A model generated the notes under the pieces. The model did no database searches and was not told where the DNA came from. It saw only the letters and a list, made by a program, of their open reading frames with translations. Source: Sphaerolaimus hirsutus (Eukaryota > Nematoda > Chromadorea > Monhysterida > Sphaerolaimidae). Taken from it: a stretch of DNA of 64,000 nt. The position numbers were made by a program, and so were the translations under genes. Position 1 is the first letter of the stretch. Every line of letters starts with the position of its first letter. Positions 1 through 64,000 of the stretch are shown here, piece by piece. The stretch covers positions 4,357,855-4,421,854 of the forward strand of contig OZ038455.1 in the NCBI GenBank assembly GCA_964036195.1, given 5' to 3'.

Positions 1-86
1 GCGTACAAGTGACAAGAAAGTGAAGTGGTTCCTAAATATACTCGGCGGACTGCAATGTATGCGTGAAAATATACTTATGTCTTAGT

Positions 87-803
87 TAGCGATGTAAAAA
101 CGCTATGACGCTAGCGCCAAACCAAAAAGCTCCTCGGCGCTTTTGGCCAGGAACAAAACGCTGGCGGTAGGCGCTGGCGCTTGGCGCTAGCGCCAAAGCG
201 AAAAGCCAGAGTTGTTAAAACTAATGAACCTTTTTCACGGTATGCATATGTGTAAAGTATTTTGTTTTTACTCACCTTCCGAGTACAGAAAGCGTAAACA
301 ATTTTTTTAAACTTTTACTTGCGAGTAAATGAGAGTAGAATACTTTTTTACCCAGAAAGCATAAATGAGTGTATTTTTTCTCAGGAAAGCGTAAAAGCAA
401 GTAAAATTACTTTTTCTTTCCTGGAAAAGGCATTATGAATGTTTACCCTGGACAAAAAAAGTATTTTCTTTCTATTAATAAGTATTCTTTATGAAAAGCA
501 AGAGTCTGGAATGGCAAAATACTCTATCTGTACTCGCAAAAATTACTCTCCTGTAAACGAGTACTGTCAAAAAGTAAGTGTACAGGCGATTACAGATACT
601 TTTTTTAAAACTATGCGTATGCGTATTTGCTCAGTACTCGAGTATGTGTACTTTTTTAAGTAAAAGTAAATACTCTTTAACAACTGTGCAAAAAGCGCCA
701 TGGCGCTTTTGGCGCTTAGCGCCATTTTGCTCTGGCGCCATTTGACGCTTGGCGCTGGAGGTCGGAAAAGCACGGAAAAGTCCTGGCGCTTTTTACATCA
801 CTA
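87..803. mobile_element. hAT-like MITE, TAGTGATG TIR, GCGCC-rich
   Basis: Starts TAGCGATGTAAAAACGC and ends GGCGCTTTTTACATCACTA, a diverged copy of the TAGTGATGGAAAAAGCGCC family seen at 32,230, 35,149 and 55,228. Internal sequence is built of GCGCCAAGCGCC palindromes. It is split by the hAT element at 207-688. No clear TSD here; the family has 8-bp TSDs elsewhere. Confidence 0.65.
207..688. mobile_element. hAT-like MITE, CAGAGTTG TIR, short type
   Basis: CAGAGTTGTTAAAAC... to ...TTTAACAACTGTG with flanking 8-mers CGAAAAGC / CAAAAAGC (7/8). It is inserted in the GCGCC element, so three elements are stacked in the first 870 bases. The interior is rich in GAGTAC and TACTTTTAC motifs. Confidence 0.75.
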
Positions 804-864
804 GTCACGCGTTATCGACTAAGACATAAGTAATTTTGGGCGCATACTTTGCAGTCGGCCGAGC

Positions 865-1104
865 ATATTTACATAGACTCGATTTCCACATGTATTTTAC
901 GTAAATTTATTCGGTTATTTACATATTTACTGTAAATTGAGCTGGTGCGATTTCCGATTTAAACCGAAAGTTGAATGCCACAGCTGACTGCTCAGTGGGA
1001 ATCTTCCTTGAGTTGCGTCCGGTCAATTTGGGTTGTTATCGCCCGGGCGCCAGCGCTATCCCTCGCTGCCGAGGGCGGGCGCTAACGACCCACAAAATAA
1101 TATA
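865..1104. other. Unassigned spacer with GC-rich patch
   Basis: No coding signal. A GC-rich patch at about 1,035-1,090 contains CGCCCGGGCGCCAGCGC and CGCTGCCGAGGGCGGGCG. Confidence 0.5.
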
Positions 1105-1488
1105 CCGTATTTCCTCGAAATGCCCCCAGGGGGTTTATTTTTTCAGAGTGGAAATTTTGAGGGGGGTTTTCAAGGGGCGGGGGCTTATTTGAGGGCGGGT
1201 TATTATTTCGCCAGAACTTTTCGTAAAGTTGTAGTACCCAAACTGGTAGTAAACGTAACCAAACAGGACGTATTAGAACATACAAACGTACCTAGCTATA
1301 CAAACTACTGTATGTATAGCTGCGATAAGATTTGACCCCAATAAATTTTCACCATGTACATTGTATACATGTAACATGATAAACACCATTCAAGAGGGGG
1401 GGGGGTCGACTTCGAGGGTTTTTTTGCCTCAGCTCGAAAACACCCGGGGGGTATTTCGAGGGGGGTATTTCGAGGAATCACAATATGG
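1105..1488. mobile_element. TA-flanked CCGTATTT element, CTCGAAATACCCC type
   Basis: Begins TA-CCGTATTTCCTCGAAATG and ends with CGAGG and the degenerate terminus ATATGG-TA. Internal runs are GGGGGTATTTCGAGG and GAGGGGGGTTTTC. One of many copies in the window. Confidence 0.65.
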
Positions 1489-1994
1489 TAAGAGCAAGCA
1501 AAATGCGGTGATCGTGGAATTCCATGCTCGATAACTTCGGACCGTAACTTTCATTAAAAAAATCACAATACGGTACATATTTTTTATTTCTTCAAATTCT
1601 GAGTTGTATATTTTTACATCTTTTTGAAATTAAAAAAAAATTCTGAAAAATTCTGAATATTGAAACAATGAGTATTTGATATTCGGGTGGGGGAAATGAC
1701 TGCAGCTTGATTTTCCCCATTTCGCCGCGTGCCAATTCGCTTCATCCATCGGTCTGGAAGAACAAGTTGGGAGTGATTGAAGACAACCGGGCTTACTTAA
1801 ACATTTATTTCGCAAGTGTTGGCATTTGATTTTAATTTTTCAACGATAAATGCCAATAACGGTTTACATCATACTATTCCATTTATGTCAACGTCATTTG
1901 CGTGTCGCATTTGAAAAAAAGTGTTCAGTGTTCACAAACACAATTTTTATCCATTAAAACCCTGATATTTTTCAGTGGAAAATTCAAACCAAAA
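1489..1994. other. AT-rich spacer, nothing recognised
   Basis: No ORF with coding character, no recognisable TIR pair and no RNA gene seen. Confidence 0.5.
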
Positions 1995-2345
1995 TTAGAT
2001 ATTGAAATGGAAGATGCTACAATCTGAAAACAGCTACAAATAGACACAAGAACAACTGTAGTGGATGATTAAAAGTGGTATCAGATAGTCTTCAAATACT
2101 TCTGGACTTTTCTGTCATGGTTATCATGTTCTACTGACAAGAAGCACACATATGTGCTCTGCAAATAGATGCAAATTTATTAAATAATCTGCCATTGCAA
2201 AACATCTACATTTGTTAAGTGGCCTAGAGATCCATCTGGATTGTTCTCTAATCTGGTGGATGTGGTTTGAGTGATGTTTATCAAAATGTATAGCATTCTG
2301 AACCATTTCAATCAAATTATTCATTTCATTTATTCAAACCTCTGC
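1995..2345. repeat. Dispersed module, copy 1
   Basis: Begins TTAGATATTGAAATGGAAG and continues through TTTCTGTCATGGTTATCATG, ATTTATTAAATAAT and CATCTGGATTGTTC. The same ordered motifs recur at 2,478, 4,447 and 19,270. Non-coding in all frames. Confidence 0.65.
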
Positions 2346-2477
2346 TGGTGTCAGTGTGTCATGGGCTATATTTCAGTTTACAGGACACAAAAAGTAAAGT
2401 GTTAAGAAAGTACAAAAAACACATGAAAAGCATTAATAAATATCAAAAACCATCTAATCATGTTCAAATAGATCTAC

Positions 2478-3290
2478 ATCAGCTAGATATTGAAATGGAA
2501 GGTGCTACATTCTAGAAACTGCTATCAAATTAGACACTAGAAACAGAGGCACTAGAAAAACTGTAGTGGAAAATTAAATTGTTATCAGGCAGTCTTTAAA
2601 TCATTCTGGATGTTTCTGTCATGGCTATCATGTTGTGCTATGACAAATAGCTCACATAAGTGTTGTGGGTGGGCTGTTGGGGTAATGAGTCATACCGTAA
2701 ATGCTCCAATAAGGCGACGGTCGGTTTATTGTTTTCAGCACATTTTTGGGGGTCGCATTATTGGAGAGGTCGCTTTATTGGAGAGGGTCGTATAGTATTT
2801 TTCAACAACTCAACTTTTCATTTAACGCGTATGAGCATGGCACCGTAAAACAATAGGTAATCAGATCAAAGCCACAAAAATCTCAAAATACTTGATATTC
2901 GGGTTCAACGATATCAATTAGCGGTGTCCGAAGATTGCGACATCGTTTTTCTTTTTTTAAATTTTTCTTTGGGGGTCGGATTATTGGAGAGTGTCGCTTT
3001 ATACTTACAGAACGTGCCAAAGGGGGTCGTACTATTGGAGAGGTCGCTTTATTGGAGAGGTGTCGTCCTAATAGAGCATTTACGGTATCAAATAGATGCA
3101 AATTTATTAAATAATGTGCAATTGCAAATTATCAACATTTGGTAAGTGGTCTAGAGATCCATCTGGATTTTTCTCCAATTTGGTGGATTTCTTCTGAGCC
3201 GTGTTTATCAATATGCAGCTTTCCAAGCCATTTCAATCATGTAATTCATTTGATTTGACCAAAGTTCTGCTCTGCTGGTGTCAATGCATC
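2478..3290. repeat. Dispersed module, copy 2 (interrupted)
   Basis: The same motif order as copy 1 (AGATATTGAAATGGAAGG, TTTCTGTCATGGCTATCATG, ATTTATTAAATAAT, CATCTGGATTTTTC, CTGCTGGTGTCA). It is split by the TA-flanked element at 2,695-3,085. Confidence 0.65.
2695..3085. mobile_element. TA-flanked CCGTAAAT element, CTCCAATAAGG type
   Basis: TA-CCGTAAATGCTCCAATAAGG on the left, AATAGAGCATTTACGG-TA on the right. Internal monomers are variants of GGTCG-TTATTGGAGAGG. Same terminal plan as the CTCGAAATACCCC elements but a different internal monomer. Confidence 0.75.
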
Positions 3291-3468
3291 ATGGGTGAAA
3301 GATAGAAAAAGTAAAAGATCGAGAAAGTATGAAAACATAAAAAAAACACATTTCTGTACATCTAAGCACTTTGGCTTACCAATCGAGATAAAAAAATCGG
3401 GATTCCCTCAATTCAAAGCATGCTGACCATTAGCACTACACATATAGAAGTAAATACACACATATAGT

Positions 3469-4244
3469 CAACGATGGAAAAAACACAGAAATTGAACACA
3501 GAAACTCATTGAGTTTCTGTGTTTTTGTTTTACACAGAAACACGGAAACTCACAAATTTTGAAAAACTCAAAACTCAAATGAGTTTTTTTTTGGAGAACA
3601 CAGAAACACAGAAACACGGAAACACAGAAAAGTTTTTTGAGTTTTTGAGTTTTTTTCAGCGAAGTGGTTGAACACATTTTCAGAACGCACATGAATTCAG
3701 TTTAACAAGATAAGATATGCATGTACTGCATGTGAATATGTACATAATGTATTCATATTTTATGATGGAACAAAAAATAAATAAAAGATGGCATGCACAT
3801 CTCCTGGTGGACATGTTTAAATCTAGTTGTAGTTCAAATCAATTCTGTAGTCTTCCATACAGTGCACATCCATTGAAAAATTTTGGAGTACTGCGTAAAT
3901 TGTCGTTTGTGAGCATTTTGTTGATGCTGGTGTTGTGATGTGGGTGGATGTCCTCATTGAGGACATTTTTATGGACTTTTTCGACACTTGAATGAATACA
4001 CATATGTTATGTGGGGTTAAAACATGTGCAAAACCAATATTTTATAAGAAAACCGCTGTTTCCACATCAAAATGCTGTAAATCCAAATTTTTTGGAGGAA
4101 AACTCGAGTTTTAACAAAAAACACAGAAATAAAAACAGAGTTACTCAAGTTTTTTTTGATAAAAAAACTCAAAACACAGGTATTCATTTTTGAAAAACTC
4201 AAAACACAGAAAGTGTTTTTTTTTGGAGAACTTACCCATCGTTG
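3469..4244. mobile_element. hAT-like MITE, CAACGATGG TIR
   Basis: CAACGATGGAAAAAACACAG to ...CTTACCCATCGTTG, flanked by the perfect 8-bp duplication CATATAGT (3,461-3,468 and 4,245-4,252). Subterminal sequence is made of AACACAGAAACTC-type repeats. A longer relative lies at 29,762-31,304. Confidence 0.85.
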
Positions 4245-4446
4245 CATATAGTTCATGCAAACCTCTCGAACCTTTCACATACCGCAATATATTTTTGCAG
4301 GGCTACAACTTCATTTGTAAAATGATTCAGAGTTTTCGAACGCGATTCGTCAGCTCGTTAGCGAACTTTGAATTGCGATCTTTTTAATCGATGTCGTCAC
4401 AAGGAGGGGTGCAAACGCTGTTTAATAAAAACAATGGTAATCCAAT

Positions 4447-5010
4447 GGTAAATTAGATATTGAAGTGGGATTATCCACCTTCTAGAATATGCTATCAAAT
4501 ACGTAGAGACTAGGGATGGCCGTAAAATCCCTCAAAACCAATGAAAACCACCACAAATGGTAATGTGCATGTGAAGTTGCGCACTTGCATGCAAAAAATT
4601 GCAAAATACCTAGTGCTTAGTACGCAAAATTTTGGCTAAAAGCCGGTCAGGTCAGGTCGATGGTCAGGGTTTCTTTTGTAAAAAAAGCATTGTTTAAAAA
4701 AAAATTGAAAAAACCTCGGCCATCCCTAGTGGAGACTAAAAAATCTAGAATTACCTGCATCCCTATCAAGTGGTCTAAGAGAGTTCAGAGCATTCTAGAC
4801 ATTTCTGTAGCAGCCATCATGTTGTTGCACTGTCAACTAGCTCAAATAAGTGTTTTGCCTGGGCAACATGTAGGGTTACTGAGTCACACTTAATAGTACT
4901 TAAATACCTAAATATATTGAATAAATGTGCCATTTCTAATCATTTTCTTGTCAAAGTGGTTTACAGATGCATCTGGACTGTTCCCCAATTCGGTGTAATT
5001 GCGCTCATGG
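4447..5010. repeat. Dispersed module, copy 3 (interrupted)
   Basis: TTAGATATTGAAGTGGGA ... ATTTCTGTAGCAGCCATCATG ... CATCTGGACTGTTCCCCAATTCGG. Closest to copy 4 upstream of gene B (GACGGTTCCCCAATGATGCG), which suggests it belongs to the duplicated 5' flank of the receptor genes. Interrupted at 4,511-4,728. Confidence 0.6.
4511..4728. mobile_element. hAT-like MITE, TAGGGATGGCC TIR
   Basis: TAGGGATGGCCGTAAAATCC to ...CTCGGCCATCCCTA with flanks GTAGAGAC / GTGGAGAC (7/8). 218 bp, no coding capacity. Confidence 0.8.
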
Positions 5011-5259
5011 GTACGTATATAACATCTAAAACCATCTAAACCTATATATTTTCGAGAGAACTGCGTACAAAGGATGCCTAATGCAAAATATAGGGGCACA
5101 ATCACAGCCTCATTTTTTGCCCGATTCGTGTGTGTTTTTGCACACAATGCAGTCACTATTTATTAGTACAAAATGCCCTTTACAAACACGTTACAATCTT
5201 GACAAACAAGGTTAGTAGATGGCAAAGTTGCTTCCCAAGAATGCAATTGCACATGTATA
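5011..5259. other. Spacer, nothing recognised
   Basis: No repeat pair, RNA gene or coding exon seen. Confidence 0.4.
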
Positions 5260-7355
5260 GGGGGTGAACTTGAGTTTTTAGGGGCTGACTTTTCAATTCA
5301 GGGTTGAGTTGATGGGTGTTTATAAATTAGGGTTGAGTTGACAGAAGTTTAAAAATAAGGGGCTGTTGACACAACTTTACAAATTAGAGGCTGAGTTTAT
5401 GGGAGTTGAGTTGATGGGTGTTTGCCAAATTTGGGGCTGAATTTATGGGAGTTAACAATAACATTACCATAATCCTTCAGTGAGGCCCCCGGGGCTAAAA
5501 AATATAAATTGTGATATGATGCATTTGTGGGTTACTGATTACAATGATTTGAAATATGCACTCCATTCTGACAGTACATTACCATAACCCTGAAATTGAA
5601 TCCCTGGGCCAAAACTTTCAAATTGTGAAATGATGCATTGTGGGTTTCTAATTGCACTGATTTGATATATAATGCACTCCATTTTGACACTACATAACCC
5701 TGAAAACTACATAACCATAACCCTGAAAATGAACCTCTGGAACCAAAAACTTTCAATTTGTGAAATCATTCATTCTTGGGTTTCTGATTGCACTGATGAG
5801 TTGATGGGTGTTTGCCAAATTAGGGGCTGAGTTTATGGGAGTTAACAATAACATTACCATAATCCTTCAGTGAGGCCCCCAGGGCTTAAAAATATAAATT
5901 GTGATATGATGCATTTGTGGGTTACTGATTACAATGATTTGAAATATGCACTCCATTCTGACAGTACATTACCATAACCCTGAAATTGAATCCCTGGGGC
6001 CAACTTTCAAATTGTGAAATGATGCATTGTGGGTTTCTAATTGCACTGATTTGATATATAATGCACTCCATTTTGACACTACATAACCCTGAAAACTACA
6101 TGACCATAACCCTGAAAATGAACCTCTGGAACCAAAAACTTTCAATTTGTGAAATCATTCATTCTTGGGTTTCTGATTGCACTGATTTGATATATGCACT
6201 CCATTTTGACACTACATTACCATAACCCTAAAAATGAACCCATGGGGCCAAATACTTTCAATTTGAGAAATAATGCATTTTCGGGTTTCTGATAGCACTA
6301 ATTTAAAAATATGCACTTCATTTTGACACTACATTACCATAACCCTAAAAATGAACCCCCTGGGCCAAAAACTTTCAAATCATAAAATTATGGATTTGTG
6401 GGTTTCTGAGTGTAACGATTTCAAATATGCCCAGGGCTTCAAAAATTAGAAATTGTGAAATGATTCAATGCGGGTTTCTGATTACACTGATTTGAAATAT
6501 GCACTCCATTTTGACACTACATAACCCTGAAAACTACATAACCATAACCATGAAAATGAACCTCTGGAGTCAAAAACTTTCAATTTGTGAAATCATTCAT
6601 TATTGGGTTTCTGATTGCACTCATTTGAAATATGCATTTCATTTTGACACTACATTACCATAACCCTAAAAATGAACCCCCTGGGCTGAAAACTTTCAAA
6701 TCATAAAATGATGCATTTGTGGGTTTCTGATTGTAGCAATTTCAAATATGCACTCCATTTTGACACTAAATTACTAAAACCCTGAAATTGAACCCCTAGA
6801 CCCAAAAATTTCAAATTGTGAAATGATGCATTTTGCAGGTTTCTAATTGCACTGATTCGAAATGACTCAATTTCAACTCATCATTACTGTAAGCCTTAAA
6901 TTGAAAATCGAAAATAAATTAGAATTGTGAAATGATGCATTTCTGGCTTTTTGATTGCCTTGATTTGAAATATGCACTTCATTTTGACACTACATTTCCA
7001 TAACCCTGAAAATGAACCCCCAGGGCTAAAAATTTTCAAATCATAAAATGATGTGTTTGTGGGTTTCTGATTGTAGCGATTTCAAATATACACTCAAGTT
7101 TTACACCACATTACTAAAACCCTGATAATGAACCCCTGGGCCCAAAAACTTTCAATTTGTGAAATGATGCATTTGTGGGTTTTTTATTGCAGTGATTTGA
7201 GATGTGCACTCCATTTCTACTCTACATAACCATAACCTTTAAGTCTAACCCCTGGGGCTAAAAAATTGAAGATTGTGAATTGATGCATTTGTGGATTGAT
7301 GCTAGCAATTATTTCAAATATTCATTCTATTTTGACACTACATTACCATAAAGCT
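5260..7355. repeat. Satellite, about 115-bp monomer with 389-bp higher-order unit
   Basis: Monomers carry CATAACCCTGAAAATGAACC, AACTTTCAAATTGTGAAATG, ATGCATTTGTGGGTTTCTG and CACTCCATTTTGACACTACA in constant order, roughly 15 copies. GATGGGTGTTTGCCAAATT recurs at about 5,414 and 5,803 with near-identical following sequence, giving a higher-order period of about 389 bp. Both members of the pair carry the same TTCAGTGAGGCCCC segment. Copies decay toward 7 kb. Confidence 0.85.
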
Positions 7356-7495
7356 GAAAATGAGTTTACAGGAGTTTCCAAATTAGGGACTGAGTTTATG
7401 GGAGTTTCCAAATTAGGGGCTGAGTCTATGGGAGTTTCCAAATTAGGGGCTGAGTTTACAGGAGTTTCCAAACTAGGGGCTGTGTTTACAGGATT
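7356..7495. repeat. 30-bp minisatellite
   Basis: About 4.5 units of the form TGAGTTTATGGGAGTTTCC plus AAATTAGGGGC. The same words occur at the 5' edge of the satellite (5,330-5,440), so the array probably grew from satellite sequence. Confidence 0.85.
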
Positions 7496-7995
7496 TAGAG
7501 GGGGTCCCCATGGGGTGCCATTTTTGGGGGGTCTCCAGGGGGTGCCATTTTTTGGAGGCACATATGGGGGTGCCATTTCAAGGGGGTCCCCATGGGATGC
7601 CATTTTTTGGGTGGTCCCCAGTGGTACCGTTTTTTGTTGGTCCTTAGGGGGGTGCTATATTTTTTTGTGGGGGGTCCATAGGGGGTGCCATTTGGGGGGG
7701 GGGGTCCCCAGGGGGTGCCATTTTTTGAGAGTCCCCAGGGGGAGCCAACTTTGGGTGGGTCCCCAGGGGGTGCCATTTTTGTGGCGGTTCCTAGGGGGTG
7801 CCATGTTTGGGGGGTCCCCAGGGGGTGCCATTTTTGGGGGGTCCCTAGGGGTGCTATTTTTGGGGGGTCCCTAAGGGGTGCCATTTTTTGGTGGTCCTCA
7901 GGGGGTGCCATATTTGTGGGGCCCTAGGGGGTCCCATTTTTGGGCAGTTCCCAGGGGGTGCCACTTTTGGGGGGTTCCCTGGGTGATGCCATTTG
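7496..7995. repeat. G-rich minisatellite, about 28-30 bp unit
   Basis: Repeats of GGGGGTCCCCAGGGGGTGCC plus ATTTTTGG, about 17 units with point variants. The length being near a multiple of three keeps frames open on both strands, but these are not genes. Confidence 0.9.
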
Positions 7996-8052
7996 GAGGG
8001 GGGTCCCCACTGGGGTGTCAGTTTTTGCAAGCCTCTGAGTAGTGGGTACCTA

Positions 8053-8448
8053 TAGCAGGATTCTCTCCAACCTTCAGTTGGGTTTTGTGGTTCTCTACAA
8101 TTAATACCACAAGGATTTACAAACACAAAAAGAACAGCAAAGCACAAATGCAACCAATTTAAGATAACAACAAAGTTTGACACCTTGCAAAAACCACACT
8201 ATCATATCACAAAACCTATACCACACAAAATGCACACTGCCCAACCATTTTACAGAAGTTTACAAAAAATCCATTCCAAAACATTGCATCTTTGGTATTG
8301 GTCTTGTTATTGTTGGTACATTACATACCACATTTCAAAACACATGCCTAGCATGTGGGCAAACTTAACTAAACTATCATATTTCCTCCAATGGTATTAA
8401 TTGTAGAGAACCACAAAACCCGACCGAAGGTCGGAGAGAATACTGCTA
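8053..8448. mobile_element. MITE with about 55-bp TIRs
   Basis: TAGCAGGATTCTCTCC ... GGTTTTGTGGTTCTCTACAA at the left is mirrored by TTGTAGAGAACCACAAAACC ... GGAGAGAATACTGCTA at the right. No matching TSD identified. Confidence 0.75.
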
Positions 8449-8679
8449 GTTCCAATCATATCTGTTAGAAAAGGGTGACATCTCGAATTCTCGAGTGTGA
8501 ATGCACTCCTTGGAGATCGGTCTTTAAGGGCGCCGCCCCGCCGTAATTCACATTGTTTGTAATCGCATTATGTTCAACGGAGCGGCTATTTTTATAGTGT
8601 TATTAGCGAGAATGATTTTTAGTGCTGTAAATGATGCTTTTTGGATTTTACAAGACCTGTCCCGTTTTTTTTGCACATA

Positions 8680-8830
8680 TGCAATCCCCGAGACCCGAGG
8701 GCACTCCCGCACCCTGGAAAATGCCTTGTGAAATGTAAAATATTATGCAAAGTGTCATACACAGTCATGTAAAATTCTCTGGAAAATGGCATCTGCCCAA
8801 GTGCAAGCCAGTGGAGCAGCCTGTACAAGT
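8680..8830. repeat. CATGTAAAATG-type inverted-repeat element
   Basis: CCGCACCCTGGAAAATGCC, ATTATGCAAAGTGTCATAC and AGTCATGTAAAATTC are typical words of a family also seen at 14,945, 17,200, 25,017, 25,845, 43,095, 48,170 and 59,455, where the outer edges read CCCTGTAAAATG and CATTTTACAGGG. Confidence 0.55.
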
Positions 8831-8875
8831 GTTGGCATCAGTCCAATCTGGCCAAACGGATTTCACTCACCTCCC

Positions 8876-9132
8876 AGCCATTTGAAATGACATCAATTAC
8901 CTAATTAATAGTAATTAATATAGAGTATGTAAGCTCACTCGCTGTGACCGATTTTTCTGCATTTCTCATGCACAATCTCACCATTTTATTTTCATTTTCA
9001 AGCTTTTCATAGTGAGACATGTAAAAATGTGCATTCTATAAAATCTGCAGGTTTTAACGATTTACTAACACAAAGTGTTTGATTCTTCAGGCAATTCAAA
9101 ATAATTTCAATATAAATTATCTAACCACAACA
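8876..9132 (+). promoter_or_regulatory. Conserved 5' flank of receptor gene A
   Basis: About 130 bases before the ATG align with the same region of gene B (20,830-20,970): GTGCATTCTATAAAATCTGC versus TTGCGCATTCTATAAATCTGC, then TTAATATAA-like AT runs and ACAACAATGGCG. TTCTATAAA could be a core promoter element, but the transcription start cannot be fixed from sequence. Confidence 0.4.
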
Positions 9133-12100
9133 ATGGCGAGTTGCCAACAATTGCTGACTGATTTGCTGTTGGAATCTGGCCAGGGAAATGGCCACGCTGC
9201 GGCTGGTGGCGCGGCTGCGGATGCGGCGCCCTGGATCGCACAAATACAGCAATTCACTGTGACCTACATCTTTCCAGCAGGTGCGTATTAAATGTGATAA
9301 ATCTACAGAAAGAAAGATCCAACAAGTTGGATACCAGAGTTGTTAAAATACCGGTATTTTTGGAAAGCGTAAGCGTAAGCGTAAATACACTTTCTCAATT
9401 TTGAGTATGGATACTGTAAGCGTAAGGTATTTTTAAAATACCTAGGAAAGCGTAAAATAAAGCGTAAGCGTAAATTTTTTTTTGAGAGAGTGCTCTTGGC
9501 ATTGAGCATCGTAAAATACTCTTGCTTTCACATTTAGATCAATGTATCACAGATTCTCTCCATTTTTGCTCAGTTAATTCTTTTCAAAACAAGATCTCGG
9601 TGACATTTTTCGGTCATTCATTTGGTAGTCTGCCCTCGTAGCAATTCATGGGCAGCGACACTTATATCATATTCTAACTCGGATTTCGTGCTGTCGACGT
9701 CAACAACATCGTCGTCGGAATCCATTTTCTGTCCCAAAATCACTAATCTAACGCCACGGTATTGCTCGACGATACAATATTGACCAGACATTCATATTGG
9801 TGCCACACACGCTGGACGTCGACTGTTTCGGTGTCAACTCGATTTTAGTCGAATTTAGGTCGCAGGACAATTTTCAAGTGCACGTGCGGCAAAGTCGAAG
9901 AGAAATTTATACGGCCATGTGCATTTGAACATGGGTTCTCAGCCCATAAACGCAAAATTTATGAAAAACTGTTGGCCCAGTTGTCAACTGGTCCAACAGT
10001 TTTTCATAAACTTTTAGTTTATTGGCTGCAAAATTATGTTCAAAAGCACATGACTATATAAATTCCTCTTAGACTTTGCCGCACGTTCACTAGAAAATCG
10101 TCCTGCGACCTAAATTGAACTAAAATCGAGTTGACACCAAAACAGTTGACATCCAGCGTGTGTGGCGCCTTTGCGACACAATTTATATATGTGCCGCTAT
10201 TTCCAGTGCAATACTGCGCACACGCAGTCTCTATTTTTTTTGTCTTTTTTCATTTTCTTTTTGTAGTTTTACACTTTTTCAAAACCGTAAAACTGGGTCA
10301 TGTGGAAAGCTTTTTTACGCTTTTAGTATCCGGGTAATTTGGCCAGGAAAGCGTAACAAAGCGTAAGGGTATTTTACGAAAGCGTAAGCGTAAGCGTAAG
10401 TATAAATACCCATTTACCCGGGTATTTCGGGTAAGCGTAAATACGCTTTCGCAACTCTGTTGGATACACCAACCAATACAATGTAGCTGTTGAAAAGACA
10501 CATTGTTTGAAATTCTAATAGCCAACCATTATTTACAACGAATGTATCCATGTAAGGATGAAAAATTGATGTAATAAAAAACTATGGATAAGTAAGCAAC
10601 AGTTGAAAATAGGCATTGTTTTTTAATGTAGTAGCATGCGGTAGCGTGCAGTGTGCATTGCAGTGGGTGCTGTACCTGCCCCTCGCAGCGCTGGTGGCGG
10701 GCTTCACGAGCCAGCTGGCCAACCTGCTGGTGCTGCGCGAGCGCAAGATCCGCAACATGACGTACACGATCTACCTGCGCGCGCTGTCGCTCATCTACCT
10801 GGCGGTGATCCCTTTGATGAGCGCCAGTCTGCTGCGGCGGTGCGGGCTCGTGCCGCGGGCGGTGCTCACCTCGGCCGCGGCGGCCTTCTTCTGCGCGCAC
10901 CTGGAGTCGTACGCGATCAACGTGCTCCTGTTCGCGGGCAACCTGGTCGTGGCGGCGATCACCGCCAAGGCGTACGTGGCCGTGGTGCGGCCGCTCACCC
11001 CGGAGCCGAGCAACGGGGCCATCGTGGGCACGCTCCTGCTGCTCGTCGCCGCCACCGCCGCCCTGCTCGCGCCCGTCACCATGATCACCCAGGTACTGCA
11101 TTCCTTGAATTACCCCCCCCCCCATCACCATGATCACCCAGGTACTGCATTCCTTGAATTGCCCCCCCCCCGCTGAACAACCAATGTCAGCCCTGCTCGC
11201 ACCCATCACCATGACCACGCAGGTGCTGTATTGCCTCGAATTACCCCCCTGAACAGCCCCTCTCTGCCCTGCTGCTTTTGAAAACTACTTTCAAATTTTT
11301 TGAAAACTATTTTTCAATTATTTGAATACATGCTTGTGAAAAATGTGAGTCCCGAAAAGTCATTAAAGGAAACCACTTAAAAATTTTAACTCTTTTTTCC
11401 ACACACAGGTGAAGGCATTTGGGGACAGTGAACAGGCAGCCACTCTGCTCAACAGCACGCTGCCACACAAAAAGCAGCTTCTGGAGGCCATGGCGCACTC
11501 CTACTGCACCGTTCCCTTGCCTAACAGTGTGTACATCGTGAAACCAATCCAGCTCATTTCAGCAGCTATTTTCGAGGTGTTCCTGTTGTTCTCCATATTG
11601 GGCTTGTACATGGCCATTTTCAAGTGCTTCAGGAAAAACCAGGTTAGAACAAGTCAAACTATGGTTTGAAGAAAACAGACATTGAACATGAAGACAAATT
11701 ATGAGGTTAACACTGAACTCCCATTGCAGATGTCCAATGAAGCGAGTGCTGGGAAGCAGCAGATGCGAAGGAACGTGAAACAGGTACTTTGTGACATGAC
11801 TTTTCTGGCATTGGCACATTGCCAGACCATTCACAGCGAAAAATTGGTGTACATTTGATAAAAAACAAAGCGATACACTTCCACATGCTTTCACATGCTT
11901 CCATTAGCAACACAAAATTTTCAGTGAATTGTCTCCCACAGTCCCACATGCTTCACCTAGCTTCACACATTTCCTTTCTAGCACCATATTTAAAAGTGAA
12001 GTCTTTTCATGCAAATTTCCATGATGGATGTGGAAGTATCATGTTTTGTCAAGTGTCTGGAAGTGTCACCATGACTTGCTCAGAACCCAAAATCTGTTCA

Positions 12101-13891
12101 TACACACACCCACAGGTGGCTAAGACCCACAAGGCTGTGGCGATCTGCTTGGGCTCCGTGGCTGGATACCTGCTGTCGAATTCCGCCAGCGCGCTCAAAC
12201 AGGTCGGCAAAATACACTACTCAGTCACTAAATCACTTTTACATCAATTTGATAGTCAATGCCAATTTTTGATGATAAATAGGAGTAATTAAGGAGTAAA
12301 TATTGTGAAAGTAAGTATTTATGACATCATGTGATACGTGACCACAAGAGTTTGCCTCGCAGACGATCTACCTGGTGCAGCTGTGCGTGTCCGGGGAGCA
12401 GGCGGTGGCCGACTTCAAGTCGACGCAGCTCGGCCGCCTGCTCATCCTCGCCGCCAACTGCACCTTGCTGCTCAACTTCACGCTGACCGTCATCACCCAG
12501 TACCTCGTCAGCAACCAGTACAAGAAACAGGTCAGTATACCAGAGTTGTTAAAATACTGGTATTTTTGGAAAGCATAAGTGTAAGCGTAAATACACTTTC
12601 CAAATTTTGAGTATTTATACTAAAGTGTAAGGTATTTTTAATACATAGGAAATCGTAAAAAGCACAATCATACAAATAGTTTAGAAAGTGCTTTTGCTGA
12701 CCATGTGTCTCTCCTCATGTAGACTCTGCGCGGCTTAGCTATCTGTTTCCACCCCCCCCCCCAGAAGCACAAGTATTTATAAATACCCAAATACCTGCAT
12801 ACTTCTGGTAAGTGTAAATACGCTTTCAGAATTCCGCAGCACCCTGAAAAAATACTGGGAAATTCTGTGAAGTGAAAATAGCTTTTCTAATCTAAATATG
12901 AATGCATCGCTCGGATAACATATGATGAATTTGGCACTCAGGTGATTCGCCTGATTGGTCAAATCCGCTGGCTGTTTGGCTGGCGCGACCAGTTGGCCAC
13001 GAGACTGACGATGAGTGAGAAGCGCATCGAGCACAGCGGCAGCGGCACGGGCATCCGGGCGCTGGTGACGATGACGCGCCGCTTGAGCAGCTGGCACACC
13101 AGCTTCGTCACCACCACCAACCTGACCAACCAGATCAACGTGGACACCCGTGTGGACCACACGCAGCGAGACGCTGGTCAGTCTTTGTCATGTTTCCCCA
13201 TTTAGACATGTTGATCGCGTATTTGAGGCATCCAGAGTTGTTAAAACTGTTGAAATAAAATTGATTTACTTTTACTTTTGAGTACATAAACATGAGTAGA
13301 GTACCTTTGAGGAATTTTGCCACAATTTTCACTCAAAATCACCAATTTTTATATTTTTCTGCCCATTTTCAACTTAAAATTCACTAGTTCATCATGTTTT
13401 TTTTGCAGTTTTCTTGGGTTATGTGCTAAATTTTTACTGTTTTTCTTCTTGTATTTTTAGCATTTTCTTAACTGTTTTACCTTCTATGCTAATTTGAAGG
13501 TGAAAATGACAAAAATATGAAAATTAGTGGTTTTGATTGAAGATCGGAGCACTATTTCAAAAATATTTACAGGTAAAAAGTATTTTACTCAAGTTTACTC
13601 ATGAGTATAAGTAAAAAAATTTAATTTACACTTTCTGTACTCAGGTGTGACTAAAAAATAAATACCTACTTAACGCTTACATACACTTTGAAAAAGTTCA
13701 ATACTTCTAACAACTCTGATCCAGGTATTTACCAGCACATCATACCCAATATTCACACTCCACCGTAACACGCAGACCCGCTGTACCAATTGGTGTACAA
13801 ATCGATGGGCGGTGACAGAAGGCAAAGCGATAACGCAAAGCGTATCTGCAGCCAACTCAGGAGGCGCACTTCATCTACTATATACTTGTAG
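9133..13891 (+). CDS. Divergent class-A-like seven-helix receptor, gene A (8 exons, 481 aa)
   Basis: Exons: 9133-9280, 10689-11092, 11409-11642, 11730-11783, 12116-12202, 12363-12530, 12942-13176, 13776-13891. All junctions are GT-AG and the phases close to 482 codons including TAG. The ATG sits in ACAACAATGGCG, conserved in gene B. Predicted helices, by hydrophobicity: TM1 about 41-65 (with N61), TM2 74-98, TM3 117-141, TM4 159-183, TM5 225-256, TM6 286-308, TM7 334-356. C118 at the TM3 start and C217 in loop 2 match the class A disulfide; YVAVVRPL follows TM3 as in this family. N199-S-T is a sequon in loop 2. Canonical switch residues are missing: Y86 where D2.50 is expected, KAY instead of DRY, NFTLT instead of NPxxY. 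The ligand is unknown. Plasma-membrane receptor is the best reading; another seven-helix protein is possible. A tandem duplicate of gene B. Confidence 0.8.
9335..10459. mobile_element. hAT-like MITE, CAGAGTTG TIR, long type, in intron 1 of gene A
   Basis: CAGAGTTGTTAAAATACCGG ... TTTCGCAACTCTG with the perfect TSD TTGGATAC (9,327-9,334 and 10,460-10,467). Reverse orientation to the copies at 36,187, 39,855 and 61,762. It contains a decayed coding-like stretch (reverse strand about 9,606-9,740, starting MDSDDDVVDVDS) and a nested palindrome at about 9,800-10,172. Confidence 0.9.
9800..10172. mobile_element. Nested palindromic MITE inside the hAT element
   Basis: GCCACACACGCTGGACGTC at the left is mirrored by GACATCCAGCGTGTGTGGC at the right; arms run to a centre near 9,975 (CAGTTGTCAACTG). 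The hAT copies at 36, 40 and 62 kb lack it, giving the empty site and a likely 3-bp TTG duplication. Confidence 0.75.
11062..11262 (+). repeat. Duplicated splice-donor unit in gene A (3 copies)
   Basis: The exon-2 end (GTCACCATGATCACCCAG before GTACTG) is followed by two more copies ending at 11,141 and 11,222, each again CAG then GT. Between them lie poly-C runs and CCCTGCTCGCACCCATC. Use of the second donor adds 49 nt and shifts the frame. Homologous to the 19-copy array in gene B. Confidence 0.85.
12541..12860. mobile_element. Decayed CAGAGTTG hAT fragment, intron 6 of gene A
   Basis: CAGAGTTGTTAAAATACTGG and TTGGAAAGCATAAGTGTAAG at the left; only weak family sequence (GTAAATACGCTTTC) and no proper right end remain. 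Absent from the matching intron of gene B. Confidence 0.6.
13233..13718. mobile_element. CAGAGTTG hAT-like MITE, short type, filling intron 7 of gene A
   Basis: CAGAGTTGTTAAAACTG to ...ACTTCTAACAACTCTG. The flanking 8-mers no longer match. It separates exon 7 from the short exon 8, which makes exon 8 easy to miss. Confidence 0.75.
13776..13891 (+). CDS. Exon 8 of receptor gene A: cytoplasmic tail end
   Basis: Acceptor CACGCAG then ACCCGCTG; joins in phase 1 to exon 7, which ends at GACGCTG before GTCAGT. Encodes a 37-residue tail with KSMGGD and SQLRRRTSS, ending in TAG. Gene B has the matching exon (KSIGGY, SQLKRRTSS) at the same intron phase. Conservation of protein motifs and splice sites across paralogs is the evidence; the alternative is that exon 7 reads on to the TAG at 13,203. 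Confidence 0.7.
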
Positions 13892-14320
13892 GACCAAAGA
13901 TTGGCTTTGAAAAAGTGCACGTGGGGTTGACACCTGAGATGATAATCAAAAGCAACATTCTACTATGATCCTGACTGATTACATTGGGGGGAACATCCAA
14001 GCGCTGAAAGACACCCCCCACAAAAAAAAAAAATCTCTCCCACACTCCATGGTGGGCAACTGTGGGTGCCATTTTATATGGTAAATGGTGCCACTATCCC
14101 GATTCATTTATGTTGTGTTCATGTTCACACTCACAAATAATTTCTGCATTACTTTTTTGTTTATTTCATGTAAATGAGTAAAATTGAGTTAATTTTTAAA
14201 TTTAATATTTGAGTTGTTTTAATTCATTTTTATGTAAATACATAAGTGAGTAAAGTTAAGCCAGTTGATTTTGTGTGAATAAAATTGTATTCCAACATTA
14301 TATTGTATTCCTTCATGATC
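13892..14320 (+). other. 3' flank/UTR of gene A
   Basis: Aligns in order with the interrupted 3' flank of gene B (29,749-29,761, 31,313-31,436, 31,947-32,160), for example GTGCCATTTTATATGG / GTGCCATTTTACATGC and CCACTATCCCGATTC. Confidence 0.6.
14278..14283 (+). terminator. Candidate polyadenylation signal of gene A
   Basis: AATAAA lies 387 bases after the exon-8 stop in the conserved 3' flank. A further AATAAA lies near 14,655. The choice cannot be settled from sequence. Confidence 0.4.
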
Positions 14321-14321
14321 T

Positions 14322-14478
14322 GGTGCCAGTTACGCAAATTGAGAAGTGAGAAGTGAAATGGCAAGTAAATTGGCAAAAGGGAAGTTAAAAAAATAAAAAG
14401 TAATTTCACTTCGCTTTTGCCATTTCAACTTGCATTTGCAATTTTACTTCACACTTCTCCACTTGCAGAACTGAACCC
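14322..14478. mobile_element. MITE, GTGCCAGTT-CCGCAAA family (copy 1)
   Basis: GGTGCCAGTTACGCAAATTG then GAGAAGTGAGAAGTG, mirrored by CACTTCTCCACTTGCAG. Relatives at 16,948-17,185 and 21,608-21,872. Confidence 0.6.
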
Positions 14479-14724
14479 AGATCTGACGCTTCTGTGATAC
14501 TTGATAAAATTGACACATTGTATTTATCGACAGTATGTCATTTGAGTGTTTAATTTGTTTATTTGTAACTATGTAGTCAATACTGAATGTATCATTTCAC
14601 CTTTAATTTTTCATCACACTTAACTGTAAATGACCCTTGAATGGTTAATGTGAAATAAAATGTCGTGTTCATTTGAAACAAAATGATGTAATTCAGTATA
14701 CAGAGCACTGCATCGAGGGTGCAC

Positions 14725-14890
14725 TGTTTCTCACATACGCCTGTTTCGCACAAAAGCCCGTTACGCACACGCATGAAACCCGTGTCGCACAAACGCCCGT
14801 TTCGCACAAAAATGATGCCTGTGCGAAACGGGCCTACGGCGTTTGTGCGACACAGGCCTATGTGCGTGTGACTGTGCGTGCACCCCAGAA
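14725..14890. repeat. GTGCGAAACGGGC palindromic repeat, copy 1
   Basis: Alternating CGCACAAACGCCCGTTTCGC and its reverse complement words form a hairpin-like block. A second copy is at 15,225-15,352 and a relative at 34,850-35,010. Confidence 0.65.
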
Positions 14891-14944
14891 TACACCCCCT
14901 ACCGCCTTCTCCGCAACACAATGAGTTCCAGGCCGCACCGTCTG

Positions 14945-15120
14945 GCTGAGGTTCCATTTTGCAGGGCATTTTCCATGACTTTTGACACATTGCATGACAT
15001 TTGACATTTTACATGGTCAAAAGTCATGGAAAATGCCCTGCAAAATGGCAACCGAGTTTTCATTTTGCAGGGTATTTTCCATGACTTTTCAGACTGAAAC
15101 CCTATCCCATTGCGTCATTC
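14945..15120. repeat. CATGTAAAATG-type element between two GTGCG blocks
   Basis: Contains GCAGGGCATTTTCCATGAC and GGTCAAAAGTCATGGAAAAT as inverted words (centre near 15,003), followed by another CATTTTGCAGGGTATTTTCC. Confidence 0.55.
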
Positions 15121-15224
15121 AAGATGTTGCATTGTCTGCGCAATATACAGCCAGCCAGCGCCGCCTGGAACCAATTGTGCTGGGGGGGGGGGGGGGTAAA
15201 GTTGGGGTGCCCGGTCACACGCTA

Positions 15225-15352
15225 GACTCACACGCACAGACGCCTGTTTCGCACATACGCCTGTTCCGCACATAGGCCCATTTCGCACAGGCATCATTAT
15301 TGTGCGACACGGGCGTTTGTGCGAAACAGGCGTATGTGCGAAATAGGCCTGG
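15225..15352. repeat. GTGCGAAACGGGC palindromic repeat, copy 2
   Basis: CGCACAGACGCCTGTTTCGC to GTGCGAAACAGGCGTATGTG, near-perfect hairpin. It may form the mirror end of one larger element with copy 1. Confidence 0.65.
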
Positions 15353-15381
15353 CCCCACTGCATCACTTGATACTGCCAGAG

Positions 15382-15947
15382 CACAGTTGTTAAAATGAAT
15401 TTACATTTACTTGAAGAATACATATACTCGAGTGCGGTAAATACATTTACATGGTAGGTACTTTTAAGAAGTACCTGTATTTACTCACCTGTACTCATAC
15501 TTTTGAAAAGTACACGCTTACTAAAAATGTATTTCTTGTTGCTAAAACTGCTCTTTTCACTGCTATAATAAAGAAGCTATCTTGAAGAAATGCTATCTTG
15601 AAGAAATCATATCATTTCCCTTTAAAATTTACTAAACAATCATTAACAATGACACATGTCATGTCTTCCACTGTAATCACTCTCACATGTAAAAAGTAGT
15701 AGCTTTTACATTATCCATGAAGAAAGTACCCAATTTTCCATATTCTAAGAAAAGTACTCACTTTTGCATTTTCTGCAGAAAAAGTACTTGATTTTACATT
15801 TTCTTGGAAAACCGTATTTCACTAAAATGTACTCATGACGAGTACAAGTAAAAAAGTTTGTTACATTTTCTGTACTCAGGGGTGAGTAAAAAAGTATTTC
15901 ACATATACATATACTTTGAAAAAAGTTCAGTAATTTTAACAACTCTG
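15382..15947. mobile_element. CAGAGTTG hAT-like MITE, short type
   Basis: CACAGTTGTTAAAATG to ...TTTTAACAACTCTG, flanks TGCCAGAG / CGCCAGAG (7/8). 566 bp. Tandem lines of AAAGTACTCA... and ACATTTTC inside. Confidence 0.8.
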
Positions 15948-16295
15948 CGCCAGAGCACGATCTGATGAACAACCGAAAGGAAAAACTGAGGAACGTGCAA
16001 ATATTTTCTACAGTCTCACGTTGGAGCTGGTTGAAAATCAAAGGCATTATTCCATTTAATCACAAACATCCACAGTATTTATGTACCCATTTGAATGGTT
16101 GAATCCGATAATTCATACGAGCATACAGGAGTGTAACAGTGGCAAAAAAATCACAAAAAAATTTCAGATTTTTCAGGCTTTTGTTTCACCCCTAGAAAAA
16201 AACACTCAAAAATCGAGTTTTTTGTAAAAAAAATCGAAAATTTTGAAAATTCAAAAATTCGAAAATGCTTTATGAATTTTTCAGGGAACTCAAAT
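15948..16295. other. AT-rich spacer
   Basis: Homopolymer-rich (AAAATCGAAAATTTTG and similar). No gene or TIR pair seen. Confidence 0.4.
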
Positions 16296-16773
16296 CATAG
16301 TTGTTAAAACGTATTTATGTTTTACTATACTTGAGTACTGCGTAAATACATTTAAGTTTTCTCCCGAAAAAATACCGGTACTCACTTATTCACGTACTTT
16401 TTGAAGGTACGCGAGTACAGAAAACGCAATGTCGAAAAATTTATGGGGTGCAAAACAAGAAAAAACAACTCAAACAAATTTAAATAGCTGTGAAAATCGC
16501 AACGGAAATGATCGAAATTGCGACAGGTCATGAAAGCGATGACTCTCACTGTTGCTTCTATTCACTTTTACTTGCTGTGTACAACATCGAAAAAATACTT
16601 GTTTTTACGTTTCCCAGAGTAAAAATACTGGTATTTACGTTTACTCACTTTTACCCATAGCGTAAAAGTAAAAAGCTATTTGACTTAACGTTTTTTTAGT
16701 CAGGGCTGACTAAAAATAAAATACTGTACGTTTACGTTTACTTTAAAAAAAGTACAGTACTTAAACAGCTCTG
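16296..16773. mobile_element. CAGAGTTG hAT-like MITE, short type
   Basis: CATAGTTGTTAAAACG to ...TTAAACAGCTCTG, flanks ACTCAAAT / TCTCAAAT (7/8). Shares an internal non-terminal stretch (GCGATGACTCTCAC-like) with the copy at 58,821. Confidence 0.8.
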
Positions 16774-16947
16774 TCTCAAATCCACAAATCATATTCTTAA
16801 GTTATACGTGCTAAATGAATCACAATTCGTATTCCTTGAATTTTTGGTGGATAATGGATGCAAAAAAATGTTGATGATGAAAAAGTGCTACATAAAGAGC
16901 CATTTTCATAGCATATGAAACCAGGAAATCCGAGTCGCTACAAGTGG

Positions 16948-17185
16948 CCGTCTGGTGCCAGTTCCGCAAAATGAGAAGTGAGCAGTGAAATGGCAGAGGC
17001 GAAGTAAAAGCGCAGAGGCGAAGTGAAATGGCAAGTGAACTGGCAAGTGAAATGGCGAAAGCGAAGAGAAATTACTTTTTATTATTTTTTTTGCCAATTC
17101 ACTTGCCATTTCACTTCGCCTCTGCGCTTTTATTTCGCCTTTGCCATTTCACTTCTCACTTCTCATTTTGCGGAACAGGCACGTG
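16948..17185. mobile_element. MITE, GTGCCAGTTCCGCAAA family (copy 2)
   Basis: GGTGCCAGTTCCGCAAAATG to CATTTTGCGGAACAGGCAC with long arms (GAGAAGTGAG / CTCACTTCTC, GGCAAGTGAA / TTCACTTGCC). Confidence 0.75.
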
Positions 17186-17301
17186 GTGCCAATCCCAGAC
17201 CCTGTAAAATGCAATGTAACATGTAAAATGTCATGCAAAGTGTCAAAAGTCATATGCCCAGTAAAATGGCAAACATACGTTTGCCATTTTACTGGGCATT
17301 A

Positions 17302-17727
17302 AGCCGAAATTACAGCTCAGCGGCGTTTGACGTGAAATGATTACGTCGTAAAATTGATTACATAAAAATAGACATAGGTACAGCGTTGAAATTTCAGAAT
17401 TTGATAGTTCTAGTAATTGTGTGTAATGTCCTAAAAAAAATTAAGAAAATAATTTTTATTAAATAAGTTATTAATTTTACGTCGAAATTTACACATTCTA
17501 CGTCAACATTTCACATCAAACATTCTACGTCACCAAAAAATTTTGACGGTAAATTAATAACTACTTAAATAATGATTATTTGATAAAAAAATTTTGGGAC
17601 ATTACACACAATTACTAGAACAATCTAATTCTGAAATTTCAATGCTGTACCTTTGCCCATTTTGATGTAATCAATTTTACGACGTCATCATTTCACGTCA
17701 AACGCCGCTGAGCTGTAATTCCGGCTT
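17302..17727. mobile_element. Long palindromic MITE, GCTCAGCGGCGTTTGACGTG type
   Basis: Nearly the whole 426 bp is an inverted repeat: GCCGAAATTACAGCTCAGCG at the left, CGCTGAGCTGTAATTCCGGC at the right, with ACGTGAAATGATTACGTCG subterminal. TA (or TTAA, decayed at the right) flanks. Same family as 46,920-47,442. Confidence 0.85.
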
Positions 17728-17753
17728 TATACATGACTTTTGACACTTTGCAT

Positions 17754-18585
17754 TAGGGTTCGGATGATATGACTTTTCGATATCGATATTTGATATTCGA
17801 TATTTTTTTTCAGAAACACGATATCGATATTCTATATTCGATATCTTTTCCTGAAACTCTATATTCGATATCGATACGATGTGGACCCTTGATATCGATA
17901 TTCGATATCAAAAAATGCTCAATATTCGATATCAATATTTCGATATTTTTGATATATTTGATATTTTGCTTTTGGTACAGCAAGGCATATTTCAAGTGGC
18001 TTGTTGTATTTTCATGTGGTTGTAAACATGATCATCCCTTTACTGGATTGGATTGATCACCTCTTTACTGACATGTAGATGGTGATTTTAACAGGGTTCA
18101 CAACAGTCAAAATAAGAAAATGGAAGAAAAACATGAATCACATCAGGAAACAATAATTTGCAGAAATCCGAGTTGATACTTATAACACAGTTGCTTAATG
18201 GCATTTTGCAAGAAAAACAGCTTATCAACATTTTCTGGTAGGTAAGAAACCAAACCAAATTTAAGAAATGTTGAAAAAGCACTCCAACAAATATTAAACA
18301 GTAAATACTTTACTTTTACTCCTCAACAAAAATATTATAAACACATCATACATATCTGAAAATGAAAATAATAGCTTAATTTGGGGGCTCAGGTTTGATA
18401 TATCAAAAAAATGGTTGATATTCAATATCAATATTCAAAAATGGTCGATATTTGATATCAATATTTGAAAATGATCGATATTCGATATTGATATTCAATA
18501 TTTTTTCAAAATTTTTGATATTGATATTCGATATTCAATATGAAAAAACAGTTGATATCCGATATGATATATCATCTGAACCCTA
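17754..18585. mobile_element. hAT-like element, TAGGGTTCGGATGATAT TIR
   Basis: TAGGGTTCGGATGATATG to ATATCATCTGAACCCTA with the perfect TSD CTTTGCAT (17,746-17,753 and 18,586-18,593). Subterminal arrays of GATATCGATATTC flank a unique AT-rich core. Confidence 0.9.
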
Positions 18586-18637
18586 CTTTGCATGACTTTT
18601 TACATTTTAGGGGGAATTTTACAAGCTCTGGGAGTGC

Positions 18638-19275
18638 CCCCTGGCCCCAGATTTAATTGGGCAGACAGATTTCTGCCCTCCCCGCCCGGCACCTGACACG
18701 CCCATCATGCACAAAAGGCAAAATTTTGTAAAACAAGATTCAATTGCACCCTGCATGCCAGGCACCAGGCACGCCCTCACGAGTGCCTGACTTGCCTGAA
18801 AATTGCACAATGAGATTAAATTATGAGGGCATGCCTCGCAAAATTTAACAGAAAAATGTGCCCTGCATCCTCAGAGGTGCAGGGCTAGTAATTTTCATAT
18901 TTTCAGTTTGACTTTCTCCATAGTGTATCCAAAAATTTTTTTGTATCCAAATCTTATTTTTCATGTATCCAAATCTTATGTTTTTGGTATCCAAATTTTA
19001 TGTTTTGTATCCAAAACTTATGTTTGTGTATCCAAAACTTATGTTTGTGTATCCAGATCTTATGTTCATGCCTGCCCTGCCAGGCACCTGACAGCTGCTG
19101 TCCGGCACGCAATTAAATCTTGCTCTGTCTGGCGGTTGGGCGGCGGCTACCAGGCGCCTGGCATGACGGGCGGGCGGCGCGCGCATGCCTGCCCAATCAA
19201 ATCTCGAATTGCCAGACACGCCCGTCATGTCCTCCCTCTCAGGGATAATCTGCCCAATTAAATCTGGGGCCTGGT
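18638..19275. mobile_element. Element with GGCCCCAGATTTAATTGGGC TIR
   Basis: GGCCCCAGATTTAATTGGGC near 18,642 is mirrored by GCCCAATTAAATCTGGGGCC near 19,250-19,270. Interior is rich in CAGGCACCTGACACGCCC and GGGCGGGCGGCGCGCG words and contains a minisatellite. Confidence 0.65.
18925..19065. repeat. About 21-bp minisatellite
   Basis: Roughly seven units of TGTATCCAAATCTTATGTTT with the last ones most regular (TGTGTATCCAAAACTTATG). Confidence 0.85.
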
Positions 19276-19444
19276 CTCTCTAGAACTTTCTGTGGTGGCG
19301 GCTATCATGTTGTCGCACTGACAAGTAGCTCACATAAGTGCGCGCGGGGGCTGCTGGGCTGATGAGCCATATTTAATTACATATTGAACACTTAAAAATA
19401 CATATTAAATAATATGCCATTGAAAATCGTCTACGTACCACAAG

Positions 19445-20347
19445 CACAGTTGTTAAAAATACTGAAATTTTTTCAAAGTAAGCATAAACATAAGTACTTT
19501 ATTTTTACGCACCGCTGAGTACAGAAAATGTAAAGTAAATAAATTTTACTTTTACGCTTAGTAAAATGTGAGTACCATATATCTTCGAAATACCCCCCCC
19601 CCCAAAAAAAAAAAAATAAAAAAAAATGGACACGATGAATTTATAAACCCCCCTCGAAATACCCTCCAAATTAAGTGTAAAGAGAACGTAAATGACAAAA
19701 GCTGCGGTTTGTGATCGGGGAAATGCAGAACACACGTAACAACAATGACTTTGTTGTTTACGTTAGCGCATGGTTTATAACAATTTACCATACTTATATA
19801 ATCTATAGACTCTTATACATGGTGCTAATTGTTGCATTTTTCTACGTCCGCGTACGTAACAGAGACAAATTAGTACTGGGAGTGCGAAAAATTTCGGGCG
19901 AAATAATACCCCCCCCCTCGAAATACCCCCCTCGTTCAACCCGCCTCAAAATTCTCACTGAAAAAATAAACCGACAGGGGGTATTTCGAGGAACTACGGT
20001 AAATGCGAATACCAGTATTTTTAATCAGGGGGACGTAAAAACAAGAATAGTTTTCGATTTTGTACCTAGGAAGATGTAAAAAGAAGTTAACGTGACAGCT
20101 AGAGTTGTCGCTCTCTCTACAATTCGCAATTTCTGTAATTTCCGCTACCGTTTTTGAGCGGATTTTGACCAATTCCTTTGGGTGATTTTTCCTATTTATG
20201 CAACCCAAACAATTTCTAAATTACGTTTTCTGTACTCGCGTATTTTCATGAAGTACGCAAGTAACTGAGTTTCGGCAGAAAGGTATTTACGCAGTACTCC
20301 ACTATACGTATTTATCGAGTAAACGTAAATACGTTTTGACAACTATG
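19445..20347. mobile_element. CAGAGTTG hAT-like MITE containing a CCGTATTT insertion
   Basis: CACAGTTGTTAAAAATAC to ...GTTTTGACAACTATG. Flanks ACCACAAG / GTCATAAG match at only 5/8, as expected for an old copy. A TA-flanked element sits at 19,575-19,999. Confidence 0.7.
19575..19999. mobile_element. TA-flanked CCGTATTT element, subfamily 1 core
   Basis: TA-CCATATATCTTCGAAATACC to TATTTCGAGGAACTACGG-TA. Core words GAACGTAAATGACAAAAGC, GCAGAACACACGTAAC, TTGCATTTTTCTACGTC and AGTACTGGGAGT recur in the copies at 34,144, 39,791 and 57,337. Confidence 0.8.
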
Positions 20348-20970
20348 GTCATAAGCGGTTTACAGAATACGGATGCTTCTGGACGGTTCCCCAATGATGC
20401 GCAAACATTGTCTGAGTGGTTGGTGTTCGTTAATAAATATGTAGCACTTCAAAACAATTTTAATCATGTCTGTTATTGGGAACGATGGCTGAGTGGTCAA
20501 CACTTTTGGATATTGATATTTAACGGTGCCATCACAACAAATATTCATTTGCATTCGCAATATATTCATTCAACTAAGCACAAATTTTTTAGCGGTATTA
20601 GTTTTTAGTTTTCATCAAACTGCTTTTTGCCACATTTGACTTCCTCGAATAGTTCCCCACTGGTCAATGTGAAATGCCCTTTTAAACACACGTTTGACAT
20701 TTTTCATTACATTTTTCTGTGATTTTTCGGTCACTTGTCGCAGTCGATGAGCCAGAGAGTTTTACTGGAGAATAAACATTCAAATTTTGTTGCATTTCTT
20801 CTGCACCGTCTGGTCATTTCTTCATTTTTTATAATCTTTTTGTAGTCAAACACATCAAAATTGCGCATTCTATAAATCTGCCTGATCTAGATTTACCAAA
20901 ATCAAGTCTTTGAATATTACCGCAGATAGGCGACTCAAATTAATTTTAATATAAGTATCTAGCTCCAACA

Positions 20971-23900
20971 ATGGCGAGCTGCCAACAATTGCTGGCTGAT
21001 TTGATGGCGGAATCTGGCCAGGGAAATGGCCACGCTGCGGCTGGTGGCGCGGCTGTGGATGCGGCGCCCTGGATCTCACAAATACAGCAATTCACTGTGA
21101 CCTACATCTTTCCAGCAGGTACGAAATACGTTTTCTGTATGTGAGTACTTTCAAAAAGTATATGTAAAAGCTAGTTACAGGTACTTTTTAGAGGAAACAT
21201 AAATCTTTTTACTCAGTACTTGAGTATACTCATTTATCGAGTAAATGTAAATACATTTTTACAGCTATGGTTCCAACCAGAGTTGTACACATACTGGTAT
21301 TTTTGGAAAACGTAAACGTAAATACCTTTCCCAAATCAAAAGTATAAATACTAAAACGTAAGTTTTTTTTAAAATACCGGGGAAAACGTAAAATAAAACG
21401 TAAACGTAAAAATTATATTTAGTGCTTCCGCTATCAGAGAATACAAAAAAACAACAGATTTTTTACAACATTATGGATGTTCATATGATCTCCATCGACA
21501 TTTTCTGCTTACCTGTATTTTTTATATATTTAGAATGATGGGATCGGGATATTGAATTGGGATTGGAGTTCACATTTTGTGTCGCTGTCAACTAGTGGGT
21601 GTCAACTATAAGGTGCCAATTCCGTAACAGGAGAACTAAGAAAATTATGAGTGAGAAGTAATGGCAAGTTGAATGGCAAGTAAAAATTGAAAGAAAGATA
21701 AATTTGTAAGTGAAATGGCAAGTTAAAAGACAAATGGCTAGTCATGAGAAAACACTAAAAATGTCTTTGACTTTTTATTTGCGTTTCAGTTCTCCCTTAC
21801 AAAAATACTTTCATACAACTTTTTACTTTTGACTTACAAATTTGGTGTTTGAGTTATCCAATTGCGGAATTAGAACTCCTCAACATAAGAACATGTTGTA
21901 TTCATCATAATACACTATATTTGTCAAAAAAATACGGTTCCGTGTAGCATATTTTTACGTTTTCTCTGGTACCCGGGTAATTCTGCCAGGAAAATGTAAC
22001 AAAGCGTAACGGTATTTTTGGAAAGCGTAAGTAAAAATACCCGTATAACCGGGTATTTCGGGTAAACGTAAATACGTTTTCGCAACTCTGGTTCCAACAG
22101 CCCAGAGTCATTAATTTACTTTTACTCAAAAAGTGTGCATACTTGAGTACAACGTAAATACACATACACATACTTAAAAAATGTATCTGTTCTTGGTTGT
22201 ACACTTACTTTTTGAGAGTACTCAAGTACAGTAGAGTAATTCTTGTGAGTACAGACAGAGTATTTATGCCATTCATGATGCCTGTTTATCATAAAGAATA
22301 CTTTTAAATCAAAAGAAAACACCTTTTTGTTGTCCAGGGTAAACATTCATAATGCCTTTTCCAGAAAGAAAAGACAAGATTATTCTCTTTTATTATTTCC
22401 TGAGAAAAACACTTGCATCTACACTTTCTGGATAAAAAAGTATTTTACTTTCATTTACTGACAATTAAAAGTAAACAAAATCACTTTATGCTTTCTGTAC
22501 TTGGGGGGTGAGTAAAAACAAAGTGGTTTATGCATACACAAACTTTGAAAAAAGTTCATTACATTTAACAACTCTGCAATAGCCAACCTTCATCAGACTG
22601 AATGCTGAATACAAACAATGCACCATCAAACAAGTCATGTAAAAAGTGATAAAAAATATGTTTTTTTTTATCTAGTGGCATATGGTAGGATGCAGTGTAA
22701 CCTCAGTCAGTGCTGTACACTCGACCCCTCGCAGCGCTGGTGGCGGGCTTCACGAGCCAGCTGGCCAACCTGCTGGTGCTGCGCGAGCGCAAGATCCGCA
22801 ACATGACGTACACGATCTACCTGCGCGCGCTGTCGCTCATCTACCTAGCGGTGATCCCTTTGATGAGCGCCAGTCTGCTGCGGCGGTGCGGGCTCGTGCC
22901 GCGGGCGGTGCTCACCTCGGCCGCGGCGGCCTTCTTCTGCGCGCACCTGGAGTCGTACGCGATCAACGTGCTCCTGTTCGCGGGCAACCTGGTCGTGGCG
23001 GCGATCACCGCCAAGGCGTACGTGGCCGTGGTGCGGCCGCTCACCCCGGAGCCGAGCAACGGGGCCATCGTGGGCACGCTCCTGCTGCTCGTCGCCGCCA
23101 CCGCCGCCCTGCTCGCGCCCGTCACCATGATCACCCAGGTACTGCATTGCCTCAAATTACCCCCCATCACCATGATCACCCAGGTACTGCATTGCCTCGA
23201 ATTACCCCCATTACCATGATCACGCAGGTGCCGTATTACCTCAAATTACAACCCCCCCCCCTCCAGAACAACCCCTGTCTGCCCTGCTTGCGCCCATCAC
23301 CATGATCACCCAGGTATTTACTGCATTCCTTGAATTACCCCCCCCCCCCTGAACAACCCCTGTCTGCCCTGCTCGCGCCCATCACCATGATCATGCAGGT
23401 GCCGTATTACCTCAAATTACAACCCCCCCCCCCTGAACAACCCCTGTCTGCCCTGCTCGCACCCATCACCATGATCACCCAGGTACTGCATTCCTTGAAT
23501 TACCCCCCCCCCTGAACAACCCCTGTCTGCCCTGCTCGCGCCCATCACCATGATCATTCAGGTGCCGTATTACCTCAAATTACAACCCCCCCTCCAGAAC
23601 AACCCCTGTCTGCCCTGCTCGCGCCCATCACCATGATCACCCAGGTACTGCATTCCTTGAATTACCCCCCCTGAACAACCCCTGTCTGCCCTGCTCGCAC
23701 CCATCACCATGATCACCCAGGTACTGCATTCCTTGAATTACCCCCCCCCCCCCTGAACAACCCCTGTCTGCCCTGCTCGCGCCCATCACCATGATCACGC
23801 AGGTGCCGTATTACCTCAAATTACAACCCCCCCCCCTCCAGAACAACCCCTGTCTGCCCTGCTCGCGCCCATCACCATGATCACCCAGGTACTGCATTCC

Positions 23901-26900
23901 TTGAATTACCCCCCCTGAACAACCCCTGTCTGCCCTGCTCGCACCCATCACCATGATCACGCAGGTGCCGTATTACCTCAAATTACAACCCCCCCCCTCC
24001 AGAACAACCCCTGTCTGCCCTGCTCGCGCCCATCACCATGATCACCCAGGTACTGCATTCCTTGAATTACCCCCCCCCCCTGAACAACCCCTGTCTGCCC
24101 TGCTCGCGCCCATCACCATGATCACGCAGGTGCCGTATTACCTCAAATTACAACCCCCCCCCTCCAGAACAACCCCTGTCTGCCCTGCTCGCGCCCATCA
24201 CCATGATCACCCAGGTACTGCATTCCTTGAATTACCCCCCCTGAACAACCCCTGTCTGCCCTGCTCGCACCCATCACCATGATCACCCAGGTACTGCATT
24301 CCTTGAATTACCCCCCCCCCCCCTGAACAACCCCTGTCTGCCCTGCTCGCGCCCATCACCATGATCACGCAGGTGCCGTATTACCTCAAATTACAACCCC
24401 CCCCCCCTGAACAACCCCTGTCTGCCCTGCTCGCGCCCATCACCATGATCACGCAGGTACCGTATTGCCTCGAATTACCCCCCGGGGACAGCCCCTCTCT
24501 GCCCTGTTGTATTCCCTCGAATTACCCCCCCCCCTGCTCGCGCCCATCACCATGATCACGCAGGCACTGTATTGCCCCGAATTACCCCCCCCCCCCCCTG
24601 AACAGCCCCTCTCTGCCCTGCTGCTTTTGAAAACTACCTTAAACTTTTTTGAAAATATGATTGTGAAAAATGTGAAGTTTGGAAAATTATTAAAGGAAAA
24701 ATGCTTCAAACTTGGAACACTTTTTCCACACACAGGTGAAGGCATTTGGGGACAGTGAACAGGCAGCCAGCCTGCTCAACAGCACGCTGCCACACAAAAA
24801 GCAGCTTTTGGAGGCCATGGCGCACTCCTACTGCACCGTTCCCTTGCCGAACAGTGTGTACATCGCAAAAACGATCCAGCTCATTTCAGCGGCCATTTTC
24901 GAGGTGTTCCTGTTGTTCTCCATATTGGGCTTGTACATCGGCATTTTCAAGTGCTTCAGGAAAAACCAGGTGAGACCAATGAAGATTATAGTTGGGAGGA
25001 AATGCACATTTAAAATGAGAACCCTGTAAAATGTAAAATGCCATGCAAATTGTCAAAAGTCATGTGAAGTGTCAAATGTCAAGTACTTTATTTTCCAGAT
25101 CACTTTACATTACATTTGACAGTTTGCATGATATTTGTTATTATATAATGCACCTTACATGGCCTGGCGACTGCCCCAATGATCAGCTTAACACTGAATT
25201 CTCATTGCAGATGTCCACTGGAGGCAGTGCAGACTTGCAGCAGATGCGAAAGAACACGACAAAGGTGGGTTTTGTGCTGAGTTTGAATTGACATTAGGAC
25301 CCAGGCACTAGCTGGTGGGTGGCATGCCCGGCAAATGCAAATGAATCCAAAAATGATTAATTTTAATAGAAATTTTGTTCAAAATTGCATTTCCATGGCA
25401 ATTGGCCAAATTGAGCTATTCTGAGTTCTTTTTACAAAAGACAATGGTGCAATGATATGGAAAACGTTGCGATCAGCCACTTTTTTCAATTTTTTCAATT
25501 GAGTCCATCAAATTTGTATGGAAATTGATCATAAATATTGATTCATGTGCACTTGCGGGCGTGTTAGGAGGAGTGTCAAATGTGCCTGCCTTCAGAATTA
25601 AATATGGAGCCAGGACATCTGTAACATTGTGGTAATGGCACACTAACTCAAAGTGTTTTAGTACTGAAGTGTTTTTTTCCAAAATTGTCTCCTTTTTCAA
25701 ATTTTCAAATTTTTTTGAAAAAAATTAATAGTTTTTGCAAAATTTCAGGGTTAGCTTTCAAAATTTTGTTTGTTCCTATATTTTACCTGGGATAGTGTTA
25801 GAAATTTTGATGTGCAGCAGCAGGAAAAGGGTAATGTCACTCCCAGAACCTGATAAATGTCATGCAAAGTGTCAAAGTCATGTGAAATGCCATGTAATAT
25901 GCCACATATGTCATGCACAGGGTTGGTTTTAGTAAAATTATTTTTACTAAAATTGTATTTTATTTTTATTAAAATTGTATTTTATTTTTATTTTATTCTT
26001 CAATTTTCCATTTTATTTTTATTTTTTTCTTCAATTTTTCATTTTATTTTTTATTTTGGTTCGTGACCATGGTTGATTTAAGTAAAATTCTTTTTACTAA
26101 AATTGTATTTTATTTTTATTAAAATTGTATTTTATTTTTATTTTATTCTTCAATTTTACATTTTATTTTTATTTTATTCTTTAATTTTCTATTTTATTTT
26201 TATTTTATTTTTATTTTTTTCTGAGATTTTGCCAACCCTGGTCATGCAGCGTTTCTTAAGTCATGTAAAATGCCCTGGAAAATGGCAAACAAAGTTTTGG
26301 CATTTTGCAGGCTGGGGATGACATCGGTACACACACATACAAAGACACACGCACACAAACCCACACACAGGTGGCTAAGACCCACAAGGCTGTGGCGATC
26401 TGCTTGGGCTCCGTGGCTGGATACCTGCTGTCGAATTCGGCCAGCGCTCTCAAACAGGTCAGCAAAATACACTACTGAGTCACAAAATCACTTTACATCA
26501 ATTTGCTAGACAATGCCAATTTTTGATGATAAATAGGAGTAACAATCACGAGTGTTCAAATCATTGACTGTTTTTCTTACAATGTACTTTTGATCTTAAA
26601 AATCATGTTAAACACAGCTTATGTGTTTGTGTTTCATGTAGCTCACAGAACGAAACATTGGCTTTATTATTGACACCATTGAACTCTGAGTGAACAGATG
26701 TCACCAAAATGTTAGGCTGTTTTGTGTGCACTAACACACAGTTTTCATAGTAAAAAAACCTGAGTCGTTCATTATTGCATTGGAAAAAACAATATGTGGG
26801 TGTTTTACTTTGAGGGCTGTTTTTATCAGGCTGTAATGGGCAATAAGTGATAATTCAAAAAATGTGATAACCCTTGGCAAACCTGGCACCACAAGAGTTG

Positions 26901-29748
26901 GCCTCGCAGACGATCTACCTGGTGCAGCTGTGCGTGTCGGGGGAGCAGGCGGTGGCCGACTTCAAGTCGACGCAGCTCGGCCGCCTGCTCATCCTCGCCG
27001 CCAACTGCACCTTGCTGCTCAACTTCACGCTGACCGTTGTCACCCAGTACGTCGTCAGCAACCAGTACAAGAAACAGGTCCGTATACTCGCTCAGCTCAG
27101 TTTCATATCATTTATACAGGGTGCGGCAATTTAGACGTACACATTAGATATTTATGGGGTGTCAAAAAAAATTTTCTACAGAAAACGGAAACGGAAATTT
27201 TTTTGCACTTGCCGGAAAACGGAAATGGTAACGGAAAAAAATTTCAGCAGCTGGAAAACAGGAAAAAATGACGGAAAAATGAAAAATGAAATTTGCATGG
27301 AAACGGAAAAAATTGCTGAAATGTTGCCAGAAAATGGAAAAAATTTGCTGAAATAAGCGGGAAATGGTAAGAAATTGCTGAAAGTTTGATGGAAAATGTA
27401 AAAAGTTCACATAATTGAAAACCTGCATGCATGTTTACCAGTTTTATGAACCAGAAAACAGACAGTTGTGCAGGAAAAAGGAAATATGAGGTGGAAAAAA
27501 AGAAAATTTGGCCGGAAAATTGAAAAAAAATGAAAAAAATGAAAATTTAGCCAGAAAATGGAAAATGAGGCAGGAAAATGGAAATGGTAACAGAAAAAAT
27601 TTAGTGGCTGGAAAACGGAACGGAAAACGGAAAAAAAATTTCAGCGGGTGGAAAACGGAAAAAAATTTGCCTTCGAAAAATGGAAATGGAAAACAGAAAA
27701 TGGAATTTTGACACCTTAATTTTGAATAACTACGCAGTAGGTGGTCAGAAGAACGTCAACAACTTAACATTAACATTAACAATAGCATTAACAACTAGGT
27801 ATTATAGGAAAGGTTTCCACAAAATATGGCTGCGATGGCTCCATCCACTCATTCATAAGTTATTCATGCAAACGTGTTATTGTCACTTTACCACCACCCC
27901 GTGATAGGGTTCAAATGGGATCGACTTTTCGGTAGGGTGTCAACTTTCCGTTTTCCGTTTTCCGTTTCCGCTTTCCGCAGGCAAATTTTTATACGTTTCC
28001 GTTTCCGTTTTCTGGCTGCTAAATTTTTTTTCCGTTTCTGTTTCCGTTTTTCCGGCCCATTTTCCGTTTTCTGGCTAAATTTTCAGTTTTTCCATCTTTT
28101 TTTCCATTTTCCAGCTCAATTGTCAGTTTTGCCAACTTTTTTCACTTTCCAGCTCAATTTTCTGTTTTTTTTGTTACAGCCAAACTGATAAACATGCATG
28201 CAAGTTCTCAATTATGTGATTTTTTTCTATTTCTAGCAAGATTTCTGCAAAGATTTTTATTTCTGGATAAATTTCAGCAAATTTTTTCCGTTTCCGGCAT
28301 AATTTCAGCAAATTTTTCCGTTTTCCGGCCTTTCATTTTTCCGTTTTCCATTTTCCGGCAAGTGCAAATTTTTTTCCGTTTCCGTTTCCGGCAAGTGCAA
28401 AAATTTTTCCGTTTCTGTTTCCGTTTTCCGCCAAAAAGTTTTTGTTGACACCCTACTTTTCGGGACCGGGATAGGGTTCGAATTTGTTTTCGTTTTCAGT
28501 TTCAATGCCTAAATGCGTGCGCTTGTGTAAGCGATCAATATTGGAGTTTGCTTGAATAACTGTTGAACCAGTAAAGCGATCACAGCCATAATCGGTGAAA
28601 ACCTTTCCTATTTAGTTGTTATTGTTCGCATAAATTTTGACCTTCATCCGACCTCCCAGTATCAACTTATTCAAAATCTAAGGTGTACGTCTAACGCAAT
28701 TGTAGCATAACGAAAAGTGAAAGGTCACTTAAAAATGAATTATTTTCACGTTTGCAAGCTTTTTATCCCAATTTCAAAACACACATTTTCTCAAAAAAAT
28801 TTCCAATGTCCGAAATGTGGATCTTGAAATTTCACTGAATTCAATTTGAACGCGCGCCCGCAGGTGGCCCGTCTGGCCGGTCGACTCGGCTGGCGGCTGT
28901 TTGGCCGCGTCGATCGATTGGCCACGACCACGGCGGGGCGGTCGCGCGTCGACCGCAGCAGCACGGGCGTCCGGGCGCTGGTGGCGGTCACGCGCGGCAT
29001 GCACAGCTGGCACGCCAGCTTCGCCACCACCGCGAGCCGGCCCAACCAGCTCACCGTGCACAGTCAGGCGGCTGGCACGTCGCTGGAAACTAGTCGGTGC
29101 TATAGTCGCTTTGAATAGCCCATTTGGACACGTTGATCGCGTATGTATATTTGAGGCGTCTCCCCGCCTATCACAGCAAAAAATGGATCCGTGAAGCGTG
29201 TGGAAGCGGGCTGGACGCGCGTGAAACGGCGCGCTTCCACACGCTTCCACCAACATCACGAAAATCTCGGTGAAGTGTCTTCCACACACTTCCACACGCT
29301 TCACCACGCGCTTCACGCGCATCCAAAATGTGGAAGACACTTCACCGCGCTGGCGCTTCCACACGCTTCCCGTAAAGTGTGTGGGAGCGCCATATAAGGA
29401 AGCGTGAAGTGTCTTCACACATATATTCGTGAGGTGCGTAGATGTTCTAGCGTGCTGCGTGAAGCGTCGGGAAGTGTCGGCGTGAAATCGCTCCCGACGC
29501 TTCACCGCGCATCCACACACCCATTTTTTGCTGTGTATCAAATCGATGATTATTTAGCAATCTTTTTCACAAATTTTCAGTGCTATTCACACTCATTGTA
29601 ACGCTCAGGCCCGCTGCGAAAATCTCCGAGCAAATCGATAGGCGGTTACGGCGTCGAAATACAAATGGAGGAACGAATCCATCCCTACAGTCAGCTAAAG
29701 CGACGCACTTCATCGATGCACTTTTACGAGGGAAACCGGGCTTTTTGA
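20971..29748 (+). CDS. Divergent class-A-like seven-helix receptor, gene B (8 exons, 487 aa)
   Basis: Exons: 20971-21118, 22735-23138, 24736-24969, 25211-25264, 26371-26457, 26910-27077, 28864-29092, 29609-29748; the first six have exactly the same lengths and phases as gene A. Same helix layout, C118/C217 pair, loop-2 sequon and loss of D2.50, DRY and NPxxY. Exon 2 differs from gene A at one base by eye (silent CTG/CTA); exon 1 and exon 3 differ at about 5%, exon 6 at 4 of 168. Exon 7 (intracellular) is strongly diverged and GC-rich. The start ATG is in CCAACAATGGCG. The donor of exon 2 is embedded in a 19-copy array (23,107-24,600), so isoforms are possible. Stop TGA follows a 45-residue exon-8 tail. 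Its 3' flank is interrupted by two hAT elements. Tandem duplicate of gene A, starts 11.8 kb apart. Confidence 0.8.
21278..22090. mobile_element. CAGAGTTG hAT-like MITE, long type, intron 1 of gene B
   Basis: CAGAGTTGTACACATACTGG to ...TTTTCGCAACTCTG with the perfect TSD GTTCCAAC (21,270-21,277 and 22,091-22,098). Contains a nested GTGCCAATTCCGTAA element (21,608-21,872). Confidence 0.9.
21608..21872. mobile_element. MITE, GTGCCAGTTCCGCAAA family (copy 3), nested
   Basis: AGGTGCCAATTCCGTAACAG at the left, ATTGCGGAATTAGAACTCCT at the right, GTGAGAAGTAATGGCAAG-type interior. Confidence 0.6.
22103..22576. mobile_element. CAGAGTTG hAT-like MITE, short type, intron 1 of gene B
   Basis: CAGAGTCATTAATTTAC to ...ACATTTAACAACTCTG with flanks CAACAGCC / CAATAGCC (7/8). 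Abuts the preceding hAT: its left flank is the right TSD of that element, so this one inserted next to a pre-existing copy or the order is the reverse. Confidence 0.8.
23107..24600 (+). repeat. Splice-donor minisatellite of gene B (19 units)
   Basis: Each unit of about 80 bp contains GCCCTGCTCGCGCCCATC, ACCATGATCACCCAG, then GTACTGCATTCC or GTGCCGTATTACC, then a C8-C13 run and TGAACAACCCCTGTCT. The first unit is the true exon-2 end (CAG before GT at 23,139). Eighteen units keep CAG followed by GT; the last has CAG followed by GC. Units alternate between GTACTG and GTGCCG subtypes, which implies expansion of a two-unit block. The second donor (23,184) adds 45 nt in frame (15 residues ending ITMITQ); a TGA at 23,217 closes the frame after that. 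Confidence 0.9.
25017..25170. repeat. CATGTAAAATG-type element, intron 3 of gene B
   Basis: ACCCTGTAAAATGTAAAATG, GCCATGCAAATTGTCAAAAG and TTTACATTACATTTGACAG words. It lies between exons 3 and 4 of gene B and is missing from gene A. Confidence 0.55.
25845..26310. repeat. CATGTAAAATG-type element split by a hAT, intron 4 of gene B
   Basis: CCAGAACCTGATAAATGTC ... CACATATGTCATGCA on the left; GTCATGCAGCG ... GTCATGTAAAATGCCC on the right of the insertion 25,918-26,240. Confidence 0.55.
25918..26240. mobile_element. hAT-like MITE, CAGGGTTGG TIR
   Basis: CAGGGTTGGTTTTAGTAAAA to ...TTTTGCCAACCCTG with the perfect TSD GTCATGCA (25,910-25,917 and 26,241-26,248). The interior is two tandem copies of an almost pure A/T block (TTTATTTTTATTAAAATTG), about 153 bp apart. 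Confidence 0.9.
27157..27712. mobile_element. TAGGGTGTCAA-family hAT-like MITE, old copy, intron 6 of gene B
   Basis: GGGGTGTCAAAAAAAATTTTC to ...GGAATTTTGACACCTTA. Interior of GGAAAACGGAAA runs. TSD not recognisable. Confidence 0.65.
27933..28455. mobile_element. hAT-like MITE, TAGGGTGTCAA TIR, intron 6 of gene B
   Basis: TAGGGTGTCAACTTTCCG to ...GTTGACACCCTA with the perfect TSD CTTTTCGG (27,925-27,932 and 28,456-28,463). Subterminal TTTCCGTTTTCCG arrays in inverted orientation. Confidence 0.9.
29172..29537. mobile_element. MITE with CACAGCAAAAAATGG TIR, intron 7 of gene B
   Basis: CACAGCAAAAAATGGATCC to ...ACCCATTTTTTGCTGTG, flanked by TAT on both sides. Interior is an irregular array of GAAGCGTGTGGAAGCG and its complement. 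It occupies the intron between exons 7 and 8. Confidence 0.8.
29609..29748 (+). CDS. Exon 8 of receptor gene B: cytoplasmic tail end
   Basis: Acceptor ACGCTCAG then GCCCGCTG; phase 1 with exon 7 ending GGAAACTA before GTCGGT. Encodes 45 residues with KSIGGY and SQLKRRTSSM then TGA. The KRRTSS run is a basophilic-kinase type site (PKA/PKC consensus) shared with gene A. The alternative is that exon 7 reads through to TAG at 29,116. Confidence 0.7.
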
Positions 29749-30199
29749 GACAGTGCACGCGCAACGATGGGTAAGTTCTCCAAAAAAAACACTTTCTGTG
29801 TTTTGAGTTTTTCAAAAATGAATACCTGTGTTTTGAGTTTTTTTCTCGAAAAAAACTTGAGTAACTCTGTTTTTATTTCTGTTTTTTGTAAAAACTCGAG
29901 TTTTTTGAGTTTTTTTCTAAAAAACTCAAGTTTTTTCCAAAAAATTCAAGTTTCCCCCCCAAAAATTTTTATTTACAGCATTTCGATCTGGAAACAGTGG
30001 TTTTCTTATAAAATTTTGGTTTTACACATGTTTTAACCCCACATAACATTTGTGTTTTCATTCAAGTGTCAAAAAAGTCCATAAAAATGTCCACAATGAG
30101 GACATAAACATCACAACACCAGCAACAAAATGCCCAGAAATGACAATTCACGCAGTACTCCAAAATTCTTCAATGGATGTACCTAAGTACCTAGTACAG

Positions 30200-30365
30200 T
30201 CTGTGTAGCTGCGATGCAAATAAGCAGTAATAAATACATCATGTACATTGGATACATGATGTACATCATCCCGGAGGGGGCTATTTCGAGGGGGGGTATT
30301 ATTTCACCAGTCCATTTTGAGGGGGGTTAATTCAAGGGGGGGGGGGGGGTTATTTGAGGTAATAA
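30200..30365. mobile_element. CCGTATTT-group remnant nested in the CAACGATGG hAT
   Basis: TGTGTAGCTGCGATGCAAAT, ATCATGTACATTGGATACATG and GGGGGGTATTATTTCACCAG are subfamily 2 core words (compare 42,112 and 46,102). No intact ends. Confidence 0.5.
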
Positions 30366-30680
30366 GGTATACTTAAATGTCGAAACTTAAATTGTCAACT
30401 CCACCATGAGATGTGCATGCCATCTTGAATTTCTTTTTTTGTACCATTATAAAATATGAATACATTATGTACATATTTACATACTATACATGCTTATCTT
30501 AACTTGTTTAGTTTAACTGAATTAATGTGCATTCAACCGCTTCGCTGAAAAATACACAAAAACTCAAAAAAACTTTTCTGTGTTTCCGTGTTTCTGTGTT
30601 TCTGTGTTCTCCAAAAAAAAACTCATTTGAGTTTTGAGTTTTTCAAAATTTATGAGTTTCCGTGTTTCTGTGTAAACTCG

Positions 30681-31233
30681 GCGGACATGAAACGAATCAG
30701 TGATTCGGCCCTTCGTTACCACTGACGTGTGTTTTTTAATTCGAACTTGAATGGACGAATTCCATTTGGTTCATGATACATTTGATTCAATCCGACTATT
30801 TATGCGAGAATGATGTGAATTTGATAGACAACTCGTTATAGAACGTCGGATTGTTAGGTCTTAGGTAAGATCTTACCGTCGCAGTCCCGACAAATTCATT
30901 CAAAAAATTACGTATGAACTTACCGCTGCGTCCAAGTTACTGTTGCGTTTTATATGAACGAAGTAAAAAACGCATGATTTCCGTTTGCGTCAACGATATT
31001 GACCGCGAAATGCAATTAAGTCAACACAAGTGTCAACTCGTGTGTGGGCTGCCATTAGCAACCAATTGTGGTCGCTTAATCGCATTCCGCAGTCATTTTT
31101 GTTGACGCTGACGGAAATCATGCGTCTTTCATATTTGGTAACATTCTCGCAAACAGTAACTTGGACGTGTGCCAACTACGAATATACACAGTTGTACGAA
31201 AATTCCTTAGACCATTGACTTCTATAATGTCCG
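30681..31233. mobile_element. CTCGGCGGAC element nested in the CAACGATGG hAT
   Basis: AACTCGGCGGACATGAAACG to ...ATAATGTCCGTCGAGTT. A second, larger copy with the same interior is at 34,739-37,105. Confidence 0.65.
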
Positions 31234-31436
31234 TCGAGTTAAAAACAAAAAAACAGAAACTCAATGAGTTTCTGTGTTCAATTTCTGTGTTTTTTCCATC
31301 GTTGTGCACGCGAGCTTCACACCAAAGATTGTGATTCAATGAGATTAAGGCAGCGTTCGATTTACAATGCTCGTGATCGTGACTCCATTGATCACGCAGC
31401 CTCGCAGGGCTGGTGGCAACGTGCCAAACACTATAA

Positions 31437-31946
31437 CAGAGTTGTTAAAAGTACTGAACTGTTTCGAAAGTAAACGTAAATGTAAAGTATTTTTATTTTA
31501 CTCACACATGAGTACAGAAAACGTAAAGTATTTCATTTTTACTTTTACACTGCGTGAAAGGTGAGTAAAATACTTTTTTTTTCCAGAGAAAACGTAAAAA
31601 TGAGTATTTTTTCCCAGGGAAAACATAAAAATAGGTATTTTTCTCACAGAAAACGTAAAAGTGAGTATTATTCTCACAAAAAATAATGCAAATTTTTATC
31701 TAAAATACATCAAAGATGTGTGTTTTTCTCTCCTGATAAGTATTCCATAGGAAAATGTCCTATTTGTCACTTCTGTCTGGCAAAATGACATTTTCTGTCC
31801 CCTTAAAATACAATTTCTGTACACGCATACTTTCAAAAAGCATGCGAGTACCAGTAATTTTATCAGGTGGAACAGTAAACGTATTTACGCAGTACTCAAG
31901 TACATGTATTTATCGAGTAAAAGTAAATATGTTTTGAACAACTATG
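31437..31946. mobile_element. CAGAGTTG hAT-like MITE in the 3' flank of gene B
   Basis: CAGAGTTGTTAAAAGTACTG to ...GTTTTGAACAACTATG with flanks CACTATAA / CACTCAAA (6/8). Confidence 0.75.
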
Positions 31947-32200
31947 CACTCAAAGACTCCCCCCCCCAGAAAAAAATGCCACAACACTCCACAGTGCCAT
32001 TTTACATGCTAAATGTTGCCACTATCCCGATTCGTTCATGTTGTTTTCGTGTTCATGTTCATATGATCATCACATCACCCTCATTACCTTCATGATTTCT
32101 ACATTTTATTTTTGTGTATTTCATGTAAATGAGGTGAATTTAATCATTTTTTCTGTATTTTTAGTCTTTTTAAGTAAACTTTTTTTTGTGAAAAAAACTG
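31947..32200 (+). other. Displaced 3' flank of gene B
   Basis: CCACTATCCCGATTCGTTC, TGTTCATGTTCATATG and TATTTCATGTAAATGAG align in order with 14,040-14,240 behind gene A. Together with 31,313-31,436 it is the original B 3' flank split by two hAT insertions. Confidence 0.65.
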
Positions 32201-32202
32201 TA

Positions 32203-33726
32203 CCGTATTTACTCGAAATACCTCCCGAGTAGTGATGGAAAAAGCGCCAGACTTTTGGCGCCAAGCACCAAAAGCGCCATGGCGCTTTTCTGAACCCCAG
32301 CGCCAAGCGCCAATGGCGCCAGAGGGCAATGGCGCCAAGCGCCAATAGCGCCAGCGCCAAAACTTATTGCTGCAATTCGTTTGCAAAAAAATGAATTCAT
32401 AACTGTGATGTACCACTGATGTCATAGTAGTCGATTTTCCTTTTGCCATTAAAGTTCAATGAACAACTATAATGTTTCATACATTGTTCAAATCTCCCTG
32501 GGACATATTTTTCAGCCAAACATTGTGACTGGGGAGCTTTCAATGGGGAGTACTTTGTTCCTCACACAGCTAAAAGGCGCAGTTATTCAAGGGACATTTA
32601 TTTCATTCTCATTTGGCTAACAGTGGGATTATTCTAGGGAGAGAACTTTTTTGAGATTTTATAGCATTTTTCCTTTGCTATACAGAGCAATTTATCGTTA
32701 AAATGTATTTACATGTACTCAAAAAATACATACATCCAGAGCAAATATTTTATTTGCTAATTGCCCTGTTTGCCCATGTTTGTAATAACGGAGAAATTAT
32801 TATTTCGTTCACCTTCTTTAGGGGGGAACTATTCGAGAAAGGAAATTATTTGAGGTGATTAGAAGACATAAAATGATAAATGTAAGATAAAATACCGTTA
32901 AAATAAAATTCTTAAAATACCAGTACATTATTACAGTCTAAATCCAAATATTACCTCTAGAGTAAAAAGTAAACACATTTTAACACCTCTGCTTTTATTC
33001 TGTGTAGTCCCCAAATTTGTCCCCAAATATTACCTAATCAATGTTAATTAATGGTAATGTCCCATAACACCCTCATATTTACCAATATTTATTCAGATGC
33101 TCTAAAAAGTTATCAACTGGATTGTCGATTTCACTCACTCATAACAATTTTTAAAATCACGGTTGGCGCTTTTTTGGCGCCATTTAAAATGCCGGCGCCT
33201 GGCGCCAATAGCGCCACCAGCAAATGGCGCCAAGCGCCAAAAGCGCCATGGCGCTTTCTCAGATCCCGGCGCCAAGCGCCAATGGCGCCAGAGCGTTTTA
33301 GCGCCAAGCGCCAAAAGCGCCATGGCGCTTTTTGCTTTGGCGCTAGCGCCAGGCGCCAGCGCCATGGCGCTTTTCCATCACTACTCCCGAGGGTGATTGT
33401 TTCAGAGTGACAATTTTGAGGGGGAGTGTTAAATGAGGGGGGGGGGGGGATTTTGAAGCTTTCTGAACTCTCAGTACTAATTTGTTGTTTGTAACATATG
33501 CAGACATAGAAAAATGCAACAAAAAGCACCGCGTATAAGAGTCTATAGACTTTATAAGTATAAACCCTGTTATAACGTAACACACATTTGTTTTTAACGT
33601 GTGTTCTGCATTGCCCGGATCACAAACCGCTCTTTTGTCATTTACATCATCTTTTCACTAAATTTGGGGGAGGGGGTTTTTCGATGTAGGAGGGTATTTC
33701 GAGGAGGGTTTTTGGAGAAAATACGG
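32203..33726. mobile_element. TA-flanked CCGTATTT element interrupted by a hAT
   Basis: TA-CCGTATTTACTCGAAATACC to ...GGAGAAAATACGG-TA. Core words (reverse orientation, 33,470-33,660) match subfamily 1. The GCGCC hAT sits in its left CTCCCGAG motif. Confidence 0.75.
32230..33383. mobile_element. hAT-like MITE, TAGTGATGG TIR, GCGCC-rich
   Basis: TAGTGATGGAAAAAGCGCC to GGCGCTTTTCCATCACTA with the perfect TSD CTCCCGAG (32,222-32,229 and 33,384-33,391). GCGCCAAGCGCC arrays at both ends flank about 790 bp of AT-rich sequence. Confidence 0.9.
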
Positions 33727-34143
33727 TATTCTGATGTTCTAGCACTTCTTAATCTGACGCTTCTGTGATACTTGATAAAATTGACACATTTCTGTTTGTG
33801 TAAACTTGAATCATTGTATTTATACATTGCCATAACTTTGACTGTCGTGCTGTGCTTTCCGCAACAATGAAAAAAAAACAGAAATTGAACACAGAAACTC
33901 AATTTTCACACAGAGACTCACAAAAAAATCAGTTTTACACAGAAACTAAACATTTTTTGAAAAACTCAAATGAGTTTTTTATTGGAGAACACAGAAACAA
34001 AGAAAATACATGAATTTTTTTGAGTTTTTTCATCAAAATTGAAGGCACATGATTTCAGTTCGACTAAACAACATGAGGTTTACCTGCATACATAAAATGT
34101 GCATGTATAATATATACATAAGCTATACTCTGTATCACACATA
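33727..34143. repeat. Spacer with CAACGATGG-hAT fragment
   Basis: At about 33,868-34,040 AACAATGAAAAAAAAACAG, AACACAGAAACTC and GAAACTAAACATTTTTTG form one end of the 3,469-type element; the other end is missing. Nothing else recognised. Confidence 0.55.
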
Positions 34144-34585
34144 CCGTATTTCCTCGAAATACCCCCCCCCCCTCGAAATACCCCCCCCCCCTCGTTTGAC
34201 CCCCCCCCCCTCTCGGGACCACTATGAAACAATCACCCCCCCCTCGAAATACCCCCCCCCCAATTGAGTGTAAAGGGAACGTACATGACAATAACTGTAG
34301 TTTGTGTTCTGTGTACTGCAGAACACACGTTAAAACATCGTCGGTGTCACGTTAGAACAGTGTACATACCATCTACATTCTAGTATTAGTCTACAGAACC
34401 TTATAAATGGCGGTTTTTGTTGCTTTTTTCGACGTCTGCGTACGTTTCAGACGACAATTTCGTACTTGGTTTTCAAAAATTTTCTTGTGAAATAATAACC
34501 CCCCCCCCCCTCGAAATACCCCCCCCCCCCTCTCGGGACCACTATGAAACAATCACCCCCCGGGGGGTATTTCGAGGAAATACGG
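34144..34585. mobile_element. TA-flanked CCGTATTT element, complete subfamily 1 copy
   Basis: TA-CCGTATTTCCTCGAAATACC to GGTATTTCGAGGAAATACGG-TA. 442 bp. C9-C13 runs, core GAACGTACATGACAATAAC ... CGTACTTGGTTTTC. The best reference copy in the window. Confidence 0.85.
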
Positions 34586-34849
34586 TAGTATGGTAACCTA
34601 CCAAAGCCCATCTGAATAATGAACCAAAATTATACAGTTTTTCATCATAATATTCCATTTTTACTATGGAAAATTAATTACAAAATTCATCACAAGATTT
34701 TTTTCATAAAATTATGGTAGGATTCTGCACATACGTCACAGTCTGCCGAGTATACCAATGAGTTTGAAAGATGCGGGATTTCTGTTCGCGTCACCAAAAG
34801 CAACTAATTAGGCAAATGGTCGCTAATGGCGGCCACATAGTAGTTGAAA

Positions 34850-35010
34850 CGGGGGTGCACTGATACGCACATCTGCCCGTTACGCACTAATGTCATTGCA
34901 TAACTTTTTTCACTTTACTCATATCTGAAAAACACTTGAAAAAGTGTCAAGTGAAAAAACGGGCAAATGTGCGTATCGGGCAGATGTGCGTATCAGGCCT
35001 GCCCCGTTGA
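34850..35010. repeat. GTGCGTATCGGGC hairpin repeat
   Basis: GATACGCACATCTGCCCG at the left and CGGGCAGATGTGCGTATC at the right, with a second CGGGCAAATGTGCG copy. Related in style to the GTGCGAAACGGGC blocks at 14.7 and 15.2 kb. Confidence 0.65.
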
Positions 35011-35148
35011 AACATGTGTTGACTTAATTGCATTCTGCGGTAAGCGAACAGAAATCCTGTGTCTTCAAACTTGTTGTTCTGAAATGCAAGGTAACTTGGA
35101 CATGTGCCAGGTTCACATAACTAATGTTTTGGAGGATATTGTCGGGGC

Positions 35149-36074
35149 TAGTGATGGAAAAAGCGCCATGGCGCTTTTCTTACCCCCAGCGCCAAGCGCC
35201 AATGGCGCCAGAGCAAAATAGCGCCAAGCGCCAAAAGCGCCATGGCGCTTTTCTGAACCTCAGCGCCAAGCGCCAATGGCGCCAGAGGGTAATGGCGCCA
35301 AGCGCCAATAGCGCCAGCGCCAAAATTTTTTTTCTGTAATTAGTTTGTAGAATAATGGATTCATAACTGTGACGCACCGGCACGGTTGATGAATCAATTA
35401 GTCAAGTAGTCGATTTAACTTCTCCCATTGAAGTACAATCAACCACTACAATGTTTACATTGTTAAAATCCCCTCTAATTACTCTCATGGGGGTTTATTT
35501 TTATTTTATTCAAAGGGGGGGGGGTATTTCGAGGAAATACGGTATATGCATAATACATATACCAACTACTTTATATGTATCTGCGATGGTAATTGGCAGC
35601 AAATAATACATCATGTACATTGCATACATGATGTATTTACGTTATTAAAAACGGAAGGTATTTCGAGGAGGGTCGATTCAAGGGAGGGATAATTCGAGGA
35701 AATACGGTACTTTGTCTCCAAATATTACCTAATCAATCTTTAATAAATATTAGTATCCACTGACACCCTACCTACCTATATTTATCAATATTTATTCAGT
35801 TGTTCTCAAAATTGATCAACTGGAATGTGAATTTTCACTGTATTATAACCGTTTTTATAATCATGGTTGGCGCTTTTTTGGCGCCATTAAAAATGCCAGC
35901 GCCAGGCGCCAATAGCGCCGCCAGAAAATGGCGCCAAGCGCCAAAAGCGCCATGGCGCTTTCTCAGATCCCGGCGCCAAGCGCCAAGGGCGCCAGAGCGT
36001 TTTAGCGCCAAGCGCCAAAAGCGCCATGGCGCTTTTTGCTTTGGCGCCAGCGCCATGGCGCTTTTCCATCACTA
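35149..36074. mobile_element. hAT-like MITE, TAGTGATGG TIR, GCGCC-rich
   Basis: TAGTGATGGAAAAAGCGCC to GGCGCTTTTCCATCACTA with the perfect TSD GTCGGGGC (35,141-35,148 and 36,075-36,082). Carries CCGTATTT ends (TATTTCGAGGAAATACGG at about 35,525 and 35,690) in its middle. Confidence 0.9.
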
Positions 36075-36186
36075 GTCGGGGCTGAGGCAGTAATATACCT
36101 TCAATCCAACGTTCTGTAACGTAACGTCTATCAAATTCATTTTGTTCTCGCATAGAAGGTCAGATTGAAAAATATGTAGGATGAAC

Positions 36187-36999
36187 CAGAGTTGCGAAAG
36201 CGTATTTACGCTTACCCGAAATACCCGGGTAAATAAGTATTTATACTTACGCTTACACTTACGCTTTCATAAAATACCCGTACGCTTTTTTACGCTTTCC
36301 CGCCCAAAATACCCGGGTACTAAAAGCGTAAAAAAGCTTTTCACACGGTTCAGTTTTACACTTTTGAAAAAGCATAAAACCACAAAAGAGTGAACGAAAC
36401 TGCGTACAAAAAAATTACTGCGTGCGTGCAGTAATGTGCTGGAAATAGTGGCACATTTACAATTTGTGTCGCAGTATGAATGTCTTGCTAATACTGTGTC
36501 GTCGAGCAAAATCGTGGCTTCAGATAAGAAATTTTGGGCTGAAAATGGATTCCGACGACGATGTTGTCGCCGTCGACAGCGCTAACTCCAAGTTGGAAGA
36601 TAAAAGGATGACTTACCGTGTAACTTCTAATAGAACGGCAGCCTCCAATAGAACGGCACCTCCCATAGAACGGCAGGCAAATAACGTTGCCGAAAAAAAT
36701 TGAACGGTTCTCTTCTATTAGAAGAAATACGGTAAGTGCCGCTGCCGATGAATTGCCAAACATAACATATGAGGGCAGACTACTAAGTGGACATCCGAAA
36801 AATGTCGCTGAGTACTTGATTTGGAAAGAATCCACTGAGAAAACGTCTCTTAAAATTTTTTTACGCTTACGCTTTTATTTACGCTTTCCCAGGTATTTAA
36901 AAAATACCTTACGCTTTAAGTATCCATACTGAAAATTTGGAAAGTGTATTTACGCTTACGCTTACGCTTTCCAAAAATACCGGTATTTTAACAACTCTG
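36187..36999. mobile_element. CAGAGTTG hAT-like MITE, long type
   Basis: CAGAGTTGCGAAAGCG to ...TATTTTAACAACTCTG with the perfect TSD GGATGAAC (36,179-36,186 and 37,000-37,007). Plus-strand remnant ORF MDSDDDVVAVDS...SKLEDK near 36,545, then after the nested insertion ADELPNITYEGRLLSGHP and KNVAEYLIWKE. Confidence 0.92.
36616..36732. mobile_element. Nested TA-flanked element, TAATAGAACGGC type
   Basis: TA-CCGTGTAACTTCTAATAG to CTATTAGAAGAAATACGG-TA, interior (CC)AATAGAACGGCA monomers. Comparison with the copy at 62,190 (GATGACTTAAGTGTTGC) gives the empty site and proves a TA duplication. Confidence 0.85.
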
Positions 37000-37325
37000 G
37001 GATGAACCGAATGGAATCTGCCCATTCAAATGCATATTTTGAGACATACACCATAAACGTAAATAAATACTGAATCACTTAGTCCTTTCATGTCTGCCGA
37101 GTTTACGTACCTGCTTGGATTTTAGATTTTAACGCATTGTGAGCCTTCAATTCGTTACTTCATTTGTAATTTGCTTCAATTCAAACTTGTTTATCATAAA
37201 TACAGAGAAACAATAAATGGAACAATAAAGATTTGATACAACCACCTGAATGTGAACTTCACACTGGTTTTTGAACATGATGTTTACTAAATACAATTGA
37301 GTACACCAACAATAATTGCCAATCA

Positions 37326-39033
37326 CTATTCCGCGCATGCATAGGTAGTCTTCGATTTTCGAGGGTACATACAAACCTTGACTGCTACCGTCATACTGAA
37401 ATTAAACACACAAGTATATAGGTGTATATATATATATACATATATTTATGGAATTGTGAAATTGAAAGATCTAATTTAGGATTTTTTTCCAAATTAAAAC
37501 TTACTCGTCGAAATTGGGTGCCACATTTTCCGTTATTATCCAGTTGTTTACCCAGTCTAGCCTGAAAAATTCAAGAAAAAATAGGGTTGAATGAAGAATT
37601 AATTTTTTTATTGGTTTTGCATATTCACACCAAGATCTAACACTCGACCATCGAATATTTACAATGTTTTCTTGAATAATCCCCGAGATGCGGAAACAAT
37701 TACCGTATTACCTCCAATAAAAGGTATACCTTATATTGATTTCGTCAGCTTTTTTCTGTGTTTTGATATAGCTTATATTGGAGGGTACCCCATATTAGAG
37801 GTATACCTTATATTGATTTCGCCAGAAACATATTACCAACAGTAAACAACAATGCTATTCATTTTATCAAACTGGAATGTAACAAAAGGTAAACCAGGCC
37901 TAATACAAGTTGCACAGAGTTGTCCGTGTGCCCTTCGGCACCTTTTTAATCCTTGTCCGCCATGTTTGGCAACGGTTTTTACGCTTATATGCTTTTTGGC
38001 ATGCAGCCAGCTGTATCTTATATTAGAGGTACCGTATTACCTCCAATATAAGGCATCCCTCTAATATAAGGTACCCTCTAATATAAGGTATAAGATTTGG
38101 CTATTTTGAACGCGACAAAATAAATATAAGGTACCCTCAAATATAAGGCATATCTCTAATAAGGCACAGCTGGCTGCGTGACAAAACGTGCAGAAAAAAA
38201 TAAAAACGGTCGCTAAACATGGCGGAAAATGATGAATATGGTGCCGAAGGGCACTGCGCTAACTGTTCGTCAACTTTCGTCGCTGAAAAATGTGTCAGAA
38301 TACGGCGGCACTATTCACTTCGAATTGTTGACCGGACGAAAATCTGGCAAAAAAAATGGAAGGTACCCTCTAATATAAGGTACCCTCTAATATAAGGTCT
38401 AACTTTTAGCTCAAAAAATCTGACGAAAACAATATAAGGTATACCTTATATTAGAGGTAATACGGTATACCTTATATTGGAGGTATGCCTTATATTTATT
38501 TCGTCAGTTTCAAAAAAAACCCAAAAGGTAAACCTTATATTAGAGGGTACCTTATATTGAAGGTACCTCATATTGGAGGTAATACGGTATGCGTACAAGC
38601 GTAAAGAACGTAACTGAACGTAAGGAACGTACAAGCGTAAAGAACGAGTGTACCGAACGTGAAAATAGTGAAAATACCGAACGACAGGCGTAAATATTTT
38701 CACAGAAAATTATAACTTTCTCGAAAAATGCCCAGCCCCCTAATAATCGCCCTCAAATGTTACCGGTGTAATTTTTATCTGCTTAGAATATTTCGAAAAA
38801 ATACGTCGCGATGAAACCGGTTACCCGAGACAACTGTCAAGTCTGAAAAACAAACCAAGAGAAAAAAGACAACAACAAATTGCCAAATCTGGCACCGTGC
38901 CAAGAATTTGCCTCTCAAAAACTCACTTCATCATTTTGATCATTCTGAACGTGTTAAATCTGAGCGCATCTCCATCATACGCAATTGGCAAAGTTGCTTC
39001 CTTGCACTCGATTTCTTCCACATCTGTTTCCAT
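37326..39033 (-). CDS. Probable small three-exon gene, unknown product (about 77 aa)
   Basis: Minus-strand exons 39033-38927 (ATG, 35 codons + 2, donor AA before GTGAGT), 37561-37505 (acceptor TTTTTCAG, donor GA before GTAAGT) and 37395-37326 (acceptor TAATTTCAG, stop TAG). Phases match at both junctions and three consensus splice sites agree, which is unlikely by chance. The N-terminus METDVEEIE is acidic; the middle reads FRMIKMMK / LDWVNNWIITE. I do not recognise the family. Intron 1 holds the CCGTATTACC element (37,703-38,587). The third exon could instead splice at AAG before GTTTGT (37,377) to an exon I did not find. Confidence 0.42.
37703..38587. mobile_element. TA-flanked CCGTATT element, CTCCAATATAAGGTA type (compound)
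   Basis: TA-CCGTATTACCTCCAATAAAA to CATATTGGAGGTAATACGG-TA. Interior monomers CTAATATAAGGTACC in both orientations; further CCGTATTACCTCC ends at about 38,033 and 38,460 show a nested or rearranged copy. Includes CGAAGGGCAC blocks also seen at 41,800. Confidence 0.8.
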
Positions 39034-39790
39034 TTTGCAACATTGATACATGAATCTGAGAATTTCAGATTGTGGTGAAAAATTGATTTTGAGGACATAT
39101 AATTAAGTATAATCTGAGAAAATTGTTTTAAAGAAATAATAATTAAAATCTATCTGAAAAACGAAGAGAAGAGAAGAGAACCGTATTTCCTCGAAATACC
39201 CCCCTCCCCCCTCAAAATGGGCACTATGAAGTTATTAACCCCCCTCGAAGTACCCCCCCCAAATACAATTAATCTCGGCTTTATAGAGATTTTCTCAAGA
39301 AAATATCAGATTCTCAGTAGAAGATTGCACTCAATGTTTGGACATAGAAGCGTTATTTCGAAGTTGACTTCCAGATAGATTTTTTACATTGCATTCAACA
39401 GACAAAAAATCTAATGAAATACCTCTGAAGAATCCTGAAAAAATATTTTTATATTTTTTATCTTTTTATATTTTCTTATCTTTCACCATAATCTCCGAAA
39501 GAATTGTAGAATGCTATCAATGCCTAGAGCAACTTTTTTATGCTTACATTTTATGCAACTTATATACCACACCTGTCAACCCCAAACAAAGACCAGAAAA
39601 GAAACAAACTTTCCCCCTCCGGGACTTTTAAAGCCGCCAATATAACTGCCCGAGTCGCAAGCGGAATCCCATTTACAATTTGGCTCACATTTTGCGGGTT
39701 TGTCTGTTATACGGCCGCACGTCATATACAATTCTGGTCTGAGGGGAAATTGAAGCATGTTAAGACCAGGGCATCAGAAATTCGCAATTA
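39034..39790. other. AT-rich spacer with half a CCGTATTT element
   Basis: CCGTATTTCCTCGAAATACC at 39,181 without a matching right end. 39,540-39,790 has an open plus-strand frame without codon bias or recognisable domain. Confidence 0.4.
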
Positions 39791-39854
39791 CCGTATTTAC
39801 TCGAAATACCCCCCTCAAAATGGACGCTATGATTTTTTTAGCCCCTCCACCCCC

Positions 39855-40639
39855 CAGAGTTGCGAAAGCGTATTTACGCTTACCCGAAATACCCGGGTAA
39901 ATGGGTATTTATACTTACGCTTACGCTTACGCTTTCATAAAATACCCGTACGCTTTTTTACGCTTTCCCGGCCAAAATACCCGGGTACTAAAAGCGTAAA
40001 AAAGCTTATCACACGGTTCAGTTTTACACTTTTGAAAAAGCATAAAACCACAAAAAAAGAGTGAACGAAACTGCGTGCCAAGAAAATTACTGCGTGCGTG
40101 CAGTAATGTGCTGGAAATAGTGGCACATTTACAAATTCTGTCGCAGTATGAATGTCTTGCTAATACTGTGTCGAGCAAAATCGTGGCTTCAGATAAGAAA
40201 TTTTGGGCTGAAAATGGATTCCGAGACGGACGATGTTGTCGCCGTCGACAGCACTAACTCTAAGTTGTAAGATAAAAGCATGACTTACCATGTTTCGTCT
40301 AATAGAACGGCAGCCTCCAATAGAACGGCACCTCCCATAGAATGGCAGGCAAAAAAGTAGAAGAAGAAATACGGTAAGTGTCGCAGCCGATGAATTTCCA
40401 AACAACATATGACGGCAGACTACTAAGTGGACATCCGAAAAATGTCGCGGAGAGCTTGATTTGGAAAGAATTCACTAATAAAACGTCTCTTATAATTTTT
40501 TTACGCTTACGCTTTTATTTACGCTTTCCCAGGTATTTTAAAAATACCTTACGCTTTAAGTATCAATACTGAAAATTTTGAAAGTGTATTTACGCTTACG
40601 CTTACGCTTTCCAAAAATACCGGTATTTTAACAACTCTG
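39855..40639. mobile_element. CAGAGTTG hAT-like MITE, long type
   Basis: CAGAGTTGCGAAAGCG to ...TATTTTAACAACTCTG with the perfect TSD CCACCCCC (39,847-39,854 and 40,640-40,647). Shares with the 36-kb copy a TAATAGAACGGC insertion at the identical TA (40,288-40,374). Confidence 0.92.
40288..40374. mobile_element. Nested TAATAGAACGGC element (same site as 36,616)
   Basis: TA-CCATGTTTCGTCTAATAG to GTAGAAGAAGAAATACGG-TA. Internally deleted relative to the 117-bp copy. Confidence 0.8.
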
Positions 40640-40917
40640 CCACCCCCTCGAAATACCATCCAAATTGAGTGTAAAGAGAACGTAAATGACAAACGCTGCG
40701 GTTTGTGATCGTGTAATGCAGAACCCACTTTTTTTAAATGTCTTTGATATGTTAGAACAGGGTATGCAGTATGTACTATCTACAAACTTATATAAGTCTA
40801 TAAACTGGTATACTGTTGCATTTTTCTATGTCTGCATACGTTACAAACAACAAATTAGTACTGGAAGTTCGGAAAATTTCTGGTGAAATAATAAGCCCCC
40901 ACCCTCGAAATACCCCC

Positions 40918-42111
40918 CTCGTTAAATAAATTACAGGTGAATGGATAAAGATATGGCGTTGTAATTTCAGTCAAAGAAAGTGCACATGCAGATGTTGCTT
41001 GTGTCCAAAGCCCATCAATTTATTTAAATTGTACTGGAAGTTATGAATTTTGGCGCAAATTTTTTTAATTTTATCCCCTAATTTTACGCAACCTACAGCT
41101 ATAATGGATACGATGAATAACTTCCTACGATAAATGTCAGTTCCAGGATCAAATTAAAACCCTGGCCGGCACACCTGTGCCCATATAAACGGTTACTCCT
41201 CGTGCCAGGGTCTTTACAAGCGCCCTGCATTTACGATGGCCCCACACCCACTAGTTGACAACGACAACAAATGTCAACTGGTTGCCATCAAGTGAAGCCG
41301 TAGTGTTGAAAAAATTGGTGTATTTATTTGCACTGTAAAAGGAACGCACGTTGTATAGGTAAAGGTATTGACGATAGTGTAACCCGTCAGCAAACTTTGA
41401 ATTGGGATTGGAACTAGTTGACATTTAGTGTCCTCGTCAACTAGTGTGTACATTGTCATCGAACAAGGACACCGATCTTGGACGGGTGCCAACTTACGGG
41501 TCATACTTGCCAAACGTCCACTCGACGTCGCGCACGTAACCGCCGTGGTAGCAAGTGTGCTCCTCGATTTTCATCGAACCATCGTCCGTGAACGCGGCTG
41601 CGCGAAATAAAAAAAATTATGGTAAATCGAACCGACGCGTGATTTTAAGGCGCCGGATATCAATACTGATGTTGGCACACCTCCAACAAAAGGTGCAATT
41701 TTGGCATTTAAATGTGATGAAAAAACGCGACAGGTTTACCTCTTATTAAAAAACAGCTGGATGCGTGCCAAAATGAATTAAATCGTATAGACAGTGTCGA
41801 AGGGCACAAGCACAACTCTGCGCTGTGTCGACTTGTATATTAGGCATGGCTACCGTTCTAAAAATTTCTGGGAACTCTCGAAATTGACCGGTAAAATTTG
41901 AAAATTGAGGTAAATTTTTCAGTAATGCTAGTGTAAAAAATTCGGTATTTGAAAAGTAATAAAAGATTAGAAAATTAGAAAACGATTTTTGAAGAAGAAA
42001 AAACAAGAAAATTTGAAAACGATAGAAAACGAATTCCGAATTCGATGAAAAACATTTCAGAAAAAATTACTGTAAAATTGAATCACTTTTCCAGTGGGTT
42101 TGACTGACATA
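40918..42111. other. Spacer with hairpin-rich repeats
   Basis: CCCTGGCCGGCAC / GTGCCAGGG form a hairpin at 41,160-41,213; CACTAGTTGACAACGA (41,247) and TCGTCAACTAGTG (41,433) are inverted ends of a possible MITE. AATCGTATAGACAGTGTCGAAGGGCAC at 41,780 resembles 38,240. No gene recognised. Confidence 0.45.
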
Positions 42112-42540
42112 CCGTATTACCTAAAATTGACCCCCTTGAATTAAACCCCCCCTCGAATTAACCCCCCTCGAATTACGCCCCCTCAAAATGGGCTGAGGAA
42201 AAAATAACCACCCCTCGAAATACCCCCCCCCCCCTCCGGAATGATGTACATCATGTATACAATGTGCATTATGTATTTATTACTGCTAATTTGCATTGCA
42301 GCTACACATAGACTAGTTTGTGTAGCTAACTACATTTTATGTCTAAATATATCCTGTTTGGACACATTTATTACCTGTTCTGGGTACACAAATGCCTAAT
42401 ATTTACTACGATTCTTACAAAAATTTCTGGTCAAATAATCGAATAAGCCCCGACCTCGAATAAGCCCTCCTCAAATTAACCCACCTCAAACTTTGCTGGC
42501 GAAAAAATAAATCACCATTGGGTATTCTGAGGTAATATGG
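42112..42540. mobile_element. TA-flanked CCGTATT element, subfamily 2 core
   Basis: TA-CCGTATTACCTAAAATTG to TATTCTGAGGTAATATGG-TA. Core words ATGATGTACATCATGTATAC, TTTGCATTGCAGCTACAC, ATATATCCTGTTTGGACAC; the same core is in 46,102-46,664. Confidence 0.8.
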
Positions 42541-42621
42541 TAGTTATTTGTCACTGTTATTCTCACTTTTCACAAATCATTGTTTTTATTTTTTGCATCA
42601 ACGTTTCTAAACCAAAATAAA

Positions 42622-42740
42622 TACCGTTGCCTCCCTTGAATCCCCTTGAATAAAACTACCCCCACCCGGTATTGGATCCCCTCGAATAAAACGTTTATCA
42701 AAAACCAATTTTTTTGGCATAATTTTTTTTGTAACCCCCC
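42622..42740. mobile_element. Partial CCGTTGCCTCC element
   Basis: TA-CCGTTGCCTCCCTTGAATC and TCCCCTCGAATAAAAC; right end not found. Confidence 0.45.
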
Positions 42741-42910
42741 CCCCCCATGGAAAAATTCGACCTACCAGGCGGCTTTGCCGCTCCGCCAGGCTCCTTGGCG
42801 CCGCACGAGCTACAGTAATCCGCTGAATACAGCACACAAAGTAGAATGATTATGACCGGTTTTACAGTCATTTTTGGGCTTCAAATTTTTATTTTTTTTT
42901 ATTTTTGTAG

Positions 42911-43380
42911 GATAGGTGCGGGTCGATTGTGTTGGAAATCTGCGGATATCTTAAAACGACTTTTGTGGGACAAACTTTTTAACAGTAAGTTTATAAGGGA
43001 GTCGAATTTGCATAAGTAAAGCTTCAGGTTTGGCATCGGAATTGATTCCAGGGTATTTTGCGTGCAGGCATTAAAGAAAATTGACGCCAGGGACCGATCC
43101 CAGACCGTGTAAAATGTAAAATGTCATGCTAAGTACCAAAATTAGTGTCAAATGGCTTGTAAAATGGCAAACCCGTTCGGCATTTGACATGGCATCTTAC
43201 ACGACTTTTCAATTTTTGCATGACATTTTACATTTTATTGCGCGTTTTACAGGGTCTGCGAAGAGTGCAGATAAATTTGCATGTGCTATTGATAAAATAT
43301 GCGGGAATTGTCAGGATAAGGATCAGATTAAATTCGAATTACTAAATTACTTAATTGAGGCGTCTAATTCTAAAAGATGA
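42911..43380 (+). CDS. Probable last two exons of an unrecognised gene
   Basis: Exon 42911-42984 (acceptor TTTTTGTAG, donor AACA before GTAAGT) and exon 43253-43380 (acceptor CGTTTTACAG, stop TGA) join in phase 1. The joined frame reads ILKRLLWDKLFNS, then SADKFACAIDKICGNC and LLNYLIEASNSKR. An AGTGCAG acceptor at 43,271 is equally in phase. Composition (amphipathic helices, C-terminal basic end) looks coding, and slightly resembles the C-terminal helices of BESS-type regulators, but I cannot name it. The 5' exons were not found; they may lie beyond the repeats upstream. Confidence 0.38.
43095..43257. repeat. CATGTAAAATG-type element in the intron at 42,985-43,252
   Basis: ATCCCAGACCGTGTAAAATG to CGTTTTACAGGGTCTG. 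Its right end supplies the splice acceptor TTTTACAG used in the gene model at 42,911-43,380. Confidence 0.6.
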
Positions 43381-43544
43381 CAATTCCACAAAATGCGATT
43401 TTGAGTATATGGCATTTTAAATTTCAGACCCATTTCCAGGTCTGTGGTGCGTGTCCAATAAGGCTCTCTCATGCTTACCATTAAGTTCCATATGTTGACA
43501 AAAAGTGTCAAATTTTCAGCCCCTGCTGTCAACCTACATGTGAA

Positions 43545-43845
43545 AAACACTGACAGCTCGCTGACAGCTCTCTTGCCAACCATCAAATAAAGTCTCAGCT
43601 CGCTGACAACAAAACGTAGTAAGCTGACAGCTCGCTGACAACATAACTGGGGCATTATGCAGCTCGCTGACAGAAGAGCAAATACATATGATGCACCCAC
43701 AGTCATTAAGCTGACAGCTCGCTGACAGCAACACTGGTGCTTTTAGAACTGGTTGCAGCTCGCTGCCAACTGCTGACTGCTCGCTGACAACAGTAAACAA
43801 GTGGCTGTCAGAGAGCTGTCAGTGAGTTGTCAGTGTTTTGTGGGT
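43545..43845. repeat. CAGCTCGCTGACA interspersed repeat cluster
   Basis: At least nine near-exact CAGCTCGCTGACA words at irregular spacing; edges AAACACTGACAGCTC and GAGTTGTCAGTGTTT are inverted, so this is probably a small mobile element whose subterminal motif is repeated. Confidence 0.75.
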
Positions 43846-43904
43846 CGCTGTGAAATGGGATGTCCATAAAATTCCATTTGGTCAGAACAAAACTGTTTTG
43901 GGGA

Positions 43905-44200
43905 GGGAAATGGACTTGTCGACTTTTGCCACGTGAGAACAATTTTGCTTCCGGCAACGACGAGGCTGCCTAATGGGCAATTTCTGGACTAGTTCACTAT
44001 TAGAAATCAGTGTCCACAGTGGACTTGTCACATTTCTTTCTTTTTATCCAAGAAAAAAGGAGAGGGGCAACGGACTTGTCAACTTTTTGTCCAAAACTTA
44101 GTGGACTTGTCGACTTGTGCTAAATGTGAAGAATAACAACAGATGACGTTCACGGGCCTACCTGGAACTTTTCATATTTTGGACTTGTCGACTTTTAGAA
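43905..44200. repeat. GGACTTGTCGACTTTT interspersed repeat cluster
   Basis: Five copies or variants of GTGGACTTGTCGACTTTT at about 43,911, 44,022, 44,070, 44,101 and 44,180, all on one strand and separated by unrelated sequence. Confidence 0.7.
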
Positions 44201-44266
44201 TTGGACGCCTCAATTGTAAAACGCATGTACACAAATGACGTTGGCGTATCAACGCGCAAATAACAA

Positions 44267-44584
44267 ATGACTGTGGTTGACAAATTTGTTAGTTTTAGAA
44301 AATCCACACATTTTTCATTTCCAAGACATGATTACGAACGCCAAACACCATGCGCCATTGAGAAAAGAAAAACGGTAGTTATTATGTTGCTTAAATATTC
44401 TGCGTTGGCGCAGTGCCAACAAAGGCGCCCTACTTTACTTTTTTTACTGTCAGCGGGCTTGGCATTCGGTCGAGAAATGAAAATTGAAATCGAAAATCTT
44501 TTTGATAAGACCATGAAAACTGGTTTCCGAAAAGTTCATTATTTTCACAAGCGAGCAAAATCTATGAATTCAGAACTTGAATAA
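44267..44584 (+). CDS. Isolated ORF, 105 aa, unsupported
   Basis: ATG to TAA, basic, no domain, signal peptide or repeat I recognise; no splice context. Listed only because it is one of few long open frames in unique sequence. Confidence 0.15.
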   Translation: MTVVDKFVSFRKSTHFSFPRHDYERQTPCAIEKRKTVVIMLLKYSALAQCQQRRPTLLFLLSAGLAFGREMKIEIENLFDKTMKTGFRKVHYFHKRAKSMNSELE

Positions 44585-45073
44585 ACACATGTAAAACAAG
44601 ACAAAAAATAGGAGTGGTTTGTGCGGAATGAACAGATGCTTATCTCGTATCATTATCTGATTGTGAGTTTCGTAGTTTCTGTGTAGATTTGAAAGAAATG
44701 TTGTGTATTTTTGTTGAGTATTTATGTGTGTAAATACGTACCTACTAAATACGTGTGCATCTTTTTAGTTCCCGTTAAAGGTGAAGTCATAGGTTTAATG
44801 CGACAAAAAAGGTTGAAAAGTAAAAATATGTTTCCGATTTTTTTGAAAAAAATGAATTTTGAATCAAAAGCTTGAAAACATAATAATAATAAATTTTTCG
44901 CTGACTTTTTTGTTTCACCTTTTATTTGTTGTTATGCTGTAATGTTGTTATGCCCCTTTACGCAGAAATATCGTGTTGTTGCCGATTTCTTGCAAATGTG
45001 TGCTTTCAATCAATTCACTGTCTCTTTTTGGAAGAAAAGCGTGTTTATTCTTAGACTTTTCAAAAAAGAAGTA
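44585..45073. other. AT-rich spacer, nothing recognised
   Basis: No TIR pair, RNA gene or exon seen. Confidence 0.4.
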
Positions 45074-45417
45074 CCGTATTATCGCGAAATACCCCCAGGG
45101 GGTTTATTATTTAACCAGCAAATTTTCAGGAGTGGGTTAATTCGAGGGGGGTATTCGAGGGAGAGTCTATCATTTCGCAAGAAATTTTGTGAAATTCCAC
45201 ATACTCATATTTACATAGATGTATAGGTACATGTGTTTATAGACGTATATATAGGTAGGTACGCATAAGCCCTGCCCCAACGTCACTCAGTCATTGGTTT
45301 CAACGTGTGTTCTGCATAATACAAATCACAAACTGCCGGTATTTGTCTTTACACTCAATTTGGGTGGGGGTATTTCGAGGGGGGTAATTCAAGGGGGGTT
45401 AATTCGAGGTAATACGG
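45074..45417. mobile_element. TA-flanked CCGTATT element
   Basis: TA-CCGTATTATCGCGAAATACC to TTAATTCGAGGTAATACGG-TA; core GTGTGTTCTGCATAATAC and TTTGGGTGGGGGTATTTCG. Confidence 0.8.
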
Positions 45418-45707
45418 TATCCGGAAGTTTCAACGATTTTACAAGATAAATAGGAAGACAGAGGAAAACAATAATGTTGTCGTGTAAAATCTAAAATAGA
45501 AGTGTTAAAGTATTTTCAACAAGCATCGATTTCCGTAAATGAATCCCAATTTCAATAGTGGAAAGAATGGCAAAATGTTTGTGTCAAAAATTTTTTTCAA
45601 CTTGAGAATGTTTCACAGAAATTCGTAAATATAAAGACTGTGTACGGTACACACTGGAACAGAATAAATACTGGCTAAAGAAAAGAAATTTTTGATATGA
45701 TCGTTAG

Positions 45708-46043
45708 CATAGGCGGCGCAAGTGCTTGTGCGCTTGTGAATGTCACAAGCGGAATTTTCGATGTCACAAGCAGAAATTTCACTGTCACATTGTGACGTTC
45801 ACAAGCGTGTATTGTACAAACAAGCGTGAAAGCTCAAAATTAGATCAAAATTGCTAAAATGTGCTCCATTTTGTTAATTTTCACCTTTATAATTACTATT
45901 TTCATCTACCTGTATACATCTATTTTTAGCCAATCTTAATTATATTTATAGGTATTTCGAAATTTTTGGCTGGCTGCCAACTTCACACAAGGGTGTCACA
46001 AGGTGAAATTTTGGCTAATGTGAAAGACCTTGCGCCGCCTATG
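45708..46043. mobile_element. hAT-like MITE, CATAGGCGGCGCAAG TIR
   Basis: CATAGGCGGCGCAAGTGC to ...CCTTGCGCCGCCTATG with the perfect TSD ATCGTTAG (45,700-45,707 and 46,044-46,051). Subterminal CACAAGCG and TGTCACAAG words. Confidence 0.92.
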
Positions 46044-46101
46044 ATCGTTAGGCGTGTGCAAGCTTAGTCTGCAATTGAATCTACACATTAAAACTGAAAT
46101 A

Positions 46102-46664
46102 CCGTACTACCTCCAATTATCCCCCTTGAATTATACCCCCTCGAATTGGCTCCCCCCTCAGCTAACCCCCCCCCCTCAAAATGGGCTGGGGAAATAATAA
46201 AATCCCTCTGGAATGATGTACATCAGTATGCAAATGCAATGTACCTGATGTATTTATTACTGCTAATTTGCATTGCAGCTACACATAGACTAGGTAGTTT
46301 GTGTAGCTATCTAAGTTTTTATGTCCAAATATATCCTGTTTGGACACATTTATTACCTGTTTTGGGTATGCAAATGCCTACTATTTACTACGATTTACGA
46401 AAATTTCTGTCGAAATAATACCCCCCTCGAATAACCCCCCCCCCTCAAATTTTGCGTTTTGTATACAAAAATTGGGAAATTTTTCAAATTGTTTCGCAAC
46501 AACTTAAACAGGTCAGTATACCCCCAACTTTTCATGACCCCCCCACCACTGAGAGAACCCACCCCCAACTCAATCTGATGACATTTTCAACCCAAACTAA
46601 TTTAGGTAACCCCAAGCCCCAAAGATTTGCACTAACCCCCGGGGTGTATTTCGAGGAAATACGG
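46102..46664. mobile_element. CCGTA element, subfamily 2 core
   Basis: TA-CCGTACTACCTCCAATTATC to TATTTCGAGGAAATACGG (right TA mutated to TT). Core shared with 42,112-42,540. Confidence 0.75.
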
Positions 46665-46919
46665 TTTTATTTTGAACATTTGAAAGAAGACAACATGCAG
46701 CTCAGAATATAATAAAGAGCATTTGGCATAGAAGACAAAAACATATTTTTATTTGATCCAAAGATACAAATATCACAGGAAAGCAGGAGATCACTTGTTG
46801 ACATCAGAAAAAAATCTCTTTTACATAAATATAAATAAAGATGCCACAACAGTGTGTTTTAGAAATTCAATGTGTTATATTGTCGGACAATAACAATTAT
46901 AATAAATATAAGCATTTAA

Positions 46920-47442
46920 GCGGGAATTAGAGCTCAGCGTCGATTCGACGTGAAATGATGACGTGAAATGATGTCGTGAAATTAATTACACGAGTGTGGA
47001 TCATGCTACGGGTCTACAATTTTCTAAGGATAATATATGAATCAATACCTCAATCGTGTCCAATACTGAGTGTTATCAGCCACAACTAGAGCGAATTGAA
47101 AAACTCAATTTTTATCATTCCACGTCATCATTTTACGTCAGGGAACAACTTGACATTTCACGTCAGACTATTGCAAGCAATAATCTGACGTGAAATGTCA
47201 AGTTGTTCCCTGACACTGTGACGTGAAATGATGATGACGTGAAATGATAAAAATTGAATTTTTCAATTCGCTCTAGTTGTGGCTGATAACACTCAGTATT
47301 GGACACGATTAAGGTATTGATTCATATATTATCCTTAGAAAATTGTAGACCCGTAGCATGATCCACACTCGTGTAATTAATTTCACGACATCATTTCACG
47401 TCATCATTTCACGTCGAATCGACGCTGAGCTCTAATTCCCGC
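46920..47442. mobile_element. 523-bp near-perfect palindrome with TTAA flanks
   Basis: TTAA-GCGGGAATTAGAGCTCAGCG to CGCTGAGCTCTAATTCCCGC-TTAA. Arms run continuously to a centre near 47,181; subterminal GACGTGAAATGATGACG arrays. Same family as 17,302-17,727 but much less diverged between its own arms. Confidence 0.88.
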
Positions 47443-47578
47443 TTAAGGAATTGAACACTTAAAATTATTTTCTTTAGAAAAGTGCAAAAAAGTTATTTTC
47501 TGAAAAATGCAAATAAAGCCTTATCATCTAAAAATTATAAAAGCGCTGAAGTTGATGTTCCTGTTTTATTCATCCATA

Positions 47579-47675
47579 CCGTATATCCTCGAATAAGTCC
47601 CTGTGGAGTTATTTTTTCAGCAGAAGTTTTTTTGGGGGGATTATTCGAGAGGGGGACTTATTCGAATATATATGG
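47579..47675. mobile_element. Short TA-flanked CCGTATATCC element
   Basis: TA-CCGTATATCCTCGAATAAGTC to TTATTCGAATATATATGG-TA, 97 bp; the smallest complete copy. Confidence 0.7.
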
Positions 47676-48424
47676 TAGGTAAATACATTAAGAAGCAATT
47701 ACATAAATGTGATGTCATGAAATTAGCCGTTATTGTGCACAAGCTATGTTAGCACAGTTATGGACATAAGCAATATTGGATTTTGACATAGATATCACTG
47801 AAAATAAGCACATTTCATTTAGACCACTTATGAAACGAAAAAAGGAAGAAACAAAAGCTGAAATCACTAAAATCACCTACCTAATTAGCCAAGATAAATT
47901 AGCCTGAATTGTGCTAAGCATAGTGAAACTTCCCACAAAAATAAGTAGGTAATATAAAAATTCAAATGAAAAAGCTCATCAAAAGTTGCCTAATATTTTT
48001 GTCTGTCCAGTCCACTTGACATTGCGATGTAAGTTGAGTGACAAGTAAGCCTAATAGGTGACGAGTGAATTGACTGAAAATATTTGTTGATTATAAATTT
48101 CCTTGTCACCTGGCTTACCAGTGACCACCACTAGGTACACCTTTACTACAATCACACTTTTTTCACAGACACTGTAAAATCTCATGAAGATGAAAAATGT
48201 CATGAAACATGTCAAACATATTTTTAAAAAAACATTAGAATGTGACATTTCACATTATTTTTATATCTTGCATGACATTTTACTTTTTACAGGGCATTTT
48301 ACATTTGATACATTTTACAGTCTCTGCAAGTGGCACCTGAACATAAACCCAATCAGTTGCTACACATCCCATCATACATCCCTCCATCCAACAATGAAAA
48401 CAACACAATTCAAACAACCACCCC
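47676..48424. other. Spacer / 3' region of the transporter gene
   Basis: A CATGTAAAATG-type element lies at about 48,170-48,330 (CACTGTAAAATCTCATG ... TTTTACAGTCTCTG). No AATAAA was seen on the minus strand close to the transporter stop. Confidence 0.4.
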
Positions 48425-51400
48425 TCACTTTTTCGCCGCGCCATCAGACTCGCTCAAATCCACGCCCTGGTTTCTTTGTGGGCCACCCCCTACAACCACT
48501 TCTTGGTCGTCGTACTCGCTGTACATGGTGGCCCAAGTTTGCACGTCGCCCGATGCCCACAGGGCGTACATTACGCCGCCCCACAGGTAGATCACCGCTG
48601 CTATGTAGAAGATTAGGTGCCATTGCATTTGGGTCTGCGTGGAGGGGGGGGGGGGTGATTTGCGGTGGGGACACTTAAACAGAAATTTTGTGATGCTGGT
48701 GGAAGCGGGTGGAAACGTGTCGTGCTAATTATGTCAAACAAAAATTGAAGAAAATTTTTTAATTTTTTTTAATTTTTCTGTTTTCAAAAAATCATCAGTG
48801 GAGAAAGCACATAAAAATATATTTTTTTTTAGAAAAATTCAAAATTCATTTTAGAAAAAAACACTTAACAATTCAGGTTTGCATCGAAGCAATTGTTTGC
48901 TATCATTCACAAGTATCACACCCATTTATTGCATGTTTGTAAATAATTCAAGAATGAAACCAAAACAAACCCCAGTGGTGACAATTGCTCCAACCAAAAT
49001 TGGACTTATCATTCCTGGAATTGTGGCAAATGAGTTTGACAGGCCCATCAGGATACTTGCGTACTGAAAAGTATAATAATGGAAATGTTTATATATGTTC
49101 AAACGCATATTTAAAAATGCAAGGAAAATAGGTTGAGAGGGGTGGCTTTTTGTTGCTTTACTTTAAGTACTGCGAGTGTAACAATATTAAACTGGAAAAA
49201 TATTGGACGATAAATCATGGATTGGAGAGAACACATTGTTTTATTCCAATCATGTTTTTCTTCCAACCATATTTTTCTTTTTCAAAAAAAACATGAATTT
49301 CCTATCATCCAGCCAAATTTAAAACTCTAGCAGCCTGCAAATTATCATTATAATATTCTCAAAAAACTTCACTTTTGCTCACCTGCGGTGCGATGTCCAG
49401 TTGATTCACACTGAATCCAGACCAAGCGAAACCGCCCAAACCAACTGAAAGCGTGATGAAAACTTGGGCCAGAATGTAATTCTCCGTCTGCACTGTTAGA
49501 ACTGTAAACAGCATTTGTGCTACCAGTGCTGAAAGGGTTTAATTTGTGGTGAATTTGTTGTTTTTGTAGGTGGACCTCATGATTAGCATTGAAAAATGGG
49601 GGATTTTAAGAAAATACTATTAAATTATATCACAATAATTTTGATAATGTTGAATATCTCAAAGGGAAAACATTATTACATTCCTTTGAAAATGACTGGA
49701 TTATATCCCTAAATCCTCGACTACAACCCCAGGGCCTGAGGAGTAATTTTTTCGTCAGAGTTTTTGAGGGTGGGAGTTATTGAAGAGGGTTTTATTCAAG
49801 GATTTGCGATATGCCAAATCAGAATATGGAGATCAACCATTAGGCCTAAAATTCCAAAGTCAAAAACCCAAAAAATCTACAACCACGAGAATGAAAACTA
49901 AATATGTTTCTATCAGATTAGGATACACACAGAAAAAAACATATTACAGTATCCAATTCTATCAAAGCAAATACTATATCAGATGACAACAGCCACAACT
50001 CACCCCCACTGCCAAAGGACTTCCTAACCAAGCCAGTGCTCATGCCATAGACCTCCCTCAAGTGGTCAGCTAGCTGGCCAGCCAAAATTAGAACAATGCC
50101 CATCATCAGGTATGGCAGTGATGTGGCAAAACTGGCCTGTGGGGGGAATTGATGGTTGGTGGTCAGTGGGTACTTATGTACTTTCGCATATGGATTTATA
50201 TTTGTAAATGGTAGGGCGATCCGGTAGAGATTATGCAAATGCTAATGGATCATTTCTACATCTTCCATTTGCACATGCAAACCAATGTGCACAGGCAGCG
50301 TATGTATTTAGGTAGTTGTAGATGTCCATAAGTTTTTGATTGTCTTATGCCGCCATTTCACCTTTTATCAGAGTTGCAAAAACGTATATACATTTTCCCA
50401 AAATACATTGGTATTCCAGGTATTTATAATTGGCTATTTACACAGGTCCCGGCAAAAAATAATTTTTAGTCAAAAGTGAATAATTGGCGTGAATGGGTGA
50501 TTTGCATATTTATAAGGTGAATTATCACCAAATTAGCATGCACAAAATTTTTGCAAGACAGTTATACCCGCCGATGCATATTCTTTGGGCGGGTAGTGTA
50601 AAATTTTTCCGATTAGTCTCAAATTTGGCATGCGTGTACTTGTTTGTTTAGTGAGTATGCATGCCAAATTTTAGCTCCGGGCAGTTACCGGTTTTCATTT
50701 TATTCATACTTTACTTTTTTCGATCACTGTATTTTTGTATAGTGATTGAAATCCTGCCGGGGACCGGGCCCCGGCAGGATTTCGATCACTATACAAAAAT
50801 ACAGTGATCGAAAAAAATTAAAATATGAATAAAATAAAAACCGGTAACCGCCGGAGCTAAAATTTGGCATGCATACTCACTAAACGAAGGAGTACACGCA
50901 TGCCAAATTTGAGACTAATCGGAATAATTTTACACACCCGCCCAAAGAATATGCATCGGCGGGTATAACCGTCTTGCAAAAATTTTGTGCATGCTAATTT
51001 GGTGATAATTCACCTTATTAACATGCAAATAACCCATACACGCCAATTACTCACTTTTGAAAAAAATTATTTTTTGCCGGGTCCCGGTCCCGGCTGGGAC
51101 CTGTGTAAAAAGCCTTTATAATCATGTTTACCTACATTTATGTTTTTGTAAAATACCATCATGTTTTGTTACGTTTTCCTGGCCGAAACACCCGGGTGTA
51201 CCAGAGAAAACGTAAAAAAAGCAGTTGCATGAAACAGATAATCTGTCAAAAGTATTGGTTGGGTGACAGCATCATGAAATATAGCACACCATATTTCCTC
51301 GATATACACCTCCCTTGAATTAACCCAAAATGAAATACCCCCCCCCCAAGTTTCCACTCGGAAAAAATAAACCGACTGGGGGTTTTTGAGGAAATACGGT

Positions 51401-54400
51401 AGCTATTGTTATAAGACAATAAGCATAGAGGATTAAGCACTTTTTTGAGGATTTTGAATCCACTCATTATGGTACTGTATTTGCTTGAATAGTCCCCCTG
51501 GGAGATTATTATTTCGCGAGACTTTTTTGAGGGGGAACTATTTGAGGGGGGAAATATTTGAGGGGGGGAATTATTCTTTCGTCAATTTTTTTGAGTATCT
51601 TTCTATCAAGTCATTTGACAAAATACCGTATATCCTTGAATAAGACCCCCCTTGAATAATACCCCCTTGAATAACACCCCCCTGTTGGGCAGGTGAGGAA
51701 AAAATAACGCCCCCCCCCTTGAAAAACTCCCCCCTCTTGAAGAAGTCCCCCCACTGGGTGAAACGATCGGTATACAACACACAACAATGAAAACGAGACA
51801 AACAGAAAAAAGCTATGTCTGGGCTGATTCATCGAATGCAAATGGGGTTTGGTGTGTGAAACGAAAAATACAAAAGAATGTTAGCCTACGGCCGGCATAC
51901 GTTGTTTTCGTTCTTGTTGAACTGGTGATTTTCTGCATTAGATGTGTTGACGGAATGCATACAAACAATGAATAAAGTGAAAGTTTTCCTGGAAGTTCTG
52001 AGGAAAAAATAACTCCCGCCCTTGAATAGTACCCCCCCTTGAATAACTCCCCCCCAAAAACCTCTGACGAAATAATAACGCCCCTGGGGTCTTATTCAAG
52101 GATATACGGTATGCATTTTCAACACAAAAACGTGCCAGTTTTGTTAAAATTTGGCACAACTAATTGATCAAATATCTTTAAACGGGGGTTATTTGAGGGG
52201 GGCATTATTATTTCCTCACTCATCTTACAGGGGGTATTATTCGAAGGGGGGAATTATTCAAGGGGGAACTATTCGGAGCAAATACGGTATATATACTTCA
52301 AAAATAGAAAACGTGTTTACGTTTACATTTACGTTTTCAAAAAATATCAGTATTTTAACAACTCTGCCCTTTACCTGGATACCCCCATCCACAAAATAGT
52401 CACCTCCCAACCTACCTTGCTGAGAGTCATATGCAGCACCTGTTCCATGTATTTGGGCAGGTACGTGAGCATGGTGTAGAAGCCCCAGTTTTCAGCGAAA
52501 TGAGCGATGCTAATCGCCCACACGGCTTTGGAGATCAGAATTTCGCGCCACGGAGGTGAAAATTGCTGGAAAATTTTGTATTTTTATTTGCTGAGTGATT
52601 TTGTATTGGCTGGATTATTTTAAGGCGTGTATTGGTGTTTTTGTTTGGATTCTGTCTACCATTGGTTAAACATTCTATTTAGTCTACACATGCACAAAGA
52701 TTGGGGTCTCAGTTTTATTAACAACATTGTTTTTTTGCCTTACTATTGAAAATGCAGCAAAACAAATTCAAGGGGTAATTCTTGAATATTGATTGAACAA
52801 AAGAAAACCCCACAATAACCATAACTACCTGCATCATTTGAAAGTTACTATTGCAAAAAAATATATTGAAAACACCTTTCCCTGTGCCTCAGTATAGCCA
52901 ATGGACCTTTTTATGTAGCTCGCCTCTTCTGGAGTGATAAATGGATCACTATCAACTGATGGAAATACAGTTTTGTACCATACAAAACACCAAAGTACAC
53001 CCAGAAGTCCTGTGTGGTGAAAAGAGTAAAATAGTTTGGAATCATACACAATTGTTATATTTTTGCACTTTTTACTTTGACTTTTTGCATTTTTGCACTT
53101 AGAAGCTTAAACTTTCTACTCAGTAACACATGGACACACTGTGCTGGGGTCTGTTGCGCAAGTGCAGAAGTAACAACTGCTTGAGAAGTGAGAAATAAAA
53201 TTTAAAAGTGAGAAATGGAATGGGGAGTTACCTAAAATTGTAGCAAAGTTCATGTTTCTCATTCTAATTCTTATTTTACTTCCCATTTCAATTCTCACTT
53301 CTCATTTTACTTCTCATTTATAATTTTATTTCTCTTTTAACTTATTAGGTACCGTAAATCCTCGAATAAGTCCCCCTCCGAACCCTCCCCCCTCGAATAA
53401 GTCCCCCTCCGAACCCCCCCCCCCCTCGAATATATCCCCCTCCGAACCCTCCCCCCTCGAATAAGTAGTCCCCCTCCGAACCCTCCCCCTCGAATAACTC
53501 CCCCTGTTAGCCGAGTGAGTAAAAACTTGCCATTTCACTCCCACTTAACATCACATCCCCACATCACTAATGAAATGACCCATCAAAAGCACCAAAAACA
53601 CACAAAAAAGTCTCAAAATGCCCAGCCCAAAAACCAACCAAAAACGTAGAAAATACTCGGCCACCCATAAGCGTTTCCCAGGGCCGCGCTAGCGGGCAAG
53701 CTTATCACCGTGCCGAAATAACTGCCGGCGAACGCGATCGTGGTTAATTTGGTTTTCTCAGAAGATGGTGCCCAATTTGACCATATCGCGTGCATCGCTG
53801 GGTAGGTGACGCCCTGAAAGTGGTTTTTCTTTTGTCATTTGTCGATTTATTGTCGATAGATTGTTGATTGTCGATTGTCGATCAGGCTAGGCGACAATTT
53901 CAATGCTCGAGTAATGCGAGTAAGCTATGGTGTACGTGCCTGACAAATTGAATATAATAGGATTTTTATGTAAATTTTATGGATTTCTATCTGTAAAATC
54001 AATATTTTAAAAAGAAAAAGGCGGAGTCGCAACTAACAAACGTGTTCTCCTGTGGGTTTTTTCGGGTTTTTTTGGAACGATTGATTTAAACGATGTTGTC
54101 ATAACTAGGGTGTCAAATTTCCGTTTCCATTTTCTATTTCCGCTTCTCCGCGGGAAATTTTTTTACCGTTCCGCTTTCCGTTTTCCGGCAGCTGAAAAAA
54201 TTTCACCTTTCCATGTTCCGTTTTCCGGCAGCCGAAAAATTTTACTTTCCGTTTTCCGCCAAGTGAAAATATTTTACCTTTCCGTTTTCCGTAAAAAAAA
54301 TATTTTTCGACACCCTAGTCACGACGACTGAGGCTCTCTGTGCATGTTTATTCAGTGTTCCATTCAGAAAAATCTTCCACACGCGAACCGGTGAACAATC

Positions 54401-57400
54401 ACCGACGCACATAAAAGTCACTTGAAATCACCCCTTCAAACTGCATCACCCACACCCCCTCAAACCCCCCCACAAACGTCAAAAAACGAACCTCAAAAAT
54501 ACCCTCCAGGACCCTTATAACCACTAGCGCGCCGCTACCGAAATGAGCCACGGGGGGCGTCATAATCGTGAGTAAAGCGGTGCCGAAAATGCCGATTAAA
54601 AAGGTGGGGTGGCCCCCGTATTTTCTGGCCAGCCAGCCGCCGGGAATTTGCGTCAAAATGTAGCCGTAGAAAAATGCGCTAAGGATTATTCCTTTTGTTA
54701 CCGAGTTCCAGTGTTGAAATTCGCCCGGCATCTGAGGGGGGGGGGGATTTCTTGTTAAAAGTGCACTATTTGAAGAAGTTTTTATTTTTTAATTTATTAT
54801 TATTAATTATATTTTTTAATTGTTTTTGGAGCAATCACCCTGAAAAAATGTTGTCGCCAAGGAAAAAGGGCGCCAATGACGCCATGGCTGAAAAAATAGT
54901 GCCGCAGAAAAAAGAGCGCCAAGCGCTAATGGCGCCATGGCGCGACGCGTTTTGGAGCTCTCAAATGGCGCCATTCCATCACTAAATGGGATATCTGAGA
55001 AATGCTTGCATTTGCATTGCGTAAAATACGTCGAGTTGGGTACCTACAGACGTACTGAGGTGAGATTAGCTAATCAGAATGTCGAAAATGATTGCAAACG
55101 CCATGGAAATTTTATAATGTGGATTGGTAATGCTCCATTGAAAGAAATACTGTATTTTTCATTTATTGATGTATTTGCACACCTAACTGAATAGGTCGAA
55201 CATTTGATCAGTATTTATGTGCTTGAGTAGTGATGGAAGCTTTTCCAAACCCCAGCGCCAAGCGCCAATGGCGCCAGAGCAAAATGGCGCCAAGCGCCAG
55301 AAGCGCCATGGCGCTTTTTGTCTTGGCGCTAGCGCCAGGCATTTTGTTCCTGGCGCCACAGAAAAATAGCGCCATGGCTCTTTTCATGGGTGCGGCGCCA
55401 AGCGCCAATGGTGCCACAGCAAAATAGCGCCAAGCGCCAAAAGCGCCTTTTTGCTTTGGCGCTAGCGCCATGGCGCTTTTCCATCACTATTCTTGAGCAC
55501 AAATAACAAGACAAAACATCTCAAATCTCATCCAAACTCACATATCTCACACTTCCATCAGGCATGACCCTATTCGTGCCATTAGTCATTTGCAAAATCG
55601 CAATGCTCAAATTGGCCCTCATCGCGTAAACGTTGCAAAAGCCGAGAAAGCCCATAAACGCCATGTAATATCGTCTTTGGGTCAAATGTATGGCGCCGGT
55701 CGCGTGCAGTAGGGATGTCCAAATTTTCTGAGATCGCGTTTTTGGTTCTCCATTGTCGGTATGGCCTGGAAAAAATTATATGTTTTATGGGGGATTTGTG
55801 TTTGGATTTGTGTGAAAAATGAACTTTTTGGTGTAAATACATTGTGTTACTTTGAAATGAGCCCCATCTCGAAATACCCCCCCCCCCTCGAAATACCCCC
55901 CCTCCCATGGGGTATTTCGAGGAGATACAGTACCGTATTTCCTCGAAATACCCCCCCTCAAAATGGGCACTATGAATTTGTGGTCCGGGAACGTTCAAAA
56001 CAGACGTTCAAAACACTTACTGTGTTACGTTAGAACATCGTTTATACCATCTACATCCTTATATGAGGCTGTAAAAACTTATAAATGGTGGTTATTATTG
56101 CATTTTTCACGGTTTTCTCTCAAAATTTTCACTCTGAAAAAAAACCCGGGGGTTAATTCGAGGAAATACGGTATATATAAATGCATTTACGCAGTACTCA
56201 AGTGTAGGTATGTATTGTTCAATTAAATGTAAATACATTTTAACAACTGTTAAACGTAAAATAGGTAAACATGTGCACCGAAAAAACGTTACTGTGAAGC
56301 GATGATTTTGCACAATATCATTTGCATACGTAATTCACTCACTTTTTTGCTTTCTTTTCTTTCTCCGAATAGAGGATCTTTTCCGATCGTCATTGCAGTC
56401 CGATTCAGATGAGTCAAGATTCAACTTTGTGTATTCATACCGATTATCAATAGATTTTTCGTTTTTAGACATTTTTTATGAAAATTTTGTTAATATTTTT
56501 TTCGCCAAGAGCTATTTTTCATAATACAATATTTGCATCGCAAAATACACGTGTTACTGCTAAGTATTGCATTTATGTACATGCATTGTATTATGTTAAA
56601 ACAGCGTGATATAAAATGACGATACAGGGTGACTCAGGGAAATATATTAAATTTTATCCACGAAAGGAGGTTCCCATATATTTTGGTTCCCCCATGATAA
56701 AAGCTCGCTCAAATTACAATAGTTTTGTTTGTATTTTGTAAACCACCCCTTATGTAATCCACCAATGGTGCAGTGATATTGATGTTTCGAAATCGCAGTC
56801 CTATTCTAGTTAAATATTGATTACTTCCAATACATAAAATACCCAAAGGTCAAACTTTATTTGTACATCTGTTCCCAAAGGGGAGTTTTCCATATTCTTT
56901 AGAAAAGATTGCCCAACTTTTTGAAAAATTAGACCAGTACTTATTTGTGGTTTGTGACGTATGCAGGTGTAGAAAAATGCAACAATAACCGTTTTGAGGG
57001 GGGGGGGGGGTGTTATTTTGTGATAAATACCAATTTTTGGAATGCTGACCATAGGTGCACAGCACAGGTGTAGGTGAAATCCATTCCTTTATACTTTTAC
57101 CATGATGTGCATTCTCCACATCTTACATTTGCACATGCAAATCCAGGTGCCACGCACTTTCTGCAGAAAAAAACCCATCAAAAAGGTTTACTCGACGGAC
57201 CGCATGCTATGCATTTTTCTGAAGGAAACACTCCATCATAACGTCATCATTAATAAAATAAAAATAATGCCAGCAAAAATGAAGAAAAACACATGACGGG
57301 AGAAACATTCCTCGTTTGTACACCAGAACGGAGTTACCGTATTTCCTCGAAATACCCCCCCCCCCCCCCGAAATACCCCCCTCAAAATGGGCACTATGAA

Positions 57401-58479
57401 CTAATAACCCCCCCCCCCCCGCTTGAAATACCCCCTCCCCCAAGTGAGTGTAAAAAGAACGTCAATGACAAAAGCTGTGTTTTATGACCTGGGCAATGCA
57501 TAACACACGTTACAAACATTGATTGTGTTACGTTAGAACATGGTTTATACCATCTACATACTTATATAAGGCTGTAGACTGCTATACATGGTGGTTTTTG
57601 TTGCATTTTTCTACGTCTGTGTATGTTTTTAGTACTGGGAGTTCAAAAAATTTCTTGTGAAATAATAACCCCCTCGAATTACCCCCCCCCCTCGAAATAC
57701 CCCCTCAAATCTCACTCTGAAAAAATAAACCCCCTTTGGGGTATTTCAAGGAAATACAGTATGTTCAGTAGCCTTGATATTGAGAATGGGCTTCTGTCTG
57801 CAATTCTGTGATACAGATTTTTTTGCCCATTTACATATTCAGTTTGATGGGTTTGGCCTGTGCACACTACTTTACTTAAACTGAGAATTTGGATAACTCA
57901 TTTTTAGCTTCTGAGCACATCTGAGTTTACCGGAATGAGCTGTTTGCCAACTACAGTTGACAGAGGTTCAAAATAACACTGGTAAACTTAGATGCGCTCA
58001 GAAGCCAAAAAAATCAGTTTACCAAATTCTTAGTTTACCATTAGTAAACTAGTGTGTGCAGCGCCTTTGATCGGCATGCATAAAAAGTATACTCCCCACT
58101 GCAGCACTGAGCAGATTAACACCACCGAACCCCACCCAAATTGCGGCTAAGATGTTTACGTTGGGGCCCTGGTTGACCAAATTCTCTTATGCAAGGTGCG
58201 AAACCACGAAATTCAAAAATTCAAAAATGTTTGCGGAATATAACTCAGTGGAATCGTTTGTATGCGACTCCGCCTTTTTTAAATATTTTTCTTTTTGTGA
58301 AAGTGCATACGTAAGTATCCAGCACGCGTGTTATCGACCAAGACATAAGTAATTTTGGGCGCATACTTTGCGGTCCGCCGAGTTTAAGTAAAATGCTCAC
58401 CTTGAGGCGTCGTCCCGTAATCCGCCCCATGTTCCGCATTTTCCGGTAGAATTTCTTTGCTTTCCGAACGTTTCTTCAT
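48425..58479 (-). CDS. SLC17/sialin-like anion transporter (MFS), 10 exons, 527 aa
   Basis: Exons, 5' to 3' on the minus strand: 58479-58401, 55765-55542, 54731-54492, 53813-53639, 53009-52876, 52565-52416, 50136-50004, 49528-49383, 49063-48971, 48634-48425. All junctions GT-AG and in phase; 528 codons with stop, in the usual range for the family. Diagnostic stretches: GFLGFCNVYAMRANLSIAIL (TM1, with the family arginine R76), N88-G-T loop sequon, IPGGWLARKYGG (132-141, MFS motif after TM2), RVLEGIFEGVTYPAMHAIW (TM4), FYVFGLLGVLWCFVW, AHFAENWGFYTMLTYLPKYM, DIAPQYASILMGLSNSFATI, and an acidic tail (SEYDDQEVVV). SLC17 members move organic anions or phosphate (sialic acid, glutamate, urate) across lysosomal, vesicular or plasma membranes; substrate cannot be read here. 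SKEILPE near the N-terminus and SLL (44-46) are loose dileucine-like signals. A second first exon is at 56,343-56,472. Confidence 0.95.
49700..49815. mobile_element. CCGTA-group remnant in intron 7 of the transporter
   Basis: AATCCTCGACTACAACCCC and GGGTTTTATTCAAGGATTTG. Ends decayed; a short copy of the CTCGAATAAGTCC type. Confidence 0.4.
50369..51220. mobile_element. CAGAGTTGC hAT remnant split by a palindromic element
   Basis: CAGAGTTGCAAAAACGTATA at the left; GTTACGTTTTCCTGGCCG and CGGGTGTACCAGAG at the right are internal words of the long-type family. The distal right end is not recognisable. Confidence 0.5.
50441..51105. mobile_element. 665-bp near-perfect palindrome, TA-flanked, intron 6 of the transporter
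   Basis: TA-CACAGGTCCCGGCAAAAAAT to TTTTTTGCCGGGTCCCGG ... GACCTGTG-TA. Arms mirror each other over their whole length to a GC centre (GGGGACCGGGCCCCGG near 50,767). Words such as GCATGCCAAATTTTAGCTCC and GCCGATGCATATTCTTTGG appear once in each arm. No ORF. Confidence 0.88.
51291..52292. repeat. Cluster of CCGTA-group elements in intron 6 of the transporter
   Basis: At least three copies: 51,291-51,401 (ATTTCCTCGATATACACC ... GAGGAAATACGG-TA), 51,475-51,800 (TGTATTTGCTTGAATAGTCC; TA-CCGTATATCCTTGAATAAGAC) with its right end at about 52,111 (GGATATACGG-TA), and 52,180-52,290 (GGGGGTTATTTGAGG ... GCAAATACGG-TA). Confidence 0.6.
53350..53515. repeat. CCGTAAATCCTCGAATAAGTCC tandem cluster, intron 4
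   Basis: TA-CCGTAAATCCTCGAATAAG followed by about five CTCGAATAAGTCCCCCTCCG monomers, on one strand only; right terminus lost. Confidence 0.65.
54106..54317. mobile_element. hAT-like MITE, TAGGGTGTCAA TIR, intron 3 of the transporter
   Basis: TAGGGTGTCAAATTTCCG to ...TTTTTCGACACCCTA with flanks GTCATAAC / GTCACGAC (6/8). Confidence 0.8.
54860..54984. mobile_element. GCGCC hAT fragment, intron 2 of the transporter
   Basis: GGGCGCCAATGACGCCATGG and AATGGCGCCATTCCATCACTA: right end of the TAGTGATGG family; left end truncated. Confidence 0.55.
55228..55489. mobile_element. hAT-like MITE, TAGTGATGG TIR, compact copy, intron 2
   Basis: TAGTGATGGAAGCTTTTCC to GGCGCTTTTCCATCACTA with flanks TGCTTGAG / TTCTTGAG (7/8). 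262 bp, almost entirely GCGCC arrays; it lies only 52 bases from transporter exon 2. Confidence 0.85.
55933..56171. mobile_element. TA-flanked CCGTATTT element, intron 1 of the transporter
   Basis: TA-CCGTATTTCCTCGAAATACC to TTAATTCGAGGAAATACGG-TA; 239 bp. A second set of CTCGAAATACCCC monomers lies just before it (55,866-55,925). Confidence 0.8.
56343..56472 (-). CDS. Candidate alternative first exon of the SLC17-like transporter
   Basis: Minus strand, ATG at 56472, 43 codons plus one base, then consensus donor GTGAGT. The phase (1) is exactly that of the regular first exon, so it can join exon 2 (GCCATACC) to give ...RKQK-S-HTDNG. The peptide is hydrophilic: acidic-serine stretch LDSSESDCNDD, basic stretch RRKKRKQK, and YEYTKL, which fits the Yxx-phi type of endosomal/lysosomal sorting motif (YTKL). 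The regular exon has no such motif. It is also possible that this is a chance open frame; donor and phase fit argue against it. Confidence 0.5.
57337..57760. mobile_element. TA-flanked CCGTATTT element, subfamily 1, intron 1
   Basis: TA-CCGTATTTCCTCGAAATACC to TATTTCAAGGAAATACAG-TA; core GAACGTCAATGACAAAAGC ... AGTACTGGGAGTTC. Confidence 0.8.
58300..58385. repeat. CTCGGCGGAC-family terminal fragment
   Basis: GTTATCGACCAAGACATAAG, TTGGGCGCATACTTTGCGG and TCCGCCGAG match 805-864. Only one end is present, close to the transporter first exon. Confidence 0.6.
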
Positions 58480-58820
58480 TTTTCGATTGTTTTTGCCGCA
58501 ACAATTTCTTGTTGTGAATAGATTTTTAGCCGAGAAAATATTGTCTGACTAATTTTTTTTGTAGGTTCACCCAATCTTTCCGTGCATTCTGTGCAAATAA
58601 ATTATAAACACGCGCATTCATGGTTTTTATGAATATTTATATTTATTTATTGTGATATGTAATTCGCACTGAAATTGGCTACACAGAATAAATATATCGA
58701 TAAAAATGTAAAATATGTAATAATCTATTTTAACCGGATTTACCGTGTCAGTTTTGAGCATTTTTTAATACAAAATCTCTGCTAGACGAAGAACAGGCAA
58801 GGGCCTCCGCGTATGCACAG
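58480..58820 (-). other. 5' flank of the transporter gene
   Basis: Contains CAATCGAAAAATGAAG around the start codon on the minus strand. No TATA box or initiator can be fixed with confidence. Confidence 0.35.
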
Positions 58821-59306
58821 CATAGTTGTTAAAACGTATTTACGTTTACCCGATGAATACGTATACTCGAGTACTGCGTGAATACGTTTACGTTTCCTCC
58901 CGAAAAAAATACCGGTACACACTTACTCTCGTACTTTTTGAAAGTACGCGAGTACGCAAAACGTAATTGTGAAAAAAAGATTATGGTGCATAAAGATGGA
59001 AAACCACTCAAGCGAATTGAAACGGCCGCAAAAATGGCAGCGGAAATTATGGATGTTGCAATGCGGAGGGGAAGCGACGACTCTCGCCTTCACTTTTGCT
59101 AATTTTTACATCTTCCTAGGCACAAAATCGAAAAATATCCTTACTTTTACGTTTTCCCTGAGTTAAATACCGGTATTTACGTTTACTGACATTTTATGCC
59201 GCATAAAAGTTAAAAAAATGCTTTACGTTTTCTGTACTCAGGGGTGAGTAAAAATAAAATACTTTACGTTTACTTTCAAAAAAGTGCAGTACTTTTAACA
59301 ACTCTG
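58821..59306. mobile_element. CAGAGTTG hAT-like MITE, short type
   Basis: CATAGTTGTTAAAACG to ...CTTTTAACAACTCTG with flanks ATGCACAG / ATGCAAAA (6/8). Contains a coding-like core (MVHKDGKPLKRIETAAKMAA) related to the 16,296 copy. Confidence 0.78.
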
Positions 59307-59454
59307 ATGCAAAACCGGGGGAAAAGTATTGGATTGACATTAAAAGTATGCATTTTGGAATATTGATGCTTTGTAAATATTCGCTCAAACGGTATACCTA
59401 TATCCACTTCTTACTGTTCCTTTTCTACTAAAGCTGTATTTACCAAGCGGCAGT

Positions 59455-59590
59455 CCCGCACCTTGTAAAGTGTAAATTACCTTTTTTCCAGCGCATTTAA
59501 AAAAATCGATATTTTAAAAAAGCGGTTGAAAAAAGCGCTGGCCATGGTTTTTTGACACTTAACTTACACTTAACAGGGTGCGGGACCACG
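59455..59590. repeat. CATGTAAAATG-type element
   Basis: GGCAGTCCCGCACCTTGTAA to TTAACAGGGTGCGGGACCAC: a complete inverted pair with GCGCTGGCCATGG inside. Confidence 0.65.
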
Positions 59591-59904
59591 CCCTGCAGAT
59601 ATACCGTGAGTCCTCGAAATTCCTCGATTCCCAGGGGGATTAGTTTTTCAGTGAAGTGAATTTTTTTTTTTTTTTTTTTTTGGGGGGGGGGGTAATTCGG
59701 TTGATTCCATGCAATTTTTCGCTTTCTGTTTTCCATTTTCTGTCATTTCATTTTTCGTTAAGTGCAAAAATCTTTCGATTTCCGTTTCCGTTTCCGGTCA
59801 AGTATCAAAAATATTCCATTTCTGTTTTATGGCACAAATTTTTTGTGTTCTGCATTACCCAGATCACACAAATTACAAGTTTTGCAATTACATTCTCTTT
59901 ATAC

Positions 59905-60281
59905 CAGAGTTGTTAAAGTACTGAACATTTTTTAAAGTAAACGTACACGTAAATTATTTTTATTTTACTCACCCCTGAGTACAGAAAACGTAAAGTATTT
60001 TTTAAATACTTTCACTGCGTAAAAGGTGAGTAAAATACTTTTCCCAGAGAAAACGTAAAAACGAGAAATTTCTTAGGAGATTGTCTTATGTTTATCACTT
60101 TCTGTTTGAAAAAATGACATTTTCTGTCCCCTAAAAATACGTTTTCTGTACTGGCGTACTTTCAAAAACTACGGGAGTAAGTGAGTACTGGTATTTTTTC
60201 GGGAGGAAACGTTAACGTATTTACGCAGTACTCGAGTATCCGTATTTATCGAGTAAACGTAGATACGTTTTAACATCTATG
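59905..60281. mobile_element. CAGAGTTG hAT-like MITE, short type
   Basis: CAGAGTTGTTAAAGTACTG to ...GTTTTAACATCTATG with the perfect TSD CTTTATAC (59,897-59,904 and 60,282-60,289). Confidence 0.9.
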
Positions 60282-60850
60282 CTTTATACTCAGTTTGGGT
60301 GGGGGTATTTCGAGGGGTGGGGGTATTTTTTCAAAATGCTGATTTTGAGCGGGGTCATTTCAAGGGTGGGGGTATTTCGAGGATGGGTATTTTGAGGCAA
60401 TACGGTAGGTATTTCAGCGGGCGGGGCGCGGAATATTTTAGCAGGACGATGCGAATATATAGGTAAAATTATAAGCACTAAATTAGGTACCTATGCTATA
60501 ACTGCGTGATTCAATGAATATAGGAAATCTTCAAAATCAAGCCCATTGCATATTCCTAATACAAATTACCTCGAAATACCCCCAGGGGGTTTATAATTTC
60601 GCCAGCAAATTTCCAGGGGGTTTAATCCGAGGGGAGGCTTCGAGGGGAGGCTTCGCGTGTGTTCTGCATCATACAGATCACAAACAGCGGTATTTGTCGT
60701 GTACATTCTCGTTACACTCAACTTAGGTGGGGGTATTTCGAGGGGGTGTTTATTATTTCCTCTGCAAAAATTTAGTGGGGATATTTCGAGGGAGGGGGAG
60801 GGGGTTTATTCAGGGGGGGGGGGGTTGAATTCGAGGTAATATGGTATTTG
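60282..60850. repeat. CCGTA-group remnants
   Basis: GGGGGTATTTCGAGGGGTGG ... GAGGCAATACGG-TA (to 60,406), then ACCTCGAAATACCCCCAGG at 60,570 to TTCGAGGTAATATGG-TA at 60,843. Core GTGTGTTCTGCATCATAC as in 45,074. Confidence 0.6.
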
Positions 60851-61640
60851 GACCGGAACTTCATGTTCTTGTTTGCTCATAATAATTTATGTTTGTCTCT
60901 AATTGTGTGTTTTTCTACAAAAAAATTCGAAAAAAACGCATAAAAAGAAAAATTTATGAACATTTTCATCCGTTACACGCTTCCATGAAAAACATTGTAA
61001 ATATGATGGTATAGTTATTATTACCTGCAGAACATGTACACAAAGAGCACCGGTACTGTCGAAAAAAAATATTGTAGGAATTGTAAGCAGTTTGGGACTG
61101 AAAATATGTATCAAATCAAATTTTCCAAAGTACATATGTAGGTATTTGCAATGAATTTACCGACATACCGGTAAATATATATTGATTGGGCTGACAAAGT
61201 GCAACTGTGCAAACTGTGAAGCTGTACAAAGAACGTTACCGTATTTTGATGAATAAAGTCACGTGCAAATGTGCAAAGCATTCGCCGATAGTGAAAGCAA
61301 TGTAATGTGGTGAAAAACAAACATTTTTGTTGTTGTTTTTATCCAGATATTATGGTAGTTAGATTTTAATTTACCGTTCACTGCAGGCGCTTGTTTCACA
61401 CATGTAGCGCTTTTTCATTCAGCTTTATCTTTTATTTTTCTATCGTTTGAATCTTTCGCCTGTCATTTCAGTATTCTCTCAGCATGGAAATTTGTTTAAT
61501 TTTTCTATTTACACTTGATAAATGGATGAAATCCAAGCTTAATCCCAGTAAATATTTAGCCAGAAAATAATTCCAGGAAAAAAATTTGTAGTGAAAATTC
61601 ACAGCATAGGACACATCATTAAGTGTAGAATAGATAATAA
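60851..61640. other. AT-rich spacer, nothing recognised
   Basis: No exon, RNA gene or TIR pair seen. Confidence 0.4.
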
Positions 61641-62840
61641 CCGTATTTCTTTCTAATAGAACGGCATACCTCCAATAGAACGGCACCCCCAATAGAACGG
61701 CAAGTTTTTACACCACTTTACACCACGTTTTTACACCGCACACAAGAACAGCACTTTTTACCAGAGTTGCGAAAGCGTATTTACGCTTACCCGAAATACC
61801 CGGGTAAATGGGTATTATACTTACGCTTACGCTTACGCTTTCATAAAATACCCGTACCCTTTTTTATGCTTTACCGGCCAAAATACCCGGGTACTAAAAG
61901 CGTAAAAAAGCTTTTTACACAGTTTAGTTTGCGCTTTTGAAAAAGCATAAAAACACAAAAAAGAGAGTGAACGAAGCTGCGTACCAAAAAATGACTGCGG
62001 GTATGCAGTAATGCACTGGAAATAGTGGCACATGTACAAATTGTGTCACAATATGAATGTCTTGTGAATATGTACTGTGTCATCGAGCAAAATTGTGGCT
62101 TCAGGCGAGAAAATTTTGATGCTGAAAATGGATCCCGACGACAATTTTATCACCCTTGACAGCACTAAATCCACGTTTGAAAATGAGGATGACTTAAGTG
62201 TTGCTGCCGATCAATAACCAAACAAACTATGAAGGCAGACTATGGACATCCGAAAGGTAAATGGACACTATAGGTAAATGGACATCCGAAAAATGTCACC
62301 GAGACCTTGATTTGGAAAGAATTCACTGAGCAAAAAGCCTCTAAAATATTTTTACGCTTACGCTTTTATTTACGCTTTCCTAGGTATTTTAAAAATACCT
62401 TACGCTTTCAGTATCCATACTCAAAATTTGGAAAGTGTATTTACGCTTACGCTTTCCAAAAATACCGGTATTTTAACAACTCTGCTTTTTACACCCAGGA
62501 AAAGAATAGAACAGCAGCTCCCAATAGAACGGCGGGTAGATATTACGTTGGAAGGGTGCCAAAACACAAAGACATTTGAAAAATTTGTGGTGGATACATT
62601 AGGGGTGGTCAGAATTATTATCCAGGTGTTGTTTTCACATTTGGTTTTATCTTGAATTGATGATCTGATATGAAAATGTTGCTTGTGTTTAATAAAAATA
62701 CTGTGTCCAAATGAAATCTGTGCAAAAATTGGTGATAAAAATAGAATAGCAGCCTCCAATAGATGGCACCTCCAATAGAACGGCAGGTAAAAAAGTAGAC
62801 AAAAAAGTAGATTGGCGCTCTTCTATCTGAAGAAATACGG
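61641..62840. mobile_element. CCGTATTTCTTTCTAATAGAACGGC element with hAT insertion
   Basis: CCGTATTTCTTTCTAATAG to TCTATCTGAAGAAATACGG-TA. Monomers (CC)AATAGAACGGCA near both ends. The hAT at 61,762 lies within it. It is the large relative of the small copies nested at 36,616 and 40,288. Confidence 0.75.
61762..62484. mobile_element. CAGAGTTG hAT-like MITE, long type
   Basis: CAGAGTTGCGAAAGCG to ...TATTTTAACAACTCTG with the perfect TSD CTTTTTAC (61,754-61,761 and 62,485-62,492). Lacks the insertion shared by the 36- and 40-kb copies (GATGACTTAAGTGTTGC intact). Confidence 0.92.
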
Positions 62841-64000
62841 TATATGTTTTTTTTTACATGCATGCAACTGTAACCAAAAATGCATAGCCAAAAATGATCA
62901 AATCCGCGCTGAAAAAGAAAAGCCGGTTGTCCTGTGAATAGAAAATGTTTTCTCAACATACAGTTTTCTTTTGACAGACACGTTATTTTTATTATCCTAA
63001 AACAAATAAATGAAATTCTAACGTTTGTACAGCTTTTCATTTCTTACAGATATCATTAAATATCTATACCTACCGTATTTCCTCGAAACACCCCTCGGGG
63101 GGGGGGGGGTTCCGAGGGAGGTAGAGTTACAGTATAAGAAATACAGTATTTATATATTTTATTATCCGTTGATTTTCACTTTGTGGGTCCAAACTGATCG
63201 CAAATGACTACATTCTGTGATTTTCAGTGCTCAAATGTTATGGTTTCAACAGAAAAATCAATAATCGAACCTTCATTGACTATGAATAATGTTTCAAAAT
63301 ACAGACAGCCAAGTACGTGCAAGCTCAATATCCTGTATTTTACAGAGAGACAACAAAAAATACTAAAAAAATTCTCCGCATTGAATGAAAATAGAACCTA
63401 ATTAAAACAGATTCTTTCCACCCAATCAGTAGCACAAAAACAGAAGCAAAGGAATTGCTCAACATCCATAAAATAACCTTTTTCCTATAACCATGGACGC
63501 AATCATGCAATCAAGCCTCACCAGAAATGGGGGGATGCTTTCTATACACTTTCATACTGCGGCGTGGCGTGAGTGAAAGTGAATGTTGCCGCGATACATA
63601 AATATGGGTCTGTGCCGGTGCGCACGTAAACCCGGTGCACATGTAGACCATATTTCGCGCATATTTCCATCACACTGATATTTTATAAGTAAATCGGTTC
63701 TCCTACTGTCAATTCTCTACAATATACACCGAATGGTGTGCCCCGTCGCTCCATATGGGTAAAATTTTAGGTGGGGGGGGGGCTCGTCAGCAACCCCCCC
63801 CCGGTAACCGGGCTCAGTAAACAAACAGCTCCACGCTCAAAAATCCTGGATATGTCCCTGGTCCCTCGATCACCGGGTCTACATGTGCACCGGGTTTACA
63901 TGCGCACCGAGTTCTCGCCCATAAATATATAGACGTTATATTTATAACACATTCTCAATGGCTGATGTACGATACAGTAGCATGCAAATATTAATCAGTA
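62841..64000. other. Distal spacer
   Basis: CCGTATTTCCTCGAAACACC remnant at 63,073-63,135. At 63,610-63,925 words GCGCACGTAAACCCGGTGCACATG and TGCACCGGGTTTACATGCGCACC are inverted around a GGGGGGGGG/CCCCCCC centre, a likely hairpin MITE. An open frame at 63,204-63,401 is not convincing. Confidence 0.45.

Follow-up and report, generated by a model that had tools for sequence, protein, structure and literature searches.

A tandemly repeated exon-2 splice donor in a receptor-like gene of Sphaerolaimus hirsutus is probably a young, near-harmless repeat expansion of a kind known from human CBS

Two neighbouring receptor-like genes, A and B, are found in the window, i.e., the whole 64,000-nt stretch of Sphaerolaimus hirsutus DNA that was analysed. 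Their second exons differ at one of 402 codon nt, and gene conversion between A and B appears to have affected exon 2. Exons 2-6 of gene B maintain an open reading frame throughout. Intron 2 of gene B is 1597 nt (23139-24735) and that of gene A is 316 nt (11093-11408). The position of intron 2 is the same in the five paralogs whose match reaches the end of the exon (L011, L012, L017, L019 and L030). Coordinates below are those of the window, and a slash marks a splice junction.

10689..11092, + strand: exon 2 of gene A
22735..23138, + strand: exon 2 of receptor-like gene B
23139..23140, + strand: putative native exon-2 donor of gene B (CAG/GTACTG), with CAG/GT at the aligned place in all five of these paralogs
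24736..24969, + strand: exon 3 of gene B (AG/GTGAAG)

Assignment of the two genes to the rhodopsin-like GPCRs (Pfam 7tm_1) was considered and not retained, as both miss the gathering score. Exons 2-6 of gene A score 27.4 bits, below the gathering score of 30.5, and exons 2-3 of gene B score 21.4 bits against the same 30.5. With exons 2-6 of gene B no 7tm_1 row appears at E<=1, and only DUF7087 is returned, below its cut-off. A match to an apelin receptor is weak (about query 67-145, E 0.087-0.18). Thus the genes are termed receptor-like only.

The end of exon 2 is repeated in tandem in the intron that follows it.

11093..11273, + strand: gene A counterpart of the array, with three copies (exon ends at 11092, 11141 and 11222)
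23139..24622, + strand: tandem array of gene B, with 18 further exon-tail copies (GT follows 17 of them, GC the one at 24563) and a central unit length of 76-86 bp
Exon-end positions of gene B copies 1-10: 23138, 23183, 23227, 23313, 23398, 23482, 23561, 23644, 23720, 23802
Exon-end positions of gene B copies 11-19: 23888, 23964, 24049, 24129, 24214, 24290, 24372, 24456, 24563

The original prediction of such an array in gene B, with 19 copies of the exon-2 end, is borne out at the place proposed. The predicted numbers of 18 CAG/GT and one CAG/GC also hold, but the real donor is counted among the 18, which leaves 17 extra; likewise the three donors given for gene A include the real one and two extra. 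A spacing of about 80 bp describes the central steps (76-86), but not the first two (45 and 44) or the final one (107), and the repeated part, 23106 to 24622, is a little wider than the 23107..24600 first given. AG and GT are juxtaposed within the intron in 17 of the 18 extra copies in B and in both of those in A. Each array copy is an AG/G site and is usable, in principle, as an acceptor as well as a donor.

A 20-nt pattern representing the exon tail and donor (<=2 mismatches) has 22 matches in the window, of which gene A holds three and gene B 19, and none in 100 dinucleotide-shuffled controls. A BLAST search of the 348-Mb genome gave 22 matches, all in the neighbour genes A and B, and a pattern search of the same genome gave 19 (17 in B, two in A; none with reversed controls). 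Neither search of the genome found array copies outside these two genes. The copy numbers, three and 19, come from a single assembly. An assembly artefact is judged unlikely, because the 1.5-kb array lies within a 29.3-Mb record, there is no N in 21500-25600, and the unit variants and C-run lengths are irregular.

A full repeat unit consists of the 33-nt exon tail and 43-53 nt of intron. In both genes the join between units falls on an 8-nt word, GCCCTGCT, that is common to exon and intron.

23106..23138, + strand: 33-nt exon tail, which supplies the exon half of full units
24615..24622, + strand: 8-nt word as it recurs in the intron, where full units join

Exon tail and intron tail each contain a single instance of the word, and in full copies intron sequence lies to its left and exon sequence to its right. 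A shared 8-mer alone is not significant, as 294 of 2000 single-base shuffles also yield one; only its position at the unit join speaks for a role.

A dispersed C-rich motif, CCTYGAAWTACCCC, is present in intron 2 of both genes, starting at intron base 11-12, with one mismatch in B. There are 64 matches to the motif in the window, where 0.03 are expected; 48 of them lie outside both introns, and these form 21 neighbouring pairs <=80 bp apart. Neither the motif nor exon-tail copies are found in intron 2 of the five paralogs (1200-1500 nt of each). These observations suggest that the array may have started from a dispersed, tandem-prone motif beside the donor together with the shared 8-nt word. 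The intron half carries the motif in all three gene A copies and in 12 of the 19 gene B copies; the other seven, of the beta type, lack it at <=1 mismatch, and thus it may not be the driver. It should be noted that the window has other tandem arrays as well (119 TRF rows, some overlapping), including one at 7500-8027 with a 27-bp unit in 19 copies. A transposon origin of the whole intron half was also considered and rejected: a 70-nt gene A query matched only genes A and B (5 matches), in a search that skipped very common words, the short motif being nonetheless dispersed in the window.

Two unit subtypes, alpha (a) and beta (b), are present as predicted, but their alternation is irregular (copies 3 to 17: b a b a b a a b a b a b a a b). 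When C-runs are collapsed, one sequence is shared by alpha copies 6, 9, 13 and 16, another, one edit away, by alpha copies 8, 11 and 15, and a third by beta copies 10, 12 and 14; copies 3, 4, 5, 7 and 17 are 2-7 edits from their own type. Thus, among the 15 central copies (3-17), ten differ by no more than one edit within their type, which points to a recent expansion and makes it plausible that array length differs between individuals. The C-run lengths of copies 8-9-10 (7-13-10) and 15-16-17 (7-13-11) are in keeping with the proposed block-wise expansion but fall short of proof, since copies 10 and 17 differ by three edits. At 11 places the C-runs fit a text pattern for candidate i-motif/G4 folds (four runs of C3+ with loops <=7), an uncontrolled count.

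The consequences of using the extra donors differ along the array.

23184..23185, + strand: donor 2, in frame, adding 15 residues (VLHCLKLPPITMITQ)
23217..23219, + strand: TGA stop in frame, which all products of donors 3-19 would meet

Both predictions on the reading frame stand: donor 2 adds 45 nt, and the next in-frame stop, at 23217, lies ahead of donors 3-19. Donor 2 is stop-free and identical to the native donor over 12 nt, and could be considered an alternative donor that diversifies the protein by 15 residues near the TM4/loop-2 border. However, a match in frame has a one-in-three chance, donor 2 of gene A is out of frame (+49 nt), and donor 2 is absent from the five paralogs. A role as protein diversifier is thus exceedingly improbable.

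In gene B the 17 extra GT donors have computed U1 duplex energies of -7.0 to -7.5 kcal/mol, with -7.4 for the native donor, although the beta-type values count pairs beyond +6 across a loop and beta donors may therefore be weaker than computed. The roles originally proposed for the array, to buffer, compete for or diversify splicing, are hypothetical. Because complementarity to U1 is similar in the extra GT donors and the native donor, and the former are not clearly weaker, competition is possible, as are real misuse and selection on misuse. An expression damper should then be considered, whereby decoy donors of similar strength lead to stop-containing products and copy number tunes the receptor level of gene B, with its 18 extra copies, relative to that of gene A, with two. 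The near-native energies and the stop read by donors 3-19 are consistent with it, and in human CBS a higher repeat number accompanies lower activity (PMC5188458). The caveat on the beta donors weighs against a damper, and so does the lack of significant conservation in the donor half of the units: 5 of 20 columns are variable in the exon half versus 9 of 22 in the intron half (p = 0.34) for 13 unit types picked by eye, with identical central copies merged and the 4-nt insertion of B4 excluded from the columns, and 2 of 20 versus 8 of 22 (p = 0.07) with six unit types. The transcription of the later donors after donor 1 also weighs against a damper. Retention of GT in 17 of the 18 extra copies speaks against a neutral array, although recent homogenisation accounts for it. 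On balance a damper is an unlikely explanation.

A different possibility is that the AG/GT copies neutralise themselves, each serving as a 3′ splice site that regenerates a donor, so that the array would be removed stepwise (recursive splicing) to give the same final mRNA. All 22 sites, counting both true exon ends, read CAG/G, and donor 1 joined to the AG of a GT copy restores CAG/GT. The pyrimidine fraction of the preceding 20 nt is 0.60-0.70, within the 0.50-0.75 of ten A/B acceptors placed by homology. Fission-yeast introns built of 24-nt tandem repeats are on record (PMC3629103, PMC4974935). However, the tracts are C-rich and T-poor, and a YTRAY branch-like motif in -63..-16 is found at none of the 22 sites, versus 3 of the 10 acceptors. 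Recursive splicing is given very little weight. The broader proposal, in which 18 near-interchangeable GT donors and possible acceptors are either removed stepwise or act as copy-number-dependent decoys, with a population-variable length setting the amount of correct receptor-B mRNA, also appears decidedly improbable.

The favoured reading, which we hold with reasonable confidence, is that of a young minisatellite straddling the splice junction, which captured the donor and is mostly neutral as long as splicing starts at donor 1. The segment between the two 8-nt words would have been duplicated in tandem. In A as in B the first unit is short, and their last copies are alike; thus the first copies may predate the A/B split or may have been shared by conversion. 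Gene A would have stayed at three copies, and gene B would have reached 19 via unequal exchange or block slippage. Being transcribed first and needed for the protein frame, the native donor would yield most of the functional mRNA; a minor form with 15 additional residues may come from donor 2, and products of donors 3-19, if made, would meet the stop and probably decay. With such native-donor predominance and loss of the stop-containing products, the array is most likely passive, and any loss of correct mRNA would be small and length-dependent, as reported for the CBS VNTR. Important is that gene B with its 18 extra copies, gene A with two and five paralogs with none form a natural series. The series is suited to asking how the spliceosome chooses when numerous donors resemble one another, and at what point a repeat that has taken in a splice site starts to cost expression.

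In the literature searched, which omits most subscription papers, the nearest cases of donor arrays are the human CBS VNTR and repeats at exon-intron boundaries of human genes. In 2001, Lievers et al. reportedly observed use of the additional CBS donors in RNA. The CBS repeat is a 31-bp VNTR, c.1444_1467+7(16_21), at the exon 13/intron 13 border, and its unit (by its name 24 nt of exon and the first 7 of intron) also carries a junction, with 16-21 copies compared with 19 in gene B (PMC2630376, PMC5188458). The gene B array likewise has tandem units with exon end, donor and intron start, as in a splice-junction VNTR, although its unit is about 80 bp with 43-53 intron nt. CBS copy number differs between people in those accounts, and higher numbers accompany lower activity, whereas gene B is known from one assembly. 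The human boundary repeats are internal, variable tandem repeats in recently duplicated genes, with transcript support for changed introns (PMC2812944), whereas the gene B intron is predicted from genomic sequence.

Other systems share less with the array. Intron gain by tandem AGGT duplication (the Rogers model; potato RdRp, PMC4974935; fission yeast, PMC3629103) also duplicates an AG/GT segment, and AGGT lies inside the duplicated segment of gene B. Intron gain was nevertheless rejected here: the unit spans a pre-existing exon/intron border, and the intron, at an equal position in five paralogs, is older than the array. CBS 844ins68, as summarised in PMC2630376, is a tandem-duplicated splice junction that still gives normal mRNA, but it is a single 68-bp duplication of the intron 7/exon 8 junction. 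In the TERT intron 6 VNTR (PMC3948165) and the MIR137 VNTR (PMC6692358) repeat number goes with splicing; there, however, the TERT repeats lie >1 kb from junctions, and the MIR137 donors are described in pre-miRNA sequence, with none per repeat unit. The gene B array is thus probably a young, near-harmless repeat expansion of the type that human CBS exemplifies, and if it is indeed a near-neutral minisatellite, which is held to be likelier, it provides a further example of the lesson of the human CBS VNTR.

The original prediction of a 19-unit array of the exon-2 splice donor in receptor-like gene B is borne out, with the counts slightly corrected. Beyond the native exon 2, 18 extra copies of the exon tail are present, and these are followed by GT in 17 copies and by GC in the last. 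Two extra exon-tail copies are found in gene A. The two exons are located as follows.

10689-11092, forward strand: exon 2 of gene A, the neighbour of gene B
22735-23138, forward strand: exon 2 of gene B, with the array directly 3′

A 20-nt exon-tail/donor pattern has 22 matches in the window and none in 100 shuffles. The genome, which is probably that of an animal, comprises 348 Mb in 762 contigs, and the parent record of the window (C7) is 29.3 Mb. Genome-wide, a 34-nt pattern with up to two mismatches has at least 19 matches, 17 in gene B and 2 in gene A (reversed control, 0), and a 79-nt unit is found in at least 22 places, every one in genes A or B; both counts are lower bounds. The copies that follow short units (A2, B2 and B3, where copy 1 is the native exon end) are without the left part of the 34-nt pattern.

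A full unit joins an exon-tail segment of 33 nt (consensus GCCCTGCTCGCRCCCATCACCATGATCACSCAG) to an intron segment of 43-53 nt, the latter including a run of 7-13 C (copies 3-17). The spacing of gene B copies is 45 and 44, next 76-86, and finally 107. Copy-by-copy comparison supports the two unit subtypes that had been proposed: alpha, CCCAG/GTACTGCATTCCTTGAATTAC, and beta, CGCAG/GTGCCGTATTACCTCAAATTACAA. Once C-runs are collapsed, copies 6, 9, 13 and 16 form one group of identical alpha units, and alpha copies 8, 11 and 15 are mutually identical and one edit from that group. Beta copies 10, 12 and 14 are also identical; copies 3, 4, 5, 7 and 17 are 2-7 edits from their own type, and copies 1, 2, 18 and 19 diverge further. 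The copies show signs of the proposed block-wise expansion. C-run lengths of 7-13-10 in copies 8-10 and 7-13-11 in copies 15-17 suggest that a three-unit block was duplicated, but copies 10 and 17 are 3 edits apart. The final copy of gene A (A3) resembles that of gene B (B19), with 4 edits between them, and both genes begin with a short unit; thus the first array steps may be older than the split between A and B, or may have spread between them by conversion.

The longest word common to the exon end and the post-array intron is GCCCTGCT in both genes.

23106 and 24615: GCCCTGCT in gene B, at the exon end and in the intron after the last copy
11060 and 11266: GCCCTGCT in gene A, at the exon end and in the intron after the last copy

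Every full unit has intron to the left of this word and exon to the right, and a tandem duplication between two GCCCTGCT words would leave such units. The sharing by itself is not significant, as 294 of 2000 shuffles give such a word. A dispersed, tandem-prone motif, CCTYGAAWTACCCC, sits behind the exon-2 donor, its first base lying at intron position 11 in gene A and 12 in gene B, and may have driven the array expansion. Allowing one mismatch, it occurs 64 times in the window (0.03 expected); 48 of these hits fall outside both introns, on both strands, and among them are 21 pairs of neighbours no more than 80 bp apart. It is present in 12 of the 19 gene B copies and absent, at this threshold, from the 7 beta copies. 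Examples across the window are at 34152-34184, 45367-45409, 55867-55954 and 57672-57703, and close pairs are frequent.

The exon-2 protein has at least 27 matches in the genome, two of which are A and B. The exon end is reached by five further matches (L011, L012, L017, L019 and L030), and all five display CAG/GT at the same aligned place. No CCTYGAAWTACCCC motif and no exon-tail copy were found in the 1200-1500 nt read past their exon ends. Intron 2 is thus older than the array, which is local to this gene pair. Another exon-2 paralog, L014 (C15:6333797-6334096), has an in-frame TAA inside the match and is possibly a pseudogene.

Exon 2 of A and B differs at 1 of 402 nt, one synonymous change in 116 sites, whereas exons 3-6 pooled show 13.5 synonymous differences in ~127 sites (about 11%; p = 0.0016, with 13 vs 114 entered). 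Exons 3 and 4 are the main source of this contrast. Exons 5 and 6 show 2 differences in 23 synonymous sites and 2 in 42, and the blocks that hold them are 94.6 and 97% identical; the two genes are thus close elsewhere as well. Near-identity starts ~10 nt upstream of exon 2, and the preceding intron is clearly diverged. Exon 2 is probably a recent conversion tract that ends at the array. CCAT is found in each of the 20 extra copies and CCGT in both exons; thus the exon sequence as it now stands did not seed the copies. Exon 2 of both genes is GC-rich (0.70) and flanked by diverged introns.

Use of donor 2 in gene B (exon end 23183) would add VLHCLKLPPITMITQ in frame, and with donors 3-19 the reading frame meets a TGA at 23217; both agree with the arithmetic predicted. 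Donor 2 of gene A would shift the frame. The 18 GT donors of B and 3 of A have U1 duplex energies of -7.0 to -7.9 kcal/mol (native donor -7.4), with extra pairs across a loop included in the beta values; the energy is -4.8 for the GC copy and -7.4 to -11.4 for eight other donors of the two genes. By these energies the decoys are about equal to the native donor, itself not strong. A GT copy used as an acceptor would regenerate CAG/GT. Pyrimidine content upstream of the copies equals that at ten acceptors placed by homology, but no YTRAY motif was found upstream of any copy. Four runs of three or more C with loops up to 7 occur at 11 places (a text-pattern count without control), and i-motif or G4 formation at the C-runs is possible on paper.

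By inspection, exons 2-6 have hydrophobic stretches resembling those of a seven-helix receptor. In Pfam, exons 2-6 of gene A score 27.4 bits with 7tm_1, under the 30.5 cut-off, exons 2-6 of gene B give DUF7087 as the sole row, likewise under its cut-off, and exons 2-3 of gene B score 21.4 bits with 7tm_1. The apelin receptor is a weak match, and in its alignment the exon-2 end falls near what we take to be the end of TM4. From sequence, both genes are termed receptor-like, with no closer assignment.

Other repeats are found in the window. A separate array at 7500-8027 has 19 copies of a 27-bp unit, GGGGGTCCCC..., and a long, diverged array with a unit of roughly 116-132 bp is at 5461-7363. Palindromic GCGCCAAGCGCCAAT-like units are repeated at 32256-36061 and 55239-55492, and similar sequence is present in an intron of paralog L019.

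In the original study of the human CBS VNTR, a splice-junction minisatellite, the extra donors were reportedly used in RNA. By its name, c.1444_1467+7(16_21), that repeat has 24 exon nt and 7 intron nt in 16-21 copies (as named in PMC2630376). Higher copy number goes with reduced CBS activity and raised homocysteine (PMC5188458), and the homocysteine rise is also listed in PMC1395315. A class of repeats at exon-intron borders has been described in human genes of recent duplication (PMC2812944). The gene B array belongs to the same kind, with a unit longer than that of the CBS VNTR, and is most likely a minisatellite at a splice junction that is young and mostly neutral.
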